Origin: Clostridiaceae bacterium
GTDB lineage: Bacteria; Bacillota; Clostridia; DSM-8532
Length of the DNA: 64,000 nt
Direction: 5' to 3'
NCBI GenBank assembly: GCA_012728015.1
Contig: JAAYFY010000093.1
Span: 1-64,000, forward strand
Shown: positions 1 through 64,000 of the stretch, in pieces
Layout of the letters: every line of letters begins with the position of its first letter
Position numbering within the stretch: the stretch's first letter is position 1
Translations under genes and position numbers: made by a program
The notes under the pieces: generated by a model
The model's database searches: none
What the model was told of the DNA's origin: nothing
Seen by the model: only the letters and a program-made list of their open reading frames with translations

Positions 1-130
1 AAAACAACCGGATGTTGTTTTTAGCCGGCAGTCGCACGGACGCGGCGTTGCCGGCGGCCCTGCGAGATCAAGCATGAGCATGTACAACTTCCTGCGACGA
101 GGACTGAAGGAGAGACTGAACAGCACGGCT
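1..130 (+). repeat. Structured repeat element, copy A (cut by the window edge)
   Basis: This matches 13083-13212 at about 126 of 130 positions with no gaps. It contains a short hairpin near 1-21 and a GC-rich hairpin GCCGGC...GCCGGC at about 24-55. One of the four differences turns GCGAC into GCGGC opposite GTCGC, which keeps pairing through a G-U wobble. The 5' half seen in the other copy would lie outside the window. No coding potential is evident. Identity of the element is unknown. Confidence 0.75.
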
Positions 131-136
131 ACACAC

Positions 137-200
137 GCAATCTCTTATGAAACGAAGCAGAGATTGCCGCGCCCGGCTTTGCCGGGCTCGCAATGACACA
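137..200. repeat. Palindromic REP/MITE-like repeat
   Basis: It consists of GCAATCTC, a short spacer, AGAGATTGC, then a GC palindrome CCCGGCTTTGCCGGG and CTCGCAATGACA. The same words recur near 12.9, 13.25, 28.6, 39.4, 53.2 and 63.8 kb. It lies directly downstream of the structured element and of the last glycan gene. Confidence 0.75.
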
Positions 201-237
201 TTGGGATTTACTGGATCACAATTATATTGGTGGTTTT

Positions 238-1194
238 TCACTTCCCAATCCCATATCCGGAATCCAATACGTAATAATGCGTATTCGGCACCGACTTTCG
301 GTCAGAGAAGCCCCACTTAAACCAGGGGAAGAATTCCTGCACCCCGCCGATGGCAGCCGAGAGCCGTTCAAGATAGGGATGGTAGATCAGCGATACCACC
401 TTCTCATCATTGATATGGTAATACCAGCACAGGTTGAACTCGTACCGGCTTATGATGGAGAGCCCCGAAAAATGGTAGAAGATCAGGGGGACATTGTTAA
501 GAAGGACCTGGCCCCCTTTGCGGCTTACCCTGTAATTGGAGATATTCCACAGGGCTGCATTGGCCCCGATGGATGTTACAATATGCACGTTTTCATACTT
601 ATCCGGCCAGCCCTCAACATATCTCTGATCGCCGAACAGCCCGCGCTGGGGCTCTTCCTTGATTGGACAGTATTCAACGCATTTTTTCGCCCACTCACTT
701 ATGGCGGCAATACTTGTGCTATCCCTCCTGCAGCCCACGAACCCGGTATTATAGACCCCAGTGATGGAGTAGAAGTGTTCAAAATCCCTGGCGTTCCTGT
801 GGTGGGTCAGGTACAGCGAGGCATCAGGCTTTTCGGCAAACAGGGCCGCGGGGTCCGAGAAAAAGAAAAGGTCCGCATCAAGATGGGCAAAATACTGCGC
901 GTCGGGGTAAAATTGCAGGACATGGCTCAGAAACACGGGCTTCAGGGTCCAGCAATAGGCATGGAACAGCCGGTTTGCCCGGGCCTGGAGAAGGGCTTCG
1001 TCCTCAATATCCTCCAAACGCAACAAAACAATGTTCTTAAACGGTATCGTCCTTAGCACATCATAGACCTCATTGTCGGCGCACAGCACATACAGCTTGT
1101 AATCTCCGGCATTCTCCATGAGCGAGGAATTCATGGCAAGAAATTTGTACAGGTGATCCCTGGAAACCACGGTGGTAAAATGGAAGGTATCCAT
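238..1194 (-). CDS. Putative glycosyltransferase (DxD, nucleotide-sugar type)
   Basis: The 318-residue product resembles small cytosolic glycosyltransferases of the GT-A fold. [11 protein letters not shown] block at about residue 108 supplies the DxD metal and nucleotide-sugar site. Other blocks are YCWTLKP, NTGFVGC, GLFGDQRY and YHFSG, all shared with the paralogue at 2416-3345. The ATG at 1194 is preferred because GGGAG lies 8 bases before it; an upstream TTG is less well placed. It is the last gene of a five-gene minus-strand operon and probably adds a sugar to a surface glycan. Donor and acceptor cannot be deduced. No signal peptide or membrane segment is seen. Confidence 0.75.
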   Translation of the reverse strand: MDTFHFTTVVSRDHLYKFLAMNSSLMENAGDYKLYVLCADNEVYDVLRTIPFKNIVLLRLEDIEDEALLQARANRLFHAYCWTLKPVFLSHVLQFYPDAQYFAHLDADLFFFSDPAALFAEKPDASLYLTHHRNARDFEHFYSITGVYNTGFVGCRRDSTSIAAISEWAKKCVEYCPIKEEPQRGLFGDQRYVEGWPDKYENVHIVTSIGANAALWNISNYRVSRKGGQVLLNNVPLIFYHFSGLSIISRYEFNLCWYYHINDEKVVSLIYHPYLERLSAAIGGVQEFFPWFKWGFSDRKSVPNTHYYVLDSGYGIGK

Positions 1195-1210
1195 ACGCAA
1201 AACTCCCTGT

Positions 1211-2419
1211 CTATATATTAAGGCCTATTTTGGGTCCCAGCTCGATGTTGAGGGCCATTCTCAGCAAATCCCGGAGCATCCCGACAAAATGGATCGCTTT
1301 GCCCGCATCAACCCATTCCCTTGTCTGCCGGATGATGAGCGGAATATTGTCGGCAATGCTCAATATGACATCCGCCGTCGGCCCTTTATAGGGCTTGTAA
1401 CGGCTCTTCCGGATGATGTTAAGCAGTTCAAGAAATACCCGGAGAACCTGGTGGCTCCCCTTTTCGGGCAGCAGCCTGTTTATGTCACCCGCCACAAGGT
1501 TGATCTTGCCGGAATCGGCCTTTAATACCTCCTGGAGGCAGACCATCTGCATATCCAGGTAATAGATATGGTTATATTTCTCGCAGATATAAGTCACATT
1601 CTCCACCACATCAATCCAGGTGAAGTTAGCCGGGTGCTCCTGGTGGCAGCTCATGATATCCTCGGCCACGACAAACCGGCATCCGTCCTTGAAAAGCCTG
1701 ATGCCCAGATCGTAATCCTCGTAGCCGTACCGGACAATACCTTCATCAAACATACCCACGCCCATGACCCTGTCCCTGGGCACCGAAAGGTTGTTGGTTA
1801 TGAAGAACCGCCAGGGCAGATTATACCCCTCAAGGGAGCTGCCGTATTTTTTCAGTACCTGCTTCAGGTCCACGATAAAGGGAAGGTCCAGATCAAAGCT
1901 GTATTTCAGGTAGCTTTCGTCCAGCACATCGGCTTCAGATATGAGGGGTGTCCGGTCCTGGGGCGGATTTCCGGGCTCCGGTCGGTTCCCGGCTATTCGC
2001 TCAAACCTTGCCATCTGCTCAAGGCTGAACCTCTTATAGAAATATGAAAAGATACGCTTCCAGAACAAGCCGCAAACCACCAGGCCATCTTCCTTCTCAT
2101 GGGCCTGGATATGTTTGCTTACAAAGTCTCTCGAGGCGATCATGTCGCTGTCGTGGAATATGAGTATGCCGCCCTGGGCTTCCAGAATGCCCTGGTTGCG
2201 CCCGCGGGCGATGCCCCGGTTTTTTTCCAGTCGGATAACCCTCATGGGGAACCTTGATTTAAAATCATTCAACATATCCATGGTGCGGTCATGGGACCCG
2301 TTATCCACCACGATGATCTCCACGTCATCGCCCTGGTAATCCTGGTTGTTCAGCGCCGCAAGGTTCAGATAAAGCCTTTCCCTGGCGTTCCAGGAGGGTA
2401 TGATGATGCTCGCTCTCAA
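1211..2419 (-). CDS. Family 2 glycosyltransferase
   Basis: The N-terminus (ASIIIPSWNARERL, then EIIVVDNGSHD) is the classic GT2 nucleotide-binding start. It is followed by RNQGI and FHDSDMI, the DxD-type metal site. The C-terminal 150 residues are family-specific and unassigned. The start is a TTG that overlaps the upstream gene's TGA (TTGA), so translation is probably coupled; GAGAAGAG precedes it. At 402 residues it is longer than a bare GT2 domain. It lies between two paralogous DxD glycosyltransferases in an operon that also makes a CDP-sugar, so a role in a surface polysaccharide or S-layer glycan is inferred. The sugar is unknown. Confidence 0.8.
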   Translation of the reverse strand: MRASIIIPSWNARERLYLNLAALNNQDYQGDDVEIIVVDNGSHDRTMDMLNDFKSRFPMRVIRLEKNRGIARGRNQGILEAQGGILIFHDSDMIASRDFVSKHIQAHEKEDGLVVCGLFWKRIFSYFYKRFSLEQMARFERIAGNRPEPGNPPQDRTPLISEADVLDESYLKYSFDLDLPFIVDLKQVLKKYGSSLEGYNLPWRFFITNNLSVPRDRVMGVGMFDEGIVRYGYEDYDLGIRLFKDGCRFVVAEDIMSCHQEHPANFTWIDVVENVTYICEKYNHIYYLDMQMVCLQEVLKADSGKINLVAGDINRLLPEKGSHQVLRVFLELLNIIRKSRYKPYKGPTADVILSIADNIPLIIRQTREWVDAGKAIHFVGMLRDLLRMALNIELGPKIGLNI

Positions 2420-3345
2420 CTCTTCTCACTCTCCCTCCGCGCCAGGTCCTGGGCATCGGAATAGCCGTCGAATCCAGGATCTATCAGGCTTATATTTCGT
2501 ATTACATCCTGCAGGATGCGAAGGTAAATATAGTAGAAAAACGGGGGATCCACTGATTTTTGCTCATGGATCATGATGATCCTGTTGCTCCGAAGAACGC
2601 GAAAACCGCTGAAATGATAGCAGATCAGCCTGTTCCCGCCGGCCAGTATCTTCCCGTCGGAAATCGAGTAATGATACAGGGCCCGGTTCCAGTGGCCGAT
2701 ATTGACGCCCGGAGTATGGATCTCACAAACACTGGAGAATTTTGAGGGCATCTCATCCAGGTACTTCTGGTCACCGAAAAGGCCAGCCTCCGGCTTGCTG
2801 ACACAGGATTCCAGACAGCGCTTCTTCCACCATCTCAGGCAGTTCAGGCCGGTTTCATCCCGCTTGAAGCTGATAAATCCCGAATTGTATTTGCCCAAAA
2901 GGGCCTGGAGCTTCTTTTTGTTTTCAGGCTCAAGGGAAGGGATAACTATATCCCCGCGGGATAACAGCACCGAGCAGCTGGGCTGGTTTTTGAATATAAC
3001 CGACGGATCAGAAAAGAAAAAGAGATCGGCGTCCACATAGGTCACCCTGTAGATGCCGGGGTCCCGTGAAAACACCGCCTCGATCAGAAGTGGCTTAAGC
3101 GTCCAGCAATACTCGTTTATCCTGCGGTTTTTCTTAAGCTTGTTCAGGGATTCGTTGAGTTCGCATATATGCAGCAGCCTTATGCGCCTCCAGCCCATTT
3201 TGCTGATTAACCGGTGGGTTTCGTCATCCACGCACAGTACATAGGTTATATGGTCCTTTATGACCTCATTAAGCGAGCAGAACAGGGCAATAGCCTGGTA
3301 AAGCCTGAACCTGGAAATCACAGTGCAAAAGACCTGTTCCTTCAT
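2416..3345 (-). CDS. Putative glycosyltransferase, paralogue of the one at 238-1194
   Basis: The 309-residue product has a [11 protein letters not shown] motif, [37 protein letters not shown] and CYHFSGFRV in the same order as the gene at 238-1194. The two therefore share a family and probably arose by duplication. The ATG at 3345 overlaps the preceding TGA as ATGA and follows GGGGAGTGACAGGGT. The C-terminal 60 residues differ most from the paralogue, where acceptor specificity may lie. Soluble and cytosolic by appearance. Function beyond sugar transfer is not determinable. Confidence 0.75.
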
Positions 3346-4343
3346 ACCCTGTCACTCCCCGCAGCGTCATGGCGGCTGTTTTTCCCAAAATAGGTCCGGT
3401 ACCATTCAACAGTCCTCTTAAGCCCTTCATCAAGGCTGTATTTGGGAACCCACTCCAAAAGCCTTCTGGCCTTGGACGCGTCAAGGTACTGGTGCCTGAT
3501 CTCATTACCTGCCTGGTTCAGGATAACCGGCTCCAGGTCCGAACCCATAATCTTAAGAATCCTTCGGACCAGTTCCAGCACCGTTACTTGGATCCCATTG
3601 CTGAAGTTGAAGGCCTCACCGAAGAGCCCTTTGCTTTCCATCTTTTCGGCCAGGAGCATATAGGCGCTTACCGCGTCCCCCACATAAAAATAATCCCTTA
3701 TATATGTTCCGTCACTTCGGATGACTGGCGCTTCCCCCCTGATTATGCTTCGGATGGTCTGGGGAATTATCCTGCTGAAGTTGGTATCCCCCTCGCCGAA
3801 AAGGTTTCCGCAGCGGGTTATGCAGACCGGAAGCCCATATGTGGCGTAATATGCCTGCGTGATCAGGTCCGCGCAGCTTTTTGACACGTCATAGGGATGC
3901 CTGCCCTGAAGAGGCATATCCTCGTGGTAGGGAAGAACCTCCTGTTGGCCATAGGCCTTGTCGCTGGAGGCAACAATTATCCTGCGCACCCTGGGGCTTC
4001 TCCTGCATGCCTCAAGCACATGCCAGGTCCCACGGACATTAGCCTCAAAGGTGGACAGGGGGTTGCGGTTGGCCGTCCCCACTATGGCCTGCGCTCCCAC
4101 ATGGAACACCGTATCAATCTCATATTCGTTCATAGCCCGTTCCAGGAGGGAATAATCCTCCAGGCAGCCATGGACAAGGTTTATGCCCTTATCATCGCCA
4201 AAGAAGCCGGAGTATGCCGTCCTGTCGCGCACCAGGCCTGTCACAGCCGCTCCCCGGTCCCTTAGTGTTTTTGACAAATGGCTTCCCAAAAAACCCTTGC
4301 ACCCCGTAATAAAAACCGGTCTGCCATTCCAAAAACCGCTCAT
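3342..4343 (-). CDS. rfbG: CDP-glucose 4,6-dehydratase-like extended SDR
   Basis: This is an extended short-chain dehydrogenase/reductase of 333 residues. It carries the NAD-binding [10 protein letters not shown] at residues 13-22, the SSDKAYG segment typical of CDP-glucose 4,6-dehydratases, and the catalytic YDVSK pair. Members convert CDP-glucose to CDP-4-keto-6-deoxyglucose. The neighbouring cytidylyltransferase, which makes CDP-glucose, supports this over a GDP- or dTDP-sugar dehydratase. The start at 4343 has GGAGG 8 bases upstream and overlaps the rfbF stop as ATGA. No further CDP-deoxyhexose enzyme lies in the window. Confidence 0.85.
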
Positions 4344-5107
4344 CTCCATACCCTCCAAAGGTCCATGCCGTCCTCGGCCATCTTATTCATGGTCATGATG
4401 TCATAGTAGGTGTCGCAGGCGTACCAAAACCCGTCATGCATATAGACGGCCAGCTGCCCGTCCCTTGAAAGGTCCGCCAGCGCGTTCCTTTCAAGGCTGT
4501 TTGGCACAGCAGCGTCGAGATAGTCGAACACAGCGGGCTCAAAAACAAAAAAACCACCATTAATAACGCTTTCCCTGCTTTCCTTTTCCGCGAAGGAATC
4601 GGCGACCCCCTCCCGGACCGTCATGGTACCATACTGGCTTTTCTTGTTGATTCCGGTAACGGTGGCAATCAGGCCTTTCTCTTTATGAAAGGCCAAAAGG
4701 CTGTGAAAATTGATATCCGAAAGGCCGTCCCCATAGGTGGCCATAAAGGTCTCGTTTCCCACAAAATCCTTCGCTTTTCTGATCCGGTCCCCTGTTAAGG
4801 TATCCAGGCCCGTGTCCAGAAACGTGATCTTCCAGTTTTCGGCCTTCTCCAAAAGTGTGATGCGACTGTTTTCGGTGTCAAGAATAAAGCTGTGGTTTTT
4901 CCAGGGATAATCCATGAAGTACTCCTTGATCCTGTCTCCCCTGTATCCCAGCAGCAGTATAAAATCGTCAAAACCATAATGCTTGTAAAGCTTCATAATA
5001 TGCCAGAGCATCGGCATCCCGGCTATGGGAACAAGCGGTTTGGGCATATCCCTGGTAAGCTCATGCATTCTCATGCCCCGGCCGCCGCACAGTATAAGAA
5101 CTTTCAT
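4340..5107 (-). CDS. rfbF: Glucose-1-phosphate cytidylyltransferase
   Basis: It begins [14 protein letters not shown] and continues [21 protein letters not shown], the nucleotidyltransferase signature. It makes CDP-glucose from CTP and glucose-1-phosphate in the cytosol. TYGDGLSD is the metal-binding D motif. At 255 residues it matches the family's usual size. An in-frame start 49 codons upstream exists, but the codon at 5107 is preceded by GGGGGATGAT and gives the canonical N-terminus. It is the first gene of the glycan operon, with a four-base overlap into rfbG. Confidence 0.9.
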
Positions 5108-5222
5108 ATCATCCCCCGAAATGGCGTCATAGGTTGTACACATAATCATGATACGCAGCTGCGCGGTAAATAGTTCAGGACAAGCAGGCGGCCCGCCGCG
5201 GGGAAACCCCGGAAGGATTCGT

Positions 5223-5432
5223 TTATACCGACGGGTTGTTAAAGAAGTTTTCATCTATATAATCATAACTGTAGCAATCGTCATAAAAAACAGTAATAGT
5301 CAGCCTCCACTGGTTGTTCCTGTCCACCGATTCGGACTGCTTCAGCGCGATTACCTGCTTTTTACTGATAAAACGATTCACCATGGTCTCCAGGATTCTG
5401 ACATCATCCCCGGAAAAGATCTTTATTTTCAA
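5223..5432 (-). CDS. Small protein, possibly Cse60-like sporulation protein
   Basis: The 69-residue product from the preferred start reads MKIKIFSGDDVRILE, then a helix and KKQVIALKQSESVD followed by a beta strand LTITVFY. The layout (an N-terminal strand, a helix ending in an (I/V)xxIK-type strand, then a hydrophobic strand) resembles the small sporulation protein Cse60, from memory of that family only. A TTG at 5432 is favoured over an ATG six codons upstream because GGAGG lies 8 bases before it and would otherwise fall inside the coding region. The acidic C-terminal tail (about 18 residues) is rich in Tyr, Asp and Asn. Function is tentative. Confidence 0.6.
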   Translation of the reverse strand: MKIKIFSGDDVRILETMVNRFISKKQVIALKQSESVDRNNQWRLTITVFYDDCYSYDYIDENFFNNPSV

Positions 5433-5667
5433 AACAGCCGCCTCCGCCATGATCTATAAAATCTTTCTCTTACTCTAATTATATTAGGCTGAAACCTGAT
5501 CATAACCATATTGTAGAGCCACCGGCCGAGCGGCCGAATCGGCAGACCTGCCCCAGCCTTCCGCCCCAAAGGGCCGGGCATAATGAAGGTCATACAACAG
5601 GTCGGGACATCCCGTGAAACTGCCGCCACAACCCGCCCGAAACGGCTTGAAATGGTATAAAAAAAGC

Positions 5668-5696
5668 TTGACGGCGTTTAGTGACTTTGCTATACT
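5668..5696 (+). promoter_or_regulatory. Sigma-A-type promoter for the tRNA pair
   Basis: TTGACG at 5668-5673 and TATACT at 5691-5696 are separated by exactly 17 bases. The mature tRNA-Met starts 29 bases later. Both hexamers are near consensus. Confidence 0.85.
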
Positions 5697-5725
5697 ATAA
5701 AAGCGCGTTAACTCGCGGGAATCAT

Positions 5726-5802
5726 GGCGGCGTAGCTCAGTTGGCTAGAGCATGCGGTTCATACCCGCAGTGTCGTTGGTTCAAATCCGACCGCCGCTAC
5801 CA
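5726..5802 (+). tRNA. tRNA-Met (CAT)
   Basis: This 77-nt cloverleaf has CCA encoded. The acceptor GGCGGCG pairs with CGCCGCT (first pair G-U). The anticodon loop is TTCATAC in a TGCGG/CCGCA stem, giving CAT. The T arm is GTTGG-TTCAAAT-CCGAC. The anticodon stem lacks the three G-C pairs of initiator tRNA, so it is taken as elongator Met; a lysidine-modified Ile tRNA is less likely. Confidence 0.93.
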
Positions 5803-5806
5803 GCGA

Positions 5807-5881
5807 GGCCCCATGGTCAAGTGGTTAAGACACGGCCCTTTCAAGGCCGTAACAGGGGTTCGAATCCCCTTGGGGTCACCA
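5807..5881 (+). tRNA. tRNA-Glu (TTC)
   Basis: This 75-nt cloverleaf starts GGCCCCA, pairing with TGGGGTC before ACCA. The anticodon loop is CTTTCAA in a CGGCC/GGCCG stem, giving TTC. It is four bases downstream of tRNA-Met in the same transcript. Confidence 0.95.
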
Positions 5882-5882
5882 A

Positions 5883-5914
5883 AAAAGAGGCTGTCCTGCA
5901 AGACAGCCTCTTTT
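5883..5914 (+). terminator. Intrinsic terminator after the tRNA pair
   Basis: AAAGAGGCTGTC, a six-base loop, then GACAGCCTCTTTT form a perfect 12-bp-class stem ending in T residues. The A-rich opposite flank means it could also terminate the lipoprotein gene on the minus strand. Confidence 0.9.
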
Positions 5915-5950
5915 ATTGTTTCTGACGGGTTTATGTAATTGGGGATTATA

Positions 5951-7039
5951 TCATGGCGCACCGATGTATGCAATGCTCTTGATGCACCAGCCGTAATCCT
6001 TCCTGACCACGTCGAAATTAAACTCGTGTACTTGCCCGTAGTAATCGGGGCCGGACACCAATACCGGCGCGGAATCACCTTTCTGGCTGATTTCGAAATC
6101 CAAACCGCCCTCAAGCTCGAGGACTTCGTTCTGAAGCGCATTGTACAGATCCCTCAGGTAGTCTGCCACCCTTTCATCGGGAGTTTCGGGACAAAGCATG
6201 GCCAGGCGCTCATCGGCCGCCGGGCAGTATTCAAGGGCCAGGGCGCTCAGGATAAGGTATTCGGTTATGACACCTTCAATGGTGTCGGGGTACTCGGGAA
6301 GCTCTATATCGCAGATGTCCGGGTACATCAGGCCGTCAATCCAGAGAAACTGCCTGTATATGGGATAATAGAAAACGTCATAGCTCCACCTTCTTTGATA
6401 GAAACCGTCATAAACCCCGTCACCATCCAGGTCGAGAAGCGCGTCTTCCCCGGCGCCGGTGGCCGAGGCGGAGATGAACAGCTCTACGACTCCTTCCCCG
6501 TAAACCTCGTAGATGGCAAACCCGCGCAGCGACGCCCAGTTGGTCAGCTCAACGCAGATATAGGTCAGATCAGTGCCATCAAAGCGCACCGGTTTTATGC
6601 CCATTATCGAATACCCGGTATCATTTCCCGACAGGCCGGCCACCTGCTCAATCGTGCCATCCCTGTACCGGAGGACGTAGAAGCCCGACAAATCATCTAT
6701 TGAGCTGCCAACCGAAACTACCGCCTCATCAAAGCCGTCCCTGTCGAAATCCTCGATGAAGCACTCCAGCATGTTTTCATCCTTATGCTTCTCGCCCATG
6801 AACTTCCTCACCAGGTCCTCGCTCATCCCTGCGCTGATAGCAGGAGAAGGCGAAGGGGCTGGAGTTTCGCCGGGGACAGGGGTTTCGTCTGCCTTTGGGG
6901 TATCCGTCACTAAATTTGCAGGTTCATCACCTTCCCCCGCCTCGATGATTCTCCTTCCGCATCCGGTAATCGCAAGGGCAGCAATCATAAAGATTGTTAA
7001 CAGGGTTAAAGAAACCTTAAATTTCCTTTTCTCCATCAT
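5951..7039 (-). CDS. Lipoprotein with FG-GAP/dockerin-like Asp-rich repeats
   Basis: A type II signal peptide with a lipobox AITGC puts the lipidated Cys at residue 27, so the mature protein is anchored outside the membrane. A Pro/Thr/Ser-rich linker follows, up to about residue 70. Two calcium-loop-like segments, EDFDRDGFDEAVV and LLDLDGDGVYDGF, resemble FG-GAP or VCBS-type repeats. The remainder is not recognised; the last 60 residues may form a separate alpha-beta domain. The start has AGGAG 6 bases upstream; a second ATG directly follows. It is transcribed alone and convergently with the tRNAs. Function unknown; a ligand-binding surface role is only a guess. Confidence 0.75.
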   Translation of the reverse strand: MMEKRKFKVSLTLLTIFMIAALAITGCGRRIIEAGEGDEPANLVTDTPKADETPVPGETPAPSPSPAISAGMSEDLVRKFMGEKHKDENMLECFIEDFDRDGFDEAVVSVGSSIDDLSGFYVLRYRDGTIEQVAGLSGNDTGYSIMGIKPVRFDGTDLTYICVELTNWASLRGFAIYEVYGEGVVELFISASATGAGEDALLDLDGDGVYDGFYQRRWSYDVFYYPIYRQFLWIDGLMYPDICDIELPEYPDTIEGVITEYLILSALALEYCPAADERLAMLCPETPDERVADYLRDLYNALQNEVLELEGGLDFEISQKGDSAPVLVSGPDYYGQVHEFNFDVVRKDYGWCIKSIAYIGAP

Positions 7040-7147
7040 ACCCTACTCCTTCTGCCAGGTCTTTATTTAAATATCAATATACAGCCTTTTTCATGCATTA
7101 CTACTATGTAATAGCATAATTCCATGCAATGTAAAAGGATATTTATT

Positions 7148-8032
7148 TCATTGATCTTCCTGCCCGTCCATGCCGATTCGGTTTTCCCTTGCGTAGTAAA
7201 ACAGGTATTGCTGGGCTATGCCGGCAAGCTCCCCGAATTCTCTGCGCGCAAAGGCCGCGATCTCTTCATTGCTTGTACCGCTGCCCGGGTACAGGGTGGT
7301 CATCACGCGCCTTACCCACCTGTCCACCGGGAAGGCGTCGGGCATAAGTCCGCTGAAAAGACCAATACAGTCCGCCACCTTCCCCCCCACACCATAAAAC
7401 CTTAGAAGTTCCTGCCGCACACCGGCGGAATCCATGCCCTCCAGGGCACTGATATCAAGCTCCAGTGCCTGTTGGGAGGCGCGGATGATGTATTTGGCCC
7501 TGTAACCTGCCCTTATGCATTCAAAGGATTTTTCAGAAAGGACACTGAGGACATTTGATTCCGGGAAGGAATACAGGATCTGTCCCTTGTATTCCACCGG
7601 CTTTCCGTAATTCTCAGCCAGGCACTCAATAATCCTCCTGATCCGCGGTATGTTATTGTTCTGCGAGACGATAAAAGATATGAGAGTTTCATAAAAATCC
7701 TGTCTCAGGAGCCTTAATCCGGGCGCGAATTCAATGGCCTTTTCCATAATCGGATCATTCTCGGCAAGCTTTCGCTGCAAAGTTCCATAGTCGCGGCCAA
7801 GATCAAAGTAGTCATGCCATACCTCGGTAAAATCAGTGGGGCTCATGTTATGGAAGATAATATCGTCGCCTTTTTTTTCGGCTTCTACCACCAACCCTCT
7901 TACGATCCCCAGCCAGTTTCCGCTCTCAAGCCTTCTCCATCTGAAGCATTGTCCGCATTCAAAGGTCTGCTCAAGATCAAAGCTCTCCACGTCCCGTAAT
8001 ATTACCCGATTTTTATAAAAATACCATTCCAT
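7148..8032 (-). CDS. ogg: 8-oxoguanine DNA glycosylase/AP lyase (OGG1-type)
   Basis: The product excises 8-oxoguanine from DNA and nicks the abasic site. The N-terminal OGG domain has FECGQCFRW. The C-terminal helix-hairpin-helix part carries VSQNNNIPRIRRII and the GVGGKVADCIGLF motif, whose Lys is the Schiff-base nucleophile in OGG1. The conserved Asp follows in FPVDRWVRR. At 294 residues it fits the bacterial OGG1-like class. The ATG at 8032 follows AGAAGGG with a 5-base gap and is preferred over a TTG five codons upstream. It is monocistronic and divergent from fapA. Confidence 0.9.
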   Translation of the reverse strand: MEWYFYKNRVILRDVESFDLEQTFECGQCFRWRRLESGNWLGIVRGLVVEAEKKGDDIIFHNMSPTDFTEVWHDYFDLGRDYGTLQRKLAENDPIMEKAIEFAPGLRLLRQDFYETLISFIVSQNNNIPRIRRIIECLAENYGKPVEYKGQILYSFPESNVLSVLSEKSFECIRAGYRAKYIIRASQQALELDISALEGMDSAGVRQELLRFYGVGGKVADCIGLFSGLMPDAFPVDRWVRRVMTTLYPGSGTSNEEIAAFARREFGELAGIAQQYLFYYARENRIGMDGQEDQ

Positions 8033-8130
8033 AAACACCCTTCTCAATTGCGTTATTATTTATAAATTATTCTATTATTTAACATCACAATAACGCTACT
8101 GATCTGTAAAGCCGCTTAAAAAAAGACTTC

Positions 8131-8160
8131 TTGTTTGTATCACGTTTATTATAGTATAAT
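8131..8160 (+). promoter_or_regulatory. Probable promoter for fapA
   Basis: TTGTTT at 8131-8136 and a perfect TATAAT at 8155-8160 are 18 bases apart. It leaves an AT-rich leader of roughly 100 bases before fapA in which no clear hairpin is seen. Confidence 0.6.
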
Positions 8161-8266
8161 ATGAATATCGTAAATTATAAATATTTTAACATTTTTACGC
8201 AAATGAACCGTAAGGATAGTACGTTCAATATACTTCAGAGGGATTGTTATACAAGGGGTACACAAA

Positions 8267-9856
8267 ATGGCCTTACTGTTGTTTAAGAACGAATACATAG
8301 AGATTTCCCGTGACGGTGGGTATTTCTATATAAGATCCACCAATAAAGGTTATCCTTTGGAATCGCTAAGCAGAATACTGCAAGATTCTTTCCCCCATGT
8401 AAAAATAACCAACATTACGGCTATTAGAGATGTCATCACGAAAGCGCCGTATGGTCCCGTGGTTTTCGGTCAGGAACGGGAACGTATTGTGGTCACCGTA
8501 TCTTCCGACGAACTGCGGGCCTTCATGACACTGTATGTTCCCGATAATGAATTGGCGCCTGAAAACCGTATTGAACTGGTTAAGGAAATCGTGGAAGCCT
8601 TGAACAATGCCGGCGTTGTATACGGAATTAAGACCGATATCCTGGAAGGTAACCTTATGTCAGGTGTGGAATACCTGATAGCCGAAGGGATACCGGCAGT
8701 TAATGGAACCGATTCCGAAGTTAAGCTTTATGAGATAGAGGCTCCCAAACCAAAGGTCTACGATTCCGGAAAGGTCAACCATTATGAACTGAACCTCATA
8801 CATCACGTGGAAAAAGGCGACTGGCTGGGGGAGAGAAAGGATCCCACCCCTGGCACCCCCGGCAAGAGCGTAAGGGGGAATATCATCCCTCCGATTCCAG
8901 GAAGACTGCTCCCGCTTCTGTATGACCGCACATCGGTCTATGAGGAGCACAAGGATGGAGTGACATACCTTTATGCCAAAAAGACAGGGGCTGTGTATTA
9001 CAGGGGAGATACAATAGGCGTTTACGATTTTTTGGAGATTAAAGGGGATATTGATTTTTCAACCGGCAATGTTGATTTTGACGGCTATCTTTCGGTTAAA
9101 GGAACGGTTGAGGACAACTTCAGCGTCTTTTCCGCCAAAGACATGGAGATTCTCGGTGAATACGGAGTTGGCGCCGCGGCCGAAATCGGCAGCAAGGACG
9201 GCAATGTATATATCAAGGGCGGCATAGCCGGCAAGGGCAAAACCGTGCTCCGTTGCAAGAAGAACCTCTATGTCAAGTTTTTATCCGACATCACTGTGGA
9301 GTGTGAAGGCAATGTCTATGTGGGGTTCTATTGCATGAACACCAATATAAGGGCCCGTCAGGTCGTTGTTGAGGCTCCCCGCGGCAGGATCATAGGCGGA
9401 ACAATAGATGCGGATGTCCGTGTGTCGTCCGCCGATATAGGAAACGTGGCCGAGAACCGTACCGTTATCCGGGTCAGGGGTTTTGACCGGAACAAGCTCA
9501 AAATAGAACTGGACGAGAAAGTGGCCAGGCTTAAGGACACAAGAAGAAAGATAACCGAGCTTCGGCAGCATATCCGGGTCTACTCATGCTCATCTGACCT
9601 TTCAGAAGCGCAGCGAAACAGTTATGAAAAACTGAAGAACCAATACGCCGATCTGAAGGATGAGATTAAAGAGTTGGAATATGAGATAAAAAACCTTGTA
9701 GATGATCTGAAGACACCGGGTGAAGGGGCAGTTATCGTTCGAAACAGGATCTATCCAAGGGTAAGAGTAGAGATAAAGGGCTTGGGCGAGGAGATAACCA
9801 AAGAACAATTCATGACGACTTTCTATTATAAGGACAACGCCATCAAGACCAAATAG
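8267..9856 (+). CDS. fapA: FapA family protein (DUF342)
   Basis: The 529-residue product has the FapA layout. An N-terminal region (1-150) includes GPVVFGQERERI. A central Gly-rich right-handed beta-helix (about 260-400) is rich in turns such as GDIDFSTGNVDFDG and GSKDGNVYIKGGIAGKGK. A coiled coil occupies about 410-480 (KLKIELDEKVARLKD onward). A short terminal strand YPRVRVEIKG closes the protein. The family is linked to flagellar assembly and surface polysaccharide. The start follows AAGGGG with an 8-base gap. The next gene, a GAF-domain protein, begins about 11 bases downstream, implying an operon. Mechanism in this organism is not known. Confidence 0.88.
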   Translation: MALLLFKNEYIEISRDGGYFYIRSTNKGYPLESLSRILQDSFPHVKITNITAIRDVITKAPYGPVVFGQERERIVVTVSSDELRAFMTLYVPDNELAPENRIELVKEIVEALNNAGVVYGIKTDILEGNLMSGVEYLIAEGIPAVNGTDSEVKLYEIEAPKPKVYDSGKVNHYELNLIHHVEKGDWLGERKDPTPGTPGKSVRGNIIPPIPGRLLPLLYDRTSVYEEHKDGVTYLYAKKTGAVYYRGDTIGVYDFLEIKGDIDFSTGNVDFDGYLSVKGTVEDNFSVFSAKDMEILGEYGVGAAAEIGSKDGNVYIKGGIAGKGKTVLRCKKNLYVKFLSDITVECEGNVYVGFYCMNTNIRARQVVVEAPRGRIIGGTIDADVRVSSADIGNVAENRTVIRVRGFDRNKLKIELDEKVARLKDTRRKITELRQHIRVYSCSSDLSEAQRNSYEKLKNQYADLKDEIKELEYEIKNLVDDLKTPGEGAVIVRNRIYPRVRVEIKGLGEEITKEQFMTTFYYKDNAIKTK

Positions 9857-9867
9857 GGGTGACAATT

Positions 9868-10161
9868 TTGGATTACCAGGACATACTGGCTAAGATTCAG
9901 CAGGAAGAGAACAACGACCTTAGTACAAACCTTTATCGTTACAACGGAATACTGGAGGCCATCAGCTTTTTCACCAACAGGCTGACTTATGATCAGATAA
10001 TCCATGCCGCCTTCGATTTCGTCAACGAGCTTCTCACGGTACACAAGTCGGCACTCTACCTCCTGAAGGATGATCAATACAAGAAGGTCAACAGCAGAAA
10101 CCTGTCCCATGCTCCCGATACCATCCCGCGAAACGCGCAGTTGGAGAGCTTCGAACCCTGA
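9868..10161 (+). CDS. N-terminal fragment of a GAF-domain protein (gene appears broken)
   Basis: These 97 codons begin with a helix, then ILEAISFFTNRLTYDQI and SALYLLKDDQYKK, the first half of a GAF sensor domain. The reading stops at TGA 10159-10161 right after LESFEP. The next frame opens with MNLFNNALES, which looks like the closing helix of the same GAF domain. About 75-80 residues appear missing, judged against the second GAF domain in the downstream gene. The start is taken as TTG at 9868, with AGGGGTGAC just upstream; a GTG at 9859 is possible. A deletion with a frame change is the simplest reading. Two coupled proteins (overlap TGATG) remain possible. Confidence 0.55.
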   Translation: MDYQDILAKIQQEENNDLSTNLYRYNGILEAISFFTNRLTYDQIIHAAFDFVNELLTVHKSALYLLKDDQYKKVNSRNLSHAPDTIPRNAQLESFEP

Positions 10162-11630
10162 TGAATCTCTTCAATAACGCCCTTGAAAGCAACTGCAGGC
10201 TTGTGGAACTCCAGAGAGCCAACAAGGAACTGGATGAAAGGGTTTTCAGCCTGTTCGCCATCAACCAGTCGGCCAAGGCCATGCTCACTGAGCACCGGCT
10301 GGAGGAGCTTAACCGTCTTGCGGTGGATGTCTTTTCTGAGCTTACCCTCAGCGCCAACACCGCCTTCTTCCTGTACGATACGAAATCAGAGAAATATGCG
10401 CTCAAAGCATACAGGGACGTATTCCATCCGGAAGCTGGAACCCCATCGGTCAATCTTACACTAAGGCAGGATGCCAAGCCGGTTGTTACCAGGCAGATAG
10501 TGAATACCGCCGACAAAGATGACACCGGATATTTTGCTTCCCTGTTTGAGGAAGGTATGGAACCGCTGGAGGTTCTAAAGGCAAAGTATATCATTTTCAT
10601 ATTCGGCAAGGACACCGAGATTCTTGGGTTCGTAACTCTCGAGGATACCATATCGGGGACAGACTATAAAAAAAGCACCTTTGAACTGGTGGACAGCCTG
10701 GCTTCCTATACCTATATCGCATTGGACAACGCTATGCTGCTCAAGGTGATCAACGATCAAAAAAAGCTCCTGGAAATGAAACTGGACAGGCTGATTATGA
10801 TGAACACCCTGATCAAAAACATCAACAGCGCACAGACCAGCCAGCAGATGATAGACCTGGCCTTTGAAACCCTCACTGTTTCATTTGGGGTGGAAAGCTG
10901 TATGATCGCCCTATACCAGCCCGAGGACCGGAGCCTGCTGGTCAGCGCGGCTGCCGGCGATTCTCTGATTGGGCGCGCGATACCGCTATCTTCCGGGCTT
11001 GAACCATTATTACAGGGCAAGATCATATTCGAACCAGACGCTACCCTGGTTTCGGAATACATAGGAGATGATATCAATGACGAGCTGGGGGATAAGGCTG
11101 GACTTCTGGCCATCCCCATAGCCCTTGAGCATTATGAACTATATGAGATCCGCCTTATAGGCGCCATCCTGATATTTAAACTCCGCAGCAGCCTTCTGAG
11201 TGAAGAGGAGAACACTCTGATCTTTGAGGCCATCGCAAACCATATGGCCCCGTTGCTGGATGGCTATATCAATCTGGACAGGCAAAAGCAGGAATATGTT
11301 CCGGACGTGAAAAAGCAGTTCACCACCGAACTCAAAGCCCGGATAGAGGAATGCCTGGAGTATAATTCCGATCTGGAGATCATCCGCATAGTGGACGAGG
11401 ATGCCACGCCTTTTGCCGGTAGCAATGCGTCCCGCATGGCATCTGAGCAATTCCGGAATGCATATGCCGTATCCTACGACCATACTTTCGTGGTAATCCA
11501 AGATGAGTTTGACCGCAGCCGCCAAGCGCTGGAGGGCATTGCCGATGAGGCCAATGCCTCCATCACCTGCTTCAGGCTGTATAAAGATTTCAACTCCTAT
11601 GACGAGCTTATTGAATTGCTGAACAAATGA
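10161..11630 (+). CDS. GAF-domain protein, downstream part
   Basis: The 489-residue product starts with a GAF-closing helix and coiled coil (residues 1-30). A GAF domain covers about 30-195 (TAFFLYDTKSEKYALK ... FELVDSLASYTYIALDNAML) and a second about 205-375 (SCMIALYQPEDRS ... EAIANHMAPLLDGY). The unrecognised C-terminus of about 110 residues includes TFVVIQDEFDRSRQALEGI. GAF domains bind small ligands or mediate dimers; no output domain is seen. It follows fapA in an operon, so a link to motility or surface control is inferred. The ATG overlaps the preceding stop, and no clear ribosome site precedes it, supporting the view that this is the 3' part of one disrupted gene. Confidence 0.65.
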   Translation: MNLFNNALESNCRLVELQRANKELDERVFSLFAINQSAKAMLTEHRLEELNRLAVDVFSELTLSANTAFFLYDTKSEKYALKAYRDVFHPEAGTPSVNLTLRQDAKPVVTRQIVNTADKDDTGYFASLFEEGMEPLEVLKAKYIIFIFGKDTEILGFVTLEDTISGTDYKKSTFELVDSLASYTYIALDNAMLLKVINDQKKLLEMKLDRLIMMNTLIKNINSAQTSQQMIDLAFETLTVSFGVESCMIALYQPEDRSLLVSAAAGDSLIGRAIPLSSGLEPLLQGKIIFEPDATLVSEYIGDDINDELGDKAGLLAIPIALEHYELYEIRLIGAILIFKLRSSLLSEEENTLIFEAIANHMAPLLDGYINLDRQKQEYVPDVKKQFTTELKARIEECLEYNSDLEIIRIVDEDATPFAGSNASRMASEQFRNAYAVSYDHTFVVIQDEFDRSRQALEGIADEANASITCFRLYKDFNSYDELIELLNK

Positions 11631-11635
11631 CCATC

Positions 11636-11833
11636 TCAGCCGTTGCCGGGCTCTACGACGCGCTTCATGCTTTTTTCAAACTTTACCCTGGAAATCATTA
11701 CAGAATGCTTGCAGCCCAGGCATTCGATCCGGACATCGGCTCCTGTCCTCAGCACCTTCCAGAGTTTACTGCCGCATGGATGCGGCTTTTTCATTTCCAC
11801 CGTGTCGCCTACTTTGAACTGTTTGATTTCCAT
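11636..11833 (-). CDS. DUF951 family small protein
   Basis: The 65-residue product begins MEIKQFKVGDTVEMKKPHPC and continues with KVLRTGADVRIECLGCKHSVMI and RVKFEKS, the full-length pattern of DUF951. The three Cys residues and the beta-rich layout suggest a small SH3-like or nucleic-acid-binding fold, which is inference. The ATG at 11833 overlaps the upstream STAS stop and has GAGGTGG before it. It is convergent with the GAF gene, with a six-base gap. Confidence 0.85.
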   Translation of the reverse strand: MEIKQFKVGDTVEMKKPHPCGSKLWKVLRTGADVRIECLGCKHSVMISRVKFEKSMKRVVEPGNG

Positions 11834-12222
11834 CAAACCACCTCTTGCCGCATAATCGCGTCCCCTTCCGCGGCATCGGCCGAGCGTTTGAGTGTATGCA
11901 ACGCCTCGTTTACGCCGGGGTAGATTTGTATAAAACGATTCAGCCTGGTTGCCGCAAACAACCTGTTTATGTCCGGATTCAGGCCGCAAAGGACCAGTTG
12001 GCCGCCTTTGTCGCGGAATTTCCTGAACGATTCAATAATCATGCCTAAACCGGCACTGTTCAAATAGGATACCTTCCCCATGTCCAGCAGAACGGTCTGG
12101 CAAGCCATCGCGTCACAAAGATCGTTCAGGCGCACCATAAAATCGTCCTGGGTGGAGACACATACCTGGCCTTCTACTGATACAATAGTAAATCCGTCTT
12201 TTTCTCTGATTAGGTAGTTCAT
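11833..12222 (-). CDS. STAS-domain anti-sigma-factor antagonist-like protein
   Basis: The 129-residue product is a single STAS domain of the SpoIIAA/RsbV type. It has VSVEGQVCVSTQDDF, then LLDMGKVSYLNSAGLGMII, where the Ser in the NSAG motif is the usual phosphorylation site. FRKFRDKGGQLVLCGLNPDI follows. Such proteins bind an anti-sigma kinase when unphosphorylated. No partner kinase or sigma factor lies next to it. The last 15 residues are an extra acidic tail. The start is preceded by AAGGAG. It is co-translated with DUF951 through a four-base overlap. Confidence 0.85.
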   Translation of the reverse strand: MNYLIREKDGFTIVSVEGQVCVSTQDDFMVRLNDLCDAMACQTVLLDMGKVSYLNSAGLGMIIESFRKFRDKGGQLVLCGLNPDINRLFAATRLNRFIQIYPGVNEALHTLKRSADAAEGDAIMRQEVV

Positions 12223-12787
12223 GTCATTCTCTCCTTATTAAAACACTTCATTTCTACCCTTGCTGTGTTTCCATAAACATTTATTCAATATTCAATTGCT
12301 CATATCCAGGAAAAATCGATACGTACTCAATTATAGCACATCCTTTCAGGATTTTCTTCTGTTAAATGATTGAGGAATTGGTTTATTTACGGTATCCAAA
12401 TTTTTTTACCCTGAATCGTGGCTTAAAATGGTCCAAAACGCCGGATCGGGAACCGGTTTTCCAGGCATCTTCCTTATAGACTAAAGTTTTCAAGTATCGC
12501 TCGGAATTTGCGGAAAAATGGATAAGCCGCAGGCTTAACCGGTGTCATGAGTAAGTCGTCCCCGTTCATAATATTGAATTGAAGGCACACAGTAAAAAGA
12601 AGTACTATTAAACAGGTTTTTATGTTATTTTTCCTCGGTTGTTGGTAAATAATAAGCGAGAGGGACATCAGGGATTGGGGGTTGATAATAAAGGAACAGG
12701 TATTACATAGCAGAATACTATAGTAAAGGGGTGATTCCACCTAAATAGTCAGTCAAAAACTATCAAAAAACGAGGGTGAAACTCTAA
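12223..12787. other. AT-rich stretch without a convincing gene
   Basis: No reading frame has both a ribosome site and recognisable protein character. A minus-strand frame at 12474-12740 was judged spurious. Short hairpin-capable words near 12730-12780 (GGTGATTCCACC and ATAGT...ACTAT) precede a possible small ORF, so part of this could be its 5' leader. Confidence 0.4.
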
Positions 12788-12841
12788 ATGCATTACTTTA
12801 TGAAACCCTGCCCATCATGCGTGAACCAAGGGGCAGGTTAG
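12788..12841 (+). CDS. Possible 17-residue Cys-containing micropeptide
   Basis: ATG at 12788 opens a 17-codon frame reading MHYFMKPCPSCVNQGAG and stops at TAG 12839-12841. GAGGGTG lies about 9 bases upstream, and a hairpin with a T-rich tail begins at the stop codon. Those two signals are the only support. The CPSC motif could bind metal or form a disulphide or thioether; this is speculation. A structured RNA with a chance frame is an equal alternative, because CTGCCC...GGGCAG inside the frame can pair. Confidence 0.3.
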   Translation: MHYFMKPCPSCVNQGAG

Positions 12842-12885
12842 GCGGATCGGTTAATAAGTGAGAAACCGGTTCGCCTATTTATTTT
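12840..12885 (+). terminator. Probable intrinsic terminator
   Basis: AGGCG...CGGTT pairs with AACCG...CGCCT around a loop of about 11 bases, followed by ATTTATTTT. It would end a short plus-strand transcript that contains the 17-codon frame. No other plus-strand gene lies within 1.1 kb upstream. Confidence 0.6.
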
Positions 12886-12891
12886 CCCTTC

Positions 12892-12956
12892 TGTCATTGC
12901 GGGAAGGCCCCACTTTGTTTGTCATTGCGAGAAGGCGAAGCCGACGAAGCAATCTC
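12892..12956. repeat. Palindromic REP/MITE-like repeat, left part
   Basis: TGTCATTGCGGG is followed by a second TGTCATTGCGAG, AGGCGAAGCCGACGAAG and GCAATCTC. The order matches the left half of the simple copy at 28623-28687. The matching right half appears about 290 bases later at 13242, so the folded element at 13008-13209 sits inside the repeat. Confidence 0.75.
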
Positions 12957-13007
12957 ATCATATCGGCGAACCAAGAGCGTTTAATGTCTGCAAATCCGTG
13001 AATAAGA

Positions 13008-13209
13008 CGTGCTGTTTCTGTCTCGAATGACTCCGCAGGAGCAGATGAAGTTGTATGCGAAATGCGAAGAATCGAGCGGGGGAAAACAACCGGATGTTGT
13101 TTTTAGCCGGCAGTCGCACGGATGCGACGTTGCCGGCGGCCCTGCGAGATCAAGCATGAGCATGCACAACTTCCTGCGACGAGGACTGAAGGAGAGACAG
13201 AACAGCACG
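13008..13209 (+). repeat. Structured repeat element, copy B (possible noncoding RNA)
   Basis: The ends pair over 15-16 bp: CGTGCTGTTTCTGTCTC at 13008-13024 with GAGACAGAACAGCACG at 13194-13209, one bulged T. Inside, CTCC pairs with GGAG, GCAGG with CCTGC, and GAAGTTGT with ACAACTTC, so the whole 202 nt can form one long rod. Its head carries two hairpins: AAAACAACCGGATGTTGTTTT, and GCCGGC-A-GTCGC...GCGAC-GTT-GCCGGC. Residues 13083-13212 are nearly identical to 1-130. No known RNA family is recognised, and no protein-coding signal is present. Strand is arbitrary because the element is palindromic. Confidence 0.7.
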
Positions 13210-13241
13210 GCTGCAAGACGCATTAACTCAGGAAACGTAAT

Positions 13242-13273
13242 AGAGATTGCCGCGCTTTGCCCGCAATGATACA
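13242..13273. repeat. Palindromic REP/MITE-like repeat, right part
   Basis: AGAGATTGCCGCGC...GCCCGCAATGAT(A)CA matches the right half of the repeat family with a few changes. A further decayed fragment CCCGGCCGCTGCGCTCACAATGACA lies at about 13336-13357, just past the end of yfbR. Confidence 0.65.
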
Positions 13274-13359
13274 CAGGGGACGGCAGACTGTACGAAAATA
13301 TGGAATCAAAATGTTTGCAGGAATCCCGTAAAGCCCGGCCGCTGCGCTCACAATGACAA

Positions 13360-13959
13360 TTAATTGAGTTCGTCCAGGGTGAGGTTGAAATTATGGATGA
13401 AATGGTCCATAAAATGCTTTAACTCGGGGTAATCCATCTCCATGAGTCTATTATGTACGGCGATCTTTGCCTTTTCAAACTCCCCGTTCCCCGCCTTTAT
13501 CTCCTCTATGCATTTTATATAGGCGCACAGCCTGTCGGCCATCTTCACAAGTCTGCCTTCTTCGGAATCCTCGTCATAGAACAGGATAGGCCTGTACAAG
13601 GCCGCCAGGTCATCGGGGAGCATGGAAAGAAGCTTTTCCCTTGATACCATCTCCAGGTTGCGGTAGGCCTGGCTGATTTCCGGATTGTAGTACTTGATGG
13701 GTGTGGGGAGATCCCCAGTTATTGTTTCATTACAGTCGTGGTATATGGCAATGAGGGCAACCCTCTCCGGGTTTACTGTCCCTCCATAATACCGGTTTTT
13801 TATCAGCGCGAGGGCATGGGCGATAATCGCCACCTGGAGGCTGTGCTCCTGGATGTTCTCCTGGCTCACGTTGCGCATAAGACTCCAGCGATAGATGTGC
13901 TTCATCCGCGATAAAAAAGCATAGAAGCTGTACTGCTGTTTGCCCTTGCCATGTTCCAT
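13360..13959 (-). CDS. yfbR: 5'-deoxynucleotidase (HD domain, YfbR type)
   Basis: The product dephosphorylates deoxynucleoside 5'-monophosphates. From the ATG at 13959, which has GAGGAG 7 bases upstream, it has 199 residues, the same length as the E. coli protein as remembered. The HD motif is intact: RWSLMRNVSQENIQEHSLQ supplies Arg and His, YHDCNE supplies His-Asp, and TGDLPTPIKYYNPEI and KMADRLCAYIKC follow in the family order. It starts 11 bases after murA and is probably co-transcribed. An in-frame GTG five codons earlier is less likely. Confidence 0.93.
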   Translation of the reverse strand: MEHGKGKQQYSFYAFLSRMKHIYRWSLMRNVSQENIQEHSLQVAIIAHALALIKNRYYGGTVNPERVALIAIYHDCNETITGDLPTPIKYYNPEISQAYRNLEMVSREKLLSMLPDDLAALYRPILFYDEDSEEGRLVKMADRLCAYIKCIEEIKAGNGEFEKAKIAVHNRLMEMDYPELKHFMDHFIHNFNLTLDELN

Positions 13960-13970
13960 GATAATTCTCC

Positions 13971-15230
13971 TCACACGCGTTTAATATCGGCTCCAAGCCT
14001 CTGCAACTTATTTTCTATGAATTCATAACCCCTGTCAATATGATGGATGTCCTGTACCTCGGTGGTTCCCCGGGCAGCCAGCCCGGCCAGGATCAGCGCC
14101 GCTCCGGCCCGAAGGTCGGTAGCCCGGACCTGGGCGCCCTGGAGGCCTTCAGATCCTTCAATAACCGCAGTCCTGCCGTCGAGGCGGATCTGGGCTCCCA
14201 TCCTCCTGAGCTCATTCACATGCATAAATCGGTTTTCAAAAATAGTTTCAACTATAACGCTGGTCCCTTGGGCCCTTGCCATCAGGGCCAGGAACTGGGC
14301 CTGCATATCGGTGGGAAAGCCAGGGAAAGGATGGGTCTTAATGTTCAGAGGCAAAGGCCTTGGCATACCCTTTATCCTGATCTCGGAAAGCGACTCCGAG
14401 ATCTCCATGCCGGCTTCCATCAGCTTTGCGGTTACAGGCTTGAGGTGCTCGGGTACAACATTTTGGAGCGTAATCTCGCCGCCGGTTATGGCAGCGGCCG
14501 CCATCAAAGTCCCTGCCTCGATCCTGTCCGGCATGATGGCATGTTCGGCGCCATGGACATGGTCGACCCCCTCAATGGTGATGGTATCGGTACCCGCCCC
14601 GCTGATCCTGGCCCCCATCTTGCTGAGAAAGCTGGCCAGATCAACGATTTCGGGCTCCGAAGCCGCATTCTCAATCGAGGTACAGCCTTCGGCCAAAACA
14701 GCGCCAATCAGCAGGTTTTCAGTAGCCCCCACGCTGGGGAAGTCCAGGTATACCCTGGAACCCTTGAGCCTGCCGGTCCGCGCCGCAGCCTCTATATAGC
14801 CGTTCCCGTATTCAATACTGGCGTCCATGGCCTCAAAGCCCTTCAAATGCAGGTCCACAGGCCGGGTGCCTATGGGACAGCCCCCGGGCAGCGCCACCTT
14901 CGCCTTGCCGGCTCGCGCCAGCAGGGGCCCCAGAACTAAAAAGGACGCCCGCATTTTACTTACCAGGTCATAAGGAGCAGTATGGCCGGTGATCTCCGGT
15001 GTGCTGATATACAGCTCCCTTTTGCGAATATTGGCTTCCACCATGGCGCCCAGGCCGGAGATCAGATCGCACATGACAAAAACATCATCAAGTCCGGGAA
15101 TATCCTTGATGACACATTGGTCCGCCGTAAGCAGGCAGGCCGAGATAATCGGAAGTATTGCGTTTTTTGAACTGCTGATCTGAACTGTCCCGGAAAGTGA
15201 CTTTCCGCCCTTAATCAAGAATGCTCCCAT
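13971..15230 (-). CDS. murA: UDP-N-acetylglucosamine 1-carboxyvinyltransferase
   Basis: This enzyme transfers enolpyruvate from PEP to UDP-GlcNAc, the first committed step of peptidoglycan synthesis. The 419-residue product has GGKSLSGTVQISSSKNAILP at its N-terminus and GGCPIGTRPVDLHLKG, with the PEP-binding Cys at residue 118. It also has GFPTDMQAQF and DLRAGAALILAGL. Clostridia often carry two copies; which paralogue this is cannot be told. The start at 15230 has GGAAGG 7 bases upstream. Confidence 0.95.
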   Translation of the reverse strand: MGAFLIKGGKSLSGTVQISSSKNAILPIISACLLTADQCVIKDIPGLDDVFVMCDLISGLGAMVEANIRKRELYISTPEITGHTAPYDLVSKMRASFLVLGPLLARAGKAKVALPGGCPIGTRPVDLHLKGFEAMDASIEYGNGYIEAAARTGRLKGSRVYLDFPSVGATENLLIGAVLAEGCTSIENAASEPEIVDLASFLSKMGARISGAGTDTITIEGVDHVHGAEHAIMPDRIEAGTLMAAAAITGGEITLQNVVPEHLKPVTAKLMEAGMEISESLSEIRIKGMPRPLPLNIKTHPFPGFPTDMQAQFLALMARAQGTSVIVETIFENRFMHVNELRRMGAQIRLDGRTAVIEGSEGLQGAQVRATDLRAGAALILAGLAARGTTEVQDIHHIDRGYEFIENKLQRLGADIKRV

Positions 15231-15249
15231 ATCGCTACCTTCCATTCTG

Positions 15250-15276
15250 AAAGCCGGCTTTATTCAAGCCGGCTTT
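15250..15276 (-). terminator. Terminator-like hairpin between the fibronectin gene and murA
   Basis: AAAGCCGGCTT, a five-base loop and AAGCCGGCTTT form a perfect 11-bp stem. It sits 20 bases before the murA start codon and about 100 bases after the end of the fibronectin-type gene. The T tract is only the three stem T residues, so it may be a partial terminator. Confidence 0.55.
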
Positions 15277-15373
15277 CCAATATGTACACGCCGGGTGTTC
15301 AATTGATCAGCCACAGTTTTATTATCCGATCGCAGGATTAATTCATACGTGGTAAAAGCATGTTGGCATGCCA

Positions 15374-18300
15374 TTACAAATCGCCGCAGATTATCAAAAG
15401 CCTTTCGAGCATTTTAATCAATTCGCCGTATGTTATGTTTTTGTCCGGATTGAGGTAATTGGCCTGGTCCTGTACCACGCCGTTTTCAATGGCGAATCTT
15501 ACCGCATTGAGATAGCCGGACGATACCCTGTTCAGGTCTCGGTAATGCGACCAGGCTGATGGGTTTTCAGGATTGGCCGGCAGCTTGGTCCTGAACCGGT
15601 AATAAGAAACCAAAAGACTTATCGCCTGGTCCTTCCGGGCATAGCCACCGGTGATATCACCCTGGCTTTGGATCATGCCGCTCCTTACGGCCATGGTAAG
15701 GAAACTGTTGTCATCATAGGACGCGCCCGCCAGATCCAGAAGCAGTTTGACCATATCTGTCTGTTTTACCGGGTCAGAATGGCGGAAAGGCTTATTCTCA
15801 ATTGAAGGCAGCCTGTGTACAGCCAGGATCGCCTTAAGGCTTTCGTCCACATCCCGCGGGATAGCGCCCGCCTGGACTACGCCGCGTGTTGCGGCGGCTA
15901 TAGCGCCGGGTCTTGTTATTTCGCCTGAAACCTTGCCTTTGGCATAGTCGGCAGCCGTCTTCTGTCCAATCCAGGCCCTGCTCCTTAAGTCATAGAGATA
16001 TGTCCCGATCTCGCCTGTCATGTAGTTGGCCAGGTTTTTTACCGGAAAATCTACCCGGATAGGCCGCACAAGGCTGGCAAATGAGCGTCCGGTGGCTGCC
16101 GGGCCTATCATAAATTCGGTTATCGGAGCCACAAGGTCCAGGTTGGGTGGCGGCGTATACCCTGTTGCAGGCGACAACACTTCCAGCCTCAGGGTGAAAT
16201 TGCTGTCTATTGCTTTCATTCTGAAATACTCGTCGGTCTGCAGGGTTTGCGGCAGGATAAGCATATCGTTGGACGGGAACTGTATATAAAGCTCCTTTTT
16301 CAGCTCCGATAGCGTATCGATCAAGACAGCCCCCAGTTCCAGCCTGATGATCTGTGCCCGGGCAGGCGGTCCGGACAGGTCAATCTTTACGGTGTAGCCA
16401 TGCATGGCCCTTACCTGCTCAGCCATCCTGTGGGCGTTTATTCCAGTGGAACTTGCCGTCCATACCCCGTCAACAACCCTGGGAGATATTACCAGGACCT
16501 CGCCTGTCGGCACGTCCTCAAGGTCGTAACTCGAGTCATAATCATCCCTGCTCTTGCTGGTAACCACCATGATGGTCCTGGTGGGCTCGGATACAAGCGT
16601 GGTTTCATTGTCCCGGGCATAAAGCCTTGCATAATAGCGCCTGTTGGATATAAGTGAAGAAACGGTATACGAATCCCCGCCCGTTTCAAATCGCCTGGCG
16701 CCGGTAAAGCCGCTGTTGTCGGCGAACTCAAGGATGTAGGTATATCCCGGCCTGGATACCCAGACATAGGTGATGCTGTTTTCGGTAACACCGTCCGGCG
16801 CGGAGCTGACCCCGAACCCGGTGGGCGGCGGAGGCGGGCTGTAGGCCTCTGTCCTTATGATTATGGGATTTGAGAACACTGATTCTTTACCTGTCGCAGG
16901 ATTTATGGTCTTAATCCATATGCAGTACTGGGTATCGGGCCGAAGGCCGGTAAGCCTGTAATATGAAGCTTCCGCAAGCTCCTCCCAGGTCACGGTTACT
17001 GAGATATCGGCAGCCTCCAGGTTTTCCTCGGTCCCGCAGCGTATCTCATAATCCATGCCGGGGATTACGTCCCAGAACAGGTCAACAAAGTTGGTCCCGA
17101 CTATCCAGCTGATGCGTTCGGGAGCGGTTGGGGTGACGGGATTGACGATCTCCGGCGATTTTGTGTTTATGATGATGGGATCGGAAGGATATGAAGAGAT
17201 CCCGTCATTGTTTTCAATAGTCACCCAGACAATATATGCAGTATTCTCCATAAGCCCCGTGATCCCTAACCTGAAGGTCTGGTCCTGGTTCTCAGGTATG
17301 TTCGGAATGGCGGAGCCGGGCAGGGTTGTGGCAAAATCCCTGAGCGCCCCGCTTAAATCGCTGTAACTTATATTTTGGTGGCCGAGGATCTCCACGGCAT
17401 ATTGGTACCTTATCAGATGGGGAATTACTCTCCATCCGGGCTCGTAGTTTATGGTCTTCTTCTCCAGTTGCTGGAACTCCTCATCGGTTCCTTCAAATAG
17501 TGATATGTCGAACCAGCGGTTGTTTTCAAAATATGCCTCCCAGCGCTTTTTCAGGATAAGCGTGGCGCTGTTTTCGGTGATGCTTTCCTTGTCCACCCCG
17601 AATGGCGGAGACGAAGGCGCTTCAGGAACCCTGTCGGTTCCGGCGTCAGGCTTTGTGATGATAACCTTGACAGAATCCTTTGAAACAAAGGCCTTGGGCG
17701 TGGAAACTATAAGCCCCCCTCTCCTCTCTTCCACCAGGTAATACTTCTTGGCCCGGATTACAAAATAATAGATGGAGCGGGATCTAAGGCCCGTCAGATC
17801 ATATCTGTACCCGAGAACCGAAAGCCCGGGGACCGGGTTTTTCGATTTTATTTCGTTGGCCCCGCCCATGCTTATATCCGAGGCTATCTTAAACTCTTCC
17901 GGGGGTGACTCCACATAACGGATGTCGTCCACCAGGTAGATATCATAAACGATATCCCGGTCGATGAAATCATCCCCCACCCCTTCACCGTTGTAGGGTA
18001 CCTTCCACATGACCGTAGCGCCGTGGGAAGTCAGCAGCTCATCATAATACAGCTCGGCTTCGGGGAAGCTGTCTGTAATTTCAGGGGCCTGAGGTGTCAC
18101 GGGAACTATTTCCTTAAGTTCCACCCTGGTGCTTGAATCAAAATAGATATCTCCCTTTGCAGGGTCAGCAGAGCGCGCGTAGGCCACAACACTGAATTTG
18201 TATGGGGTGGTGTCGCCCTTGGGTATGATTACCCGGTAACTGGTTGTGTTGGGCAGTATGTACTGGGCAGGGTTGTCGTCGGTTTCATGGCTGTATCGGT

Positions 18301-19240
18301 AAAGGATATAGTCTACCCTGTCAATCACGAACTCATCCTCATCAAGGACAATAGGATCCCACGAAAGGTCCCAGATCGCATCACCTTCAGGGGTATAGCC
18401 GATCCGGGTTACCCTGAGCAGAATACTGGTGTTCACACGGATTACGGGTATACTGTCAGGGGGTGCTGCCGCAACATCACTGCCCGGAACGGGTATGACC
18501 TTGATGGAATACCTCCTTCCGGGATGGGCCCCCGTATAGGTAAACTCCAGTTTCTTCTCGGTAGTGTTTACGGTAACTGGCGGAGATCCCGGCTCTCCGA
18601 TCCTTGACCCTATGATACGTTCGGTATGGGAAATGCTTCCGATGGCATCCCCGCTTATATCAGAAATCAGTATCTCATAATCAATGCGCCCGTCCGGGCC
18701 CCATACATCGTCCCATATAATCTTGATATGGTTGGTCCCGGGCACCAGTTTGGCCTCAGCACGGACGCCGGTGAGGAATCTTGTAAAGTTTGACCTTTGG
18801 GATACAAGGCGATTGCCCATATCGGGGACCATGCAGGAAGCCGACAGGTGCGACTCATAGATATGCCCGGGCTTTAACGCGTTCGGGCTGGTTTCCGGGT
18901 CATACCTGTCATTTACCACCAGGCTCTTTTGGCTTCCGGCCATTGGAATCAGTATGGTATTTGAGATACGCCTTCCGGTTCCATATTCTATCTCATGGAA
19001 ACTGGCGGTTATTTGCTCTTCGTACGCCCCCGCGGGAAAGCCATCATGCTGCCAGGAAAGGGTTGCGTACCATTCCTCGTTATCGTCATAGCCGATAGCG
19101 TCCACTTTATAGTTTCTGGGGGTACCGACCAGTTCAGTCTGGCCAAAGGCCGTATTCCCGGCAACCAGGGCCAGGAGCATGACCAAAGCCATGAACTTTG
19201 AAATATGCTTGATAAATGCAGACTGTTTTCTCATACCCAT
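15374..19240 (-). CDS. Secreted fibronectin type III repeat protein, probable surface protein
   Basis: The 1288-residue product has a signal peptide (Arg/Lys then LMALVMLLALVAGNTAFG). It carries a series of fibronectin-III-like modules, recognised by repeated SWxP, Y.I.V..LRPDTxYxIWIKT and NPIIIRTE-type ends across about 270-900. Residues about 950-1020 (YTVKIDLSG...) form a beta domain shared with the larger neighbour. The last 160 residues have three weak S-layer-homology-like segments (TDMVKLLLDLAGA, LLVSYYRFRTK, YGELIKMLERLL), suggesting cell-wall attachment. No catalytic domain is seen. It follows the 1681-residue paralogue by 41 bases. The exact start is uncertain between two ATGs two codons apart. 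Confidence 0.8.
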   Translation of the reverse strand: MGMRKQSAFIKHISKFMALVMLLALVAGNTAFGQTELVGTPRNYKVDAIGYDDNEEWYATLSWQHDGFPAGAYEEQITASFHEIEYGTGRRISNTILIPMAGSQKSLVVNDRYDPETSPNALKPGHIYESHLSASCMVPDMGNRLVSQRSNFTRFLTGVRAEAKLVPGTNHIKIIWDDVWGPDGRIDYEILISDISGDAIGSISHTERIIGSRIGEPGSPPVTVNTTEKKLEFTYTGAHPGRRYSIKVIPVPGSDVAAAPPDSIPVIRVNTSILLRVTRIGYTPEGDAIWDLSWDPIVLDEDEFVIDRVDYILYRYSHETDDNPAQYILPNTTSYRVIIPKGDTTPYKFSVVAYARSADPAKGDIYFDSSTRVELKEIVPVTPQAPEITDSFPEAELYYDELLTSHGATVMWKVPYNGEGVGDDFIDRDIVYDIYLVDDIRYVESPPEEFKIASDISMGGANEIKSKNPVPGLSVLGYRYDLTGLRSRSIYYFVIRAKKYYLVEERRGGLIVSTPKAFVSKDSVKVIITKPDAGTDRVPEAPSSPPFGVDKESITENSATLILKKRWEAYFENNRWFDISLFEGTDEEFQQLEKKTINYEPGWRVIPHLIRYQYAVEILGHQNISYSDLSGALRDFATTLPGSAIPNIPENQDQTFRLGITGLMENTAYIVWVTIENNDGISSYPSDPIIINTKSPEIVNPVTPTAPERISWIVGTNFVDLFWDVIPGMDYEIRCGTEENLEAADISVTVTWEELAEASYYRLTGLRPDTQYCIWIKTINPATGKESVFSNPIIIRTEAYSPPPPPTGFGVSSAPDGVTENSITYVWVSRPGYTYILEFADNSGFTGARRFETGGDSYTVSSLISNRRYYARLYARDNETTLVSEPTRTIMVVTSKSRDDYDSSYDLEDVPTGEVLVISPRVVDGVWTASSTGINAHRMAEQVRAMHGYTVKIDLSGPPARAQIIRLELGAVLIDTLSELKKELYIQFPSNDMLILPQTLQTDEYFRMKAIDSNFTLRLEVLSPATGYTPPPNLDLVAPITEFMIGPAATGRSFASLVRPIRVDFPVKNLANYMTGEIGTYLYDLRSRAWIGQKTAADYAKGKVSGEITRPGAIAAATRGVVQAGAIPRDVDESLKAILAVHRLPSIENKPFRHSDPVKQTDMVKLLLDLAGASYDDNSFLTMAVRSGMIQSQGDITGGYARKDQAISLLVSYYRFRTKLPANPENPSAWSHYRDLNRVSSGYLNAVRFAIENGVVQDQANYLNPDKNITYGELIKMLERLLIICGDL

Positions 19241-19281
19241 TCAGCTCCATTCCATATCCTGGGTCAAGCGCGGGGTGCCGC

Positions 19282-22200
19282 CTATATCTCGCCGGCCTTT
19301 TCGAGCACCTTCGCTACCATGTCCAACACCTGTCCTATGGTGCTCCTGCCAGCCGCGTCAAACCTGTTATTATCCAGGGAGGCAAGTCCAAGGTCTATCC
19401 CGAGAACCACATAGTTGTATAATCTCTTGTTGATCTGATCCGCGTTGGATATAACGAAGGTCCTGGAAGGCCACAGCATGGACGGCGGAATCCCCGTCTT
19501 CTCGCAGTAGAGAAGGACCGCCAGGGATACCGAGCCCTGGTTTTCCATGTAGCCCGTCAGTTCCCTCACCCCAATAATCTCACCAATGCCAAGGACAAAC
19601 ACTTTCTGGTTCGGCGTAAGCCCGTTAAGTTCACTCTCCCGTCCGGTCAATACAGCATAAAGCATAACCGCCTGCTGTCCTGTAATGGGATTACCGGGAT
19701 AGATGGTTGTATTCCCGAAAACCTTCGTAAGGTCATATTTTCTTCCAAGAACATCGATTATGCCCTCATAGGAACTGCCCGGGCTTACCGAAACACTTGG
19801 TCCGGCCAATACCGCGTACTCTCCGGGAGCATCTGCCCGGAACAGGACATATTGCAAGACATAGCCCCTGGCTCCCCGAACCTCGTCCCAACCTTTTGAC
19901 GCGTGATAATTGACATACGGAACAATGATCCCTGCAGTGGGCATATATTCAATCTTGATTCCTATCCTGCCCGGAAAAGCATGAATGGCTTTGATTACAA
20001 AGATACCGGCTTTAAGTTCGCTGCCGCCGTCCAGGATATCCTTGAGGTACCAGGACAATTCGGTTTCTATGCTCTTTATAACTGAGCCGATCAGGTCCAA
20101 AAGTTCGGTATGGGAACGATAACTGTACTGTTCCAGCTGCTTAAGCACCCTGGACATTTCCCTGTCAAAAATACCGTACTTGAAAGGACCCGAGGCATCC
20201 GGATTTTCCAGTATATCATGGATCATGGCTGCCATTTCCGAATAGGTGTGCCTGGAACCCACCGCATATACGCTCAGGTCGTATACCATGGAAATCAGCT
20301 TTGCTTTGTCGGGAAGAGCTTCATCGGATTTTGCCAGCCTCTGGACGCGCAGGCACAGCATGGCCTCTTTCGCCCCGCTGCCAAGCGCCTGACGCTTCAA
20401 ATCGTTTATATCCACGCTTCCCCTGCTTAAGGTCAGCTCGGCGCCGGACAGTTTAAGGTTCAACCGTGAATCGTTGCTTTCAATGGTTTCCAGCACCTTT
20501 TGGGGTACCAGGATATCGTAGCTTTCCGCGTTGGCAAGCTCGCCTGAAAAATCGATGGTTACGGTCATACCCGGCGAAGCCTGCAGCAAGCCCGATACCA
20601 TGTCCCCCTTAATCAATGCCCGCAGTTTTACAGGGCTCCTCGAGTCCACCAGCCAATACATCTTCCTCAGAAGCTGATCGGCTTCCATGTTGTATATATC
20701 TTGCAGATCGTCCTTTCTCCTGTCCTTGTCATAGTCTTCCTGGCTGAAATCAGTGCGGATGCTGACGGGACCGACCCTCAGGGATTCTCCTTCCTGGTCC
20801 GCCGCGATGTTCTCTGCCCATAGCCTTATGTAATAAAGGGTGTTTGTATCAAGGGGCATATGGCTTACCAGTCCCATTGCGTCGGTAACAGGCCTTCTGG
20901 TGATACGGGCGTAGTAGACATATTTATTTACAGCTTTTTCTCTCACAAACGCGCTGGTCTTTTCTTTGTACAAATCAATCCGTAAGCCCTCAGGCGTATC
21001 GTACCAGTAATGTGTCTGACTGCTCAGCTCCCTGTAAACAGTTTCATGCTCGCTGCGGATTTCAAGGAAATACCTGTAAAGGTCTTCACCCACCCAGCGT
21101 ACCTCAATCTCACTGAAGGTATCCCTTGTTTTGGCCGGGATGGGTTCGCCCGGATCGTCATCCCAAAAACCACCGTATCTGTCGTATACATACCATAGTT
21201 TTCCGGTCCTGTTGTACAGCCTGAAGTTGTACATGGTGTCGGACTCCAGGTTGTATATCCTGTAATAGTATCTTGTCCCGTCCTTCACCACCGTGTATTG
21301 TGAGCGAAGGAGCTTTTTGTATGCCGAGTCGCGCTGTCCGTGCTTTTTCATGTACACTTCCATGGAATCGGCATCAGTTCCCAGGATACCGCATTCAACA
21401 TTAAAGCCCACTTCCAGGTCCCTGACCGCCTCGAAGTATTCCGGCGCCTTTACCATCCTGGTGGTGACAGGAAGCGTCACCCAGTCGCTTGGCTCTCCCT
21501 CTCCATCCTTCCGCACGGCCCGCAGGCTGAAATAGTAAATCCTGTTGGGTTTTAAGAAACCTTCACCTATGGGCATTATAATCTGGTTGTTCTCATCAAT
21601 GCTAAAGCCGTAGCCCTGAAGTATGCCGTCAGGATCGTCAGGGTCGATGATCACCGCGTTGGCGTCGGGGTCCGCGATTTTATTGTATATGTCGATGAAC
21701 AGCCTGTTGTAATCATCATTGATGAAGTCTTCGGTATCGCCATCGGTGGTGCAGATAAGCTCATACAATACATCCTCTTCCCTGTGCCTCCATGTCAGGT
21801 CTACCCTGGCATCGGTTACCCGTTCTTCTCCGTTCTCATCCTTCGCTATGGCAAAGTCGGCAGGCGCGCTCGGCTTTCTGCCGGTATCGTCGATGTCTTT
21901 GGGTTCGATCTTGGGTGTGGTAAAAGCCTTGATGGGAGAAAAGTCGGACCACTCAATGGCAGACCCGCCAGGATCATCGTACAGGTTGGCCCTTACCTTG
22001 ACGTAGTAAACAGTATTCGGTCTTATAATATCTGTGTCTGTGGTCGTTATCATGATTATTACCGGTACCGTATCAACATAATAGCTGGTATGTTCCTTAT
22101 AAACCGTATCAGTTTCACTTGCCTCGAAGGAAGGGGATTTGCTGATCAGGAACTCATACTCCAGCCTCAGGCCGGTCAGCTTATCGGTATAGCGCTGCCA

Positions 22201-24327
22201 GTCCGTTTTTGTAAACAGGTGGTCCAGTTCTGCCTGGATTCCCATTATCTCAAGCTGCCCGTCAACCTCCTGGGTTATGTCGAATACCCTCTCTATAATA
22301 GGCACGGGAACCGCTTTCCTTACATGAGGATATGTGGTGAAACTATAGACAGGCGAAAGATAGGACAGCCTGATCCTCAGGCTATCCGAAATCCCGTCCG
22401 CCCACTTGTCCTGGTTAATTGACTCATTATCCTTATAACGGGATGTGAAGACCTGCATATAGTAAATTGTATTGGGCACTAGAAAACCGGGGTAATCACC
22501 CGCAACGCTGTCTTCATTGATATCGGCGTCATTCTCAAAGGGAATGCCGGAATCCGCGGTATAATCCCAGAAGAGCTTGTCGCCGGGTATGGGCTGGAAG
22601 CCCTCCCTGGCCGGATCCATATCCACCACCAGCCGGTCGGGGTTCCTGGGATCCCAAGCCAGCTGTTTCTTTCCGATAACCAGCACCCTTTTCTGTTTTA
22701 CGGGCATATATACTTCCAATTTCTTTCCGCCTATTTCCCTGGTTTCCCCATCCTCAACTTCGGCATCGGGACGGTAGGCGCTCACTAAAACATGGTATGT
22801 ATACTCTATATCATCCCCGTAATTTCCATAATCCCCGTTTTTAAAAGCCTCCCACTCTCCGCTGTTACGCAGCTGCTTCCAGGCCAGGGGCGCCTCAAAA
22901 GACATATCCAGATCGCTTATAAGGATCTTGTCGGTTTCCTGCGCGCCGCCAGTATCAATAATGGTTATCTCCTTCTCACCAGTTTCCACGGCAGAAACCT
23001 CTATGCTCTTGGGAAGGGGTGGAGGCGCCTCCATTTCGATCTCATCAAGGAAATTGGACCTCAGGCTCAAAGACGCGCCCAACGGGCGGTTGGAGTCCTT
23101 GTTTGGGAAAAACACCACCGCGATATAGTCCCCCGCCCTGTAAGGGATTATCTCCCTTATCTTTTCAGCATAGGGATCAATCCATTTTATCCTGGGCCAC
23201 ATTCCCATCTCGTGATATATTTTGTTGGGGTCTGTTTCATGCTGTATCTGGTAGAAAAGCTCAGGATAGTTTCCGTTTCTTATCTCGTTGAATTCCACCA
23301 TGATCATGGTTTCATCAACCTTTTTTATGCTGAACTCAATGGGGGTATAGATGGAGGTCGACCTGTCAAACTGGATACCCAGTTTCCTGATGTCTTCGTT
23401 CTGGACCTGAAAATGGCTGCCGCCTGTCTTCAGGATTGAAGGGGTCAGCATTTCATCCGGATCGGCAGCCCTTTTGAAGGCAATTCTTATCCTGACATCC
23501 TCATATTCGGTTCCCGGCTGGATATTGTTTTTCTCCCTGTCCAGGACGATGGAAAACTTATATTTACCGCTGCCTGCCGTCACAGGAGAATAGTCCATGT
23601 CCAGGGGGGAAGTGCCTTCCCCGATCCAGCCGAAGTTATGGCTGCTGTCGATTATTACGCCGCAGGGATATCTGTTAGTGGAGCCGCGGCCCACATTCAT
23701 ATCAATATGGAACCGAACCTCGTCTATTTCGGTCCCAAACATATTGCCAAGGGTATTACCTCCAAGGATTTCAGTTATCGATACCGACCCGAGAGTCGCA
23801 TTAGCGTAAATTGTAGGCACATTCCAGGTAAGCTTTATCTTGGGATTGCGGCCGCTTACAATGGATTGGTTTTCTGCGAACCTTTCCCTGTCGATAATGC
23901 TGTTGCTTTCGGCCATCACGCTGAAGGATTCCCCGGTAAAGGTTATACCCGGGAGATAGTAGAAGAACCCGGACGCAAAGGGCATCGGATCATCCTCTCT
24001 CGCAAAGGCCTGGATGTTAATGTCATAAATATGGTCTTTTTCCAATGCCGTTGTAAGCCTGACTGTTTTACTCATGGAGTCATAAGTGAAGCTTTCAAGA
24101 CTTCTGGCCTGGCCGTCGGGATCATGCCAGCTCATGATTACCTTTTCCGGCCATATATCGATAGGGAACGAGATTTCATACACCCGCAGGGAAGCATTAT
24201 AGGTTACCTTAACCTCCAGGTCCAGCTGCGCGTTTGAATATGTCAGACTGACTGAAGACATGGCCGATATAACAAGGATAAAGGCCAATAACCAGGAGAT
24301 GAACCTGTCAATCACTTTACTTTTCAT
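19282..24327 (-). CDS. Giant secreted fibronectin type III repeat protein, probable surface protein
   Basis: At 1681 residues this is the largest protein here. A signal peptide (RFISWLLAFILVISAMSSVSL) precedes a region of about 400 residues and then repeated fibronectin-III-like modules. Module ends repeat the pattern L.PNTxYYxxxRA, for example RPNTVYYVKVRANLY and KPNRIYYFSLRAV. A beta domain at about 1235-1310 (MTVTIDFSGELANAES) and an S-layer-homology-like C-terminus match the downstream paralogue. Extracellular scaffold or adhesin is the inference; no enzyme motif is visible. The ATG at 24327 follows GAGGAGA with 6 bases. A terminator-like hairpin lies 33 bases before it. Confidence 0.8.
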   Translation of the reverse strand: MKSKVIDRFISWLLAFILVISAMSSVSLTYSNAQLDLEVKVTYNASLRVYEISFPIDIWPEKVIMSWHDPDGQARSLESFTYDSMSKTVRLTTALEKDHIYDINIQAFAREDDPMPFASGFFYYLPGITFTGESFSVMAESNSIIDRERFAENQSIVSGRNPKIKLTWNVPTIYANATLGSVSITEILGGNTLGNMFGTEIDEVRFHIDMNVGRGSTNRYPCGVIIDSSHNFGWIGEGTSPLDMDYSPVTAGSGKYKFSIVLDREKNNIQPGTEYEDVRIRIAFKRAADPDEMLTPSILKTGGSHFQVQNEDIRKLGIQFDRSTSIYTPIEFSIKKVDETMIMVEFNEIRNGNYPELFYQIQHETDPNKIYHEMGMWPRIKWIDPYAEKIREIIPYRAGDYIAVVFFPNKDSNRPLGASLSLRSNFLDEIEMEAPPPLPKSIEVSAVETGEKEITIIDTGGAQETDKILISDLDMSFEAPLAWKQLRNSGEWEAFKNGDYGNYGDDIEYTYHVLVSAYRPDAEVEDGETREIGGKKLEVYMPVKQKRVLVIGKKQLAWDPRNPDRLVVDMDPAREGFQPIPGDKLFWDYTADSGIPFENDADINEDSVAGDYPGFLVPNTIYYMQVFTSRYKDNESINQDKWADGISDSLRIRLSYLSPVYSFTTYPHVRKAVPVPIIERVFDITQEVDGQLEIMGIQAELDHLFTKTDWQRYTDKLTGLRLEYEFLISKSPSFEASETDTVYKEHTSYYVDTVPVIIMITTTDTDIIRPNTVYYVKVRANLYDDPGGSAIEWSDFSPIKAFTTPKIEPKDIDDTGRKPSAPADFAIAKDENGEERVTDARVDLTWRHREEDVLYELICTTDGDTEDFINDDYNRLFIDIYNKIADPDANAVIIDPDDPDGILQGYGFSIDENNQIIMPIGEGFLKPNRIYYFSLRAVRKDGEGEPSDWVTLPVTTRMVKAPEYFEAVRDLEVGFNVECGILGTDADSMEVYMKKHGQRDSAYKKLLRSQYTVVKDGTRYYYRIYNLESDTMYNFRLYNRTGKLWYVYDRYGGFWDDDPGEPIPAKTRDTFSEIEVRWVGEDLYRYFLEIRSEHETVYRELSSQTHYWYDTPEGLRIDLYKEKTSAFVREKAVNKYVYYARITRRPVTDAMGLVSHMPLDTNTLYYIRLWAENIAADQEGESLRVGPVSIRTDFSQEDYDKDRRKDDLQDIYNMEADQLLRKMYWLVDSRSPVKLRALIKGDMVSGLLQASPGMTVTIDFSGELANAESYDILVPQKVLETIESNDSRLNLKLSGAELTLSRGSVDINDLKRQALGSGAKEAMLCLRVQRLAKSDEALPDKAKLISMVYDLSVYAVGSRHTYSEMAAMIHDILENPDASGPFKYGIFDREMSRVLKQLEQYSYRSHTELLDLIGSVIKSIETELSWYLKDILDGGSELKAGIFVIKAIHAFPGRIGIKIEYMPTAGIIVPYVNYHASKGWDEVRGARGYVLQYVLFRADAPGEYAVLAGPSVSVSPGSSYEGIIDVLGRKYDLTKVFGNTTIYPGNPITGQQAVMLYAVLTGRESELNGLTPNQKVFVLGIGEIIGVRELTGYMENQGSVSLAVLLYCEKTGIPPSMLWPSRTFVISNADQINKRLYNYVVLGIDLGLASLDNNRFDAAGRSTIGQVLDMVAKVLEKAGEI

Positions 24328-24359
24328 AAAAACTCTCCTCAGCACATCTTTTCAATGGC

Positions 24360-24383
24360 GAAAAAAGGGTTAATCAACCCTTC
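24360..24383 (-). terminator. Terminator-like hairpin in the leader of the giant surface-protein operon
   Basis: On the minus strand AAGGGTTGATTAACCCTTTTTT forms a 7-bp stem with a run of six T residues. It ends 33 bases before the start codon at 24327, where it would stop the operon's own transcript. The upstream leader also holds GCAT...ATGC pairing words near 24420-24450, but no known riboswitch class is recognised. Confidence 0.6.
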
Positions 24384-24506
24384 TATTATTTTATCGGAAT
24401 AACCGGCCCGGCTAATTACAGCATAAATGCCGGAATGAATGCTTAAAAAGAAGATTTTCGCCGTTTTTTGCCGCGCCAGGAAGTCCTACCTGCAGGGCGC
24501 ATGTTA

Positions 24507-24515
24507 TGCTATAAT
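24507..24515 (+). promoter_or_regulatory. Extended -10 promoter for dnaD-dnaC
   Basis: TGCTATAAT combines an extended TGn with a perfect TATAAT at 24510-24515. The -35 region is poor, as is usual for extended -10 promoters. The coding start at 24546 is about 25 bases past the likely transcription start. Confidence 0.6.
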
Positions 24516-24545
24516 GAATTTACTGTTTGATCAAAGGGGTGCGCT

Positions 24546-25547
24546 ATGCGGTTCGAAACGGTTAAGGACATCCTTTTATCGGATACACCGGTGCCGGACA
24601 TCTTTATCAGTGACATAATGCCCAACCTCCCGTCAGATGCCGTAAAGGTTTACCTTTACTGTATTTTTCTGAGCAAATACAGAAAAGAAGCGCGTCCGGA
24701 GGACCTGGCCGCCAAGCTGGGGATGTCGGTGGAATCAATCCACGCCGTCTTTGCCATACTGGAAAAGGAGGGCCTCATCATCAGTACCCCCGAAGTCATC
24801 TCGGTCATTGACCTAAAGGAGCGGGAGATAAGCAGGCTCTATCGCAAAAAGACCTCCTCCGACGCAACCGAGGCTGTTTCCCGCACATCCATGAACATCA
24901 GGCGTAACCAGTGTTTGGATTCTATCAACAAGATGTTCTTCCAGGGGCTTATGGCGCCGAGCTGGTATACCTCCATCGACCACTGGTTTGGAACCTATAA
25001 ATTTGATGAGGATGTCATGGTTTCGCTGTTCAAGTACTGCTATGACCGCAATGCCCTCAATCCCAAGTACATAGAAAAAGTTGGCGCCACCTGGTCGTCG
25101 CGCGGGATTACAAACCATTGGGAACTGGAAAAATACATGGAGATGATGGAAAAGGTAAACGAGCTTGGACGGCAGATCGCAAGGAAGCTCAGGCTGAGCA
25201 GGAAACTCACCTCCTATGAAGAGCGCTACCTGGAAACATGGGTCAGCGAATACGGGTTTGATATTGACATAATCGACCTGGCGCTGGAAAAGACCACAGG
25301 AAAGACCAACCCAAACTTCAGATATATTCATGGCGTACTTAAGGGATGGTATAATGACGGGCTGAGGACAAAAGAGCATATACTGGCCGTCTCCCAGGCA
25401 GCGACAACAAAGGACAGGAAAAAACCCGGAGACACCCCGCCACGAAGAGATAGCTTTATGCAACGTTCCTATGATGATGCATTCTTCGATATGCTTGATA
25501 AGGCATCAGTGGTAGGAAAGGATAAAGACCATGATAAGGATAAATAG
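24546..25547 (+). CDS. dnaD: DnaD-domain replication initiation protein
   Basis: The 333-residue product has an N-terminal winged-helix region (about 25-90: LPSDAVKVYLYCIFL ... AAKLGMSVESIHAVFAILEKEGLI). Two DnaD/DnaB-type helical domains follow at about 155-215 and 220-290, ending in YIHGVLKGWYNDGL, the YxxxILxxW-type motif. These proteins help load the replicative helicase on DNA. AAAGGGGTGCGCT precedes the ATG. Its 3' end overlaps the helicase-loader gene by 17 bases, which agrees with that job. The C-terminal 45 residues are charged and low in complexity. Confidence 0.88.
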   Translation: MRFETVKDILLSDTPVPDIFISDIMPNLPSDAVKVYLYCIFLSKYRKEARPEDLAAKLGMSVESIHAVFAILEKEGLIISTPEVISVIDLKEREISRLYRKKTSSDATEAVSRTSMNIRRNQCLDSINKMFFQGLMAPSWYTSIDHWFGTYKFDEDVMVSLFKYCYDRNALNPKYIEKVGATWSSRGITNHWELEKYMEMMEKVNELGRQIARKLRLSRKLTSYEERYLETWVSEYGFDIDIIDLALEKTTGKTNPNFRYIHGVLKGWYNDGLRTKEHILAVSQAATTKDRKKPGDTPPRRDSFMQRSYDDAFFDMLDKASVVGKDKDHDKDK

Positions 25548-26547
25548 AGAGATCAAATCAATCCTTGAGGCAAGGCGTGAGAGGGCAATGGCCGACCTGG
25601 ACCGAAGGAAGGCCGAAGTCTGGGCCAGGATCCCGGAACTTGCGGCCCTGGACCAGGAAATAACGCTGGAGGGTATCCGCCATGCCCGGACGCTGATTCA
25701 TAATGCTTCCGGCGAGGCCGATACTGAGGCCCTTGCCGGACGGATAACCACTTTGAAAAAGGAGAAGGAAAACCTGCTGGCCCAAAACGGTTACCCGCCC
25801 GATTTCCTGGAACCCCGGTTCACCTGCCCGGTTTGCGGGGATACCGGCCAGGTCACCCATCAGGATTCCCTCGAAACAACATCCTGCGTCTGCTATCGCC
25901 AGCTCTACCTGGAAAAGCTCTACCAGGTTTCAAACATCCTGGATGACGGCAATACGGGTTTCGAGTTTTTTGATGAAACCCTGTACGCCGACAAGCCCGA
26001 CCCAAAACGATATGGTTCAGATATTTCGCCAAGGGAGCAGATCCTGGCCATAAAGGACCGGTGCGTGTCTTTTATTGATAACTTTACAGACCCGGCCCCG
26101 GCCAACTTCTATTTTTTTGGTTCCGCCGGTACCGGCAAGACCTTCATGGCCAAGTCCACAGGCCTTGACCTGATCAAAAGGGGATATACCGTCCTTTACC
26201 TTTCAGCTCCCACCCTTTTTGAAGTGATCCGGAGGGCGCGTTTTTCCTACGACGATGATGAGCTGGACGCCACATACCGGGACCTTGTTGAAACCCAGCT
26301 TTTAATCCTGGACGACCTGGGAACCGAGCCTGCAAGCGATGCCCGGTACGCGGAGCTTTTAACACTCCTGGAGGCACGGAAGACCAGGGCCAGCCGTTTT
26401 ATCGCACGCACGATAATTTCCTCCAACCTGGATCCGAAGCAGTTATACCAGGCCTATAATGAGCGCATCGCGTCAAGGGTCCTGGGGGAGTTCGATACCT
26501 TCAAGTTCTTCGGCGAGGATATCCGCATACTGAAAAAATACCGATGA
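25531..26547 (+). CDS. dnaC: DnaC/DnaI-type helicase loader ATPase
   Basis: The 338-residue AAA+ ATPase loads the replicative helicase. An N-terminal helix region is followed by a zinc-binding segment with C99, C102, C119 and C121 (CPVCGDTG...CVC), typical of the Firmicutes DnaI form. Walker A is GSAGTGKT at 197-204. Walker B lies in LLILDDLGTE, with sensor-like TIISSNLD further on. The ATG lies inside the end of dnaD with AAAGGA upstream, giving coupled translation. It ends 12 bases short of the convergent ypeB. Confidence 0.92.
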   Translation: MIRINREIKSILEARRERAMADLDRRKAEVWARIPELAALDQEITLEGIRHARTLIHNASGEADTEALAGRITTLKKEKENLLAQNGYPPDFLEPRFTCPVCGDTGQVTHQDSLETTSCVCYRQLYLEKLYQVSNILDDGNTGFEFFDETLYADKPDPKRYGSDISPREQILAIKDRCVSFIDNFTDPAPANFYFFGSAGTGKTFMAKSTGLDLIKRGYTVLYLSAPTLFEVIRRARFSYDDDELDATYRDLVETQLLILDDLGTEPASDARYAELLTLLEARKTRASRFIARTIISSNLDPKQLYQAYNERIASRVLGEFDTFKFFGEDIRILKKYR

Positions 26548-26559
26548 AGACCGGGGCGG

Positions 26560-27999
26560 CTACATGGTGAGTATCCCCTCTTCGGAGTTGATAATAAGCA
26601 GTATATCCTCCTCTTCTCCCGTCATTGCGTTGATATAGACCAGGAAGTCCTGATCGTCAAGCTTCCCCTTGAATTCATAGCAGAACAGTTCCTTGCCATA
26701 ATCGGTGGGAATGATGGCAAGCCCGGAGGATACGATGTTCTCTTTCCTCGCGACCCTTTGCAGGGCTTCGGCCTCGGTGATTGCGGGTTCAGGTATACTC
26801 CTTTCCTGATGGCTCATGAGGTAGCCCTTGCTCTCAAAGCCCACCACCTCACCGTTATCAAGGGCAATCTTCACCTTGACCAGGTCCGGGTATACTATAA
26901 CCCCGTCCTGCATATAGGCATAGTTGATGGTGGCAACCCCCTGCTGCTCGGTGTAATAGGTATCCTTCATGCTTTTAAAGCCGCTTTTTTCAAGGAACTG
27001 CTTACCGATTTCCTTGGCCTTGTCGATATCCAGTTCCACGTCTCCCACATCGCGGTTGTACAGGAACCAGACCACCTTGCCGCCGACCACCGAAACATCG
27101 GCCTCGGCTACGCTTTCTTCCTTCTTGCCCTCGAGCTCAAACCTGAAATTGTAGGTGTCGATGACGCCGTTTTTGTTGTCGGAAACCTTCTGTATGTTCC
27201 GTATATTCTCCTTTCCAAACAGGCTGCCCAGTTTTTCTATGGCTTGGTCCTCCGAAATGTTTTCACCGGAGAGCCCAAGGGCCTTCTGGTTGGTCATATG
27301 CTCCGAGAAAGGACCGTCATAGATCAGGGTCGGCATCTCTTCAAATGTCCCGTCAATATTTGAAATGCTCTGGGGCACTTTCACATCAGTCTTTGAGAAA
27401 AGCCTGGCGCCGTCTCCGGCCAGGTTCTCCCACTTCATGGTTCCCGCCGAAAGCTCCCCATGGAACTTGTCCAGGTTTTCGTTAAGGGAAACCGCAAACT
27501 GGTGCAGGTTCTTAATCGTGTCCATCTGGTCCTTGCTCATGACCTGCCCTTTCACGTTCTGCCCGTTCAGTGTCTTGGCGTAGTCCCCTACCTGGCTTAT
27601 GAATTTCTGGGTATTAACCAGGGTACCCTGCTCCACCGGAAGCTGACCCAGGTTTGTTGAAACCAGTTCAGCGCGATGCCAGATATCCTTGAGGATATCG
27701 GCGGCCTTTTGGGGAGAAGAAGTAAGCATGGCCTTTGACAGCAGAACCTCCATGTCCTGGATATACCCTGTCATTTCGTAAAAAGCCCGGTTGTACTGGG
27801 CATCCAGCTGACGGCGGAGCAAAACGGCCCTGTGGTGCTGCCAGGCTCCGAAAAGGGTGGTCAGGGCCAGTATGGCTATTACCACGTTCTTTGCCTTGTT
27901 CCTGGCATGGTAGCCCGGTTCTCCCGTTTCGGTCCCGCGGACCGAACCACGCCGTCTTGCGTGATTTTCCATAATGTATTCCTTCTCGTCATATTCCAT
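26560..27999 (-). CDS. ypeB: Germination protein YpeB
   Basis: YpeB localises and stabilises the cortex-lytic enzyme SleB in the spore inner membrane. The 479-residue product has one N-terminal membrane segment (VVIAILALTTLFGAW). A helical domain (about 60-200) includes FYEMTGYIQDMEVLLSKAM. Three PepSY-like repeats at about 230-470 follow, for example GLSGENISEDQAIEKLGSLFG and ITEAEALQRVA. Length and order match the Bacillus family. The ATG follows GAGGAG by 7 bases. It lies 25 bases downstream of the SleB-type hydrolase, the usual sleB-ypeB operon, expected to be expressed in the forespore. Confidence 0.95.
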   Translation of the reverse strand: MEYDEKEYIMENHARRRGSVRGTETGEPGYHARNKAKNVVIAILALTTLFGAWQHHRAVLLRRQLDAQYNRAFYEMTGYIQDMEVLLSKAMLTSSPQKAADILKDIWHRAELVSTNLGQLPVEQGTLVNTQKFISQVGDYAKTLNGQNVKGQVMSKDQMDTIKNLHQFAVSLNENLDKFHGELSAGTMKWENLAGDGARLFSKTDVKVPQSISNIDGTFEEMPTLIYDGPFSEHMTNQKALGLSGENISEDQAIEKLGSLFGKENIRNIQKVSDNKNGVIDTYNFRFELEGKKEESVAEADVSVVGGKVVWFLYNRDVGDVELDIDKAKEIGKQFLEKSGFKSMKDTYYTEQQGVATINYAYMQDGVIVYPDLVKVKIALDNGEVVGFESKGYLMSHQERSIPEPAITEAEALQRVARKENIVSSGLAIIPTDYGKELFCYEFKGKLDDQDFLVYINAMTGEEEDILLIINSEEGILTM

Positions 28000-28024
28000 G
28001 GTCTATCTCCTCTCCATTCTTTAT

Positions 28025-28474
28025 TTATTTGCCGAAATAGTGCTTGCCGATTTTTGTCACGACCTGCCTTGACCAGATCCATTTACTGGTCGCCGTGGCC
28101 GGATTCCAGTAGTACAGGCAGCCATATGTGGGGTCCCAGCCGTTTAGGGCATCTTGCGCCGCTTTTACCACCGTGCTGTTGGGATCGATGGGCACGTTGA
28201 TCTGGCCGTCGCTGACCGCCGTAAAGGCTCCGGGCTGGTAGATCACACCGGCTATGGAGTTGGGGAACCTGGAATCCTTGACTCGATTGAGGATGACAGC
28301 TCCGACCGCCACCTGCCCTTCGTACGGTTCACCACGCGCCTCACCGTTAATGGCACGGGCAAGAAGCTGCACATCGCTGGCCCTGCCGGCGGAGTTTTGG
28401 GCCTGGCCCGGGTAAATCGCCGCGAAGAATACAACAAAGAGAACAAAGATGATGATGAATCTTTTAAATCCCAT
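28025..28474 (-). CDS. sleB: Spore cortex-lytic enzyme SleB-type cell wall hydrolase
   Basis: The 149-residue product has a signal segment (FIIIFVLFVVFFAAIYPGQA) and the SleB hydrolase domain: LLARAINGEARGEPYEGQVAVGAVILNRV, with the catalytic Glu in GEARGE, then WNPATATSKWIWSRQ. It lacks the N-terminal peptidoglycan-binding domain of B. subtilis SleB, so it is a short form. The ATG at 28474 follows AGAGGTGA by 7 bases; a GTG two codons earlier is possible. CATAATA at 28516-28522 fits a sigma-G -10 element, but no good -35 is seen. ypeB follows directly. Confidence 0.9.
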   Translation of the reverse strand: MGFKRFIIIFVLFVVFFAAIYPGQAQNSAGRASDVQLLARAINGEARGEPYEGQVAVGAVILNRVKDSRFPNSIAGVIYQPGAFTAVSDGQINVPIDPNSTVVKAAQDALNGWDPTYGCLYYWNPATATSKWIWSRQVVTKIGKHYFGK

Positions 28475-28545
28475 TACCACTTCACCTCTTTGCTATTCTT
28501 TCATGCTAAAACCGGTATTATGCCAAAAAAGCTGAAGATACAAGA

Positions 28546-28586
28546 GGGACGGATATTTCCCGTTTGATGCGGAATATATCCGTCCC
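28546..28586 (-). terminator. Hairpin terminator downstream of the YhaN-like gene
   Basis: GGGACGGATAT and ATATCCGTCCC form an 11-bp perfect stem around a 19-base loop, with TCTTGT following on the minus strand. It separates the YhaO/YhaN-like operon from sleB-ypeB. Confidence 0.55.
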
Positions 28587-28600
28587 TGCGTTTCTCACGT

Positions 28601-28687
28601 GCCATTGCGAGGTGCCTTTCGGTGTCATTGCGAGGAGCAAAGCGACGAAGCAATCTCGCGGCCAGTTTCGCCGGGCTCGCAATGACA
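28601..28687. repeat. Palindromic REP/MITE-like repeat, cleanest copy
   Basis: TGTCATTGCGAG at 28623-28634 and CTCGCAATGACA at 28676-28687 are perfect terminal inverted repeats around AGCAAAGCGACGAAGCAATCTCGCGG. A partial extra left end GCCATTGCGAGG lies at 28601. It begins eight bases after the stop of the YhaN-like gene. Confidence 0.85.
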
Positions 28688-28694
28688 ATGTGTC

Positions 28695-31091
28695 CTACAA
28701 CTCTATCACGTTCAGTTCATCGACCCAGACCTCCCGGGCAAGTTCGACCTCCCGGCGCCGGCTGGTCATGAAGAACACCTGCCTGTGGGTTGATGCTTCC
28801 TTCAGCAGCCTGAAGGCCTGGAGTGTCCTTTCCTCGTCATACTGCAGGAAGGGCTCGTCCAGAAACAGGGGGACAGTCTGCTTTTCCTTTTCCATAAGGG
28901 CAAGGGCGGCAAGCCTCATAGAAAAATATACCTGGTCTATTGTTCCCGAACTGAGCCTGCCCACCGGCATAAGCTCCTCGCATTCAGGAACCTCCAGGAA
29001 CAACTGCCCTTCCTGGTCGGACCTGATACTCCGGTACCTGCCATTGGTAATCATGGAGATGAACCGGCTCATTTCCTCGTTGAGGCGGGTTGTATAGTTC
29101 ATCTGGATACGGGAACCTACCTCCTCCAGTATTTCCCGCGCGGTCCGGATACTCCTGCCGGCCAGTTCCAGCCGTCGCTTTTCCTCCATAAGCCGGCTGA
29201 TCTCATCCTCGACATCGGCAAGGTCCTCCTGGGAAGGCGCGTCCTCCAGCCTCGTCTTTAGCCTTTCGATACTGATTTCACAGTTCTTTATCGCTTCCTG
29301 GATCTCATGTATCTCGCTCTCGGTCACATCATCCCGGTCCAAAAGACCAGATTTCGGATACAGGGCTGACATCTCCAAGGCGGTGGTACTGAGATCTACA
29401 GGGGTCTTAATATCCCTGTCGGCCAGCTCGGCTGCCTGCCTGAGGAGCAGGCCAATTTTTTCTTTCGCATCCTCAATTCGCTGCCTAAGGTCCTGCGCGC
29501 ACCTGACGTCTTCCCTGAACCGGGCAAGTCCCTCCCTGAAGGTTTCCATGGCCTTCCCGATCATGTCCGGATCGTCCGCAACAGGCCCGAATCCGGCCAG
29601 GTATGATCCAAGGGTCCCAAGCAGCGCGCTATTCTTATCAGACAGGCCGGACATCCTTTTACCCGCGTCATCCAGCTTACGGCTGCATGCGTCAAATTCC
29701 GAAAGAGCGTCCCGGATCTGTTCTTTTTGCGAAAGATAGTCGCTAAGCCCTGAGAAGCCCTCCTCGCGCAGCATTGCAAGCTGTATTTCGGCCTGGCTTA
29801 CAGGAATATGTTTCTTCTTCATGCCCCGGAGTAGCACAGTAATAACTCCTGCCAGGGCTGAGACGACTGCGGCGGCCAGCAGGGGAATTCCGATATTATG
29901 GCCGAGGAGCCCCGGCACAACCAGCACAAGGACCGCTGCTATAAAGAACAACATGGGAACAAAAAGCGGGATGGCAGGCCCGGGCTTCCTGCCCATATCC
30001 TTTGCTGCCGCGGCTTCCCGCTCCTGTTCCTTCAGGAGCCCTCCCATCCTGTCCACTCTTTCCCTCAATGGCCGGAGTTGCTCAAGCCTGCGGTCCAGTT
30101 CGGCCTTTTTCTGTTCCAGGTCACTTATGTCATTTTGACATTCATCCATTTGCCTTCGGGTTTCCTGGTATTCGTACCAGGACTTGTTCAGGGCTTCCAC
30201 TGTCCCCTCGGTGATCTCGCCATATGCTTCCGATTCCTTCACCCTCGTTTCCAGGCGGATTAGCTCAGTCTCCATCCTGTTAACCGATTCTACCATTTCG
30301 TCGCACTCGTCGGCCAGGTCGTTGAGACGGCCTGCCCGGCGGGCGTTTAGACGCTTTACCAGGTCATTACGTTTTTGACCCAGTTCCAGGAGGCGTTCTT
30401 CCTCCTCCTTCAGGCTGGACCATGTGTCAAGGTAGGTTTCGTGCTCTTCCAGCATCCTGGCTTTCAAGTCCTCCAGTTGGGCAAGGCGTGCATTCACCCT
30501 GTCCAGCGGCCTTGTGGTGGATCTTCCTGTGCCCACCTTTTCCAGCAGGGCGGCGTCGAGGGCTTCCAGGGCCCTGCTGAGGGAGAGATCCTCGCTTCCC
30601 GTGGCCGAGAGGTTGGCCAGTTTCTCCATTACCATGCGTGCCCCCTCAGGATCCATGGCGGTTTGCATCTGTCGAATCCGGGCGCTCCTTGAGAATACCG
30701 ACTCAGGCATACCCAGGTGCTCTTCCGCAAAGCGCGGACCGGTTTCCCTGCTTGTGGGAAAGTCGGACGTGATATCCCTTAGCATGCCGTCGTGCACATG
30801 GGCCAGACCCTTGTCAAAATTACGGTCCACCCTGTATGTGGAGCCATCGTCCAGCACATATTCCATTACACCCGCAAACTGGCTCCCGTCCCAGGGTTTA
30901 TAATTCTTCTCGGACCCTGACGCCCTTCTCGTGCGCTTCGCCATGCCATAAAGCATTGCCGTAACAAAATCCATCAACGTTGATTTCCCGGCTTCATTGG
31001 GACCCACGACCAGGTTGAAGCCGTCGGAAGGCGCAATGCGCTTGTCGCTGAACTTACCAAAACCCTTTATGTCAATCAGCCTTATCCTCAT
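28695..31091 (-). CDS. yhaN: YhaN-like AAA ATPase with long coiled coil and membrane hairpin
   Basis: The 798-residue product is related to SbcC/Rad50-type ATPases. It begins MRIRLIDIKGFGKFSD, with Walker A GPNEAGKST at about 30-38. Long coiled coils at about 180-350 and 450-640 flank two hydrophobic segments (about 375-430, FVPMLFFIAAVLVLVVPGLL and LLAAAVVSALAGVITVLL). The C-terminus has the signature LSSGTIDQVYFSMRLAAL and Walker B LFLDEPF. The B. subtilis YhaN is similar in having a membrane hairpin. The start at 31091 follows GGAGG; an in-frame codon 16 positions earlier is less likely. It lies one base after its phosphoesterase partner, so a nuclease-ATPase pair for DNA ends is inferred. 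Confidence 0.85.
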   Translation of the reverse strand: MRIRLIDIKGFGKFSDKRIAPSDGFNLVVGPNEAGKSTLMDFVTAMLYGMAKRTRRASGSEKNYKPWDGSQFAGVMEYVLDDGSTYRVDRNFDKGLAHVHDGMLRDITSDFPTSRETGPRFAEEHLGMPESVFSRSARIRQMQTAMDPEGARMVMEKLANLSATGSEDLSLSRALEALDAALLEKVGTGRSTTRPLDRVNARLAQLEDLKARMLEEHETYLDTWSSLKEEEERLLELGQKRNDLVKRLNARRAGRLNDLADECDEMVESVNRMETELIRLETRVKESEAYGEITEGTVEALNKSWYEYQETRRQMDECQNDISDLEQKKAELDRRLEQLRPLRERVDRMGGLLKEQEREAAAAKDMGRKPGPAIPLFVPMLFFIAAVLVLVVPGLLGHNIGIPLLAAAVVSALAGVITVLLRGMKKKHIPVSQAEIQLAMLREEGFSGLSDYLSQKEQIRDALSEFDACSRKLDDAGKRMSGLSDKNSALLGTLGSYLAGFGPVADDPDMIGKAMETFREGLARFREDVRCAQDLRQRIEDAKEKIGLLLRQAAELADRDIKTPVDLSTTALEMSALYPKSGLLDRDDVTESEIHEIQEAIKNCEISIERLKTRLEDAPSQEDLADVEDEISRLMEEKRRLELAGRSIRTAREILEEVGSRIQMNYTTRLNEEMSRFISMITNGRYRSIRSDQEGQLFLEVPECEELMPVGRLSSGTIDQVYFSMRLAALALMEKEKQTVPLFLDEPFLQYDEERTLQAFRLLKEASTHRQVFFMTSRRREVELAREVWVDELNVIEL

Positions 31092-31092
31092 A

Positions 31093-32286
31093 TCAGCAGC
31101 CCTCCCCTGTCCGGGGCCCCCTGAACAGGCCGCCGTCAATACGCGCGTCTATCCGCCCTTTTTCCAAGGCTTCAATGCCGAGGTCCAGGGCGGCGCTGAG
31201 GATCATGGCTTGCTCATCGTCGCCGCTTTCCCCGCATTCTTCCAGCCGCTGGAGCATCTCGCGGGTAAAAGCCCCTTTTAGGTTTTCCTCCCTGGAGATG
31301 GCTTCATAGTCATAGCAATCCCGGGTTTCGTCCAGGATCTGAAGCCACGGGAAATCATCCAGCCATGGCTTTTTCAAAGCCTCGCATTCCACGGCCAGCG
31401 AGGTGCGCCCAAAAAGCACCACCCTGGGCAGATCCCTGCCGGGATCCAGGCTTTTAAGCAGTTCCCCGAGCCTGGCGCTGGCCTCCTCCTGGCTGGTCGC
31501 ATTTTCCATGTCAAGGTCAAGCCATACATACCTTTTTTGGGCCAGGTTGACTTCCCGGATATCCAATGCCTTTCGTCCGGACTCGTCCTTTTCCAGCGTC
31601 ACCAGAAAAACACCGTGGTCGCCTGTTTCATCAAATCCCAGGGGTTCCGGGCTTCCCGGGTTCGCCGCGTTTTTCAGCTGGAAATCGGTTTTGCGGTTAT
31701 GGAAATGCCCAAGGGCATAATAGTCATAGCCCAGCCCGGCCAGTTCTTCGGAAGAAACCGGGTTGAACGGACTGTTGCTGAAGTTCATATCCAGTGTCCC
31801 GTGCAGCATGAAGATATTGAAGCGGTCACCGCCAGGCCTTGATACCATGGAAAGGTCAGGGGCATCCTGCCTGAAAGCTGAAAAACCCACGCCATGGATA
31901 AAGGCGCACAGGCTGTCAAACCTGACCGACGGTTTTTCATGGTTGAGAATAACCACATTATCGGGCCAGTTCCAGGTTTTGTACCACGAGTTGGCCGCAT
32001 ACGGGTCGTGATTTCCGGGGAGTACCACAACCGGGATGGTCAGGCGTTCAAAGAGGCTTGCCACCCTTTGAATGGTAGCTTTTGAGGCATAGTCATGCTC
32101 GTAAAGGTCGCCGCAGACCAGGATGAAGTCCGACCTTTCTTTCTCCGCCAGCCTTATGATGGATTCGAAGGTTGCCCATACATCGTTTCGCCGCATTTCG
32201 GAATAGTCCTTATGGCCACGCCCCCCAAAGGGCGCGTCCAAATGAATGTCAGCACAATGCAGGAACCTGATCCTGTCCCTGGTCAT
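31093..32286 (-). CDS. yhaO: SbcD/YhaO-like metallophosphoesterase
   Basis: A calcineurin-type phosphoesterase with all metal motifs: FLHCADIHLDAPF (DxH), VCGDLYEHD (GDxxE), PGNHDPY (GNHD), FMLHGTLD, and YALGHFHNR (GHxH). The C-terminal 160 residues resemble the capping region of SbcD-type nucleases. The enzyme probably cuts DNA together with the YhaN-like ATPase encoded next. The start at 32286 gives AAAGG a normal 8-base spacing; an ATG three codons earlier would overlap the acpS stop as ATGA. Order acpS-yhaO-yhaN suggests one transcript. Confidence 0.88.
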   Translation of the reverse strand: MTRDRIRFLHCADIHLDAPFGGRGHKDYSEMRRNDVWATFESIIRLAEKERSDFILVCGDLYEHDYASKATIQRVASLFERLTIPVVVLPGNHDPYAANSWYKTWNWPDNVVILNHEKPSVRFDSLCAFIHGVGFSAFRQDAPDLSMVSRPGGDRFNIFMLHGTLDMNFSNSPFNPVSSEELAGLGYDYYALGHFHNRKTDFQLKNAANPGSPEPLGFDETGDHGVFLVTLEKDESGRKALDIREVNLAQKRYVWLDLDMENATSQEEASARLGELLKSLDPGRDLPRVVLFGRTSLAVECEALKKPWLDDFPWLQILDETRDCYDYEAISREENLKGAFTREMLQRLEECGESGDDEQAMILSAALDLGIEALEKGRIDARIDGGLFRGPRTGEGC

Positions 32287-32291
32287 GGGCA

Positions 32292-32681
32292 TCATCCTTT
32301 CTCTGTCTGAATCACCGCGTATGCCGCCGCGTACTTTCTGCTGTGGGTCAGGCTGATATCCATGGACACCCCGTTAAGTGAGCGGAAACGCTTCTGAGCT
32401 TCCCCATACAGTATTACACGGGGCTTGCCGTTTGCGTCATTTACCACTTCGATATCCTGGAACGAAACGCCCTGTGAAATGCCTGTACCGAGCGCCTTGG
32501 ACACAGCTTCCTTGGCCGAGAACCGGGCCGCGTAGCTGCTGACCCTGGCCGTGCCCCTTGATTCGCAATACTCTATCTCGCCGGGCGTGTAGACGCGGCG
32601 GATGAAGGCATCGCCGCTCTTATCCATGGCGCGCCTTATACGCTCAATCTCCACTATGTCGATACCTGCCAGAACCCCCAT
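32292..32681 (-). CDS. acpS: Holo-[acyl-carrier-protein] synthase
   Basis: AcpS moves the 4'-phosphopantetheine arm from CoA to acyl carrier protein. The 129-residue product starts with GIDIVEIERIRRAM, whose Asp binds Mg, and carries RFSAKEAVSKALGTG, whose Glu completes the metal site. ISLTHSRKYAAAYAV follows. Size is standard. GGAGG lies just before the ATG. A tRNA-Arg and a hairpin lie upstream. Confidence 0.95.
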   Translation of the reverse strand: MGVLAGIDIVEIERIRRAMDKSGDAFIRRVYTPGEIEYCESRGTARVSSYAARFSAKEAVSKALGTGISQGVSFQDIEVVNDANGKPRVILYGEAQKRFRSLNGVSMDISLTHSRKYAAAYAVIQTEKG

Positions 32682-32730
32682 TGGACACCTCCAGGGCCGC
32701 TGCCCCTGTCAAGCAGGCAGTTAGCAAAAG

Positions 32731-32755
32731 AGTACAGGCTAGCCAAACCTGTACT
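32731..32755 (-). terminator. Hairpin between tRNA-Arg and acpS
   Basis: AGTACAGG...CCTGTACT is a perfect 8-bp stem with a 9-base loop. CTTTTG follows on the minus strand. It would end the tRNA-Arg transcript, or attenuate read-through into acpS. Confidence 0.55.
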
Positions 32756-32789
32756 CCAAAAAACTTAAGATGTGCGATGTTTTGCTGTT

Positions 32790-32864
32790 TGGCATCCCGT
32801 GCAGGAATCGAACCCGCATTAATGGATCCGGAATCCATTGTCTTATCCATTAGACCAACGGGAC
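32790..32864 (-). tRNA. tRNA-Arg (CCG)
   Basis: This 75-nt cloverleaf on the minus strand has acceptor GTCCCGT pairing with ACGGGAT (first pair G-U), then GCCA. The anticodon loop TTCCGGA in an ATGGA/TCCAT stem gives CCG. The T arm is GCGGG-TTCGATT-CCTGC. CCA is encoded. Confidence 0.94.
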
Positions 32865-32982
32865 ATGTACTGCCGTCCACCGCATGGTCTATTATACGCC
32901 AGAACAGGCATTATTTCAATAGCCCCACGCCCATTCCCCCGAAGGTCTGTGGCATGGTAAGGCTAATAAGGCTTACTCCTGC

Positions 32983-33636
32983 TCAGCCCGGCCGCAGAAA
33001 TGAGTAGGCCATGTCTCTCAGATGGATTATGGCGGTTCCGCTGATCTGCATCCAGAAATATGCGGCCAATACGGCAATCAATTTGCCGAAGGCCTGGATT
33101 CGCGTCCTGACGCTGATGGTGCGGTAGAGGATACCCAGCTGCAAGATGGGAAGAATGGGCATCACTGTGGCCAGGACGGCATAGAGCATCCGGACCCGGC
33201 TGGTTGAAACCGGCCCCACCTGCGTCCAGTCTATCCCTGAATAAACAGCAAGGGCGCAAGGTATGAGAAAAAGGATATGGGACAGGGCATAGGATTTCAT
33301 CAGGATCACCGAAATCCTCTTATGGACATATTTGTCGCTTCGCCTCCCGATCATCTGCAGAAAATCGCCCACGGGCCAGACGGTGATAATTACATCTGCC
33401 GCCCCAATCAGAAAAGACAAGGCTAAAAACAGGAAAAAGCGCAGCAGCATGCCTGCGGGACCGCCGACAAATACCGGTTGCTCAAAAAGGTTTTCATAGA
33501 ATAACAAATCGAAGCAGCCGACAAATATAAAGGCAAGCAACAATCCCGGAAATCTTATGGATATCCTTCTGTGTAGCCAGACCGGCAACAGAAAAAAATC
33601 CCACGGGCTGGACGGAATCTGGGTAACCTTCTCCAT
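32983..33636 (-). CDS. Multi-pass membrane protein of unknown function
   Basis: The 217-residue product has about five hydrophobic segments: FPGLLLAFIFVGCFDLLFY, MLLRFFLFLALSFLIGAADV, ILFLIPCALAVYS, MLYAVLATVMPILPILQL, and LIAVLAAYFWMQI. The overall look is of a Yip1-like or small YIP-type membrane domain, but no motif proves this. The ATG at 33636 is chosen because a longer frame would run through the palindrome at 33670-33699. A moderate AGAGAG precedes the start. It follows the GH18 gene and may be silent with it or have its own promoter. Confidence 0.6.
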   Translation of the reverse strand: MEKVTQIPSSPWDFFLLPVWLHRRISIRFPGLLLAFIFVGCFDLLFYENLFEQPVFVGGPAGMLLRFFLFLALSFLIGAADVIITVWPVGDFLQMIGRRSDKYVHKRISVILMKSYALSHILFLIPCALAVYSGIDWTQVGPVSTSRVRMLYAVLATVMPILPILQLGILYRTISVRTRIQAFGKLIAVLAAYFWMQISGTAIIHLRDMAYSFLRPG

Positions 33637-33669
33637 AGAACCAGTATCTCTCTTTATATAATTATTGTC

Positions 33670-33699
33670 AAAATCTGCATGGCAGGACATGCAGATTTT
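33670..33699 (-). terminator. Intrinsic terminator after the GH18 gene
   Basis: AAAATCTGCATG, six loop bases and CATGCAGATTTT form a perfect 12-bp stem ending in four T residues. It lies 31 bases after the GH18 stop codon. Confidence 0.8.
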
Positions 33700-33729
33700 C
33701 GTATCCCATTCTAACATATGAGGGGGCAA

Positions 33730-35472
33730 CTATTCAATATCCAGCGTCTTCCATTCCTCATAATGTGAGATTCTCTTCAGGTTTCTCTCAAAAACGGGCC
33801 ACACGCTTTCATTGGCGAAATTTGCCGCCCAAACGCAGGCTCCCGCCAGGTTGTACTTATGTACCAGCGAGGTCTTGGCATTAACCGCGTCCGCGTCCTC
33901 TATCCACATCTTTATGGTTTGCCCATCCTTCTCGTAGGTGGCGTGGTACTGGCCGGTGTCCGGGTTCCAGACAACTGTGGCGTCATTCTCTTCAACCCTT
34001 TTCCAGGCTCCGTCTATGGTGAGCGCGGCGACATATGAGGTCTTGATCTTTCCGTCCACCTCTTCCTCTGCCCATAGCCTGGTGTAGAGCGGGATACCCA
34101 AAAGGAGCTTATCCGGGGGCACCTCCTCCAGGGTAGCCATCAGCCGATCCTCCACCCACTGGAGCTCCGCGCTGGAACCTGGCGCCGGCCAGTGCTGGTC
34201 GTAGGTCATAAGGCAGACATAATCCACGGTTTCAGCCAGTGCTTTCCTGTCATGGGAAAGGGACCAGGTTTCACTGCCGCCGGGTATGCCCACAGCCACT
34301 GAAACCACAAGCCCCTGCTCCCTCAGGAGCGGGGCGATTTCCCTGACAAACTGGGTATAGGCGTCCTTATCCTTAAGGTAAATATTCTCAAAATCAAGGT
34401 TGATGCCATCCAGGCCGTACAGGGCCGCATAAGCCAGTATCTGTTTTATCACTTTATGCCGCAGCTCAGTACTGTTCAGTATTATGCTTGTCCCCTCGAT
34501 GTCATTGAAGGCGTTGGCGAAAAGCCCCCATACCTGCCAGCCGTTGCTGTGGGCCCATTCTATGTATTCCGGGTTCGCACGGTTTTTGATGGTGCCTTCA
34601 TGGTCTATGATCTCAAACCAGGTTGGGGACATGATATCAATGCCGGGCGAATTATCCCTGCTGAACTCCATGTATTTTTTACTGTAGGTCATATCCCACA
34701 CCAGGTTGATCTTCCCTGATGGAAGACGCGGCGCAGATGCGCTGCGCCGGTCAGGATCCTCCCTTGTTATGATGATGTCCCGCACCACCGTGTCTGCTTT
34801 GGGTATGTACCCAAAGATGCCGTCATAGGTACGCACCCTGTACCAGGATTCGTATTCCTCAAAAATAATTAGCTCGGCGGCCCTGGTTCCCAGCTCCGAC
34901 TCGCTGTAGCGCCTGACAATGGGTTCTTTGATACTCATGCCCTTCCTGATTACAGCCTCGGCGCTCAAGGGCTCACCTATGCGGTATATGCTGTTCCTGT
35001 GGTCTATAATCACCACGTCCTGGTCGGGTATGTATCTTAGATTGATCAGGTAAAAATCTTTCAAAAAATCAATGGGAATATACAGGACCCCGTTCTCTTC
35101 CACGGGAGGGAACTGGAGATCCATGGGCTCTTCATTTACCAGGGCTTCAAGCTTCCCGGTTTCCATCCGGATGACCCGGTCTTTTGTGGTGACAATCACT
35201 TTATGCTGGGCTTCATCCCACCAAATATACCGATCGATGTGTTTTTTCACGGTGTCAAAGGGCAGAAGGACCCTGCCTTCCCTGACCAGGGGCGGGTCTT
35301 TCTCAGTAATAACCTGGGAACCGATGACAAGACGGGTTTCGGGGATATCGTCAAAGAAGCCGACAACCTGGGTGTTGGGCTCCCTGGCCTTTAGCCAGAA
35401 ATAATAGCCTATAATCAGGCATAAGATTATTACCATATAAATGGACAGCATAGCGATGAGTCTTTTTCGCAT
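33730..35472 (-). CDS. Cell-wall GH18 glycoside hydrolase with copper-amine-oxidase-N and SH3 domains
   Basis: The 580-residue product has an N-terminal membrane anchor (MLSIYMVIILCLIIGYYFWL). A copper-amine-oxidase N-like domain follows (about 45-155, VLLPFDTVKKHIDRYIWWDE). An SH3-like domain covers about 190-235 (SWYRVRTYDGIFGYIPK). A GH18 barrel occupies about 255-560 with the catalytic DGINLDFE, matching the DxxDxDxE motif in its reduced form, and MTYDQHW. GH18 enzymes of this type in spore formers (YaaH/SleL-like) cleave N-acetylglucosamine bonds in peptidoglycan. Anchored enzyme acting on the wall or cortex is inferred. CGGGGG lies before the ATG. Confidence 0.88.
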   Translation of the reverse strand: MRKRLIAMLSIYMVIILCLIIGYYFWLKAREPNTQVVGFFDDIPETRLVIGSQVITEKDPPLVREGRVLLPFDTVKKHIDRYIWWDEAQHKVIVTTKDRVIRMETGKLEALVNEEPMDLQFPPVEENGVLYIPIDFLKDFYLINLRYIPDQDVVIIDHRNSIYRIGEPLSAEAVIRKGMSIKEPIVRRYSESELGTRAAELIIFEEYESWYRVRTYDGIFGYIPKADTVVRDIIITREDPDRRSASAPRLPSGKINLVWDMTYSKKYMEFSRDNSPGIDIMSPTWFEIIDHEGTIKNRANPEYIEWAHSNGWQVWGLFANAFNDIEGTSIILNSTELRHKVIKQILAYAALYGLDGINLDFENIYLKDKDAYTQFVREIAPLLREQGLVVSVAVGIPGGSETWSLSHDRKALAETVDYVCLMTYDQHWPAPGSSAELQWVEDRLMATLEEVPPDKLLLGIPLYTRLWAEEEVDGKIKTSYVAALTIDGAWKRVEENDATVVWNPDTGQYHATYEKDGQTIKMWIEDADAVNAKTSLVHKYNLAGACVWAANFANESVWPVFERNLKRISHYEEWKTLDIE

Positions 35473-35553
35473 GGATATTCCCCCGAGATAACATATCAGA
35501 TCAATTGACCATTACCTGTGTGTTCCTGTCGCCGGGCAGCCCGGTTTACTGTT

Positions 35554-36051
35554 CTATTTAAACACCTTTCTGGGTATGAAGATCCTGAGGTTGTCTATCA
35601 TCCTTTCTTCAGGTTCAAAGAGGATCATCCTGGGATCGCCTTCGTGGGCCAGGAAAATAAACCATTTTTCCGCTTTTGGGTCGTTGGATGAATAGTCCAG
35701 CACGGTTTTGGCCTGCCGGATATGAGAGGTGTACTGATCCGAGTCCACCCTGGCTACCACTTCAAATTCCTTGCAGTTTGCGGTAAAGACCCTTTTCCTT
35801 TTTCTCTGGTTAATGATCATGTCTATATCGAGGTCACCATTGGTAACAATATACTCATACTCGATATTCCGCATTGAAGACAGGTAATAGGCCAAATAAA
35901 AAAGGCCCGCTATAACCATGGGAGCAAAAGCCCCCAGGAAAAGGAAGGTGAAATAGCTCGCCAGCAGGGCGGCTATAAACAGCATGACCATATATGTTAT
36001 ATCAAGGGGTGTTTTTTTACGCCTGACGATCTTTTCTATAAATACATCCAT
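35554..36051 (-). CDS. DUF6106-type membrane protein
   Basis: The 165-residue product has two adjacent membrane helices (DITYMVMLFIAALLASYFTFLF and GAFAPMVIAGLFYLAYYL). A soluble beta-rich part follows with EYEYIVTNGDLDIDMIINQRKRKRVF and IFLAHEGDPRMILFEPEERMIDNLRIFIPRKVF. This matches a small family seen in Clostridia under a DUF number (recalled as DUF6106); the biochemical role is not known. The ATG at 36051 has GGGAGG 8 bases before it, which is better than the longer in-frame start. Confidence 0.7.
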   Translation of the reverse strand: MDVFIEKIVRRKKTPLDITYMVMLFIAALLASYFTFLFLGAFAPMVIAGLFYLAYYLSSMRNIEYEYIVTNGDLDIDMIINQRKRKRVFTANCKEFEVVARVDSDQYTSHIRQAKTVLDYSSNDPKAEKWFIFLAHEGDPRMILFEPEERMIDNLRIFIPRKVFK

Positions 36052-36288
36052 TTGCCGTACCTCCCGGAAACCATCTTCCTTGTGTGTTTCCACGTTTTAT
36101 TCTACCATACCCCCTAAAGCTTAATCAATTGTCGCTCACATAACCTGTCGGTGTTTTTATTGGAAATACCGCATCATAAGGAAACCCGCCCGCGGGGAAT
36201 GGTTACTTTTGCCGGGCAACCGGGAAACCGTGGGGTATATATGGATGGGGCCGTGAAAAGAAGCACAAGGATGTGCGGACAGATTCGG

Positions 36289-36906
36289 TCAGGGGGACCC
36301 TCCCAGGGTCCGGACCAACTGGCTGAAGACTGACTTTACGCCATCAATCAGGTTCTGAGGATCGATATGGGTTTCAACAACATGTTTCCGTATGGCTGCC
36401 AGGGCATCCTGCATATCCTCCCGGCCCTGCATCAGGACTATGATACCCAGTATGGCAAAACAGGCCAGGGCTTGCTTGATGACCTTGATAGCCATAAGGG
36501 TCGCCCTGTTGTCTTCAATCTGGGTACGCTGGCTTGTATAGCTCTTGCCCGAAGGGTATGCCGGCGCCTTGTATTTCTGCCGTGTGTATAGCTTCCTGTA
36601 AAGGGAATGGTCCTGTTTCCTAAGAGCGGTTAATGTATCTGAAAGGATAACCCTCTCCCTGAAGTCATGAGCCGGTTTTTTGCATTCCAAAACAGGCCTG
36701 GTCAGCTCTCCCTTGTAAGGAAGGGAGCCTGTTTCCTTTTCCGGCCAGGGAGCCCGGGGGAAACTCCGGGTTTCAGGTTCGGGCTTAAAGACATTTTTGC
36801 TGTCTTCTTCAGGTTCCCCTATGGCCTTCTCTTCGGCCGGAGGCGTAATCCGCTTTTTCTGGATATATCTGCGGTATTTCAGTTCCGCGGACCCGGTGTC
36901 AGTCAT
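36289..36906 (-). CDS. Membrane protein at the min locus, probably an M23-peptidase relative lacking the peptidase
   Basis: The 205-residue product has a long charged cytoplasmic N-terminus (about 130 residues). One membrane segment follows (VIKQALACFAILGIIVLM) and then about 45 outer residues (LAAIRKHVVETHIDPQNLIDGV). In related Clostridia the gene after minE/mgsA often encodes a single-pass M23 metallopeptidase with this sort of N-terminus. Here the frame stops before any HxxxD or HxH motif, and the 230 bases downstream do not encode one. Either the peptidase domain was lost or the protein is different. The ATG at 36906 follows GGGGGAG. Confidence 0.55.
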   Translation of the reverse strand: MTDTGSAELKYRRYIQKKRITPPAEEKAIGEPEEDSKNVFKPEPETRSFPRAPWPEKETGSLPYKGELTRPVLECKKPAHDFRERVILSDTLTALRKQDHSLYRKLYTRQKYKAPAYPSGKSYTSQRTQIEDNRATLMAIKVIKQALACFAILGIIVLMQGREDMQDALAAIRKHVVETHIDPQNLIDGVKSVFSQLVRTLGGSP

Positions 36907-37047
36907 GGCCCGACTCTCCCCCTCGGCATTGATTATCTTATGAATCATATGACATGCCACCGGAGGATATGCCAGTATCAGCACGGCCTGAAACCTGTAA
37001 TACACATAAAAAGCTGCCTTCTCAGGCAGCCTTGTCACATTCCGCGT

Positions 37048-37443
37048 TTATTTTTTATCAACAAGCTCCCTCCAGGCGAAATCGCCTCGCTGGAGCCCGT
37101 TGATCAAAACCTCGGCCGTCGCCAGATTGGTGGCGATGGGGATATTGTTCCGGTCACAGAAAAACCATAGCTCCACGAGGGTATCACTGTTTTTCATTTC
37201 ATCGGGATCGGCAAAATATATCACCAGATCCATCTCATTATAGGCGATCCTCGCGATAATCTGCTGTTCCCCGAGTTTGCCGAAATCCAGCGTGAAAACG
37301 TCGAGGTTGGCAGCCTCGGAAACAATAGCCCCGGTGCGGCCTGTAGCATACAGGGAATGCTTTGACAAAACATTCTTGTAGGCTATGCAGAAAGCTTCCA
37401 TAAGCTCTTTCTTGTTGTCATGTGCTATGAGGGCTATATTCAT
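37048..37443 (-). CDS. Methylglyoxal-synthase-like protein with altered active site
   Basis: The 131-residue product has the methylglyoxal synthase fold: MNIALIAHDNKKELM, SLYATGRTGAIV, and PIATNLATAEVLI. Typical enzymes turn dihydroxyacetone phosphate into methylglyoxal. Two catalytic blocks are changed here. The GGDQQ loop reads LGEQQ (58-61), with Glu for the catalytic Asp. The PHDPD loop reads KNSDT (84-88), so the active-site His is absent. The HD pair of the first loop is kept. Activity may be lost or altered. The start at 37443 follows GGAGG. It lies 33 bases after minE in the min operon. Confidence 0.75.
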   Translation of the reverse strand: MNIALIAHDNKKELMEAFCIAYKNVLSKHSLYATGRTGAIVSEAANLDVFTLDFGKLGEQQIIARIAYNEMDLVIYFADPDEMKNSDTLVELWFFCDRNNIPIATNLATAEVLINGLQRGDFAWRELVDKK

Positions 37444-37476
37444 ACCATCCTCCACAAAAAGCCCCGGAAAACCTGT

Positions 37477-37761
37477 TTATCGGCCGGCATTTTTCATGCC
37501 TTTAATGGGGATATTGGCAACCAGCGCCGGAACCACTCTCTCACCGTCATCGCTGTTGGTTTTGGTAAGTTTTATATCAAGGGCATCCTCGTCAATCTCC
37601 ATATAGTTCTGGATCACCCTGATGATCTCACTTTTTACCATCTCCAAAAACTGGGGCGATACATTGGAACGATCGTGAATCAGGACCAGCTTCAGCCGTT
37701 CTTTTGCCACTTTACCGGGGGTTTCTTTTCTAAGCCCCAGCAGTTTTAACAAATCCACCAT
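37477..37761 (-). CDS. minE: Cell division topological specificity factor MinE
   Basis: MinE drives MinD off the membrane so the MinCD inhibitor stays near the poles. The 94-residue product has the MinD-stimulating helix (ERLKLVLIHDRSNVSPQFLEMVKSEI) and the topological C-terminal region with IQNYMEIDEDALDIKL and VANIPIK. Its ATG at 37761 follows GGAGGG with 7 bases and overlaps the minD end by a few codons less than a longer start would. The Ser/Asn of HDRSN is typical. Confidence 0.93.
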   Translation of the reverse strand: MVDLLKLLGLRKETPGKVAKERLKLVLIHDRSNVSPQFLEMVKSEIIRVIQNYMEIDEDALDIKLTKTNSDDGERVVPALVANIPIKGMKNAGR

Positions 37762-37775
37762 AAGATTTCCCTCCC

Positions 37776-38576
37776 TCAAGCAGGTTTTATACCAAACAGC
37801 TTCTTCATTTTACTGAGAAATCCCCCCGAACCGTTTAAATCCATTAAGGGAACCGATTCTCCCAAAACACGTTTGGTAATGTTGCGATAAGCCTGACCTG
37901 CCTGGGATTTGTTATCTGTAACTGCTGGTTCTCCTTTGTTTGTTGATATAATTATGTTTTCATCATCAGGAACAACACCGACCAGATCGATGGCCAGAAT
38001 ATCGATTATATCCTCAATGGACATCATATCTCCGCGCTTGACCATATCCTGCCTTACGCGGTTGATAAGAAGCTTTGGATCGCGTATTTCGTTGGCTTCC
38101 AGGAGCCCTATGATACGGTCTGCGTCACGGACCGCCGATACTTCAGGGGTGGTGACAACAAAGGCCCTGTCCGCGCCGGCAATGGCATTCTTGAATCCCT
38201 GTTCAATTCCTGCGGGGCAATCTATCAGTATAAAATCATATTCGCTCTTGAGTTCTTCACAGAGTTTGATCATCTGAGAGGGACTTATTGCGTTCTTGTC
38301 GCGGGTCTGGGCCGCTGGCAGCAAATACAGCCCATCATAACGCTTGTCCTTTATGAGAGCTTGCTTCAGGCGGCATGTGCCTTCCACAACATCAACTATA
38401 TCGTAGACTATCCTGTTTTCCAGCCCCATTACAACATCGAGGTTGCGAAGGCCGATGTCGGTGTCGATCAGGACTACCTTCTTTCCAAGAAGGGCAAGCC
38501 CGGCACCTATATTGGCTGCGGTCGTGGTTTTTCCCACTCCGCCTTTGCCGGAAGTGATTACAATAACTTCACCCAT
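37776..38576 (-). CDS. minD: Septum site-determining ATPase MinD
   Basis: The 266-residue product is a deviant Walker A ATPase with GKGGVGKTTTAANIG at 10-24. The switch residues are in VVLIDTDIGLRNLDVVMGLENRIVYD and DYDFILIDCPAGIEQG. The C-terminal SGGFLSKMKKLFGIKPA is an amphipathic helix that would anchor the ATP form to the membrane. MinD recruits MinC to block FtsZ away from midcell. AAGGAG precedes the ATG. Position between minC and minE is canonical. Confidence 0.95.
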   Translation of the reverse strand: MGEVIVITSGKGGVGKTTTAANIGAGLALLGKKVVLIDTDIGLRNLDVVMGLENRIVYDIVDVVEGTCRLKQALIKDKRYDGLYLLPAAQTRDKNAISPSQMIKLCEELKSEYDFILIDCPAGIEQGFKNAIAGADRAFVVTTPEVSAVRDADRIIGLLEANEIRDPKLLINRVRQDMVKRGDMMSIEDIIDILAIDLVGVVPDDENIIISTNKGEPAVTDNKSQAGQAYRNITKRVLGESVPLMDLNGSGGFLSKMKKLFGIKPA

Positions 38577-38714
38577 ATGTACACTCCTTCAGTCTTTATA
38601 AAGATCTTATCTTTGCGTACCTTCCGCGGCTGCAAACCGAGCACCGGCAATATGTTTCGTGCTGATAATTCTCTTTTTATGGTATCTGTTTTTATACTAA
38701 AAGTCAACGATAGG

Positions 38715-39380
38715 CTATGCCGGTTCCACAATTATAAGCCCGTCCCTGGCAGTGGCTATTTCCGGGGAAAGTACATGGTCCTCCAGGTCGTCGGGACGTC
38801 TGGCAATGGCCTCTGCGATCCGGATCTGGGTGGGTTTCAAAGACAGCGCGTAAACAAAAGCATCCTTATTCCCGCCTGCCCCGGCATGGACCATCCCCCT
38901 GAGCGTTCCGAGGACTATCACATTTCCCGAGGCTATGATCTCACCGCCGGGATTTACATCGCCCATGACAACGATGCTTCCGTCGTATTCAATCCGTGTT
39001 CCTCCCCTGATGGTGCTTCTTATAAACTTACAGCTGTCCTCGTTGGCATCACCCGAGAAAAACCTGCGAATGCCTGCGCCAGGGGCGGTGGGCTCGTCGG
39101 CGGTTTTGGGCGGTTGTCCGCCTTCCTCCTCCCTTGAAAAGCTTTCTACTACGGCCCCGCTCTTCTCGTCCAGGATGGCCCTTAGCCTGGCCTCGTCCTC
39201 TTCCGAGAGCTGCGCGCCCCTGTATGCCACCTTGATCCTTGCTCCCTTGAAAAAACGCGAGGCGGCGCTTACCTTGGCTTCCATTTCATTCATGATCCGG
39301 TCGGGAGTATATCCCTCGGGGATGACGATTATAAGTCCCTCTGAATTCCCCTTGAAAACAATGCCTCTTGATTCCTCCAT
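38715..39380 (-). CDS. minC: Septum site-determining protein MinC
   Basis: MinC inhibits FtsZ ring formation. The 221-residue product has an N-terminal alpha-beta domain (1-100) and a linker near 100. The beta-helix C-terminal domain has TIRGGTRIEYDGSIVVMGDVNPGGEIIASGNVIVLGTLRGMVHAGAGG, the MinD-binding face, and ends RPDDLEDHVLSPEIATARDGLIIVEPA. GAGG lies 9 bases before the ATG. A REP-like repeat separates it from mrdA. Confidence 0.92.
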   Translation of the reverse strand: MEESRGIVFKGNSEGLIIVIPEGYTPDRIMNEMEAKVSAASRFFKGARIKVAYRGAQLSEEDEARLRAILDEKSGAVVESFSREEEGGQPPKTADEPTAPGAGIRRFFSGDANEDSCKFIRSTIRGGTRIEYDGSIVVMGDVNPGGEIIASGNVIVLGTLRGMVHAGAGGNKDAFVYALSLKPTQIRIAEAIARRPDDLEDHVLSPEIATARDGLIIVEPA

Positions 39381-39413
39381 CTTTGTCTACCTCGCTTGTA
39401 TATAAGATAAAAA

Positions 39414-39509
39414 GCAATCTCCTCCATACCCCGCCGGTTGTTGCAAGCCGTGCTGCCAGGCGGCTTTAACGAGATTGCCGCGCTCCACCTCGTTCCGCTC
39501 GCAATGACA
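39414..39509. repeat. Palindromic REP/MITE-like repeat
   Basis: GCAATCTC begins the element and GAGATTGCCGCGCTCC...CTCGCAATGACA ends it, with a 40-base unrelated middle containing GCCGTGCTGCCAGGCGGC. It starts 33 bases before minC's ATG and ends 8 bases short of the mrdA stop, splitting the shape cluster from the min cluster. Confidence 0.75.
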
Positions 39510-39517
39510 TCCCGCTT

Positions 39518-41599
39518 CTACCATATTATTTCAACGGTATGGGAAGAAACCTCTTCCTCGGCTTCATTCAGCCTGAAGTAGGCCATCATAATATCCTTGG
39601 CTATGGGCGCTGTCCATGAACCCCACACTCCATGCTCCACCACCACCGTAATAGCGATCTGAGGATCATCATAAGGCGCATAGCAGATAAAAAGGCCATT
39701 GGATGACTCGGTATCCTCCCTGCCGGTCTCCGATGTCCCGGTTTTACCGGCCACTGTAAACGGAAAGTCCCTGAACACGTTGGCCGCCGTACCGTCATTC
39801 CTGTGGGTAACCGCCACCATACCGGCCTGTACGGCTTCGATGGTGGATTCCTTCACAGGCATCTCATAGTAGTCATTGGGAGCCTCGTAGACAATTTCTC
39901 CCTCGGGTGATACCGCCATCTTGATCAGATGGGGTGTATAACGCTTGCCACCGTTGGCGATGGAGCTTATATAATTGGTGATCTGGACAGGGGTAAACGC
40001 GTTATACAGCTGTCCGATGGCGGCCATGGCCGTATTGGCAGGATACCAGTCCTCTCCGAAGTAAGTCTTTTTAAATTCCCTTGATGCTATCCTTCCCACC
40101 GATTCGGTAATCTCTATGCCCGTGGGCTGTGCCAGGCCGAATTCCTTGCCCCACTTTACAATATTGTCTATGCCGGTCATGACCCCCACCTTGTAGAAGA
40201 ACATGTTGCTGGAGGTTGCCAGGGCCTTGGTCAGGGCTATTTTGCCCTGGTTCCCTTCAAGGTTGGTCATCATAAGCCCGCCGACCTCTTCCCTGTAAGG
40301 GCAGTTGATCAGGGTTGTGGGCGTTATGGTGCCGCTTTCCAGCGCCGCCACGGCCACCAGGGGCTTATACGTGGACCCGGGCGCATAGATCTCCTGCGCT
40401 GCCCTGTTCCACATGGGGTTGCCGGCCTGGTTCAGTATCGTGGCCTTGGCCTCGTTATCATCGCTCAGGAACACCGAAGGGTCATAATCGGGGTAACTCA
40501 CCATGGCCAGGATCTCGCCGGTTTTCACGTCCATGACCACAACAGCCCCGGCATCGGCATCGCCAAAATTCTTCTTGTGCTCCTTCCCGCGTATTTCCTC
40601 CATGTTGCGCTTCAGGGATTCCAGCGCCACTTTTTGAAGTTCCAGGTCGATGGTGAGATACACCTTGTTCCCGGGAACAGGGGGGCGCTCAATGGTAAAA
40701 GCGGTGGTCCTGTTGTTTTCATCCACTTCCTTGGATATAAGGCCGCTCACACCCCTGAGCAGGGGTTCGGCCGCGCTCTCAATTCCCATAATGCCTACAA
40801 TATCGGACTTGGTATAGTGTTTATCCGGATACTCTTTTGAAAGCCTTCCATACTGCTCCTCGGAAATATACCCCACATAACCGAGGACATGGGATACCAG
40901 CCGGGGATTGTAATACACCCTGTAGGGCTTTACATAGGTGGAAAAGCCCCTGAAATAGCTGCTTCTTTCCTCTATCTCGGCCATTGCCAGGGCCGGTATG
41001 TCGTCCGCGATTATTAAGGGGTTCTGGATGCTGGGCTGGTTTACCAGCACTTCGTACCTTAGCTTCATGATTTTAAAGGCTTGCTCATCGGTATAGGAAG
41101 GATCTATCTGGAAGGTTTTTTCCCTCAGGTACCGGAAGACCTGGTCGGCCGTAATAAGGTACTGGGCGTCATTCTTGTCTACCACGATCCCCTTGATAAA
41201 GTTTTCGGTATTGTCGGTCTTAAAACGTACGGGATTGATATCTATATAATCAGTGAGCCTGCTCTTGAACCCTTTCCCGTTTTTCTCCAGAAGCGATATG
41301 AATTCAAAGAACATCGCGTTCTTTTGCTCGTGGGACATATCCACATCGACATACTGGACGCAGTACCCCATACGGCTTCCCGCTATGGGGATGCCGTTCC
41401 TGTCAAAGATGTCGCCGCGTTTGGGGTAGATATAGCCCTGGGTGGATATGCGGCTTTTGGATTGCTCCATATAGTAAGCCCCATTGATCAGCTGAATGGT
41501 GGCAAGATTATAGATAATAATGGCCGAGATGGCCAATATTATCACAGCCAGCACTATGTAACGATCAAGGCCTTTGTGTTTCTTTTCCTCGTTACTCAT
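39518..41599 (-). CDS. mrdA: Penicillin-binding protein 2 (elongation transpeptidase)
   Basis: This class B transpeptidase crosslinks wall peptidoglycan in the elongasome. The 693-residue product has one N-terminal membrane segment (YIVLAVIILAISAIIIYNLAT) and a PBP dimerisation region (about 50-340). The transpeptidase domain has the active-site STYK in APGSTYKP, SSN at SSNMFFYKVG, and KTG in AGKTGTSETG. VVVMDVKTGEILAMVSYPDYDP is typical of PBP2. It overlaps mreD by four bases (ATGA), so expression is coupled to mreBCD. Confidence 0.95.
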   Translation of the reverse strand: MSNEEKKHKGLDRYIVLAVIILAISAIIIYNLATIQLINGAYYMEQSKSRISTQGYIYPKRGDIFDRNGIPIAGSRMGYCVQYVDVDMSHEQKNAMFFEFISLLEKNGKGFKSRLTDYIDINPVRFKTDNTENFIKGIVVDKNDAQYLITADQVFRYLREKTFQIDPSYTDEQAFKIMKLRYEVLVNQPSIQNPLIIADDIPALAMAEIEERSSYFRGFSTYVKPYRVYYNPRLVSHVLGYVGYISEEQYGRLSKEYPDKHYTKSDIVGIMGIESAAEPLLRGVSGLISKEVDENNRTTAFTIERPPVPGNKVYLTIDLELQKVALESLKRNMEEIRGKEHKKNFGDADAGAVVVMDVKTGEILAMVSYPDYDPSVFLSDDNEAKATILNQAGNPMWNRAAQEIYAPGSTYKPLVAVAALESGTITPTTLINCPYREEVGGLMMTNLEGNQGKIALTKALATSSNMFFYKVGVMTGIDNIVKWGKEFGLAQPTGIEITESVGRIASREFKKTYFGEDWYPANTAMAAIGQLYNAFTPVQITNYISSIANGGKRYTPHLIKMAVSPEGEIVYEAPNDYYEMPVKESTIEAVQAGMVAVTHRNDGTAANVFRDFPFTVAGKTGTSETGREDTESSNGLFICYAPYDDPQIAITVVVEHGVWGSWTAPIAKDIMMAYFRLNEAEEEVSSHTVEIIW

Positions 41600-42117
41600 G
41601 ACGCTAACCGGTTCCTCTTTCTATCCAGCGTATCAAGTATATTATATACTTTGCCTACGGGCTTAAAAAGAGGCAATATCAGTATACTGTTCAATACAGC
41701 CTCGGGCAGCACAACCGTTGAGAAGATCAATGGGATATACCTGTACCCACGGAAGAGGAAAATGATGAGTATATAAAGGGTTTCAACCGCCACAGTGGAC
41801 AGAAAGCCAAAACTCATAAGCACCAGCAGTTTGTCGCGATAGAGCTTCTCGTTGACCAGGGATATAACAATGGACAGCATGAGCAAAAGCAGGGCATACC
41901 AGCCAAGTACCTTTCCCATAAGGATGTCCATGGTCAGTCCAAGGGTGACCCCCATGATGCCGCTCTCCACAGAACCCCTCAGCAGGGCGATGACCACCGC
42001 CAGGGTTATGAGGATATTGGGCCTGACCGAAAACACCTCAAAATGGCCCATGACCGTGCTTTGAAGCGCGGCGGCAGACAGGACCAGAAATGCCGCCGCC
42101 AGAACCCTGTATCGCAT
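41596..42117 (-). CDS. mreD: Rod shape-determining protein MreD
   Basis: This integral membrane partner of MreC has 173 residues and five or six hydrophobic segments, such as ILITLAVVIALL, VTLGLTMDILMGKVLGWYALLLLMLSIVISL, and VAVETLYILIIFLF. LGLTMDI and the leading MRYRVLAAAFLVLSAAALQST fit the family. The ATG is two bases after the mreC stop with AAAGGAG upstream. Confidence 0.92.
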   Translation of the reverse strand: MRYRVLAAAFLVLSAAALQSTVMGHFEVFSVRPNILITLAVVIALLRGSVESGIMGVTLGLTMDILMGKVLGWYALLLLMLSIVISLVNEKLYRDKLLVLMSFGFLSTVAVETLYILIIFLFRGYRYIPLIFSTVVLPEAVLNSILILPLFKPVGKVYNILDTLDRKRNRLAS

Positions 42118-42119
42118 TT

Positions 42120-42947
42120 CTACGGTTTCTCCTTTAGTACAATTACTTCTTCAAGCCTTTTGAAATCCACTACGGGAGCGATAATGGCGTAGGAATCGAA
42201 CTGGCCTTCGTTCCTGATGACGTCTTTAACCTGGCCTATAATGATTCCTTTCGGGTAAATACCCCCAAGGCCTGAGGTTTCGATGATGTCTCCCGGCATT
42301 ATATCCACATCAGGCGATATGTAATCCATCCGGCAAAGGCCGCTGTTTCTCAGGGCCGCGTCACCACGTACGATCAGGATGTCACGGGATCTTGATACGC
42401 GGGCTGCCACAGTACTGTCCATATCTATTATCGAAGTCACCTTGGAGGTGAAAAGGTCTACCTGCGAAACCCTTCCCACCAGGCCGTAGGCTGTGACCAC
42501 GGGCGAGTTGATCTCGATACCGTCCTTACTCCCCCTGTTGATGGTAAAAACCTCGAACCAATTCCCCGGATCCTTGGCGATTATGGTGCAGCCGATGGGC
42601 TCGAAGGATTCCATCTGGTCCAGGAAATTCAGCGCGTCCCGAAGTTCCTTGTTCTCCCTCTCAAGGCGCTCCAGTTCGCGGTTCTCCTTTTCCAGCTCGG
42701 TTATCCTGCGCAGCAGTTCCTCATTTTCAGCCTTTGTCACCTTTACGTCCCTGAAATACTCGAATACACCGCCGATTTTTTCTGCCATGAAGGAAATAAC
42801 GCTTTGAAGAGGCGCAATGGGTACACTTATGATATTTCCTATAACCCTGATGCCGCTTCCCTCCCTTGCGGAAACCGCGGCCAGGGCCAGGATGATAACA
42901 ACAACAAGCGCAACAATGAAGAGCTTGCTTTTCAGCAATCTGCGCAA
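42120..42947 (-). CDS. mreC: Rod shape-determining protein MreC
   Basis: MreC is a single-pass protein whose outer part organises the elongasome. The 275-residue product has a membrane segment (LFIVALVVVIILALAAVS). A coiled coil covers about 68-105 (ENEELLRRITELEKENRELERLERENKEL). The beta domain has FEVFTINRGSKDGIEINSPVVTAYGLVGRVSQV and MPGDIIETSGLGGIYPKGIIIGQV. The start is TTG, with GAGGGGG about 11 bases before it, a slightly long spacing. Confidence 0.93.
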   Translation of the reverse strand: MRRLLKSKLFIVALVVVIILALAAVSAREGSGIRVIGNIISVPIAPLQSVISFMAEKIGGVFEYFRDVKVTKAENEELLRRITELEKENRELERLERENKELRDALNFLDQMESFEPIGCTIIAKDPGNWFEVFTINRGSKDGIEINSPVVTAYGLVGRVSQVDLFTSKVTSIIDMDSTVAARVSRSRDILIVRGDAALRNSGLCRMDYISPDVDIMPGDIIETSGLGGIYPKGIIIGQVKDVIRNEGQFDSYAIIAPVVDFKRLEEVIVLKEKP

Positions 42948-42976
42948 TTCTCGGAATACCCCCTCAAAGTGTTATC

Positions 42977-43999
42977 TCATCTGACCTTCCTGGACGATAT
43001 TAGCACGCTTCTCAATGTATCTATCTCTTCCAAAACTTTACCGGTTCCCAGCACCACACAGTCGATGGGGTTTTCGGCAACGAATACGGGGATGCCTGTT
43101 TCTTTGATGATCAGCTTGTCCAGTCCCCTTAACAGGCCGCCTCCGCCAGTGAGCATGATACCCCTTTCCATGATATCCGCGGCCAGCTCCGGCGGTGTCT
43201 TTTCAAGGGTAAACCTTATGGAATCCACCACCGCGTTAACCGGTTCCTTTAGGGCTTCCCTGATTTCCACAGAAGATATTTTCCGATCCTTCGGAAGGCC
43301 CGTAACAAGATCACGCCCGCTGATGGTGTAGGACTCCTCCTTTTCCAGCGGATATGCCGAGCCTATCTTGAGCTTAATGGCTTCTGATGTCCTCTCACCA
43401 ACCATCAGGTTATACTCTTTCTTTATATAGTTGATGATGGCGTCGTCAAACTCATCTCCGGCAACCCTCAGTGAACGGCTTACCACAATGCCTCCCAAAG
43501 AGATAACCGCAACCTCGCTGGTTCCCCCTCCGATATCCACCACCATGCTCCCGGAGGGCTCGGCTACGGGCAGGCCGGCGCCAATGGCCGATGCCATGGG
43601 CTCCTCGATCAGAAAAGCCTCCTTGGCTCCGGCAGACATGGCAGAATCCACCACCGCCCTCTTTTCAACCTCGGTAACCCCTGAGGGTACGCATATTATA
43701 ATCCTCGGCTTCTTTAGAGGATTGCTGCCCACTGCTTTTCTGATGAAATATTTAAGCATGCCATGGGTGGTTTCAAAGTCGGCGATGACACCGTCCTTCA
43801 GCGGCCTTATTGCCGTTATATTGCCCGGCGTCCTGCCGATCATCTGCTTGGCCTCAAGACCAACGGCAAGGACCTCTTCGGTGTTGTTGTTGATGGCCAC
43901 CACCGAAGGCTCCCTGAGTATTATGCCCTTGCCTTTCATATAAACCAGTGTATTGGCTGTTCCCAGATCAATTCCTATTTCCTTTGAAAACAACGACAT
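42977..43999 (-). CDS. mreB: Rod shape-determining actin MreB
   Basis: This actin-like ATPase forms filaments on the inner membrane and steers wall synthesis. The 340-residue product has phosphate-1 motif [16 protein letters not shown] at the start. Phosphate-2 ([19 protein letters not shown]) and the adenosine motif ([14 protein letters not shown]) follow. [23 protein letters not shown] is typical. AGAAGGTG precedes the ATG. It heads mreB-mreC-mreD-mrdA and follows maf by 97 bases. Confidence 0.96.
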
Positions 44000-44096
44000 T
44001 TACTAATTCACCTTCTTCTGTTCTTTCAAATTGCCCATGAGCCCGGTTTCGGCATTTTGCCTCTGCCCCTGGGTATTTTTTCACCTGTTGATTTTT

Positions 44097-44708
44097 TTAA
44101 ACCTGTCCCCTGTACCAGGAGAGCATTTCAAAACCCTGCTTCTCCAAAAGCCTGGAAAGCCTGTATATGGGAAGCCCTATCACGTTGAAGAAGCAGCCCT
44201 CCACCCTTTCCACTATAATGCTCCCAAACCCCTGGGCCCCGTAAGCTCCGGCCTTGTCCCGGTATTCGCCTGTCTTGAGATAGGCATGGATCATTCCGGG
44301 CGTCATGCTCCGTATCTTCACACTGGTCAATTCGCTGTCTGTGATGATTTCACGGGTTTTCGCGTTTACCAGCGTAATCCCTGTGATGACCCTGTGCCAT
44401 TTCCCCTGGATGGCTTCCAGCATCCTATAGGCATCGTCGTAGCCTTCCGGCTTGCCAAGTATTGTTCGGTCTATCTCAACCGTGGTGTCTGCCCCCAGAA
44501 CCAGGTATTCCTCGTCCGAAGCGCTGTAAAAATCCTTTGCCACCAGAAGCGCCTTCCGCCTCGACATTTCCTCGGCGTATTTCCCGGCATCCATATACCC
44601 CAGGGAGTTTTCATCAATGTCCGCAGGGTATGCCTCAAACTCCAGTCCGATCTGCTTCAACAAGGCTTTGCGTCTGGGCGATGCAGATGCCAGAATGAGT
44701 TTAGGCAT
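44097..44708 (-). CDS. maf: Maf-type nucleotide pyrophosphatase
   Basis: The 203-residue product begins MPKLILASASPRRKALL, the Maf signature, with GADTTVEIDRTILGKPEGYDDAYRMLEAIQG further on. Maf enzymes hydrolyse noncanonical NTPs such as dTTP/UTP or modified bases and are tied to septum arrest in Bacillus. The start at 44708 has GAGGAG about 9 bases upstream and yields the canonical N-terminus. The maf-mreB order is widespread in Firmicutes. The C-terminus VIGLPIYRLSRLLEKQGF is intact. Confidence 0.93.
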   Translation of the reverse strand: MPKLILASASPRRKALLKQIGLEFEAYPADIDENSLGYMDAGKYAEEMSRRKALLVAKDFYSASDEEYLVLGADTTVEIDRTILGKPEGYDDAYRMLEAIQGKWHRVITGITLVNAKTREIITDSELTSVKIRSMTPGMIHAYLKTGEYRDKAGAYGAQGFGSIIVERVEGCFFNVIGLPIYRLSRLLEKQGFEMLSWYRGQV

Positions 44709-45003
44709 ATTTACACTCTCCTCGCTGCTGTACTGGTTTTTCATGGATGAAACACTCCATATCATTATACACTTTGCCAGGACTTATTGGAATACAGGAA
44801 AATCTCAGAACAAAACGCCTCTGTAAGAATAAGGTCGTTTTATTTCCAGACCGGGCGTTTTGCCGAAACCCGAAGTGGGTATTAATAAAGCATCCTGCAG
44901 GAACTACGGCCAGGCGAGTCATAATTTGTTACTTCTCTTTTGCCGATACAATAAGTATAATATAGTATAAGTATGTCCAGAATTATTGAGAAGGATTAAT
45001 GAC

Positions 45004-45633
45004 ATGAGGATTGAAAGAATAGGCGAAAACAAAATACGGATTTTCGTATCATATGATGATCTGGAAGAAAGGGATATCGATCTTGAGGCTTTCAACTACA
45101 ACTCTCCCGAAACCCAGGAGCTTTTTTGGGATCTGATGGAGCAGGCCGAGATCGAACTGGGCTTTGATGCCCAGGAATCCCAGCTTTGCATTGAAGCTGT
45201 TTCCGATACCGATCACGGCTTTATCATTACCATTACGAGGATTGAAGAAGAAGCCGAGTTTGAGTCTATACAGAAGTTCATAAAGAACAGGTACCGCAGG
45301 AAGGATCTGTCCCTCAAGAAGAGGAGCCAGAAGATCTGTTCAACCCTGCTGATTTACGCTGTGGAAGGCTTTGACAATCTCTGCCGTCTCTGCGGCCTGA
45401 TTAGCCCGCTGTATGCGGGAAGGAGCAGGGCATATGTGCTGGATTCAACTTATTACCTGGTATTCAGCGGCATCGAAGGCAATGTGACCAACCGCAAACA
45501 GTTTGACAGCATCCTTAGCGAGTACGCTGACAAAATGCAGAGTGTAGACTTCCTGGAAGGCTATCTCAACGAGTATGGCAAGAAGCTGGTTGCAGAAAAC
45601 GCCGTGGCCTTTTTTGCGGATCTTAAGGGCTAA
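45004..45633 (+). CDS. mecA: Adaptor protein MecA
   Basis: MecA hands substrates to the ClpC-ClpP protease. The 209-residue product from ATG 45004 begins MRIERIGENKIRIFVSYDDLEERDI and has LFWDLMEQAEIELGF, the substrate-binding half. After an acidic linker the C-terminal ClpC-binding half reads LLIYAVEGFDNLCRLC and YYLVFSGI. AGAAGG precedes this start at 9 bases; a TTG six codons earlier is less likely. A TATAAT at 44956-44961 could be its -10 box. The stop overlaps the convergent galU stop. Confidence 0.9.
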   Translation: MRIERIGENKIRIFVSYDDLEERDIDLEAFNYNSPETQELFWDLMEQAEIELGFDAQESQLCIEAVSDTDHGFIITITRIEEEAEFESIQKFIKNRYRRKDLSLKKRSQKICSTLLIYAVEGFDNLCRLCGLISPLYAGRSRAYVLDSTYYLVFSGIEGNVTNRKQFDSILSEYADKMQSVDFLEGYLNEYGKKLVAENAVAFFADLKG

Positions 45634-46502
45634 CACTCCCTTTCAACAACTCTCCTCAAATAGGCCTTAAATTCGTCGCACAAATCTTCCCTTCTGAGCG
45701 CAAATTCTACAGTCGCCTCCAAAAAGCCGAGCTTGTTTCCCACATCGTACCTGCGTCCTTCAAAGACAAAGGCATACATGGCTTCAAACCTGGAGAGCTC
45801 CTTCAGCGCGTCTGTGAGCTGTATTTCGCCGCCTTTGCCGGGCTTTGCGTTCTCCAGAAACCGGAAGATGGCGGGGGAAATAATATATCTGCCCAGTATG
45901 GCTATGTCCGACGGGGCCGCGTCTATATCGGGCTTTTCCACCAGGTCCTTAACCTTGTACACCTGGTCATCCACCTGCTTTCCTACCACAATGCCATACT
46001 TGTCAACTTCTTTGGGATCCACATGCTGGACACCCAGGATGGTAGTTTTATATTCATCATAGACATCGATGAGCTGCTTCAGGCAGGGGGTTTCGGAATC
46101 CACAATATCGTCGCCCAGCATAACGGCGAAGGGCTCGTCGCCGATAAATGCCTTGGCGCAATGGATGGCATGCCCCAGTCCTTTTGGCTCCTTCTGCCTG
46201 ATATAATGAATATCAACGAGGTTTGCTATATCCCTGACCTGCTGCAGGAGTTCTTCCTTGTTCTTGTTTTTCAGCATTTCCTCCAACTCGAATGACCGGT
46301 CGAAATGGTCTTCGATGGCTCGCTTACCGCGGCCTGTTATGATAAGTATATCCTCAATGCCGGATGCGACGGCTTCTTCGATGATGTACTGGATTGTGGG
46401 TTTATCCACTATGGGCAGCATTTCCTTGGGCTGCGCCTTGGTAGCCGGAAGGAAACGGGTACCCAGGCCGGCTGCAGGGATTATGGCCTTCCTTACCTTC
46501 AT
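45630..46502 (-). CDS. galU: UTP-glucose-1-phosphate uridylyltransferase
   Basis: GalU makes UDP-glucose for glycans and cell-wall polymers. The 290-residue product from ATG 46502 starts MKVRKAIIPAAGLGTRFLPATKAQPKEMLPIVDKP, the nucleotidyltransferase signature. VMLGDDIVD supplies the metal site, and DLVEKPDIDAAPSDIAILGRYIISP and FVFEGRRYDVGNKLGF follow. GGGAG lies 8 bases before it; an ATG two codons earlier is a close alternative. The last four bases overlap the end of mecA on the other strand. Confidence 0.94.
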   Translation of the reverse strand: MKVRKAIIPAAGLGTRFLPATKAQPKEMLPIVDKPTIQYIIEEAVASGIEDILIITGRGKRAIEDHFDRSFELEEMLKNKNKEELLQQVRDIANLVDIHYIRQKEPKGLGHAIHCAKAFIGDEPFAVMLGDDIVDSETPCLKQLIDVYDEYKTTILGVQHVDPKEVDKYGIVVGKQVDDQVYKVKDLVEKPDIDAAPSDIAILGRYIISPAIFRFLENAKPGKGGEIQLTDALKELSRFEAMYAFVFEGRRYDVGNKLGFLEATVEFALRREDLCDEFKAYLRRVVEREC

Positions 46503-46717
46503 AATCATAACTCCCTCTTGCTTTTTGATAACAAATCCGCACAAGGCAGTATTATTATACCATAATTCCGGATTCCCGGGGGAATCTGAGCAGGATCACC
46601 GCCGAGCCTGCCGTTTCCGGGACAAGCAGCGGGGGTTCCCGCGGCATACCGATGTTAAAACTCCCGGTAAAGTGGTAAATATCATACCAAATAGCTATGA
46701 ATGCGAGGAGGTTCGGT

Positions 46718-47128
46718 ATGGCTTTTGAATGGAAAGAAAGATACAAGCTGGGCAATGAAGAAGTGGACAAGCAGCACATGAAACTGTTTGAAATAGGCGC
46801 CCGGGCATATGAGCTCACACGCCTGGACGACGCCTATGACCGCTATGATGATATCTTGGAGGTTCTCCAGGAGCTGGCGGATTACGCCCAGTACCATTTT
46901 AAGTATGAAGAATCCTTCATGGAGAAACACAATTTCGAGCACCTGCCCCGCCACGCCAAGGAGCACAATTACTTTGTGGCAAAGGTTAAAAGCATTCTTC
47001 TTTCAAGGGATATTGACGAAGAGCAGGAGCAAACCCTTCAGGAAATCACAGACTTCCTGTCCCGGTGGGTGAGCACCCACATCATGTTTGAGGACCGCAG
47101 GTACACCGTATTGTTCGATAAGGATTAA
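46718..47128 (+). CDS. Bacteriohemerythrin
   Basis: This is a single-domain di-iron oxygen-binding protein of 136 residues. All ligands are present: H20 in EVDKQH, H60 and E64 in HFKYEE, H79 and H83 in HAKEH, H121 and D126 in HIMFED. FEWKERYKLGNEEVD is the family opening. It may sense, store or scavenge O2 in an anaerobe. GAGGAGG lies 6 bases before the ATG. It is alone on the plus strand with its own terminator. Confidence 0.94.
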   Translation: MAFEWKERYKLGNEEVDKQHMKLFEIGARAYELTRLDDAYDRYDDILEVLQELADYAQYHFKYEESFMEKHNFEHLPRHAKEHNYFVAKVKSILLSRDIDEEQEQTLQEITDFLSRWVSTHIMFEDRRYTVLFDKD

Positions 47129-47142
47129 CCGAGCATAAAAAT

Positions 47143-47178
47143 AAAGGAGTCATCCGCCCTGGATCGACTCCTTTTTTT
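47143..47178 (+). terminator. Intrinsic terminator after bacteriohemerythrin
   Basis: AAAGGAGTC pairs with GACTCCTTT and is followed by a T run (CTTTTTTT). It lies 15 bases after the stop codon. The loop is about 14 bases. Confidence 0.9.
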
Positions 47179-47192
47179 GACACCTTTACCGT

Positions 47193-47405
47193 TTAACCGA
47201 GCTCTTCCAATAAATGCTCCACAAGCAGTTCATCCAATCTTTGGCTCAGTTTCAGGGTTTCTTCGTTGTCCAGCCTGTTGCCTCCCTGGGCGACTCTTTT
47301 GTTCAACTCCTTTTTTAATCTCTCTATTTCCTGGGGAAGACGCTTTTGTTTTTCGCAGTTTTGTTTATCTTTTGTTTTTTTTGCCAATATACCTGCCTCT
47401 GCCAT
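47193..47405 (-). CDS. Spo0E-like aspartyl-phosphate phosphatase
   Basis: The 70-residue product is helical and highly charged. Its C-terminal LDNEETLKLSQRLDELLVEHL carries the SxxLDxLI-type motif of the Spo0E family, which removes phosphate from Spo0A~P and so restrains sporulation. IERLKKELNKRV is the first helix. The N-terminal 25 residues (Lys/Gln-rich) are extra. GGGGGT precedes the ATG with about 6 bases. It lies 198 bases downstream of recR, so separate expression is possible. Confidence 0.8.
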   Translation of the reverse strand: MAEAGILAKKTKDKQNCEKQKRLPQEIERLKKELNKRVAQGGNRLDNEETLKLSQRLDELLVEHLLEELG

Positions 47406-47603
47406 TTTTATACCCCCTTAAACAAAAACCCATTGACATCTAACTGAACAGAGATATTCGGATCCTTACTATATTAATACCCATAAACAACCATTCAACT
47501 CACAAATTTCTTGCAAATGCGAGCAATTATTTAAGCCATAACTTTATTGATGAGAAGGGGAATGAAAATTGGGGGTTGGGAAATAAAAGGCGGGAAATAT
47601 AAA

Positions 47604-48203
47604 TCAAATCTCCCGGCGGCCTTCCAGGGACTTGGCCAGGGTCACCTCATCGGCGTACTCCAGGTCTCCGCCCACCGGCAGTCCGTGGGCAATGCGCGTG
47701 GTCTTTACACCCATGGGCTTGATAAGCTTTGAAATATACATAGCCGTAGCCTCGCCCTCCACAGTGGGATTGGTGGCAAGGATCACTTCCTGAATGCCGC
47801 CCTGGGAAACCCGTTTCAAGAGAGGTTTTATATTGATATCGTCCGGCCCGATCCCCTCCATGGGCGAAATCAACCCGTTGAGGACATGGTACAGCCCGTT
47901 GAATTCCCGTATCCTCTCCATGGCCACCACGTCCCTGGGAGATTGGACCACACAGATAAGGGATTTGTCCCTTTTTTCCGAGGAACAGATCCGGCATGGG
48001 TCAACATCTGTGATATTTCCGCAAACCGAACAAAAGCCCGTTTTTCGCTTGGCATCCACCAGCGCCTTCGAAAAGGACATAACCCTGTCCTCGGGCAGGT
48101 TCAGGACATGAAAAGCCAGGCGTTGGGCGGTTTTGTGCCCAATGCCCGGCAGTTTTTCAAACTCTTCGATCAAATGTTGTACGGGAGCTGCGTAGTAATG
48201 CAT
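47604..48203 (-). CDS. recR: Recombination mediator RecR
   Basis: RecR works with RecO/RecF to load RecA at gaps. The 199-residue product has a helix-hairpin-helix ([22 protein letters not shown]) and a zinc finger of four Cys in [19 protein letters not shown] Toprim core follows with [15 protein letters not shown] and [19 protein letters not shown]. It starts one base after ybaB, the usual pair. Confidence 0.96.
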
Positions 48204-48204
48204 A

Positions 48205-48549
48205 TCAGAACATGCCCGGCAGATTGCCGAGACCGCCGGTTATGCCTCCCATCACGTTTTTGGCCAGCTCGTCCGCCTGCCTTAAAGCTTCGTTCACAGC
48301 CGCCAGCACAAGGTCTTCCAGGGTTTCCACGTCGTCCGGATCTACTGCGTCTTTTGATATCTTTATCTCCCTGATTTCCTTATGGCCGGTCGCCACCACA
48401 GTGACAGCGCCGCCGCCCACAGTTGCCTCCACGGTCTTCTCGGCCAGCTCCTCCTGGGCCTTGGCCATTTCCTGCTGCATCTTCTGGGCTTGTTTCATCA
48501 GGTTACTGATATTTCCTCCCATGCCCATAGGGAATCCGCGTTTTGCCAT
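48205..48549 (-). CDS. ybaB: YbaB/EbfC family nucleoid-associated protein
   Basis: This DNA-binding dimer has 114 residues. [28 protein letters not shown] is the typical Met/Gly-rich start and helix. [31 protein letters not shown] forms the sheet and [29 protein letters not shown] the closing helix. AAGGAGAG precedes the ATG. dnaX, often just upstream, is replaced here by a ROK kinase. Confidence 0.93.
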
Positions 48550-48605
48550 AAATGTTTCTCTCCTTACCTTTCGCTGGAATAATTATATCATGCTCTTTAT
48601 TATAT

Positions 48606-49574
48606 TCAATAACCCAGGATTTCAGAAATCAACGCCCTCGCCCCGTACAGAACGGCGTCATCCTTAAGCTCGGCAGCCCTGATCCGGGTCCGGCTCAGCA
48701 TATGGGGCCAGGCGAAACGGCCGATATTGCTTTTTACAAGGGACAGGACCTCTTCTTCGAGGGCTTCAACGACACCGCCCCCAAGAATAACTATCTCGGG
48801 GTTGAATATATTTATCAGGTTGCCAATGCCTGCCGTAAGATAATACGCCGCGCGCTGGAGCGTGGATATGGCAAGCCGGTCACCCTGGAGGACAGCCTTT
48901 TTAAGGTCGCTGCTTTCTATCACGCCTTTTTCCTCAGCCAGGATATCCGCAAGCACTGTCGGCATACCCATGTCAATACCGGCCCTGAGCTCCCGGGTGA
49001 TGGCTATCTTGCTGGAATAAGCCTCAAGACAGCCCCTTTGTCCGCAGTTACACAAAGGCCCTTCGGTGTTAATGGTCATATGGCCGATCTCTGCGCCGGC
49101 AAACCCGGAGCCGGTAAACAGCTTGCCGTCTATGATGATTCCCCCGCCAATGCCTGTTCCCACAAATATGCCGATCACATGGGAGTATCCCCTGGCCGCT
49201 CCATACTTCCATTCTCCCAGAACGCCCACGTTCACGTCATTTCCCATCACAAAGGGCACCTTGAATTCTTCTTCCATGATCCTTCCGAGGGCATGGTCCT
49301 TCCAGGGCAGGTTCGGAGCATAGCGGACATTTCGGTTTTTTGTGTCTATAACCCCGGGGGCACCGGCTCCTATAGCTTTCAGGTCGTTTTTGCCCACGCC
49401 GTATGTAGAAATGAGCTCATGGATGACACTCTTGATCCTGTCGTCGACTGCTTCCCGCCCCAATTCCGGTTTGGTCTTCTTTTTGACCCTTAAGAGGATC
49501 TCATCCTTTTCATTCATCACGGCGCCCAATATCTTGCTTCCGCCGATATCAAGGCAAATGAACAGATCAGCCAT
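48606..49574 (-). CDS. ROK-family sugar kinase, probable glucokinase
   Basis: The 322-residue product has the ATP motif CLDIGGSKILGAVMN at 6-20 and the ROK signature with a zinc site in GPLCNCGQRGCLEAYSS. The sugar-binding EIGHMTI motif precedes it. PGVID and GTGIGGGIIIDGKLF follow the glucokinase pattern. It phosphorylates glucose or a related hexose in the cytosol. No DNA-binding domain is present, so it is a kinase and not a repressor. Substrate identity is inferred. Confidence 0.88.
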   Translation of the reverse strand: MADLFICLDIGGSKILGAVMNEKDEILLRVKKKTKPELGREAVDDRIKSVIHELISTYGVGKNDLKAIGAGAPGVIDTKNRNVRYAPNLPWKDHALGRIMEEEFKVPFVMGNDVNVGVLGEWKYGAARGYSHVIGIFVGTGIGGGIIIDGKLFTGSGFAGAEIGHMTINTEGPLCNCGQRGCLEAYSSKIAITRELRAGIDMGMPTVLADILAEEKGVIESSDLKKAVLQGDRLAISTLQRAAYYLTAGIGNLINIFNPEIVILGGGVVEALEEEVLSLVKSNIGRFAWPHMLSRTRIRAAELKDDAVLYGARALISEILGY

Positions 49575-49691
49575 TCCAACCTCCCATAAAGGAATCAGCG
49601 CCGGTCACCTTTTCTTCAAAATAGGCGCAGCACCGTAACATTAATTCTACCACTGTTTTAGGCGCCGGTAACCCAAGAATCGTGATTAGCG

Positions 49692-50882
49692 CTACTTCTT
49701 AAAAATTACAAAACAGGATGATATCAGCCGTTCCCTGCCCGCAGACGGATTATTTACTATAGTATCGCCGATGATCATCTCGCTTGAGGCGCCACCGTCC
49801 AGCATGGCCGCCTGCATAACGCCCCTTTCAATCATCAGGCCGGCCAGCTCCGGGCCGCTTACACCGATGCTGATGTCCTTGTTCCTCCCGTCCACCACAA
49901 CGAATACCAGGGTGCCGTCGGATTTGATGCCCACAGCGGTCCTTGGCGCGCGGGTCAGAAGGGTGCCCACCCATCCATCGGAATCCGGGCAGACGTTGAT
50001 ACCATCCTTTACGATCCAGCTTCCGCATTCATATGCTGAAACATACTCCCCATCCAGGGGCGCGGATGTTTTCAACTCGGTCTTTATTTCAACCTCCTGG
50101 CCGACGGCGATAAAACCCTTAAGACGCCTTTCGGCATCAGCCCCCACCGCGCTGACCAGAAACCCGTCGGACGGAATGGAAACCGGCTCATTGGCCGATA
50201 CCATATCGGTAACCTTTCCATTCCTCACCACAGCGCACAGGTGGGGCTTTTCGATCCTGTCGCTGGAGCCGTAAATGGGAGTAAAGACATAGATGCCTTC
50301 ATAGTCGGAATAGCGGTTAAAGAACACCGGGTCGGATGCCCTTTCCTTTGATTGCAGCCAGATCTTCTGCGTGGCATCGGCGATTACAGCCTTATCCTCA
50401 AGGAGGAACAGTACAGGGAAGTTTCCGGTGGCAGGTGTTTTCAGGGTCTTGTTTGAGTAGAGCATACCCCCCGGAAGCCCGTTGGGATGCGAAAAACCTC
50501 CGTTTACAGCGGCAAGGGCATTAGAGTTTTTCGCCATGACGCTGAGGTATTCATAACCAAACAAGGTCCTGTGGGAAGTAACCGGCTTGACACCCGCCTT
50601 ATCGCTTCTCATGTCAATCTCCAGAAAGTGCATGACAACAGGGCCATGAGCCGTCTCTTTCACCTGTTTTTCGTAGAGGAACGGGGGCTCATGCTCCCCG
50701 TGTGTTTCCCCGGTTTCCGGTAAAGCCGTTGGAACGGGAGAGGAAGATACCCCGGGTGTTGGCGGCGGCGATAATAAATGCCCCTCCTCAGGTCCGTTTT
50801 CTGAACCTTCGAAAGGGCAGCTAAACCAAAGTACAACCAGTGTCAAGACCATCATGCCGGCAAGTTTAGTCCATCGTTTCAT
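49692..50882 (-). CDS. Secreted phosphodiester glycosidase (NAGPA domain) protein
   Basis: The 396-residue product has an N-terminal membrane or signal segment (LAGMMVLTLVVLWFSC) and a Pro/Gly/Thr-rich linker to about 75. A NAGPA domain of about 300 residues follows. AVNGGFSHPNGLPGGMLYSN, RTAVGIKSDGTLVFVVVDGR and MLDGGASSEMII are its marks. Relatives remove GlcNAc from phosphodiesters, and in bacteria they are often wall-associated and flank teichoic-type polymers. A lipobox at LWFSC is atypical. It overlaps the FlgJ-like gene by 17 bases and so may be co-expressed with flagellar genes. Confidence 0.85.
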   Translation of the reverse strand: MKRWTKLAGMMVLTLVVLWFSCPFEGSENGPEEGHLLSPPPTPGVSSSPVPTALPETGETHGEHEPPFLYEKQVKETAHGPVVMHFLEIDMRSDKAGVKPVTSHRTLFGYEYLSVMAKNSNALAAVNGGFSHPNGLPGGMLYSNKTLKTPATGNFPVLFLLEDKAVIADATQKIWLQSKERASDPVFFNRYSDYEGIYVFTPIYGSSDRIEKPHLCAVVRNGKVTDMVSANEPVSIPSDGFLVSAVGADAERRLKGFIAVGQEVEIKTELKTSAPLDGEYVSAYECGSWIVKDGINVCPDSDGWVGTLLTRAPRTAVGIKSDGTLVFVVVDGRNKDISIGVSGPELAGLMIERGVMQAAMLDGGASSEMIIGDTIVNNPSAGRERLISSCFVIFKK

Positions 50883-51297
50883 CAATCATTTCAGCCCCGA
50901 TCGTAGATTGACTTTCTTCCTCACTGGTCCTGTCATCTGTCCCGGACGTGGTAAAGGTTCTGTCCATCTGGGCGCTAAGCTGCTTATACATCATTTCGGC
51001 TATGCCCACACCCCTTGTGCCGCATTGTTTCATCAATTCCTCATCATACATATCCTGGAATATGCTTCTGGCATTGCTCTCCTCAAGCAGCCCGCCCTTG
51101 GGTATGGTGGCTTTCATCTGCTTATAAAGGTTTTGGAGCAGGATGCTTTCAAACTGGATACAGGCTTGTTTCAGCTTCTCCCTGTCGCACTCATCGTAAG
51201 CCTTTTTCAGCGCGGCTTCAAACCCGGTATCATCCGATACCTGTCCGGTGCTCAGGATATTATTCATGTGGTGCTGCGCAAGACCGTCTATCTTCAT
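50866..51297 (-). CDS. flgJ: FlgJ-like flagellar rod-binding protein (no muramidase domain)
   Basis: The 143-residue product has the rod-binding core KLKQACIQFESILLQNLYKQMKATIP, then LLEESNARSIFQDMYDEELMKQCGTRGVGIAEMMYKQL. That covers only the N-terminal half of enteric FlgJ; the lytic glucosaminidase is missing, as is common in Firmicutes. The last 35 residues are Ser/Thr/Glu-rich. It lies after flgG and probably helps assemble the rod through the wall. AAGGAAGGAACAGG lies upstream of the start. Confidence 0.85.
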   Translation of the reverse strand: MKIDGLAQHHMNNILSTGQVSDDTGFEAALKKAYDECDREKLKQACIQFESILLQNLYKQMKATIPKGGLLEESNARSIFQDMYDEELMKQCGTRGVGIAEMMYKQLSAQMDRTFTTSGTDDRTSEEESQSTIGAEMIDETMD

Positions 51298-51371
51298 AAC
51301 GTCCTGTTCCTTCCTTAATATCCGCCGGGTTAATTATACCCTAAATCAGGCCCTTCCATAAAGGGGTTGTA

Positions 51372-52175
51372 TTATCTTCTCAGGTTGTTGGCGGTCTGGA
51401 GCATTTCGTCCGATGTGGTTATGGCTTTTGAGTTAAGCTCATAAGCGCGCTGGGCGGTAATCAGCCTCACCATCTCCTCAACCACCTGGACGTTTGAGGC
51501 TTCCAGGAACTCGGTCCTGATGATGCTGGGATTATTTGTTTCATAGTCGGGGATGGGCTCTCCCGAAGCGGAATTGTTCACGAACAGGTTGCCGCCCACC
51601 GCCTCAAGCCCCTGGACATTCTCAAACTGGAACAGGCCGATGAATTGCCCGGTAGGCATCATGATCCCGGTTTCCGGGTCCCTGTATGTTATCTCGCCGG
51701 TGGATTGTATTTGAAGGTCATCGAGTTCGCCGTCAATATAGATCTCTATGCCGTCCCTGTCCAAAACCGGATAACCTTTTGACGTGGCCAGCATTTTTCC
51801 CATATCGGTCATGGATATCTTGAAGCTGCCGTCCCGGGTGTAGTACGGATTTCCGTCCGGACCCCTTACTATAAAGAATCCGTCCCCCTGGATGGCCATA
51901 TCCAGCTTGTTTCCTGTTTGCTCTATATTGCCCATGGAGAAGTCGCGGACATTCGCGCGGGCCACCACTCCATGCCCAACCTGCAGGTTGACGGGCCTGA
52001 CGTCTTCCCCGTCGGAGTAAGCCTGCTGCATTGTAACATAGAGCAGATCCTCGAACTCGGGTTTTTCTTTCTTATATGCTGTGGTGGAAACATTGGCGAG
52101 ATTATTGGCTATGGTGTCCACACTGAACTGCATGGCCTTCATCCCCGATGCTGCGGTCCAGAGTGATCTCATCAT
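51372..52175 (-). CDS. flgG: Flagellar basal-body distal rod protein FlgG (FlhP-like)
   Basis: The 267-residue product begins MMRSLWTAASGMKAMQFSVDTIANNLANVSTTAYKK, the flagellar rod/hook N-terminal helix. GDGFFIVRGPDGNPYYTRDGSF lies in the centre. The C-terminal coil is FLEASNVQVVEEMVRLITAQRAYELNSKAITTSDEMLQTANNLR. These are the marks of FlgG. AAAGGTGA precedes the first of two ATGs. In Bacillus the equivalent is flhP, next to flhO and mbl. Confidence 0.93.
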   Translation of the reverse strand: MMRSLWTAASGMKAMQFSVDTIANNLANVSTTAYKKEKPEFEDLLYVTMQQAYSDGEDVRPVNLQVGHGVVARANVRDFSMGNIEQTGNKLDMAIQGDGFFIVRGPDGNPYYTRDGSFKISMTDMGKMLATSKGYPVLDRDGIEIYIDGELDDLQIQSTGEITYRDPETGIMMPTGQFIGLFQFENVQGLEAVGGNLFVNNSASGEPIPDYETNNPSIIRTEFLEASNVQVVEEMVRLITAQRAYELNSKAITTSDEMLQTANNLRR

Positions 52176-52284
52176 ATCAGGTCACCTTTCCTTCTTGTGG
52201 ACATCCGTATCCAACTACACATCCTGTAGAACCTGGCTTATATCAAATGGCCGGGCCGGGATTTGGCATCCGGCCGGAAAATCG

Positions 52285-53067
52285 TTAATAAACCCTGCCG
52301 ACATCATTTACAGCCTTGTCCAGCGTTGAGTCCTGGTATTGTATCATCCTCTGGTTGGCTTCATAGGACCTTAGTATGGTGATCATGTCCACCATCTCTT
52401 TTATGGAGTCCACATTGGAGCGCTCGACATATCCCTGGAGCACAGTGCCGGTAAACTCGCCCTCAACGGTGTCCCCGGTTACCGTAACAAGGTTCATGCC
52501 AAATTTCCTGAGGGTTTCCAGGTTTTCAAACTTCCTGATCCTTAAGGTATCAACATACATTTCGTCCTGGTAGATATCCCCGTTGCTGTTAACAGTGAAA
52601 TCGGCGCCCTCAAGGAATATGGCCCCGTTCTCACCCATCACCACATAGCCGCTCCGGGTGACAAGCCGTCCCTGGTCGTCCAGCTTAAAAGTTCCATCCC
52701 GGGTGTAAAACTCCCGGTAGTTGCCCTCGGCATCCTGGACGGCCACAGCGAAAAAGGCCCCGTCGTCGCCGTTGATGGCAAAATCGGTATTGAGGTTGGT
52801 GTTTTCAAGGGAGCCCTGGGTATAATCGGTATAGACCTCGGCGATATCGTTGTATAAAGCCATGTAGCCTATGTCCCGAATACCGTTGGGAGACCGGTTG
52901 GCATAATCGTAAAGGCGCTTGGCAAGGACTTCGGAGAATTCCCTGAACACAACGCCATCCTTTTTAAAGCCGTTGGTGTTCACGTTTGCCAGGTTGTTGG
53001 ACAAAACGTCCATCTTCCTGTTGAGTGTCAGCATGCCATAACCGGACGTATAAAGGCCTCTTATCAT
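52285..53067 (-). CDS. flgF: Flagellar basal-body rod protein FlgF (FlhO-like)
   Basis: The 260-residue product opens MIRGLYTSGYGMLTLNRKMDVLSNNLANVNTNGFKKD. It has FAINGDDGAFFAVAVQDAEGNYREFYTRDGTF and ends RSNVDSIKEMVDMITILRSYEANQRMIQYQDSTLDKAV. It is a proximal rod component. GGAAGG precedes the ATG. It lies before flgG with a 109-base gap. Confidence 0.9.
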   Translation of the reverse strand: MIRGLYTSGYGMLTLNRKMDVLSNNLANVNTNGFKKDGVVFREFSEVLAKRLYDYANRSPNGIRDIGYMALYNDIAEVYTDYTQGSLENTNLNTDFAINGDDGAFFAVAVQDAEGNYREFYTRDGTFKLDDQGRLVTRSGYVVMGENGAIFLEGADFTVNSNGDIYQDEMYVDTLRIRKFENLETLRKFGMNLVTVTGDTVEGEFTGTVLQGYVERSNVDSIKEMVDMITILRSYEANQRMIQYQDSTLDKAVNDVGRVY

Positions 53068-53204
53068 GGATTTACCTTCCCCTTTACCGATTTAAGAAGA
53101 TACGGGTTCTGTGATATATATCGGGTTTTTGGGAGGAAGGGTTAATGATTTGGAAGTGGAAAGTAAAGAACATTTATTTACATCCAACCTCTTACATCCA
53201 TTTG

Positions 53205-53244
53205 CGAGATTGCCGCGCTCGTTGTCACTCACTCGCAATGACAT
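53205..53244. repeat. Palindromic REP/MITE-like repeat overlapping a gene end
   Basis: GCGAGATTGCCGCGC, a short middle and CTCGCAATGACA form a short copy of the family. Its right half codes on the minus strand for the last residues (VIASE) and the TGA of the activase gene. Confidence 0.75.
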
Positions 53245-56200
53245 TTTTTCTATACTCCCTGGTTGTCTCAAACAGGCGTGAAACCTGCAGCAGGAAAGCT
53301 TCAAGACGTGACTCGATAAGCTGGGGAAAGGCGTTGCCATCGGTTTCCACCGAGAGGAAAGGCAATGACGGCCAGACCTCCATCACCTTTGCCACGAGAT
53401 CCGCATCACGGGCTATCCTGGGCTTGTGGGAGTTAAGTTTGTTGGTCGCCAGGGCTTCGGCGATGCGTGAAGGCATACATCCGAAAGGCCCAAGGGACAG
53501 CACGCCGTCCACGCTCTCCACTATTTCGGCCATGGCTGCCCCAACCGTCAGTATGGCCTCACCCGTAAGCCGCGGGGATATCAGATCACGGGCCGCTTCT
53601 ACCAGGTGTTCCACATCATTATCAAATACACTGTAAAAACCGCAATCGGCAAACATGCCCCGGATCTCGACCTCAAAGGGGTTCTTGACCATGCATGTAA
53701 TCTTATTTTTCAGCCGGTCACCCCACCTGGACTTAGCCACAAGCCTGTGCTGGACAATGTAATCGCAGTATTTTATCCATTCCGAGACAGGGGCGGTTCT
53801 TACCCAGAAGCCCTGTTTGCTGATCCGCTCTACCAGGTACTGCCGCGAAAACCCGTCGCGCCGCACATATATCTCCCCGATGAGGGCTATGGAAGGAATA
53901 TCGCCAAGGTCGCATTTTCTTGGCAGCTCCGATAGAATCCTGGCCGCCTGCCCGATCTTCTTCTTCAAGACCTTCCACCGATCGCGGGCAATGCTTTCTA
54001 TGAGGATTTCGGATACCTCCCTGAAAACCTCTACGGCGTGATCAGGATCCCTGGCTATGGCCAGAATAGCGCTGTATATGTCGTCCAGAACATCGGACAG
54101 GACGATGGAGTGCCATGCCCTGAGGGCAAATTTAACCCCGAATCCCGCGTATGAGTTTTCGGAGGTCAGGGATAGCATGGTTACTCTGTCCAGCTTCTTT
54201 TTCCTCACTATCTCCCGCATCATGATATTGTACTGGCCGAACCGGCATGGGCCCGAGGTTTCGGGCATGAAATTCACCAGGATGTCTTCGCCGTTCCATT
54301 CCTCCTCCACATAACGCAAGAGGCTTCCGGCTGTAAGGAGCAGCGGCAGGCATTCCTTGCAAGAGGCAACAGTCCTGCCCAAGGTAAGCTCCTTTTCGCC
54401 GGCGGGCGGAAGCGATACGGTCCTGACCCCCACATATTCCATGGTGGCGGCCAGCATCCTCGCGCCGATCTCGCCCATGGAGGGCATGAGCACCTTTACC
54501 CTGGGATGGGTAAGCGGGTACCTGGAACCGTCGGGAAGCACCACCATCATTTTCCCGGCTGCAGTTTCAAGGCGGGCGGTTTGGAATGGTTCCATCCCGG
54601 CAGCAACCTCAACGCCCCGGCGGACCATATCGTTATATCTTTTCACCACGTCGATGAAAGCCTCTATACGGGTATCCACGCCCGCATCGGCGGTATGGGA
54701 GTCAAGCTCCAGGGTGAGCGACGGCTTTTGTCCCATAACATCCCTGAAGTAATTGATCAGGAATGAATCGGGGCCGCAGCTGAAATTGGTGATATAGGCA
54801 GCGAAAAGCCTGTCATGCTTTTTCACATACCTGGCGGCTTTAAGGATCCATTGACCCGACGCCCAATACATATTATCCTGGGAGCTTTCGTGTTCTAAAG
54901 GCAGGAAATCCTGGGGTATAACCCGGTAACCCCTGGACGCGAATTTTTTGGGTATCCCCATATTCCCCATGCTGGAAAAGGCATTGTACGGACGCCCGAA
55001 GAGGACCACCGAAAATCCCTCCGGGGAGGCTTCTATCTCCTCCAGGGCCTTTTCCCCGGCTTCCCTGCACTTTTTATGGAAGGCCTTTTGCGCTTTTCGC
55101 CCCACCTCAAAAGCCAGCCTGATTTCCCTGGCGCTGTGCCCAAGCCTGCGGCCCATCTCCATAAAATCGGCTTCCGCGGCTTCATACCCCCTGGTCATGT
55201 CCAGAACGGGGCTTAGAACCTCGGTCTCTGACAACCGGGGAAACGCGGCCTTGAGCGTATAGGGCTCAGACTGGACAAAAGGGCATGACACACTGACTTC
55301 ATCGCCGCCGGGAACAGGGAGGGCCTTGATATGGGGCAAGAATACCACATCGGGTTTCTTGTCCAAAAGCGATTTCAGCGTGCCATGGGCCTGCTCCACG
55401 GGCCAGCAGAAGGCCGCCCCTTCCATCAGGCATCCTTCGGCGTCGATCCTGTCGGGCAGGACCACTTTATAGCCCAGGGTCCTGAAAAAGCCCTCATATA
55501 GCGGCAGAAGGGTGTGGGTCATAAGAGAAAGATTTATCCCTATGCTCTTTCCATTGGGTTTGGTATCTTCGGGCACAAACATGCCGGCGGTCTCAAAGAG
55601 CAGCTTTTCCCTTAAGGCCACAAGGTCCAGCAAGGCCACATCCACGTCATTATGGCGGTTTATTATGTTGTAATACTTGTTGCAGGCTCCGCCGAAGGGG
55701 TATATTCTGCCATCCAGCCGGATACGGCTGATGGTGCATTTCCGGTCGCATTTTTCCTTTCCCCCGGCACAGACGAACGGCTCCTCATATATTACTTCGC
55801 GGCCCGCCAATGCTTTCAGGTCGAAGCTCTGGACGGGTACCTGCCCAAGCTCCTGCTGCGACATGGTTTCCAGCGCCACGCCATAGGCGCCCATCAGCCC
55901 CGGTTCGGGAGGCACCACGATCTCCCGCCCGGTTAGTGATGCCATGGCCACAGGCACGGCTTTGTTGTAGCAGACACCGCCCTGCATGAAAACCTTCGCG
56001 CCCACCGGACGGTTTCCCTTAACCCTGTTGAGGTAGTTCATGCATATGGAATAGACAAGCCCGGCGGCTATATCCGCCCTGGATATGCCGCTGTGGATAG
56101 CGGTTTTGATATCGCTTCCTATAAATGCCGCGCACTGGTCGCTGAAGTTTGGCGGGGCAACTCCCTTCATGGCCAGGTCTCCGATTTCCTCAACCCTCAA

Positions 56201-57532
56201 ATCCAGTGATTCCAGGGCCGACTCCTCCAGAAAAGACCCCGTTCCAGCCGAACAAGCCTCATTCATGGCATAATCCGAGGCAACGCCGCTGGTCAGGTAT
56301 GTATATTTGGCATCCTGGCCCCCAATCTCGAAAATGGTGTCTACTTCGGGATCAAAATAGGCCGCTGCCCTGGCATGGGCGATGATCTCGTTTATAACGG
56401 CGGGGGTCAGGGCATGAAGCCCGGCAATCTGCCGGCCCGAGCCGGTCACCCCAAGACCCGTTATGTTTACGGGAACGTCTATTTTAGAAGCAATACCTGC
56501 ATAGCATTTCCGGGACGCGCCCACCGGATCGCCGTTGGTTCTAAGATAAATACCCGCCAGGATGGCATTATCACCGCGCCGTACCAATACTGCCTTTGTG
56601 GTGGTTGATCCCACATCAAGTCCCAGAACACAGTCGTCGCCCGCCCTGGCATGACCCCGTATGGGCTCCATAAACCTGACTCGGGATAGGGCATCCCCCA
56701 GGGGCGGGTGCCTGGAAAAAACATGCTCCCCTTCAGTAAACAGATTATCAGCCTGCGGCGTGGGTTTTGTTTCATGGGAAAGGGCCCATATCGCCGCTCC
56801 CAGCGCCTCGAAGCAGCGGCTGTGTTCAGGGATGACCACATGGAGCGCCTCTTCCTCTAAAAACTTTACCATGATATGGTTTGAAGCGCTTCCGCCGACC
56901 AGGAGGACAGTACCCGGCTCCTCGCCCTTTAAAAGTTCGGTGATCTTCCCTGCCATCATCTTGCAGAGCCCGGAAACAACACGGGATTTGGGCGCTCCCT
57001 TGTTGAGGGCGTGGGTGCAGTCGCTCTTGCAAAACACGCTGCACCGGCCGGCCACCTTGTAGGGGTTTTCGGCATCGGCTATGTTCATGGCTTCTTCTAC
57101 AGAAAGGTCCATGCGCTTGATCTGCTGGAGGAAGAATTCACCCGTGCCCGAGGCGCATTTGTTTCCGCTTCGGACTTCGATTATCCGGCCCTCATTGTCC
57201 AGCCTGTAAACCATTAAGGTCTCCCCGCCCGCGCTTATAAGCGTACCGGCCTTTTTCCCGGTTGTTCGGGACCACCAGCTGTAAGCCGCCTCCAGGGCTT
57301 CAGGCTCGGGAATCCCGGTGGCATTTACCAGGTGCCTGAGCTTGCGCCCGGTAACAACTACCCTGTCCGGGGTTTGGGCAAAACCCCCGGCGAACAGTTG
57401 GGAAAGTATCTTCCTGGGATTCCCGCCGTGGGGAATGGACCTTGTTTTTATTATTTCTATATCGCAATGGTTGAGGCTTATCTCTGCAACGGTTACAGTA
57501 GACGCGCCGACACAGATTCCCGCTGTTTTCAT
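53225..57532 (-). CDS. Fused acyl-CoA dehydratase activase-type ATPase (BcrAD/BadFG, DUF2229)
   Basis: This 1435-residue protein joins two ASKHA ATPase halves. Half one (1-270) has ASGGE-type and GNKCASGTGEFF...GRCSVFCKSDC cysteines. Half two (about 295-560) has VLGLDVGSTTTKAVLV and EACSAGTGSFLEES...QCAAFIGSD. Both halves keep the Cys pair that holds the bridging [4Fe-4S] cluster in HgdC-type activators. A DUF2229 region (about 640-890) and an HgdB-like Cys-containing region (about 990-1400) follow, with FSCGPDSFLINYF and CKECLPLLL. Such proteins inject electrons into 2-hydroxyacyl-CoA dehydratases or double-cubane reductases. The substrate is unknown. AGAAGGAG precedes the ATG. The stop comes from a repeat. 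Confidence 0.85.
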   Translation of the reverse strand: MKTAGICVGASTVTVAEISLNHCDIEIIKTRSIPHGGNPRKILSQLFAGGFAQTPDRVVVTGRKLRHLVNATGIPEPEALEAAYSWWSRTTGKKAGTLISAGGETLMVYRLDNEGRIIEVRSGNKCASGTGEFFLQQIKRMDLSVEEAMNIADAENPYKVAGRCSVFCKSDCTHALNKGAPKSRVVSGLCKMMAGKITELLKGEEPGTVLLVGGSASNHIMVKFLEEEALHVVIPEHSRCFEALGAAIWALSHETKPTPQADNLFTEGEHVFSRHPPLGDALSRVRFMEPIRGHARAGDDCVLGLDVGSTTTKAVLVRRGDNAILAGIYLRTNGDPVGASRKCYAGIASKIDVPVNITGLGVTGSGRQIAGLHALTPAVINEIIAHARAAAYFDPEVDTIFEIGGQDAKYTYLTSGVASDYAMNEACSAGTGSFLEESALESLDLRVEEIGDLAMKGVAPPNFSDQCAAFIGSDIKTAIHSGISRADIAAGLVYSICMNYLNRVKGNRPVGAKVFMQGGVCYNKAVPVAMASLTGREIVVPPEPGLMGAYGVALETMSQQELGQVPVQSFDLKALAGREVIYEEPFVCAGGKEKCDRKCTISRIRLDGRIYPFGGACNKYYNIINRHNDVDVALLDLVALREKLLFETAGMFVPEDTKPNGKSIGINLSLMTHTLLPLYEGFFRTLGYKVVLPDRIDAEGCLMEGAAFCWPVEQAHGTLKSLLDKKPDVVFLPHIKALPVPGGDEVSVSCPFVQSEPYTLKAAFPRLSETEVLSPVLDMTRGYEAAEADFMEMGRRLGHSAREIRLAFEVGRKAQKAFHKKCREAGEKALEEIEASPEGFSVVLFGRPYNAFSSMGNMGIPKKFASRGYRVIPQDFLPLEHESSQDNMYWASGQWILKAARYVKKHDRLFAAYITNFSCGPDSFLINYFRDVMGQKPSLTLELDSHTADAGVDTRIEAFIDVVKRYNDMVRRGVEVAAGMEPFQTARLETAAGKMMVVLPDGSRYPLTHPRVKVLMPSMGEIGARMLAATMEYVGVRTVSLPPAGEKELTLGRTVASCKECLPLLLTAGSLLRYVEEEWNGEDILVNFMPETSGPCRFGQYNIMMREIVRKKKLDRVTMLSLTSENSYAGFGVKFALRAWHSIVLSDVLDDIYSAILAIARDPDHAVEVFREVSEILIESIARDRWKVLKKKIGQAARILSELPRKCDLGDIPSIALIGEIYVRRDGFSRQYLVERISKQGFWVRTAPVSEWIKYCDYIVQHRLVAKSRWGDRLKNKITCMVKNPFEVEIRGMFADCGFYSVFDNDVEHLVEAARDLISPRLTGEAILTVGAAMAEIVESVDGVLSLGPFGCMPSRIAEALATNKLNSHKPRIARDADLVAKVMEVWPSLPFLSVETDGNAFPQLIESRLEAFLLQVSRLFETTREYRKNVIASE

Positions 57533-57593
57533 GAATGACTCCTTCTAAGAGTATTTTAGGTGTTTTTTCTAAAGGTTTTTTACAGTTAGCCCC

Positions 57594-58679
57594 CTATATT
57601 TTCATGTTCATGACTTCTCTTACTTCCTCAAGGGTTTTAATGGCCTCTTCCCTTGCGGCCGCAATGCCTGAACGAAGCACCCCGCGCACATAGTCCAGGT
57701 TCTGTTCCAGTTCCTTTCTCCGGGTTCTCAGGGGACGAAGGTACTCGTTGAGCGACTCGGTGAGGAGCCTCTTCAATTGGCCAGAACCGGCGTCTCCGAT
57801 TTCTTCGGCTATTTCTTCCGGCTTTCTTCCGGTCGTCAAAGAGGCGAGCATCAAAAGGTTTGATACCTCAGGCCTGTTTGCGGGATCATATGTTATCCTT
57901 CTGTCGGAATCGGTCTTGGCCTTTTTTATCAACAGGGCCGTTTCATCCTCATCGGCGCTTAGCATTATGGCGTTATTCCTGCTCTTGCTCATCTTCTGGG
58001 AACCGTCCAGCCCAAGAATAATGGGAGCTTCGCTCAACAGAGGCTGAGGTTCGGGGAAAACAGGTTTATTGCTTGCAAACCTCGTATTGAATCTCCTGGC
58101 TATGGTCCTGGTCAGCTCAAGATGAGGCAGCTGGTCCTTGCCGACAGGAACTACCGTGGCTTTGCAGAAAAGGATATCGGCAGCCTGATGGACGGGATAG
58201 GTATACATACCCGCGTTGATCCGTTTCTGCCCCGAAGCGGTTATCTCTTCCTTTACCGTAGGATTCCGGTCCAGCTCGGCATTTGTTACAAGGGTCAAAA
58301 ATGGCAGAAGGAGCTGATTCAGTTCAGGCACATGGCTGTGAGGGAAAATGAAAGTCCTGCCGTCGGAAGGATCTATCCCCGCGGCAATATAGTCGATAGT
58401 CAGCTGAATAACGTTCTCGGCAATATTCTCAAAAGTGTCCCTGTCTGTCAGCACCTGGTAATCGGCAATTACTATAAAAGTGGGAACGCCCAGCTTATGG
58501 AGCCGCACCCTGTTTTGAAGCGACCCGAAAAGATGACCGATATGCAGCCTTCCGGTAGGCCTGTCCCCTGTGAGTACCTTATACTTCCCTGGATTTTCCT
58601 GTATATCTTTTTCCAGTTGTTTGCTCCTTGCCAGCGAGGCTTCAAACGTGTCGTAGTTTATTTTTTCAATGGTCGACAT
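57594..58679 (-). CDS. trpS: Tryptophanyl-tRNA synthetase
   Basis: This class I synthetase has 361 residues. The HIGH signature is HIGH in GRLHIGHLFGSLQNR and the KMSKS loop is GSQKMSKSRNNAI. AGMYTYPVHQAADILFCKATVVPVGKDQLPHLELTR is the TrpRS core. It is about 25 residues longer than the common bacterial form. No T-box leader was seen upstream. AAAGGA lies before the ATG. Confidence 0.95.
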   Translation of the reverse strand: MSTIEKINYDTFEASLARSKQLEKDIQENPGKYKVLTGDRPTGRLHIGHLFGSLQNRVRLHKLGVPTFIVIADYQVLTDRDTFENIAENVIQLTIDYIAAGIDPSDGRTFIFPHSHVPELNQLLLPFLTLVTNAELDRNPTVKEEITASGQKRINAGMYTYPVHQAADILFCKATVVPVGKDQLPHLELTRTIARRFNTRFASNKPVFPEPQPLLSEAPIILGLDGSQKMSKSRNNAIMLSADEDETALLIKKAKTDSDRRITYDPANRPEVSNLLMLASLTTGRKPEEIAEEIGDAGSGQLKRLLTESLNEYLRPLRTRRKELEQNLDYVRGVLRSGIAAAREEAIKTLEEVREVMNMKI

Positions 58680-58830
58680 GATAATCCATTCCTTTCCGTT
58701 GAGTATTCAACTGCTATATCAAAAAAGCAGCGGCTTTTATCATTACCGGCCAGTTTTTAATTGTATCATGCTCAGCCGGAAAAGTTCATAATATAAAATC
58801 CCCTATTCCCGCAAGAACAAGGGGCAAGAA

Positions 58831-58860
58831 CGGGGCAACCCTGATTTCAGAACTGCCCCG
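58831..58860 (-). terminator. Possible terminator after mbl
   Basis: CGGGGCA and TGCCCCG pair over seven bases around a 16-base loop. The minus-strand tail is TTCTTG, which is weak. It lies 73 bases after the mbl stop and before trpS. Confidence 0.4.
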
Positions 58861-58932
58861 CCTTTTCCATTTCAAATGGCCTTTATAGTCAACCGTGTAT
58901 ATTAGTCCTTAACTCTCGCCAGCCACCGATTA

Positions 58933-59964
58933 TTAATAGCTGTATCCAGCACCCCTGGCATATTCGTTGCTGCGAAGCATATCCAGATTGTCAAGCGCCT
59001 TTCCGGTACCAACTGCCACGGCCGAGACGGCATCATCGGCAATGATTACCTTGATGCCCGTCTTGTGCTCCAGCAGCTTGTCCAGGCCATAAACCAGGCT
59101 TCCTCCGCCGGTCATGACAATTCCCCTGTCGCTGATATCCGCGGCAAGTTCGGGAGGGGTTCTCTCCAATACAGAATGGACAGCCTCAACAACGCTGGAT
59201 ACCGGTTCGTCCAGGGCATCCATCAATTCGGTGGACGTTACCGTTATGGTTTTGGGAAGCCCGGAAATAAGGTTCCTTCCCCTGATGTCCATGGAAACCT
59301 CCTCGGGCCTCGGGAATACCGTACCTATGCTTATCTTGAGCTCCTCGGCGGTCCTCTCGCCGATCATCAGGTTATGCTTTTTCCTCATATATCTTACAAT
59401 GGCTTCGTCAAACTTATCGCCTGCCACCTTGATGGATGTGCTCACAACCGTACCGCCCAGGGAGATGACAGCTATATCGGTGGTTCCGCCGCCAACATCC
59501 ACCACCATGCTCCCGCAGGCCTTGGTGATGTCAAGCCCGGCGCCGATGGCCGCGGCAATAGGTTCCTCTATAAGATAGGTCTTCCTGGCCCCCGCCTGGA
59601 TGGCGGCGTCCTCAACCGCTCTTTTTTCTACCTCTGTGACGCCGGAGGGCACGCAGATCATGACACGGGGCTTAAAGAGCCTGAAAATGCTGGATAATGT
59701 TACCCTGTTAAGAAAGTACTTAAGCATTCTCTCGGTCACATGGTAATCCGAAATAACGCCATCGCGAAGAGGACGGCAGGCTATGATGTTGCCCGGCGTT
59801 CTGCCCAGCATTCGACGCGCTTCCTCGCCCACAGCCAAAATCTTGTCTGTATTTTTGTCGATTGCAACAACAGAGGGCTCACGAAGGATGATACCCTTGC
59901 CCTTGACATAGATGAGCACCGAAGCGGTTCCCAAATCCAATCCTATATCCAATCCAAGGCCCAA
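58933..59964 (-). CDS. mbl: MreB-like actin, Mbl type
   Basis: This is a second MreB paralogue of 343 residues, with [32 protein letters not shown] at the start. MVVDVGGGTTDIAVISLGGT and IVMTGGGSLVYGLDKLL are the ATP motifs. The AVGEEARRMLGRTPGNI segment matches Bacillus Mbl better than MreB. It differs from 42977-43999 over the last 30 residues. The likely start is TTG, with AAGGGG 9 bases upstream. In Bacillus mbl lies between spoIIID and flhO, and it keeps that relative position here. Confidence 0.92.
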   Translation of the reverse strand: MGLGLDIGLDLGTASVLIYVKGKGIILREPSVVAIDKNTDKILAVGEEARRMLGRTPGNIIACRPLRDGVISDYHVTERMLKYFLNRVTLSSIFRLFKPRVMICVPSGVTEVEKRAVEDAAIQAGARKTYLIEEPIAAAIGAGLDITKACGSMVVDVGGGTTDIAVISLGGTVVSTSIKVAGDKFDEAIVRYMRKKHNLMIGERTAEELKISIGTVFPRPEEVSMDIRGRNLISGLPKTITVTSTELMDALDEPVSSVVEAVHSVLERTPPELAADISDRGIVMTGGGSLVYGLDKLLEHKTGIKVIIADDAVSAVAVGTGKALDNLDMLRSNEYARGAGYSY

Positions 59965-60100
59965 AGTCTACAACCCCTTTGCTCACATATCATAACCGGT
60001 ACACTTAACATCTTAACAATATCCGGGTATGATTACAAGTGTGAATTTGAGCAATATCAAGCCTTTCAGCATGATTCGGACACCGCGGGAAAAGGCTTAA

Positions 60101-60128
60101 ACAAAAAGACCGGTTTTACCCGGTCTTT
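60101..60128 (-). terminator. Intrinsic terminator after the aminomutase operon
   Basis: AAAGACCGG, a loop of about six bases and CCGGTCTTTTT give a strong stem with a T run on the minus strand, followed by GTTT. It lies 24 bases after the stop at 60152. Confidence 0.85.
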
Positions 60129-60151
60129 CGTCATTATTACCGCATTATAAT

Positions 60152-61537
60152 CTATTCCACCCTGCTCTGCCTGAGGGAAAGCAGCTCGGGGAAGTATTCC
60201 TTGGCCAGCTGCTCCATTTCGGCATCGCTCATTACAGTGGTCCTGCCGTTTTCATACTCGTTGTCAATCCGCGCTTTGATTTTTGCCACCTTTTGGTTCT
60301 TTTTATCGATGGCCTTGTCACCCTTGAGCATGAAATAGTTATTGAGCCATGCCGCCACGCCGGCAAGCCCGGAGTGCTTATCAACCACTACAACGGGAGG
60401 CCTTCCCAGGATCTTGGTAGTGTCGAATATGTTGTAGATCTCCTCGTCCTTCAAAAGGCCGTCGGCATGTATGCCTGCCCGCGTGGCATTGAAAGCCCGG
60501 CCCACAAAGGGGGTCCTTGGCGGAATTTCGTAATTCAGCTTGTTTTCAAAGAACTCGGCAATCTCGGTGATTACCCTAAGGTCCATACCTCCCGAATCGC
60601 CCCTGAGCTGGACATATTCCATGACCATGGATTCCAGCGGGGTGTTTCCTGTTCTCTCACCGATGCCCAAAAGGGAGGTGTTCACGTTGGCGGCGCCATA
60701 CAGCCATGCGGTGGTGGAGTTGGTCACTGCCCGGTAGAAATCGTTGTGGCCATGCCATTCAAGCCACTCGGAGGGCACTTCCGCATAGTTGACCAGGCCG
60801 TATATGATCTGGGGCACGCTTCTTGGCATCGCCACGCCGGGTATGCTTACCCCCAGTCCCATGGTATCGCAGGCACGGATCTTCACAGGCATATTTGCCT
60901 GCTTCGACAGCCCCATGAGCTTGTTTACGAAGGGCAGCACGAAGCCGTAGAAATCCGACCGGGTGATGTCCTCGAGGTGGCACCGGGGAATGATTCCAGC
61001 CTCCAGCGCCGACGAAACAATACCCAAATACTGTTCCATCGCCTGGGTCCTGTTCATCTTCAGCTTCTTGAATATGTGGTAATCAGAGCAGGAAACCAGG
61101 ATTCCCGTTTCCTTGATCCCCATATCCTTGGCCAGCTGGAAATCTTCCTTTTTGGCACGTATCCATGAAGTGATCTGGGGATAGTCGTAGCCTTTTTCCA
61201 TGCATTTTGCCACGGCTTCCCTGTCCACCTTGGAGTACAGGAAGAACTCGCTCTGCTTTATGATACCGCTTCCATTGTCCAGCTTGTGGAGAAGATCAAA
61301 GAGCTTGCTGATCTCATCCACAGTATAGGGAGAACGCGCCTGCTGGCCGTCCCTGAAGGTAGTATCGGTGATGTAAAGCCTTTCAGGAATGTTCATGGGA
61401 ACGGTCCTGTGGTTGAAAACCAGCCTTGGAACTTCATTATAGGGAAAAATATTGCGAAATAGGTTCGGGTCCTTCACATCTCTGAACTGGAACTCTATTT
61501 CCATCATCCTGCTTTTCCTATTGAATTTTACGTTCAT
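60152..61537 (-). CDS. DRE-TIM synthase, candidate Re-citrate or homocitrate synthase
   Basis: The 461-residue product has the DRE-TIM metallolyase signature as DTTFRDGQQ at about 58-66 and the HxH metal pair in EWHGHNDF. LGIGERTGNTPLESMVMEYVQLRG and AGIHADGLLKDEEIYN follow the isopropylmalate, homocitrate and Re-citrate synthase group. It lacks the leucine-binding regulatory domain of LeuA. The first 50 residues are an extension unlike LeuA. No leu or lys genes are near. It starts 13 bases after the glutamate aminomutase, so a Re-citrate synthase feeding 2-oxoglutarate and glutamate is the favoured reading. Homocitrate synthase remains possible. Confidence 0.7.
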   Translation of the reverse strand: MNVKFNRKSRMMEIEFQFRDVKDPNLFRNIFPYNEVPRLVFNHRTVPMNIPERLYITDTTFRDGQQARSPYTVDEISKLFDLLHKLDNGSGIIKQSEFFLYSKVDREAVAKCMEKGYDYPQITSWIRAKKEDFQLAKDMGIKETGILVSCSDYHIFKKLKMNRTQAMEQYLGIVSSALEAGIIPRCHLEDITRSDFYGFVLPFVNKLMGLSKQANMPVKIRACDTMGLGVSIPGVAMPRSVPQIIYGLVNYAEVPSEWLEWHGHNDFYRAVTNSTTAWLYGAANVNTSLLGIGERTGNTPLESMVMEYVQLRGDSGGMDLRVITEIAEFFENKLNYEIPPRTPFVGRAFNATRAGIHADGLLKDEEIYNIFDTTKILGRPPVVVVDKHSGLAGVAAWLNNYFMLKGDKAIDKKNQKVAKIKARIDNEYENGRTTVMSDAEMEQLAKEYFPELLSLRQSRVE

Positions 61538-61550
61538 AAGCGCCCTCCGT

Positions 61551-62789
61551 TCACCGTATTTCGTTTTGTATTACAAATTTCTTGCCCTGCCAGTTCCTGA
61601 ACTCCGCCTTGTCTTTTCCGATATAAAGAATGTAATTAGGGAGAATTGGCGTTTTCCCGAGCCCTTTCGGGCCGTTGACAATATAGGTGGGAATGGCCAT
61701 TCCCGATGTCCTTCCCCTTAAGGATTCCATGATCTCGAGCCCTTCTTCTACCCGTACCCAGAAATGGGACGTGCCCTTGACCGTCTTGGGATGGAAGATG
61801 TAATAGGGCTTCACCCGGATGGTAAGAAGCGCCTGGTTCAGCTTCCGGACCACAAACTTATCATTATTGACGCCGTTTAGCAGCACCATCTGGTTTCCAA
61901 GAGGTATACCGGCGTTGGCCAGCTTTTCGCAGGCGGCTTTAGCCTCCTCGGTGATCTCCCTGGGGTGGTTGAAATGGGTATTTACATATATGGGATGATA
62001 CTTTTTCAGCATGTTGGCCAGGTTGTCGGTAATCCTCTGGGGCAGTGTAACAGGCGTTCTGGTGCCAAACCTGATTATTTCCACATGCTCAATACCTCTC
62101 AGCTCTTTAAGCATCCATTCTATGGTGGCATCGTCGAGCATGAAGGCATCACCGCCGGTGATTAGCACATCCCTTATCTCTTTGTTGTTCCGCACATAAT
62201 CTATGGCCTTTTTCAGCTTATCCCGGGAAACGTGGGTGTCGTTCTCGCCGATAAGTCTCCTTCGCTGGCAGAACCTGCAATACATGCCGCATATATTTGT
62301 AACCTTGATAATCAGCCTGTCGGGATACCTCCTGGTGATAAGCTCCTCGGGAGTCCAGCCCTCCTCGTCCATGGGATCGAGTTCCCCCTGCTCATTAAGC
62401 TCCTCAAAGCATGGTATGGCCTGCCTCTTTACCCCGCAGTCCGGGTCATCGGGATCAATGACCGACAGATAATACGGGGATATTCCAAACCGGTATTTCT
62501 CGGTAACCTTCCTGATCTTTTGGGTTTCATCCTCGGACAGCCCAATAGCGTCACAAATATCCTCAACCCGTGTAAAGCGGTTCCTTAACTGCCATTTATA
62601 GTCGTTCCATTGTTCTTCGGAAGCGCCGAGCTGCTTCATTATTCTTTCCTTTTGCCGCGCGACCTTTTCCCTGTCCTGTAAGCCGGTTTTTATAGTGTGT
62701 TTGAGGCTTTCATAATCCCCGATACTGCGCCTTAGTTCGTCAAACCTGTCATAATCGGTCTTTTGGCCTGTTTTCATAGCGTTGTTCAT
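61551..62789 (-). CDS. eam: Glutamate 2,3-aminomutase (radical SAM/PLP)
   Basis: The 412-residue product belongs to the lysine 2,3-aminomutase family. The radical SAM cluster is C167, C171 and C174 (CGMYCRFC), and the PLP lysine is K379 in GPKGLGK. In lysine enzymes two aspartates (293 and 330 in C. subterminale) hold the side-chain amine. Here they are K335 (YIFHPK) and N372 (YIVN), spaced 37 residues apart as expected. Lys and Asn at these sites define glutamate 2,3-aminomutase, which makes beta-glutamate, a compatible solute. GGGAGG lies before the ATG at 62789. A c-di-AMP riboswitch and terminator precede it. Confidence 0.88.
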   Translation of the reverse strand: MNNAMKTGQKTDYDRFDELRRSIGDYESLKHTIKTGLQDREKVARQKERIMKQLGASEEQWNDYKWQLRNRFTRVEDICDAIGLSEDETQKIRKVTEKYRFGISPYYLSVIDPDDPDCGVKRQAIPCFEELNEQGELDPMDEEGWTPEELITRRYPDRLIIKVTNICGMYCRFCQRRRLIGENDTHVSRDKLKKAIDYVRNNKEIRDVLITGGDAFMLDDATIEWMLKELRGIEHVEIIRFGTRTPVTLPQRITDNLANMLKKYHPIYVNTHFNHPREITEEAKAACEKLANAGIPLGNQMVLLNGVNNDKFVVRKLNQALLTIRVKPYYIFHPKTVKGTSHFWVRVEEGLEIMESLRGRTSGMAIPTYIVNGPKGLGKTPILPNYILYIGKDKAEFRNWQGKKFVIQNEIR

Positions 62790-62811
62790 TTTCAACCTCC
62801 CTTCGTATATT

Positions 62812-62857
62812 AAAAAACAAAAGCGATTGACACTAACCACAGAGTGCAAATCGCTTT
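62812..62857 (-). terminator. Riboswitch expression-platform terminator
   Basis: On the minus strand AAAGCGATT pairs with AATCGCTTT around a loop of about 20 bases and is followed by TGTTTTTT. It lies between the aptamer and the aminomutase start, 23 bases before the ATG, as expected for an OFF switch. Confidence 0.85.
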
Positions 62858-62878
62858 AAAGGCAAAAATATCCCGTTC

Positions 62879-63020
62879 TCCCTTCAAAGCTTCCGAGGTT
62901 AGCTGACGGATTCGGGCCGAAAGGGCTTAGCCCTACCGGAGTATTTCCGGATTCACCCCACAGATTGGTTCCCCCGTATCCTGTTCCAAGATTATAGAAA
63001 ACAGGAATTCAGCACTTCAT
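62879..63020 (-). promoter_or_regulatory. c-di-AMP riboswitch (ydaO/yuaA class)
   Basis: Read on the minus strand the element has ACGGGGGAACC, then TGGGGTGAATCC, a variable hairpin, TAGGGCTAAGCCC, and the hallmark CCCGAATCCGTCAGCTAACCTCGG...GAAGGGAG. These blocks and their order match the ydaO/yuaA consensus as remembered. The 5' P1 strand is placed near 63011-63020. This RNA binds cyclic di-AMP and usually turns downstream genes off when bound. The 5' boundary is approximate. Confidence 0.93.
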
Positions 63021-63055
63021 AGGCTATACAGTTATATGTTGTATCGCCGTAGCTT

Positions 63056-63084
63056 ATTATACCGTATTTTGGGTTAATGGTCAA
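63056..63084 (-). promoter_or_regulatory. Sigma-A promoter for the riboswitch-aminomutase operon
   Basis: TTGACC (complement at 63079-63084) and a perfect TATAAT (complement at 63056-63061) are 17 bases apart. Transcription would begin about 30 bases upstream of the aptamer. Confidence 0.88.
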
Positions 63085-63141
63085 ATGATGTTCAGGAAAT
63101 GATTTGGGAGATTTGTCCGGCTGTATTACGGCAATCTGTGC

Positions 63142-63163
63142 AAAAAGCCGGTGTTACCCGACT
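63142..63163 (-). terminator. Terminator overlapping the spoIIID stop codon
   Basis: AGTCGG and CCGGCT (one G-U pair) close on a loop that contains the TAA of spoIIID. TTTTTG follows on the minus strand. Confidence 0.6.
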
Positions 63164-63417
63164 TTTCTGCCTTCCCTGCCATATTTCATCCTGGTCGCTT
63201 CGCCTCCGCGGATATGCCTTTCCGCTTTGTTCTCATCCAGTATCCTTTTTACCTGCCCTGCCATTAATGGGTCAAGTTTTGCGAGCCTTTCTGTTACATC
63301 CTTGTGCACCGTGCTTTTGCTGATTCCGAAATTCTGTGCAGCCGCTCGGACCGTAGTCCTGTTTTCAATGATGAAGCTTCCAAGCTCCAGGGCGCGTTCT
63401 TCTATGTAATGTCTCAT
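63154..63417 (-). CDS. spoIIID: Sporulation transcriptional regulator SpoIIID
   Basis: This mother-cell DNA-binding protein changes sigma-E and sigma-K gene expression. The 87-residue product begins MRHYIEERALELGSFIIENRTTVR. It has the helix-turn-helix AAQNFGISKSTVHKDVTERL and the basic tail region HIRGGEATRMKYGREGRKVG. Match to the Bacillus protein is strong along the whole length. The ATG at 63417 follows GGGAGG by 7 bases. It is separated from mbl by the riboswitch-aminomutase operon, unlike in Bacillus. Confidence 0.96.
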   Translation of the reverse strand: MRHYIEERALELGSFIIENRTTVRAAAQNFGISKSTVHKDVTERLAKLDPLMAGQVKRILDENKAERHIRGGEATRMKYGREGRKVG

Positions 63418-63797
63418 GCGCCTGCCTCCCGCACGCGCCGATACCACGGCTTAAATGTCCCGATACTATCTATATGTGCATGGCTAGTACGCTATACCCC
63501 AAAACTCAATTATTGTGTTGTCCTTGTTTATGCGCATGAGAAAAGACCGCCGCGTTTTACGGTGAACTTTTCTTATGCCCGGCTCTGATACATCTGAAAG
63601 TGATTCTGAAAGTGATTCCGAAGATGGAGAGCCTGATTTGAAGATCACTTACTATCTACAAAGAAGTAATAGAAAAATACTTCAACTGATATGCCCCTAT
63701 GGCATATTATCGACACGCATCACATTTGCGGGTGAGTGGCAAAAGGAAGGTGGTGTCACCGCGATCAAAGCGTGGCAATCCCTTCCTGAGGGGATTT
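63418..63797. other. Gene-free stretch upstream of spoIIID
   Basis: No supported gene was found. A short tandem repeat lies near 63597-63620 (TCTGAAAGTGAT twice, then a decayed unit). A plus-strand frame through it (63575-63886) runs into the palindromic repeats and has no ribosome site. The spoIIID promoter should be near 63430-63500 but no clear consensus was identified. Confidence 0.45.
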
Positions 63798-63883
63798 TGC
63801 GAGATTGCTTCGTCACTTCGTTACTCGCAATGACATTTGGGTGTGTCATTGCTAGCCCGGCAAAGCCGGGCGCGGCAATCTCT
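63798..63883. repeat. Two adjacent palindromic REP/MITE-like repeats
   Basis: The first is TGCGAGATTGC...CTCGCAATGACA. The second is TGTCATTGC, then CCCGGCAAAGCCGGG and GCGGCAATCTCTT, in opposite order. A third start, ATTGTCATTTCGCAGCG, lies at the very end of the window (about 63984-64000). Confidence 0.75.
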
Positions 63884-64000
63884 TAAATTGGAAGCGCGAG
63901 GCGGGAGGTTAGAGGCTAGACTTCTTTGGCGCGGCTTTTCAGCCATTCTTATACTCCAACCTCTCACCTCTCGCCTCCAGGATTGTCATTTCGCAGCGAA

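Follow-up and report, generated by a model that had tools for sequence, protein, structure and literature searches.

What is the 202-nt repeat that lies at positions 13008–13209 of this clostridial contig, and does it act as an RNA, as a mobile DNA element or as both? The window, meaning the whole 64,000-nt stretch of DNA that was analyzed, contains the following parts of the repeat:

1–127, + strand: 3′ part of another copy (core positions 76–202), cut by the contig edge; from sequence identity to the copy on contig C41
13008–13209, + strand: complete core, 202 nt; from the full copies in the genome and the fold
13008–13024, + strand: left arm of the terminal stem; from the fold
13031–13186, + strand: TwoAYGGAY-like RNA module; from the match to covariance model R2
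13083–13103, + strand: apical hairpin 1, loop CGGAT, with GGA at 13092–13094; from covariation and GGA conservation
13106–13137, + strand: apical hairpin 2, loop CGGA inside ACGGAT, with GGA at 13120–13122; from covariation and GGA conservation
13194–13209, + strand: right arm of the terminal stem; from the fold

The core folds into a rod with interruptions that is closed by a terminal stem of 16–17 nt and carries two hairpins at its apex, with their loop GGAs (13092 and 13120) spaced 28 nt apart. Its minimum free energy is −99.1 kcal/mol, compared with a mean of −62.5 kcal/mol for dinucleotide shuffles (n = 200; z −8.1), and none of the 200 shuffles folded as well; the long rod with a terminal inverted repeat and two apical hairpins that the initial annotation described is thus real. 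Neither a promoter nor an intrinsic terminator of its own was detected above chance adjoining the window copy.

That annotation gave the repeat as present twice, which is a large undercount, as the genome (2.19 Mb, 97 contigs) contains eight complete copies that are 93–100% identical, in addition to fragments and to two forms of 83 and 72 nt that have lost internal sequence and retain the terminal stem. The four differences that it listed for the second copy, which it placed at 1–130, are confirmed, although that copy is the 3′ part of one cut by the contig edge: the stretch at 1–127 carries exactly four differences (positions 41, 45, 83, and 117), and the change at position 45 converts a stem U-A into U-G and so keeps the pair. 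This stretch is a 100% match to positions 76–202 of the complete copy that ends contig C41, and because the two are identical over these core positions, they are probably a single copy divided between two contigs. Searching beyond the genome revealed further copies in the congener G003 (88–96% identity) and in the sister genus g2 (G005, G022, and G023; 74–78% identity, with up to 20 matches in G023). A covariance model (R1) built on 29 cores and searched against 341 genomes of the class, with up to eight candidates scored per genome so that each copy number is an “at least” figure, matched the window's family only and added two genomes, G300 and G334, of which the latter is the more divergent. 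Behind some G334 copies, such as that at L115, lies what looks like a degenerate second copy. Scanning 84,980 species genomes for a motif returned 43 stretches, every one of which is in a metagenome-assembled genome titled Clostridiaceae or Bacillota; the plasmid and phage collections yielded no match to the repeat, and no viral contig carried the conserved motif.

The surroundings of the window copy comprise several repeats and a shared landmark:

12840–12875, + strand: terminator-like hairpin ahead of the insertion region; kept in four sister species in the orthologous-site alignment
12920–12956, + strand: dispersed REP-like repeat GTCATTGCGAG...GCAATCTC adjoining the element; a separate repeat, present in sister species without the core
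12949–12956, + strand: left arm of the outer inverted repeat, GCAATCTC, which is the end of the REP-like repeat; from flank alignment, and paired with 13243–13250 in the extended fold
13243–13250, + strand: right arm of the outer inverted repeat, GAGATTGC; from flank alignment and the extended fold
187, 12893, 12921, 13347, 28601, 28624, 28676, 39498, 39872, 53232, 63824, and 63845: matches in the window to the first 11 bases of the REP-like repeat

The orthologous site lacks the element in G003, G001, G002, and G004, where the shared terminator-like hairpin is followed by a different palindrome (G003), a short REP (G002), a REP and other sequence (G001) or unrelated sequence (G004). Homology between copies of the element continues for approximately 45 nt past each end of the core, up to the outer inverted repeat GCAATCTC...GAGATTGC. 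The first 11 bases of the REP-like repeat, with at most one mismatch, match the window at 12 places compared with 0.9 expected, and sister species carry dozens of copies of this repeat. A clean target-site duplication was not found at the window copy, where REPs crowd the site, and none was seen around other copies of the window's repeat family. The outer repeats are of the GGCAATCTC type beside REPs in the g1 lineage, GGGCTGTCTCAAAA in G023 and GTGCAAGTGGCACAGTCTTT in G334; they vary with lineage, so that the core is conserved while its outside changes. In two G003 loci (L044:444–626 and L046:446–613), the 30-nt ends of the element bracket an unrelated purine/pyrimidine palindrome of the GGAGGTTAGAGG / CCTCTAACCTCC type, and a palindrome of this type also sits at the G003 site that is orthologous to the window copy. 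Judged from such arrangements, the shared ends look able to hold different cores. A search of five genomes for an autonomous transposon bounded by the g2 outer repeat GGGCTGTCTCAAAA gave no correctly oriented pair (at most one mismatch) at a transposon-length distance. The initial proposal of a mobile non-coding RNA, or of the non-autonomous core of an element, is borne out by the dispersal of the copies, their presence or absence at orthologous sites, the internal-deletion derivatives and a shared covarying structure; both the mobility and the structure of the element are well supported.

The identity of the RNA emerges from covariance models. At gathering thresholds, Rfam reported nothing at the repeat; in a permissive search, however, the window copy matched TwoAYGGAY (RF01731) along the full length of the model (1–168) with 32.4 bits, below the threshold of 43 (E 0.073 in the 12.7 kb searched), and few if any of the other copies tested with this model were reported. 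Since 2010, TwoAYGGAY has stood as an RNA without a known function. A model built solely from 10 RF01731 copies of other Bacillota families (R2) recovered all but two (L020 and L027) of the 32 loci of the window's repeat family; the 30 matches are full-length, with E 1.8e-14 to 2.5e-8, and score within the range seen for other RF01731 copies. When applied to the 64-kb window, R2 found the known copies at 4.4e-14 and 2.4e-4, followed by a chance hit at 0.11. In the reverse direction, R1, whose match on the window copy spans 13031–13183, detected the RF01731 loci L206 (4.6e-7), L198 (6e-6), and L201 (0.0012). The two-hairpin rod of TwoAYGGAY is evident from both the full-length alignment and the R2 matches, and with respect to the eponymous AYGGAY loops, loop 2 (ACGGAT) fits and loop 1 (CCGGAT) is one letter off. 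Because independent covariance models match each other's loci reciprocally, we read the repeat as belonging to the TwoAYGGAY superfamily, in a divergent branch that lies outside RF01731 as Rfam draws it. The statement that no family is recognized therefore holds for the Rfam cut-off but not for the fold, which has a known, if distant, relative, and these results show that at least one branch of the class escapes the RF01731 model. Elsewhere in the window, a c-di-AMP riboswitch (RF00379, 96.5 bits) is located at 62873–63024 on the − strand.

The sister-genus copies are about 75% identical. In A3, an alignment of 53 copies (51 of the rows distinct) that was fitted to the model and is hence biased towards it, both partners have changed in 34 of 51 base pairs, and 95.8% of cells are paired compared with 30–48% when the partners are slid; none of 500 shuffles reached the observed values. 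A free RNAalifold fold of 30 copies likewise gave 17 pairs with two-sided changes. Covariation extends to the helix of hairpin 1 (8/9 pairs) and to the main helix of hairpin 2 (5/9 pairs). The two refuting outcomes named in the initial annotation thus give a mixed picture: a distant known RNA relative exists, but changes between copies do not break the stems at random. Among the non-Watson-Crick cells, G-U (141, of which one pair supplies 48) far outnumbers A-C (17), and this excess argues for the folding of one strand, although single-stranded DNA would also give some. Template-switch repair of palindromes can yield compensatory changes without selection at the RNA level, and such correction could have produced some of the covariation; it leaves the conservation of the internal loops and hairpin loops unexplained.

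These hairpin loops point to the regulator CsrA. GGA is kept in loop 1 of 48, in loop 2 of 51 and in both loops of 46 of the 53 aligned copies. Of the 12 columns that are invariant across 19 divergent RF01731 copies, 10 fall in the two loops. A sequence alignment of very divergent RF01731 copies (A4) was too poor to serve for a covariance model. Loop 1 of the window copy (CCGGAT) and the loops of the sister genus g2 deviate from the full CsrA consensus. The source genome encodes CsrA (G000:C48:5907–6059, E 1.3e-24), and a CsrA gene is present in 48/50 genomes with RF01731 compared with 237/348 without it (Fisher p 7e-6); at the level of genera, down to which phylogeny was corrected for, the corresponding figures are 38/40 and 158/227 (p 4e-4). 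For the window's own family, CsrA occurs in 6/7 genomes with the element and 6/11 without it. Overall, a CsrA match is absent from three RNA-bearing genomes (G300, with one copy, G529, and G581). Rfam clan CL00106 holds both RF01731 and CsrB, and TwoAYGGAY has been proposed to bind CsrA on the basis of motif matches (PMC4333381). Many CsrA-bearing bacteria are without antagonist sRNAs, and in B. subtilis CsrA is antagonized by FliW (PMC4894983). CsrA titration is our best working hypothesis for the function of the repeat.

Signs of mobility are not confined to the window's branch. Of the 398 genomes sampled from the phylum, 50 contain RF01731 (33 above the threshold), often in at least six copies each, and in G134, G468, G525, and G637 the copies lie within longer outer inverted repeats. 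The outer arms in G134 (L221–L226; roughly 35–40 bp) differ among copies and are largely complementary within each, a pattern that suggests arm correction or the acquisition of target palindromes. In G468, four of the five RF01731 copies (L198, L251, L253, and L254) have an entire terminator hairpin repeated directly on either side; the duplicated hairpin differs from site to site, with alignment scores of 15–26.5 compared with a maximum of 10.5 in 72 cross-pairs, and in the congener G499 the orthologous site is without the element and shows just one terminator hairpin. This arrangement looks like insertion at a terminator accompanied by a duplication of ~20–30 bp, which is long for a DDE transposase. 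At another locus (L202:913–1070 and 1501–1658), two RF01731-like RNAs in opposite orientation lie within 1 kb of each other. In the literature searched, which was mainly open-access, no earlier account of mobility in TwoAYGGAY was found. These observations show that TwoAYGGAY belongs to a large class of multi-copy, site-polymorphic RNAs in Bacillota and that it tracks the CsrA gene.

The repeat is therefore a real structured-RNA element, both conserved and mobile, and adds a new mobile branch to an RNA family that is known but unexplained. On balance, we think it somewhat more probable than not that it is a non-autonomous mobile element that carries a CsrA-binding RNA of the TwoAYGGAY superfamily. 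In such a model, the core would encode a structured RNA of this superfamily, copies would spread among intergenic sites at gene 3′ ends by means of an enzyme presumably supplied in trans, and the + strand of the copies would be transcribed; the resulting rod would present two GGA hairpin loops 28 nt apart, a geometry that appears suited to the CsrA dimer. The most likely effect would be that transcripts from the copies bind and titrate CsrA. Counting against this model, no promoter above chance adjoins the window copy, some loops deviate from the CsrA consensus, and approximately one-third of the copies (10/29 and 8/25) are antisense to both neighboring genes and hence not expressible by read-through; these copies would need a promoter for expression, and none has been found so far.

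The strongest competing explanation is that the repeat is an ordinary MITE-like palindrome, whose fold acts at the level of DNA or transposition (as a cruciform or in single-strand recognition) and whose GGA loops are a transposase site. The repeat is indeed multi-copy, dispersed, bounded by inverted repeats and gene-less, as are MITEs; the inverted repeats occur at several levels, internal-deletion derivatives with the terminal stem alone exist (including the G003 copies), placement is intergenic and at gene 3′ ends, and terminator hairpins are duplicated around most of the G468 copies. However, the outer inverted repeats, which are the part that a transposase usually binds, are variable among lineages, whereas conservation extends over the core and its internal loops. 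The preponderance of G-U over A-C fits one folded strand better, even allowing for the share that single-stranded DNA would contribute, and the association with CsrA is left unaccounted for. Hence, a purely DNA-level role seems unlikely to us, while still carrying appreciable weight.

It is also conceivable that the copies act in cis, as 3′-UTR terminators, mRNA stabilizers or attenuators, rather than as a CsrA titrator in trans. When neighboring genes were assigned by simple ORF calls for copies with both neighbors known, the promoter-side intergenic regions, between divergent genes, were almost free of copies (2/29 and 1/25), and the remainder of the 29 were at gene 3′ ends; insertion at terminators and the Rfam typing of RF01731 as Cis-reg also agree with such a role. 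On the other hand, copies lie in either orientation with respect to the upstream gene, and a plain stem would suffice for a terminator, yet the two GGA loops are retained. Moreover, in the table that accompanied its discovery, TwoAYGGAY is listed as probably not a cis-regulatory RNA (PMC2864571). We regard a cis role as improbable.

Mobilization by the Y1_Tnp protein (TnpA-REP) of a REP/RAYT system, in which the core would be an enlarged palindrome between two REPs, is very improbable: the window copy does have flanking REP-like repeats and the genome does have one Y1_Tnp gene, but a Y1_Tnp match is missing from 13 of the 50 RF01731 genomes, including the multi-copy G134 and G109, the association is weak (37/50 with RF01731 compared with 189/348 without, p 0.009), and REPs are present in sister species without the core, just as g2 has the core without these REPs. 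The single RAYT-like gene itself (G000:C82:194721–195053, locus L040) has GGGGACGGTTC repeats just upstream and is not adjoined by the window's repeat. It was rejected as the mobilizing gene on account of this missing flanking repeat and of the absence of the Y1_Tnp family from several multi-copy genomes.

Returning to a mobile element that carries a CsrA-binding RNA, it is tempting to extend the model to the whole family, such that TwoAYGGAY-type RNAs would constitute a transposing class of CsrA titrators in Bacillota, inserting at terminators, at least sometimes with their duplication, with copy number setting the dose of the sponge. We advance this extension tentatively, as a possibility that we place somewhat below even. 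The present data make the proposal that TwoAYGGAY binds CsrA directly testable and add mobility to it. If it is true, a mobile element spreads copies of a sponge for a global regulator, and Bacillota has an RNA antagonist of CsrA in addition to the protein FliW; we know of no CsrB-like antagonist RNA in this phylum.

Several known systems resemble the repeat in part. It shares with TwoAYGGAY (RF01731) the interrupted outer rod, the two adjacent apical hairpins with YGGAN loops and a host in the Clostridia, and it differs in its score below 43 bits, its CCGGAT in loop 1 and its lineage-specific outer repeats. Like CsrB/RsmB and other CsrA-titrating sRNAs (RF00018, clan CL00106), it has GGA in hairpin loops and resides in a CsrA-encoding genome. 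By contrast, CsrB/RsmB is one long RNA with many GGA motifs, whereas the repeat comprises many dispersed units, each a putative sRNA with two GGA hairpins. The QMITE1 and QMITE2 elements of Coxiella burnetii, compared here by description, are MITE families that gave rise to transcribed sRNAs; they belong to another family in a gammaproteobacterial host, and no CsrA link is reported for them (PMC5896051). Finally, the ERIC/IRU, RUP, and Correia repeats (PMC2229807) are similarly short, gene-less, dispersed, intergenic and palindromic, and have deletion derivatives. Unlike these, the repeat in the window keeps its internal RNA fold across genera and families while its outer repeats change.

Follow-up and report, generated by a model that had tools for sequence, protein, structure and literature searches.

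The window analysed here is a stretch of 64,000 nucleotides from a Clostridiaceae bacterium (contig JAAYFY010000093.1, assembly GCA_012728015.1), and on its minus strand a c-di-AMP (ydaO/yuaA) riboswitch is followed by genes for a radical-SAM aminomutase and a DRE-TIM synthase (Table 1). The promoter, aptamer, terminator, two genes and shared terminator that an initial annotation had read from the letters are all present. The promoter is the best among 10 sites in the scanned region, where shuffles expect 5.0. The aminomutase gene begins with an ATG at 62789 behind AGGGAGG and its stop ends at 61551; the DRE-TIM gene starts 13 nt past it, behind GGAGGG.

Table 1. Features of the riboswitch operon and its flanking genes in the window.
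Feature	Position	Strand	Remarks
spoIIID, flanking, outside operon	63157-63414	-	TIGR02844 125 bits, above cut-off 111.5
Promoter, sigma-70-type, TTGACC-17 nt-TATAAT	63056-63084	-	11/12 consensus matches; consensus match only
c-di-AMP (ydaO/yuaA) aptamer, RF00379	62873-63024	-	96.5 bits, E 1.4e-21
Antiterminator 5' arm, GCUUUGAAGG	62881-62890	-	first 3 nt are part of aptamer P1 3' strand
Antiterminator 3' arm, CCUUUAAAGC	62853-62862	-	last 5 nt are terminator stem start
Riboswitch intrinsic terminator, stem-loop and T run	62812-62857 (hairpin about 62820-62857)	-	9-bp stem, T-rich tail
KamA-family radical-SAM aminomutase, glutamate type (EAM-A clade), 412 aa	61551-62789	-	
DRE-TIM (HMGL-like) synthase, Re-citrate synthase family, 461 aa	60152-61537	-	
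Intrinsic terminator common to both genes	about 60104-60129	-	9-bp stem, -16.0 kcal/mol, then T run
mreB/mbl, flanking, outside operon	58933-59964	-	PF06723 481.8 bits

Aptamer and expression platform

The covariance scan proposed in the initial annotation gives a strong match to RF00379 (96.5 bits against a gathering cut-off of 38) that is complete over model positions 1-134 of 134. No other site in the 2.19-Mb genome matches at E <= 0.001, and because the same order also recurs in other genomes, the arrangement of riboswitch and operon is not chance. c-di-AMP riboswitches are commonly reported ahead of genes for potassium and osmolyte transport and for the cell wall. The window shares the aptamer and the OFF-type transcription control of this class but differs from the usual targets in that the operon holds synthesis genes.

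Behind the aptamer, a 10-bp antiterminator helix (-16.2 kcal/mol, z -3.6) is matched in stability by 0 of 200 shuffles, and by 1 of 300 in a test of 19 leaders; for the terminator (-14.7 kcal/mol, z -2.8) the figure is 2 of 200. In the window leader the antiterminator bases overlap both P1 and the terminator. The expression platform has the layout of an OFF switch, in which the antiterminator would compete with P1 and so couple P1 to the terminator; this agrees with the repression by c-di-AMP that the initial annotation had proposed.

Across relatives, 17 leaders were laid out initially; G046 and G330 were left out of the helix test and G043 also of alignment A4 for want of a clear helix or a nearby terminator, and the final shuffle test took all three back and added G282 and G305, which gives 19. 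At the same place, the antiterminator helix beats 95% of shuffles in 12 of these 19 leaders and has at least 10 unbroken pairs in nine; the antiterminators of G127e, G144, G172, G046, G330 and G282 do not pass, and the pairing detected in G043 sits elsewhere. The G059 leader has a matched extra pair. In an alignment of 14 leaders chosen from the 19, 92.1% of antiterminator cells are paired, and two-sided change occurs at three pairs only, in one sequence each. An ON switch or a degenerate riboswitch might be suspected from the short overlap (3 nt) of P1 and antiterminator, but we regard either as highly improbable: the aptamer is full length and bears the conserved blocks of its relatives, and the terminator behind the aptamer, with an antiterminator set against P1, matches the OFF arrangement reported for Dehalobacter (PMC9337991).

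The aminomutase and its pairing with the riboswitch

The aminomutase scores 630.5 bits over nearly the full glutamate 2,3-aminomutase model TIGR04368 and misses the cut-off of 650 by 20 bits, a cut-off that every EAM-A match in the genome surveys fails and that is reached only outside EAM-A. Against the lysine 2,3-aminomutase model TIGR03820 it reaches 448.2 bits, below the cut-off of 525.4. At the sites of two Asp residues in lysine 2,3-aminomutase 2a5h, which we take to be lysine-binding, the window enzyme has K and N; K/N is found in 45 of 45 EAM rows and D/D in 3 of 3 LAM rows. The enzyme thus shares the substrate residues of the TIGR04368 enzymes but belongs to a separate clade, EAM-A, and is 51-59% identical to EAM rows outside it. 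A lysine-type aminomutase is ruled out by the K/N residues and the TIGR03820 score. The residues favour glutamate, as the initial annotation had supposed, and the first gene probably turns glutamate into beta-glutamate.

The pairing of riboswitch and aminomutase, for which a genome survey had been suggested, recurs. The aptamer lies ahead of 16 of 25 scorable EAM-A genes versus 0 of 19 other EAM rows, the latter scanned with up to 1.5 kb of upstream sequence, and its state on the EAM tree needs 2 changes compared with 13.7 in shuffles. The count leaves out L022, which has 29 nt of upstream sequence only. Complete statements on riboswitch places cover 148 genomes and direct scans of fetched loci. 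Model R1, which derives from 22 aptamers of the same loci, recovers its own members by construction; Rfam RF00379 agrees with it wherever both were run. The gene order of the window is also found in three genomes of the same genus (G002, G003 and G004) and in one of another family (G043), and in G001, of the same genus, the genes fall on two contigs, with the riboswitch 116 nt ahead of the gene fragment. EAM-A-range matches outside the tree are G001, G018 (a fragment) and G148, the last with its only riboswitch match, among the matches listed, on another contig. Nine of the 25 EAM-A genes have no riboswitch, eight of them in the window genome's own family, and four riboswitch-less EAM-A genes have asnS next. 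A riboswitch on all glutamate aminomutases is ruled out by the 19 rows outside EAM-A.

Could beta-glutamate be made for a non-osmotic purpose, for instance for a peptide, for a secondary metabolite or in fermentation? We know of no settled role for the characterised glutamate 2,3-aminomutase of Clostridioides difficile, and the operon contains no transporter or acetyltransferase gene. However, no biosynthetic or fermentative gene accompanies the pair in the operon either, the regulator is an osmotic and potassium messenger, and riboswitch and EAM gene remain together across several families, which makes such a purpose quite improbable.

The DRE-TIM synthase as a candidate citrate synthase

The best models for the second enzyme are homocitrate and isopropylmalate synthases, the top score being 161.5 against a cut-off of 462.9 (TIGR02660). 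It reaches no NCBIfam equivalog cut-off, all 20 listed synthase and lyase models staying below half of theirs, and the curated cut-offs place it in none of the homocitrate, isopropylmalate and citramalate synthases. The motifs TDTTFRDGQQ, HGHND and GIGERTGN, presumably active-site motifs, are unvarying in the 15 rows of alignment A1.

Aconitase and/or isocitrate dehydrogenase genes adjoin the synthase gene or lie one gene off in 8 of 15 fetched loci, taken from 31 homologues outside the window synthase's clade, and lie within two ORFs in 5 of 5 further homologue loci, including that of Clostridium ragsdalei. The wider homologue search gave at least 80 loci, and gene surroundings were covered for 10 (six top matches and four by species name). 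In a midpoint-rooted tree the window's clade joins that of C. ragsdalei (support 100/99), whose enzyme is 61% identical to the window synthase, so that the latter groups with DRE-TIM genes linked to aconitase and isocitrate dehydrogenase, a neighbourhood also reported for C. thermocellum (PMC6115520). No member of the window's own clade stands beside either gene in the loci examined.

DRE-TIM enzymes readily change substrate. This, the unreached equivalog cut-offs with homocitrate and isopropylmalate synthase models at the top, and the lack of adjoining aconitase in the window's clade in the loci examined speak for another product (homocitrate, citramalate or similar) and for no dedicated carbon feed to glutamate. 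We hold this to be distinctly unlikely, given that the listed models score so low, that aconitase and isocitrate dehydrogenase genes are found close to members of the neighbouring clade and of the wider family, and that the motifs do not vary. The most likely identity is a second citrate synthase, of the Re type. The enzyme resembles the Clostridium kluyveri type in its DRE-TIM superfamily but differs in being paired with an EAM and a riboswitch and in being extra to a Si-citrate synthase.

The genome also carries genes for aconitase, NADP-isocitrate dehydrogenase and a Si-citrate synthase inside about 7 kb, each scoring over its NCBIfam cut-off, and it encodes one c-di-AMP cyclase. Two TrkA-domain genes separate the gene for isocitrate dehydrogenase from that for the Si-citrate synthase. 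Because a Si-citrate synthase gene is present elsewhere in the genome, the enzyme of the operon is extra and is ruled out as the sole citrate synthase; it probably feeds the aminomutase with carbon.

The riboswitch stands ahead of a citrate synthase gene without an aminomutase in three genomes. In G127 the two genes lie apart, each with its own riboswitch, and in G050 and G305 the riboswitch is followed by the citrate synthase gene without an EAM. These three genomes support the suggestion that aminomutase and citrate synthase form one regulon. In the citrate synthase clade (13 members, 68-77% identity), five lack both riboswitch and EAM in the stretch examined, which rules out a riboswitch on every member.

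Proposed control of solute synthesis by c-di-AMP

We consider it likely that the locus is a c-di-AMP-repressed operon that makes beta-glutamate as an osmolyte and also provides the carbon feed for it. From the computed aptamer, competing hairpins, operon layout, two enzyme families and recurrent pairing we infer ligand binding, the direction of control, both enzyme activities, beta-glutamate accumulation and an osmotic role as follows. At high c-di-AMP the aptamer would fold and its P1 helix would retain the 3' strand required by the antiterminator; the terminator would then form and neither gene would be transcribed. When c-di-AMP drops, under hyperosmotic conditions or at low potassium, the antiterminator helix of 10 bp would form and RNA polymerase would read through. 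The Re-type citrate synthase would join acetyl-CoA and oxaloacetate, and the extra citrate would be taken by aconitase and isocitrate dehydrogenase to 2-oxoglutarate and from there to glutamate, which the radical-SAM glutamate 2,3-aminomutase would convert to beta-glutamate, a poorly metabolised anionic solute. The operon would be on under osmotic stress, and low potassium is a possible trigger. Because a c-di-AMP riboswitch heads both genes, the cell seems to tie the synthesis of a protective solute, from the raw material onward, to its water and potassium balance.

The principle put forward in the initial annotation, that c-di-AMP controls the synthesis of a solute and not its import alone, is supported but is not new, as it has been published for lysine 2,3-aminomutase (PMC9337991). 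The tandem Na+-I/c-di-AMP riboswitch of Dehalobacter sp. CF ablA is similar: a c-di-AMP aptamer and terminator precede the gene of a KamA-family aminomutase whose product is a beta-amino-acid osmolyte precursor; c-di-AMP switches ablA off in vitro, and dapB is also named as a tandem riboswitch target (PMC9337991). The window differs in having no Na+ riboswitch, in its glutamate-type enzyme and in a citrate synthase gene that is included or separately controlled. The same paper associates the Na+-I riboswitch with eam; there too, a riboswitch for an osmotic signal precedes a glutamate 2,3-aminomutase gene, and beta-glutamate is the proposed solute. The ligand differs from that of the window, and we found no mention of a c-di-AMP aptamer over eam in PMC9337991, its supplementary tandem list apart. 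In methanogens, early NMR data argued against the formation of beta-glutamate by an aminomutase (PMC1224877).

The probable Re-type citrate synthase in the operon is the newer part, and we found no report in the open-licence literature of c-di-AMP control of a glutamate branch that includes a citrate synthase of its own. Restraint of carbon entry to the citrate-glutamate branch has a parallel in Listeria and Lactococcus, where c-di-AMP inhibits pyruvate carboxylase, the step before citrate; that control acts by protein binding, directly or via DarB (PMC8822347), whereas in the window it would act through RNA and on the next enzyme. If true, this reading would assign glutamate 2,3-aminomutase a role in cell physiology and identify a bacterial route for making beta-glutamate. 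It would also bring central carbon metabolism within the reach of c-di-AMP riboswitches and help to explain the two kinds of citrate synthase in some Clostridia, called an open question in a C. thermocellum paper (PMC6115520).

A parallel design exists for lysine: the riboswitch heads dapB-ablA-ablB in three genomes and ablA-ablB in two. These LAM loci were selected for close riboswitch and gene coordinates and hence show existence, not frequency. We lean slightly towards a glutamate regulon with a dedicated citrate synthase, in which c-di-AMP would gate carbon simultaneously at the citrate-glutamate entry and at the last step to beta-glutamate. Together with the dapB-ablA-ablB operons, this would amount to a general rule for this class of bacteria: c-di-AMP riboswitches would control 'osmolyte factories' that combine an enzyme for precursor supply with a beta-aminomutase and that arose separately for glutamate and for lysine.

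The operon may instead answer mainly to potassium, not osmolarity: low potassium would lower c-di-AMP, both enzymes would rebuild pools of glutamate and counter-ions, and beta-glutamate would be a by-way and not a compatible solute. c-di-AMP is described as a potassium signal, Bacillus subtilis needs more TCA intermediates and glutamate at low potassium (PMC8822347), and the two TrkA-domain genes in the genome could be read in the same way. We think this unlikely: a 2,3-aminomutase is superfluous for glutamate alone, a cation is poorly replaced by an anion, and the N-acetyl-beta-lysine genes are headed by the same riboswitch. Three EAM genes, moreover, lie behind Mrp-like antiporter genes, and one has a probable Na+ riboswitch ahead.

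The Mrp-like cation/proton antiporter genes lie upstream of the riboswitch-EAM unit in three genomes of family f46, with scores under the family cut-offs in the two genomes checked. A tandem Na+ riboswitch is ruled out as a rule (1 of 42 EAM loci scanned): neither the window nor a set of 40 EAM loci contains one, and the one found in two more scanned loci, in G282 (L243), scores 41.3 against a cut-off of 40.5 and lies ahead of the EAM's c-di-AMP aptamer.

Operon and expression platform

The operon is a two-gene unit on the minus strand, flanked by spoIIID and an mreB/mbl gene. A promoter-like site, a riboswitch and a terminator all belong to it; the initial annotation had named its elements correctly. 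The ydaO/yuaA assignment of the aptamer is borne out by the covariance model RF00379 (96.5 bits). No other RF00379 aptamer was found in the genome (2.19 Mb, 99.87% complete), which has one gene with a diadenylate cyclase domain.

The antiterminator stretch (−16.2 kcal/mol, z −3.6) and the terminator of the riboswitch (−14.7 kcal/mol, z −2.8) are both stable. In the Rfam alignment the 3' strand of the aptamer helix P1 includes the first three bases of the antiterminator 5' arm, and the terminator stem starts with the last five bases of the 3' arm. Since these bases are common to successive helices, aptamer P1, antiterminator and terminator should be mutually exclusive and follow one another as in an OFF switch, with a predicted response to ligand.

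Coordinates of features in the window and in compared loci
Feature	Locus	Coordinates	Strand	Remark
Antiterminator 5' arm GCUUUGAAGG	window	62881–62890	−	downstream of aptamer; pairs with CCUUUAAAGC
Antiterminator 3' arm CCUUUAAAGC	window	62853–62862	−	pairs with GCUUUGAAGG
1435-aa ORF	window	53225–57532	−	
19-nt palindrome	window	170–188	−	
19-nt palindrome	window	63854–63872	+	
Probable tandem of Na+ and c-di-AMP riboswitches	L243 (G282)	4306–4626		Na+ match 41.3 bits (cut-off 40.5)
549-aa ORF	L107 (G127)	6797–8446		
Group II intron matches	L248 (G271)	4123–4949		
Two TrkA-domain genes	L257 (contig C63)	4784–6086		

In 19 leaders of glutamate-type 2,3-aminomutase (EAM) or citrate synthase genes, base pairing between the P1 3' strand and the next 52 nt was compared with shuffles. 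In 13 leaders at most 15 of 300 shuffles matched its stability; one of these, G043, pairs elsewhere, and hence 12/19 pass. The pairing is not beyond chance (300 shuffles) in G127e, G144, G172, G046, G330 and G282. At least 10 unbroken antiterminator pairs are found in 9/19 leaders. In an alignment of 14 leaders (G043, G046, G330, G282 and G305 left out), 92.1% of the cells of the antiterminator helix are paired, against 27–62% when the helix is slid; three of its pairs show two-sided change, and its covariation score was reached by 9 of 500 shuffles. All 15 leaders examined for a downstream hairpin have a stable one (−10.6 to −20.4 kcal/mol).

Aminomutase type and recurrence of the pairing

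The first enzyme scores 630.5 bits against the glutamate 2,3-aminomutase model TIGR04368, slightly below the cut-off of 650, and falls well below the cut-offs of the lysine (448.2 against 525.4 bits) and arginine (366 against 600 bits) models. It has K and N where lysine 2,3-aminomutase 2a5h has its two substrate-binding aspartates, residues that mark the glutamate enzyme in the literature; K/N occurs in 45/45 EAM rows of the aminomutase tree and D/D in 3/3 lysine-type rows. The residues and the lysine-model score thus point to a glutamate rather than a lysine substrate type, as initially proposed. The enzyme belongs to a clade of 26 rows (EAM-A, support 100/100); the other 19 EAM rows do not form one clade and include every tree row over the TIGR04368 cut-off.

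The riboswitch–aminomutase pairing, for which a survey of genomes had been suggested, recurs ahead of 16 of the 25 scorable EAM-A genes. Two changes account for its distribution on the EAM tree, whereas shuffles need 13.7 on average; the two could be a single gain plus a single loss in part of the window's own family. Because EAM genes of four families (f1, f37, f41, f42) are interleaved in the tree, transfer of riboswitch and gene together is suggested, and they may have moved between families as one unit. In the window's own family, four EAM-A genes that lack the riboswitch (L234–L237; G012, G006, G008, G017) are followed by asnS and, in three, also by dapF and a dapL-like aminotransferase gene, judged by look of sequence only.

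The order riboswitch, EAM, citrate synthase is found in the window's genome, G002, G003, G004 and G043, which is from another family and also carries a second citrate synthase copy of other type (60%); we infer the same order in G001 despite a contig break. In G127 the two genes lie on separate contigs with one riboswitch each, and a 549-aa ORF with no NCBIfam match stands directly behind EAM. G050 and G305 have the riboswitch ahead of a citrate synthase gene without EAM, the G305 gene being cut at the contig end. The riboswitch is absent from all 61 citrate synthase tree rows outside the clade, within the stretch examined, and from all 80 citrate synthase homologue loci, among the matches listed.

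A putative second citrate synthase

The second enzyme matches no curated model at its cut-off. A search of 148 genomes located 39 homologues, of which 8 belong to its own clade (73–100% identity) and 31 fall outside it (56–67%). Among the 15 out-of-clade homologues whose surroundings were examined, seven adjoin an aconitase gene, in one case followed by an isocitrate dehydrogenase gene, and an eighth has isocitrate dehydrogenase one gene away; neither was seen among the ORFs scanned in the remaining seven, two of which are short stretches. One or the other lies at most two ORFs away in 5/5 out-of-clade named-record loci (BLAST, among the matches listed), including Clostridium ragsdalei, Blautia schinkii, Roseburia inulinivorans and Mobilisporobacter senegalensis. 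This is the setting near aconitase/isocitrate dehydrogenase that excerpts of PMC6115520 describe for the C. thermocellum Re-citrate synthase.

In the midpoint-rooted tree the window's clade has 13 rows (support 100/99) and is joined by C. ragsdalei, G336 and G061 (100/99); in G061 aconitase and isocitrate dehydrogenase follow the homologue. Within ~7 kb, contig C63 of the window's genome carries aconitase, NADP-isocitrate dehydrogenase and Si-citrate synthase genes, the last two separated by two TrkA-domain (potassium transport) genes. Because a Si-citrate synthase is already present, the operon's DRE-TIM enzyme would, if its assignment is right, be the second citrate synthase of the genome. 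Two Actinomycetota-labelled metagenome genomes (L145, L146) have citrate synthases 76–77% identical to the window's, with no riboswitch or EAM within the stretch examined; these genes may reflect transfer or mislabelled bins.

Lysine-branch parallel, salt-related surroundings and prior work

Five loci (L246–L250) have a c-di-AMP riboswitch over ablA–ablB, with no Na+ aptamer match within the stretches. In G403 and G347 it heads dapB, a lysine 2,3-aminomutase gene (D/D, over cut-off) and a beta-lysine acetyltransferase gene; G271 has the same genes, but ~1 kb with matches to group II introns separates its riboswitch from dapB; in G298 and G336 the riboswitch heads the last two genes, with no dapB. 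These loci are a predicted lysine-branch counterpart of the window's operon. Taken with that operon, the dapB-containing loci thus suggest that a precursor enzyme and a beta-aminomutase stand together under one c-di-AMP switch in two cases, one for lysine and one for glutamate.

In three loci of family f46 (L227, L228 and L231; G093, G144 and G189) the riboswitch–EAM unit lies directly behind Mrp-like cation/proton antiporter subunit genes, an assignment tested in L227 and L231, where the best matches are below their cut-offs. In G282 a Na+ riboswitch match precedes the c-di-AMP aptamer of the EAM gene at a distance of 68 nt, probably forming a tandem that resembles the Dehalobacter ablA tandem riboswitch; none was found in the other 41 EAM loci scanned.

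For Dehalobacter ablA, excerpts of PMC9337991 report c-di-AMP control of termination; they also mention dapB as a target of tandem riboswitches and count eam with the genes of Na+ riboswitches. In the open-licence literature this was the only link found between an aminomutase or beta-glutamate and the c-di-AMP/ydaO riboswitch, and no report linked that riboswitch to citrate synthase. According to excerpts of PMC1224877, beta-glutamate is an established osmolyte in methanogens, where its pool is rather static, and it has been detected in a few bacteria; for methanogens an argument against an aminomutase origin is given. The initial reading of the operon as c-di-AMP-controlled beta-glutamate synthesis, with predicted enzyme activities, is well supported by aptamer, platform, residues and pairing, and its general principle is partly published. 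Within the literature searched, the EAM-A clade with its conserved expression platform is new, and the putative extra citrate synthase under the same switch is the chief novelty.

Elsewhere in the window, the 1435-aa ORF resembles, by eye, a fused acyl-CoA dehydratase activase; G002, G003 and G004 likewise have its homologue downstream of their operons. An exact G+C-rich palindrome, perhaps a dispersed repeat, occurs near both ends of the window (chance expectation 0.03).
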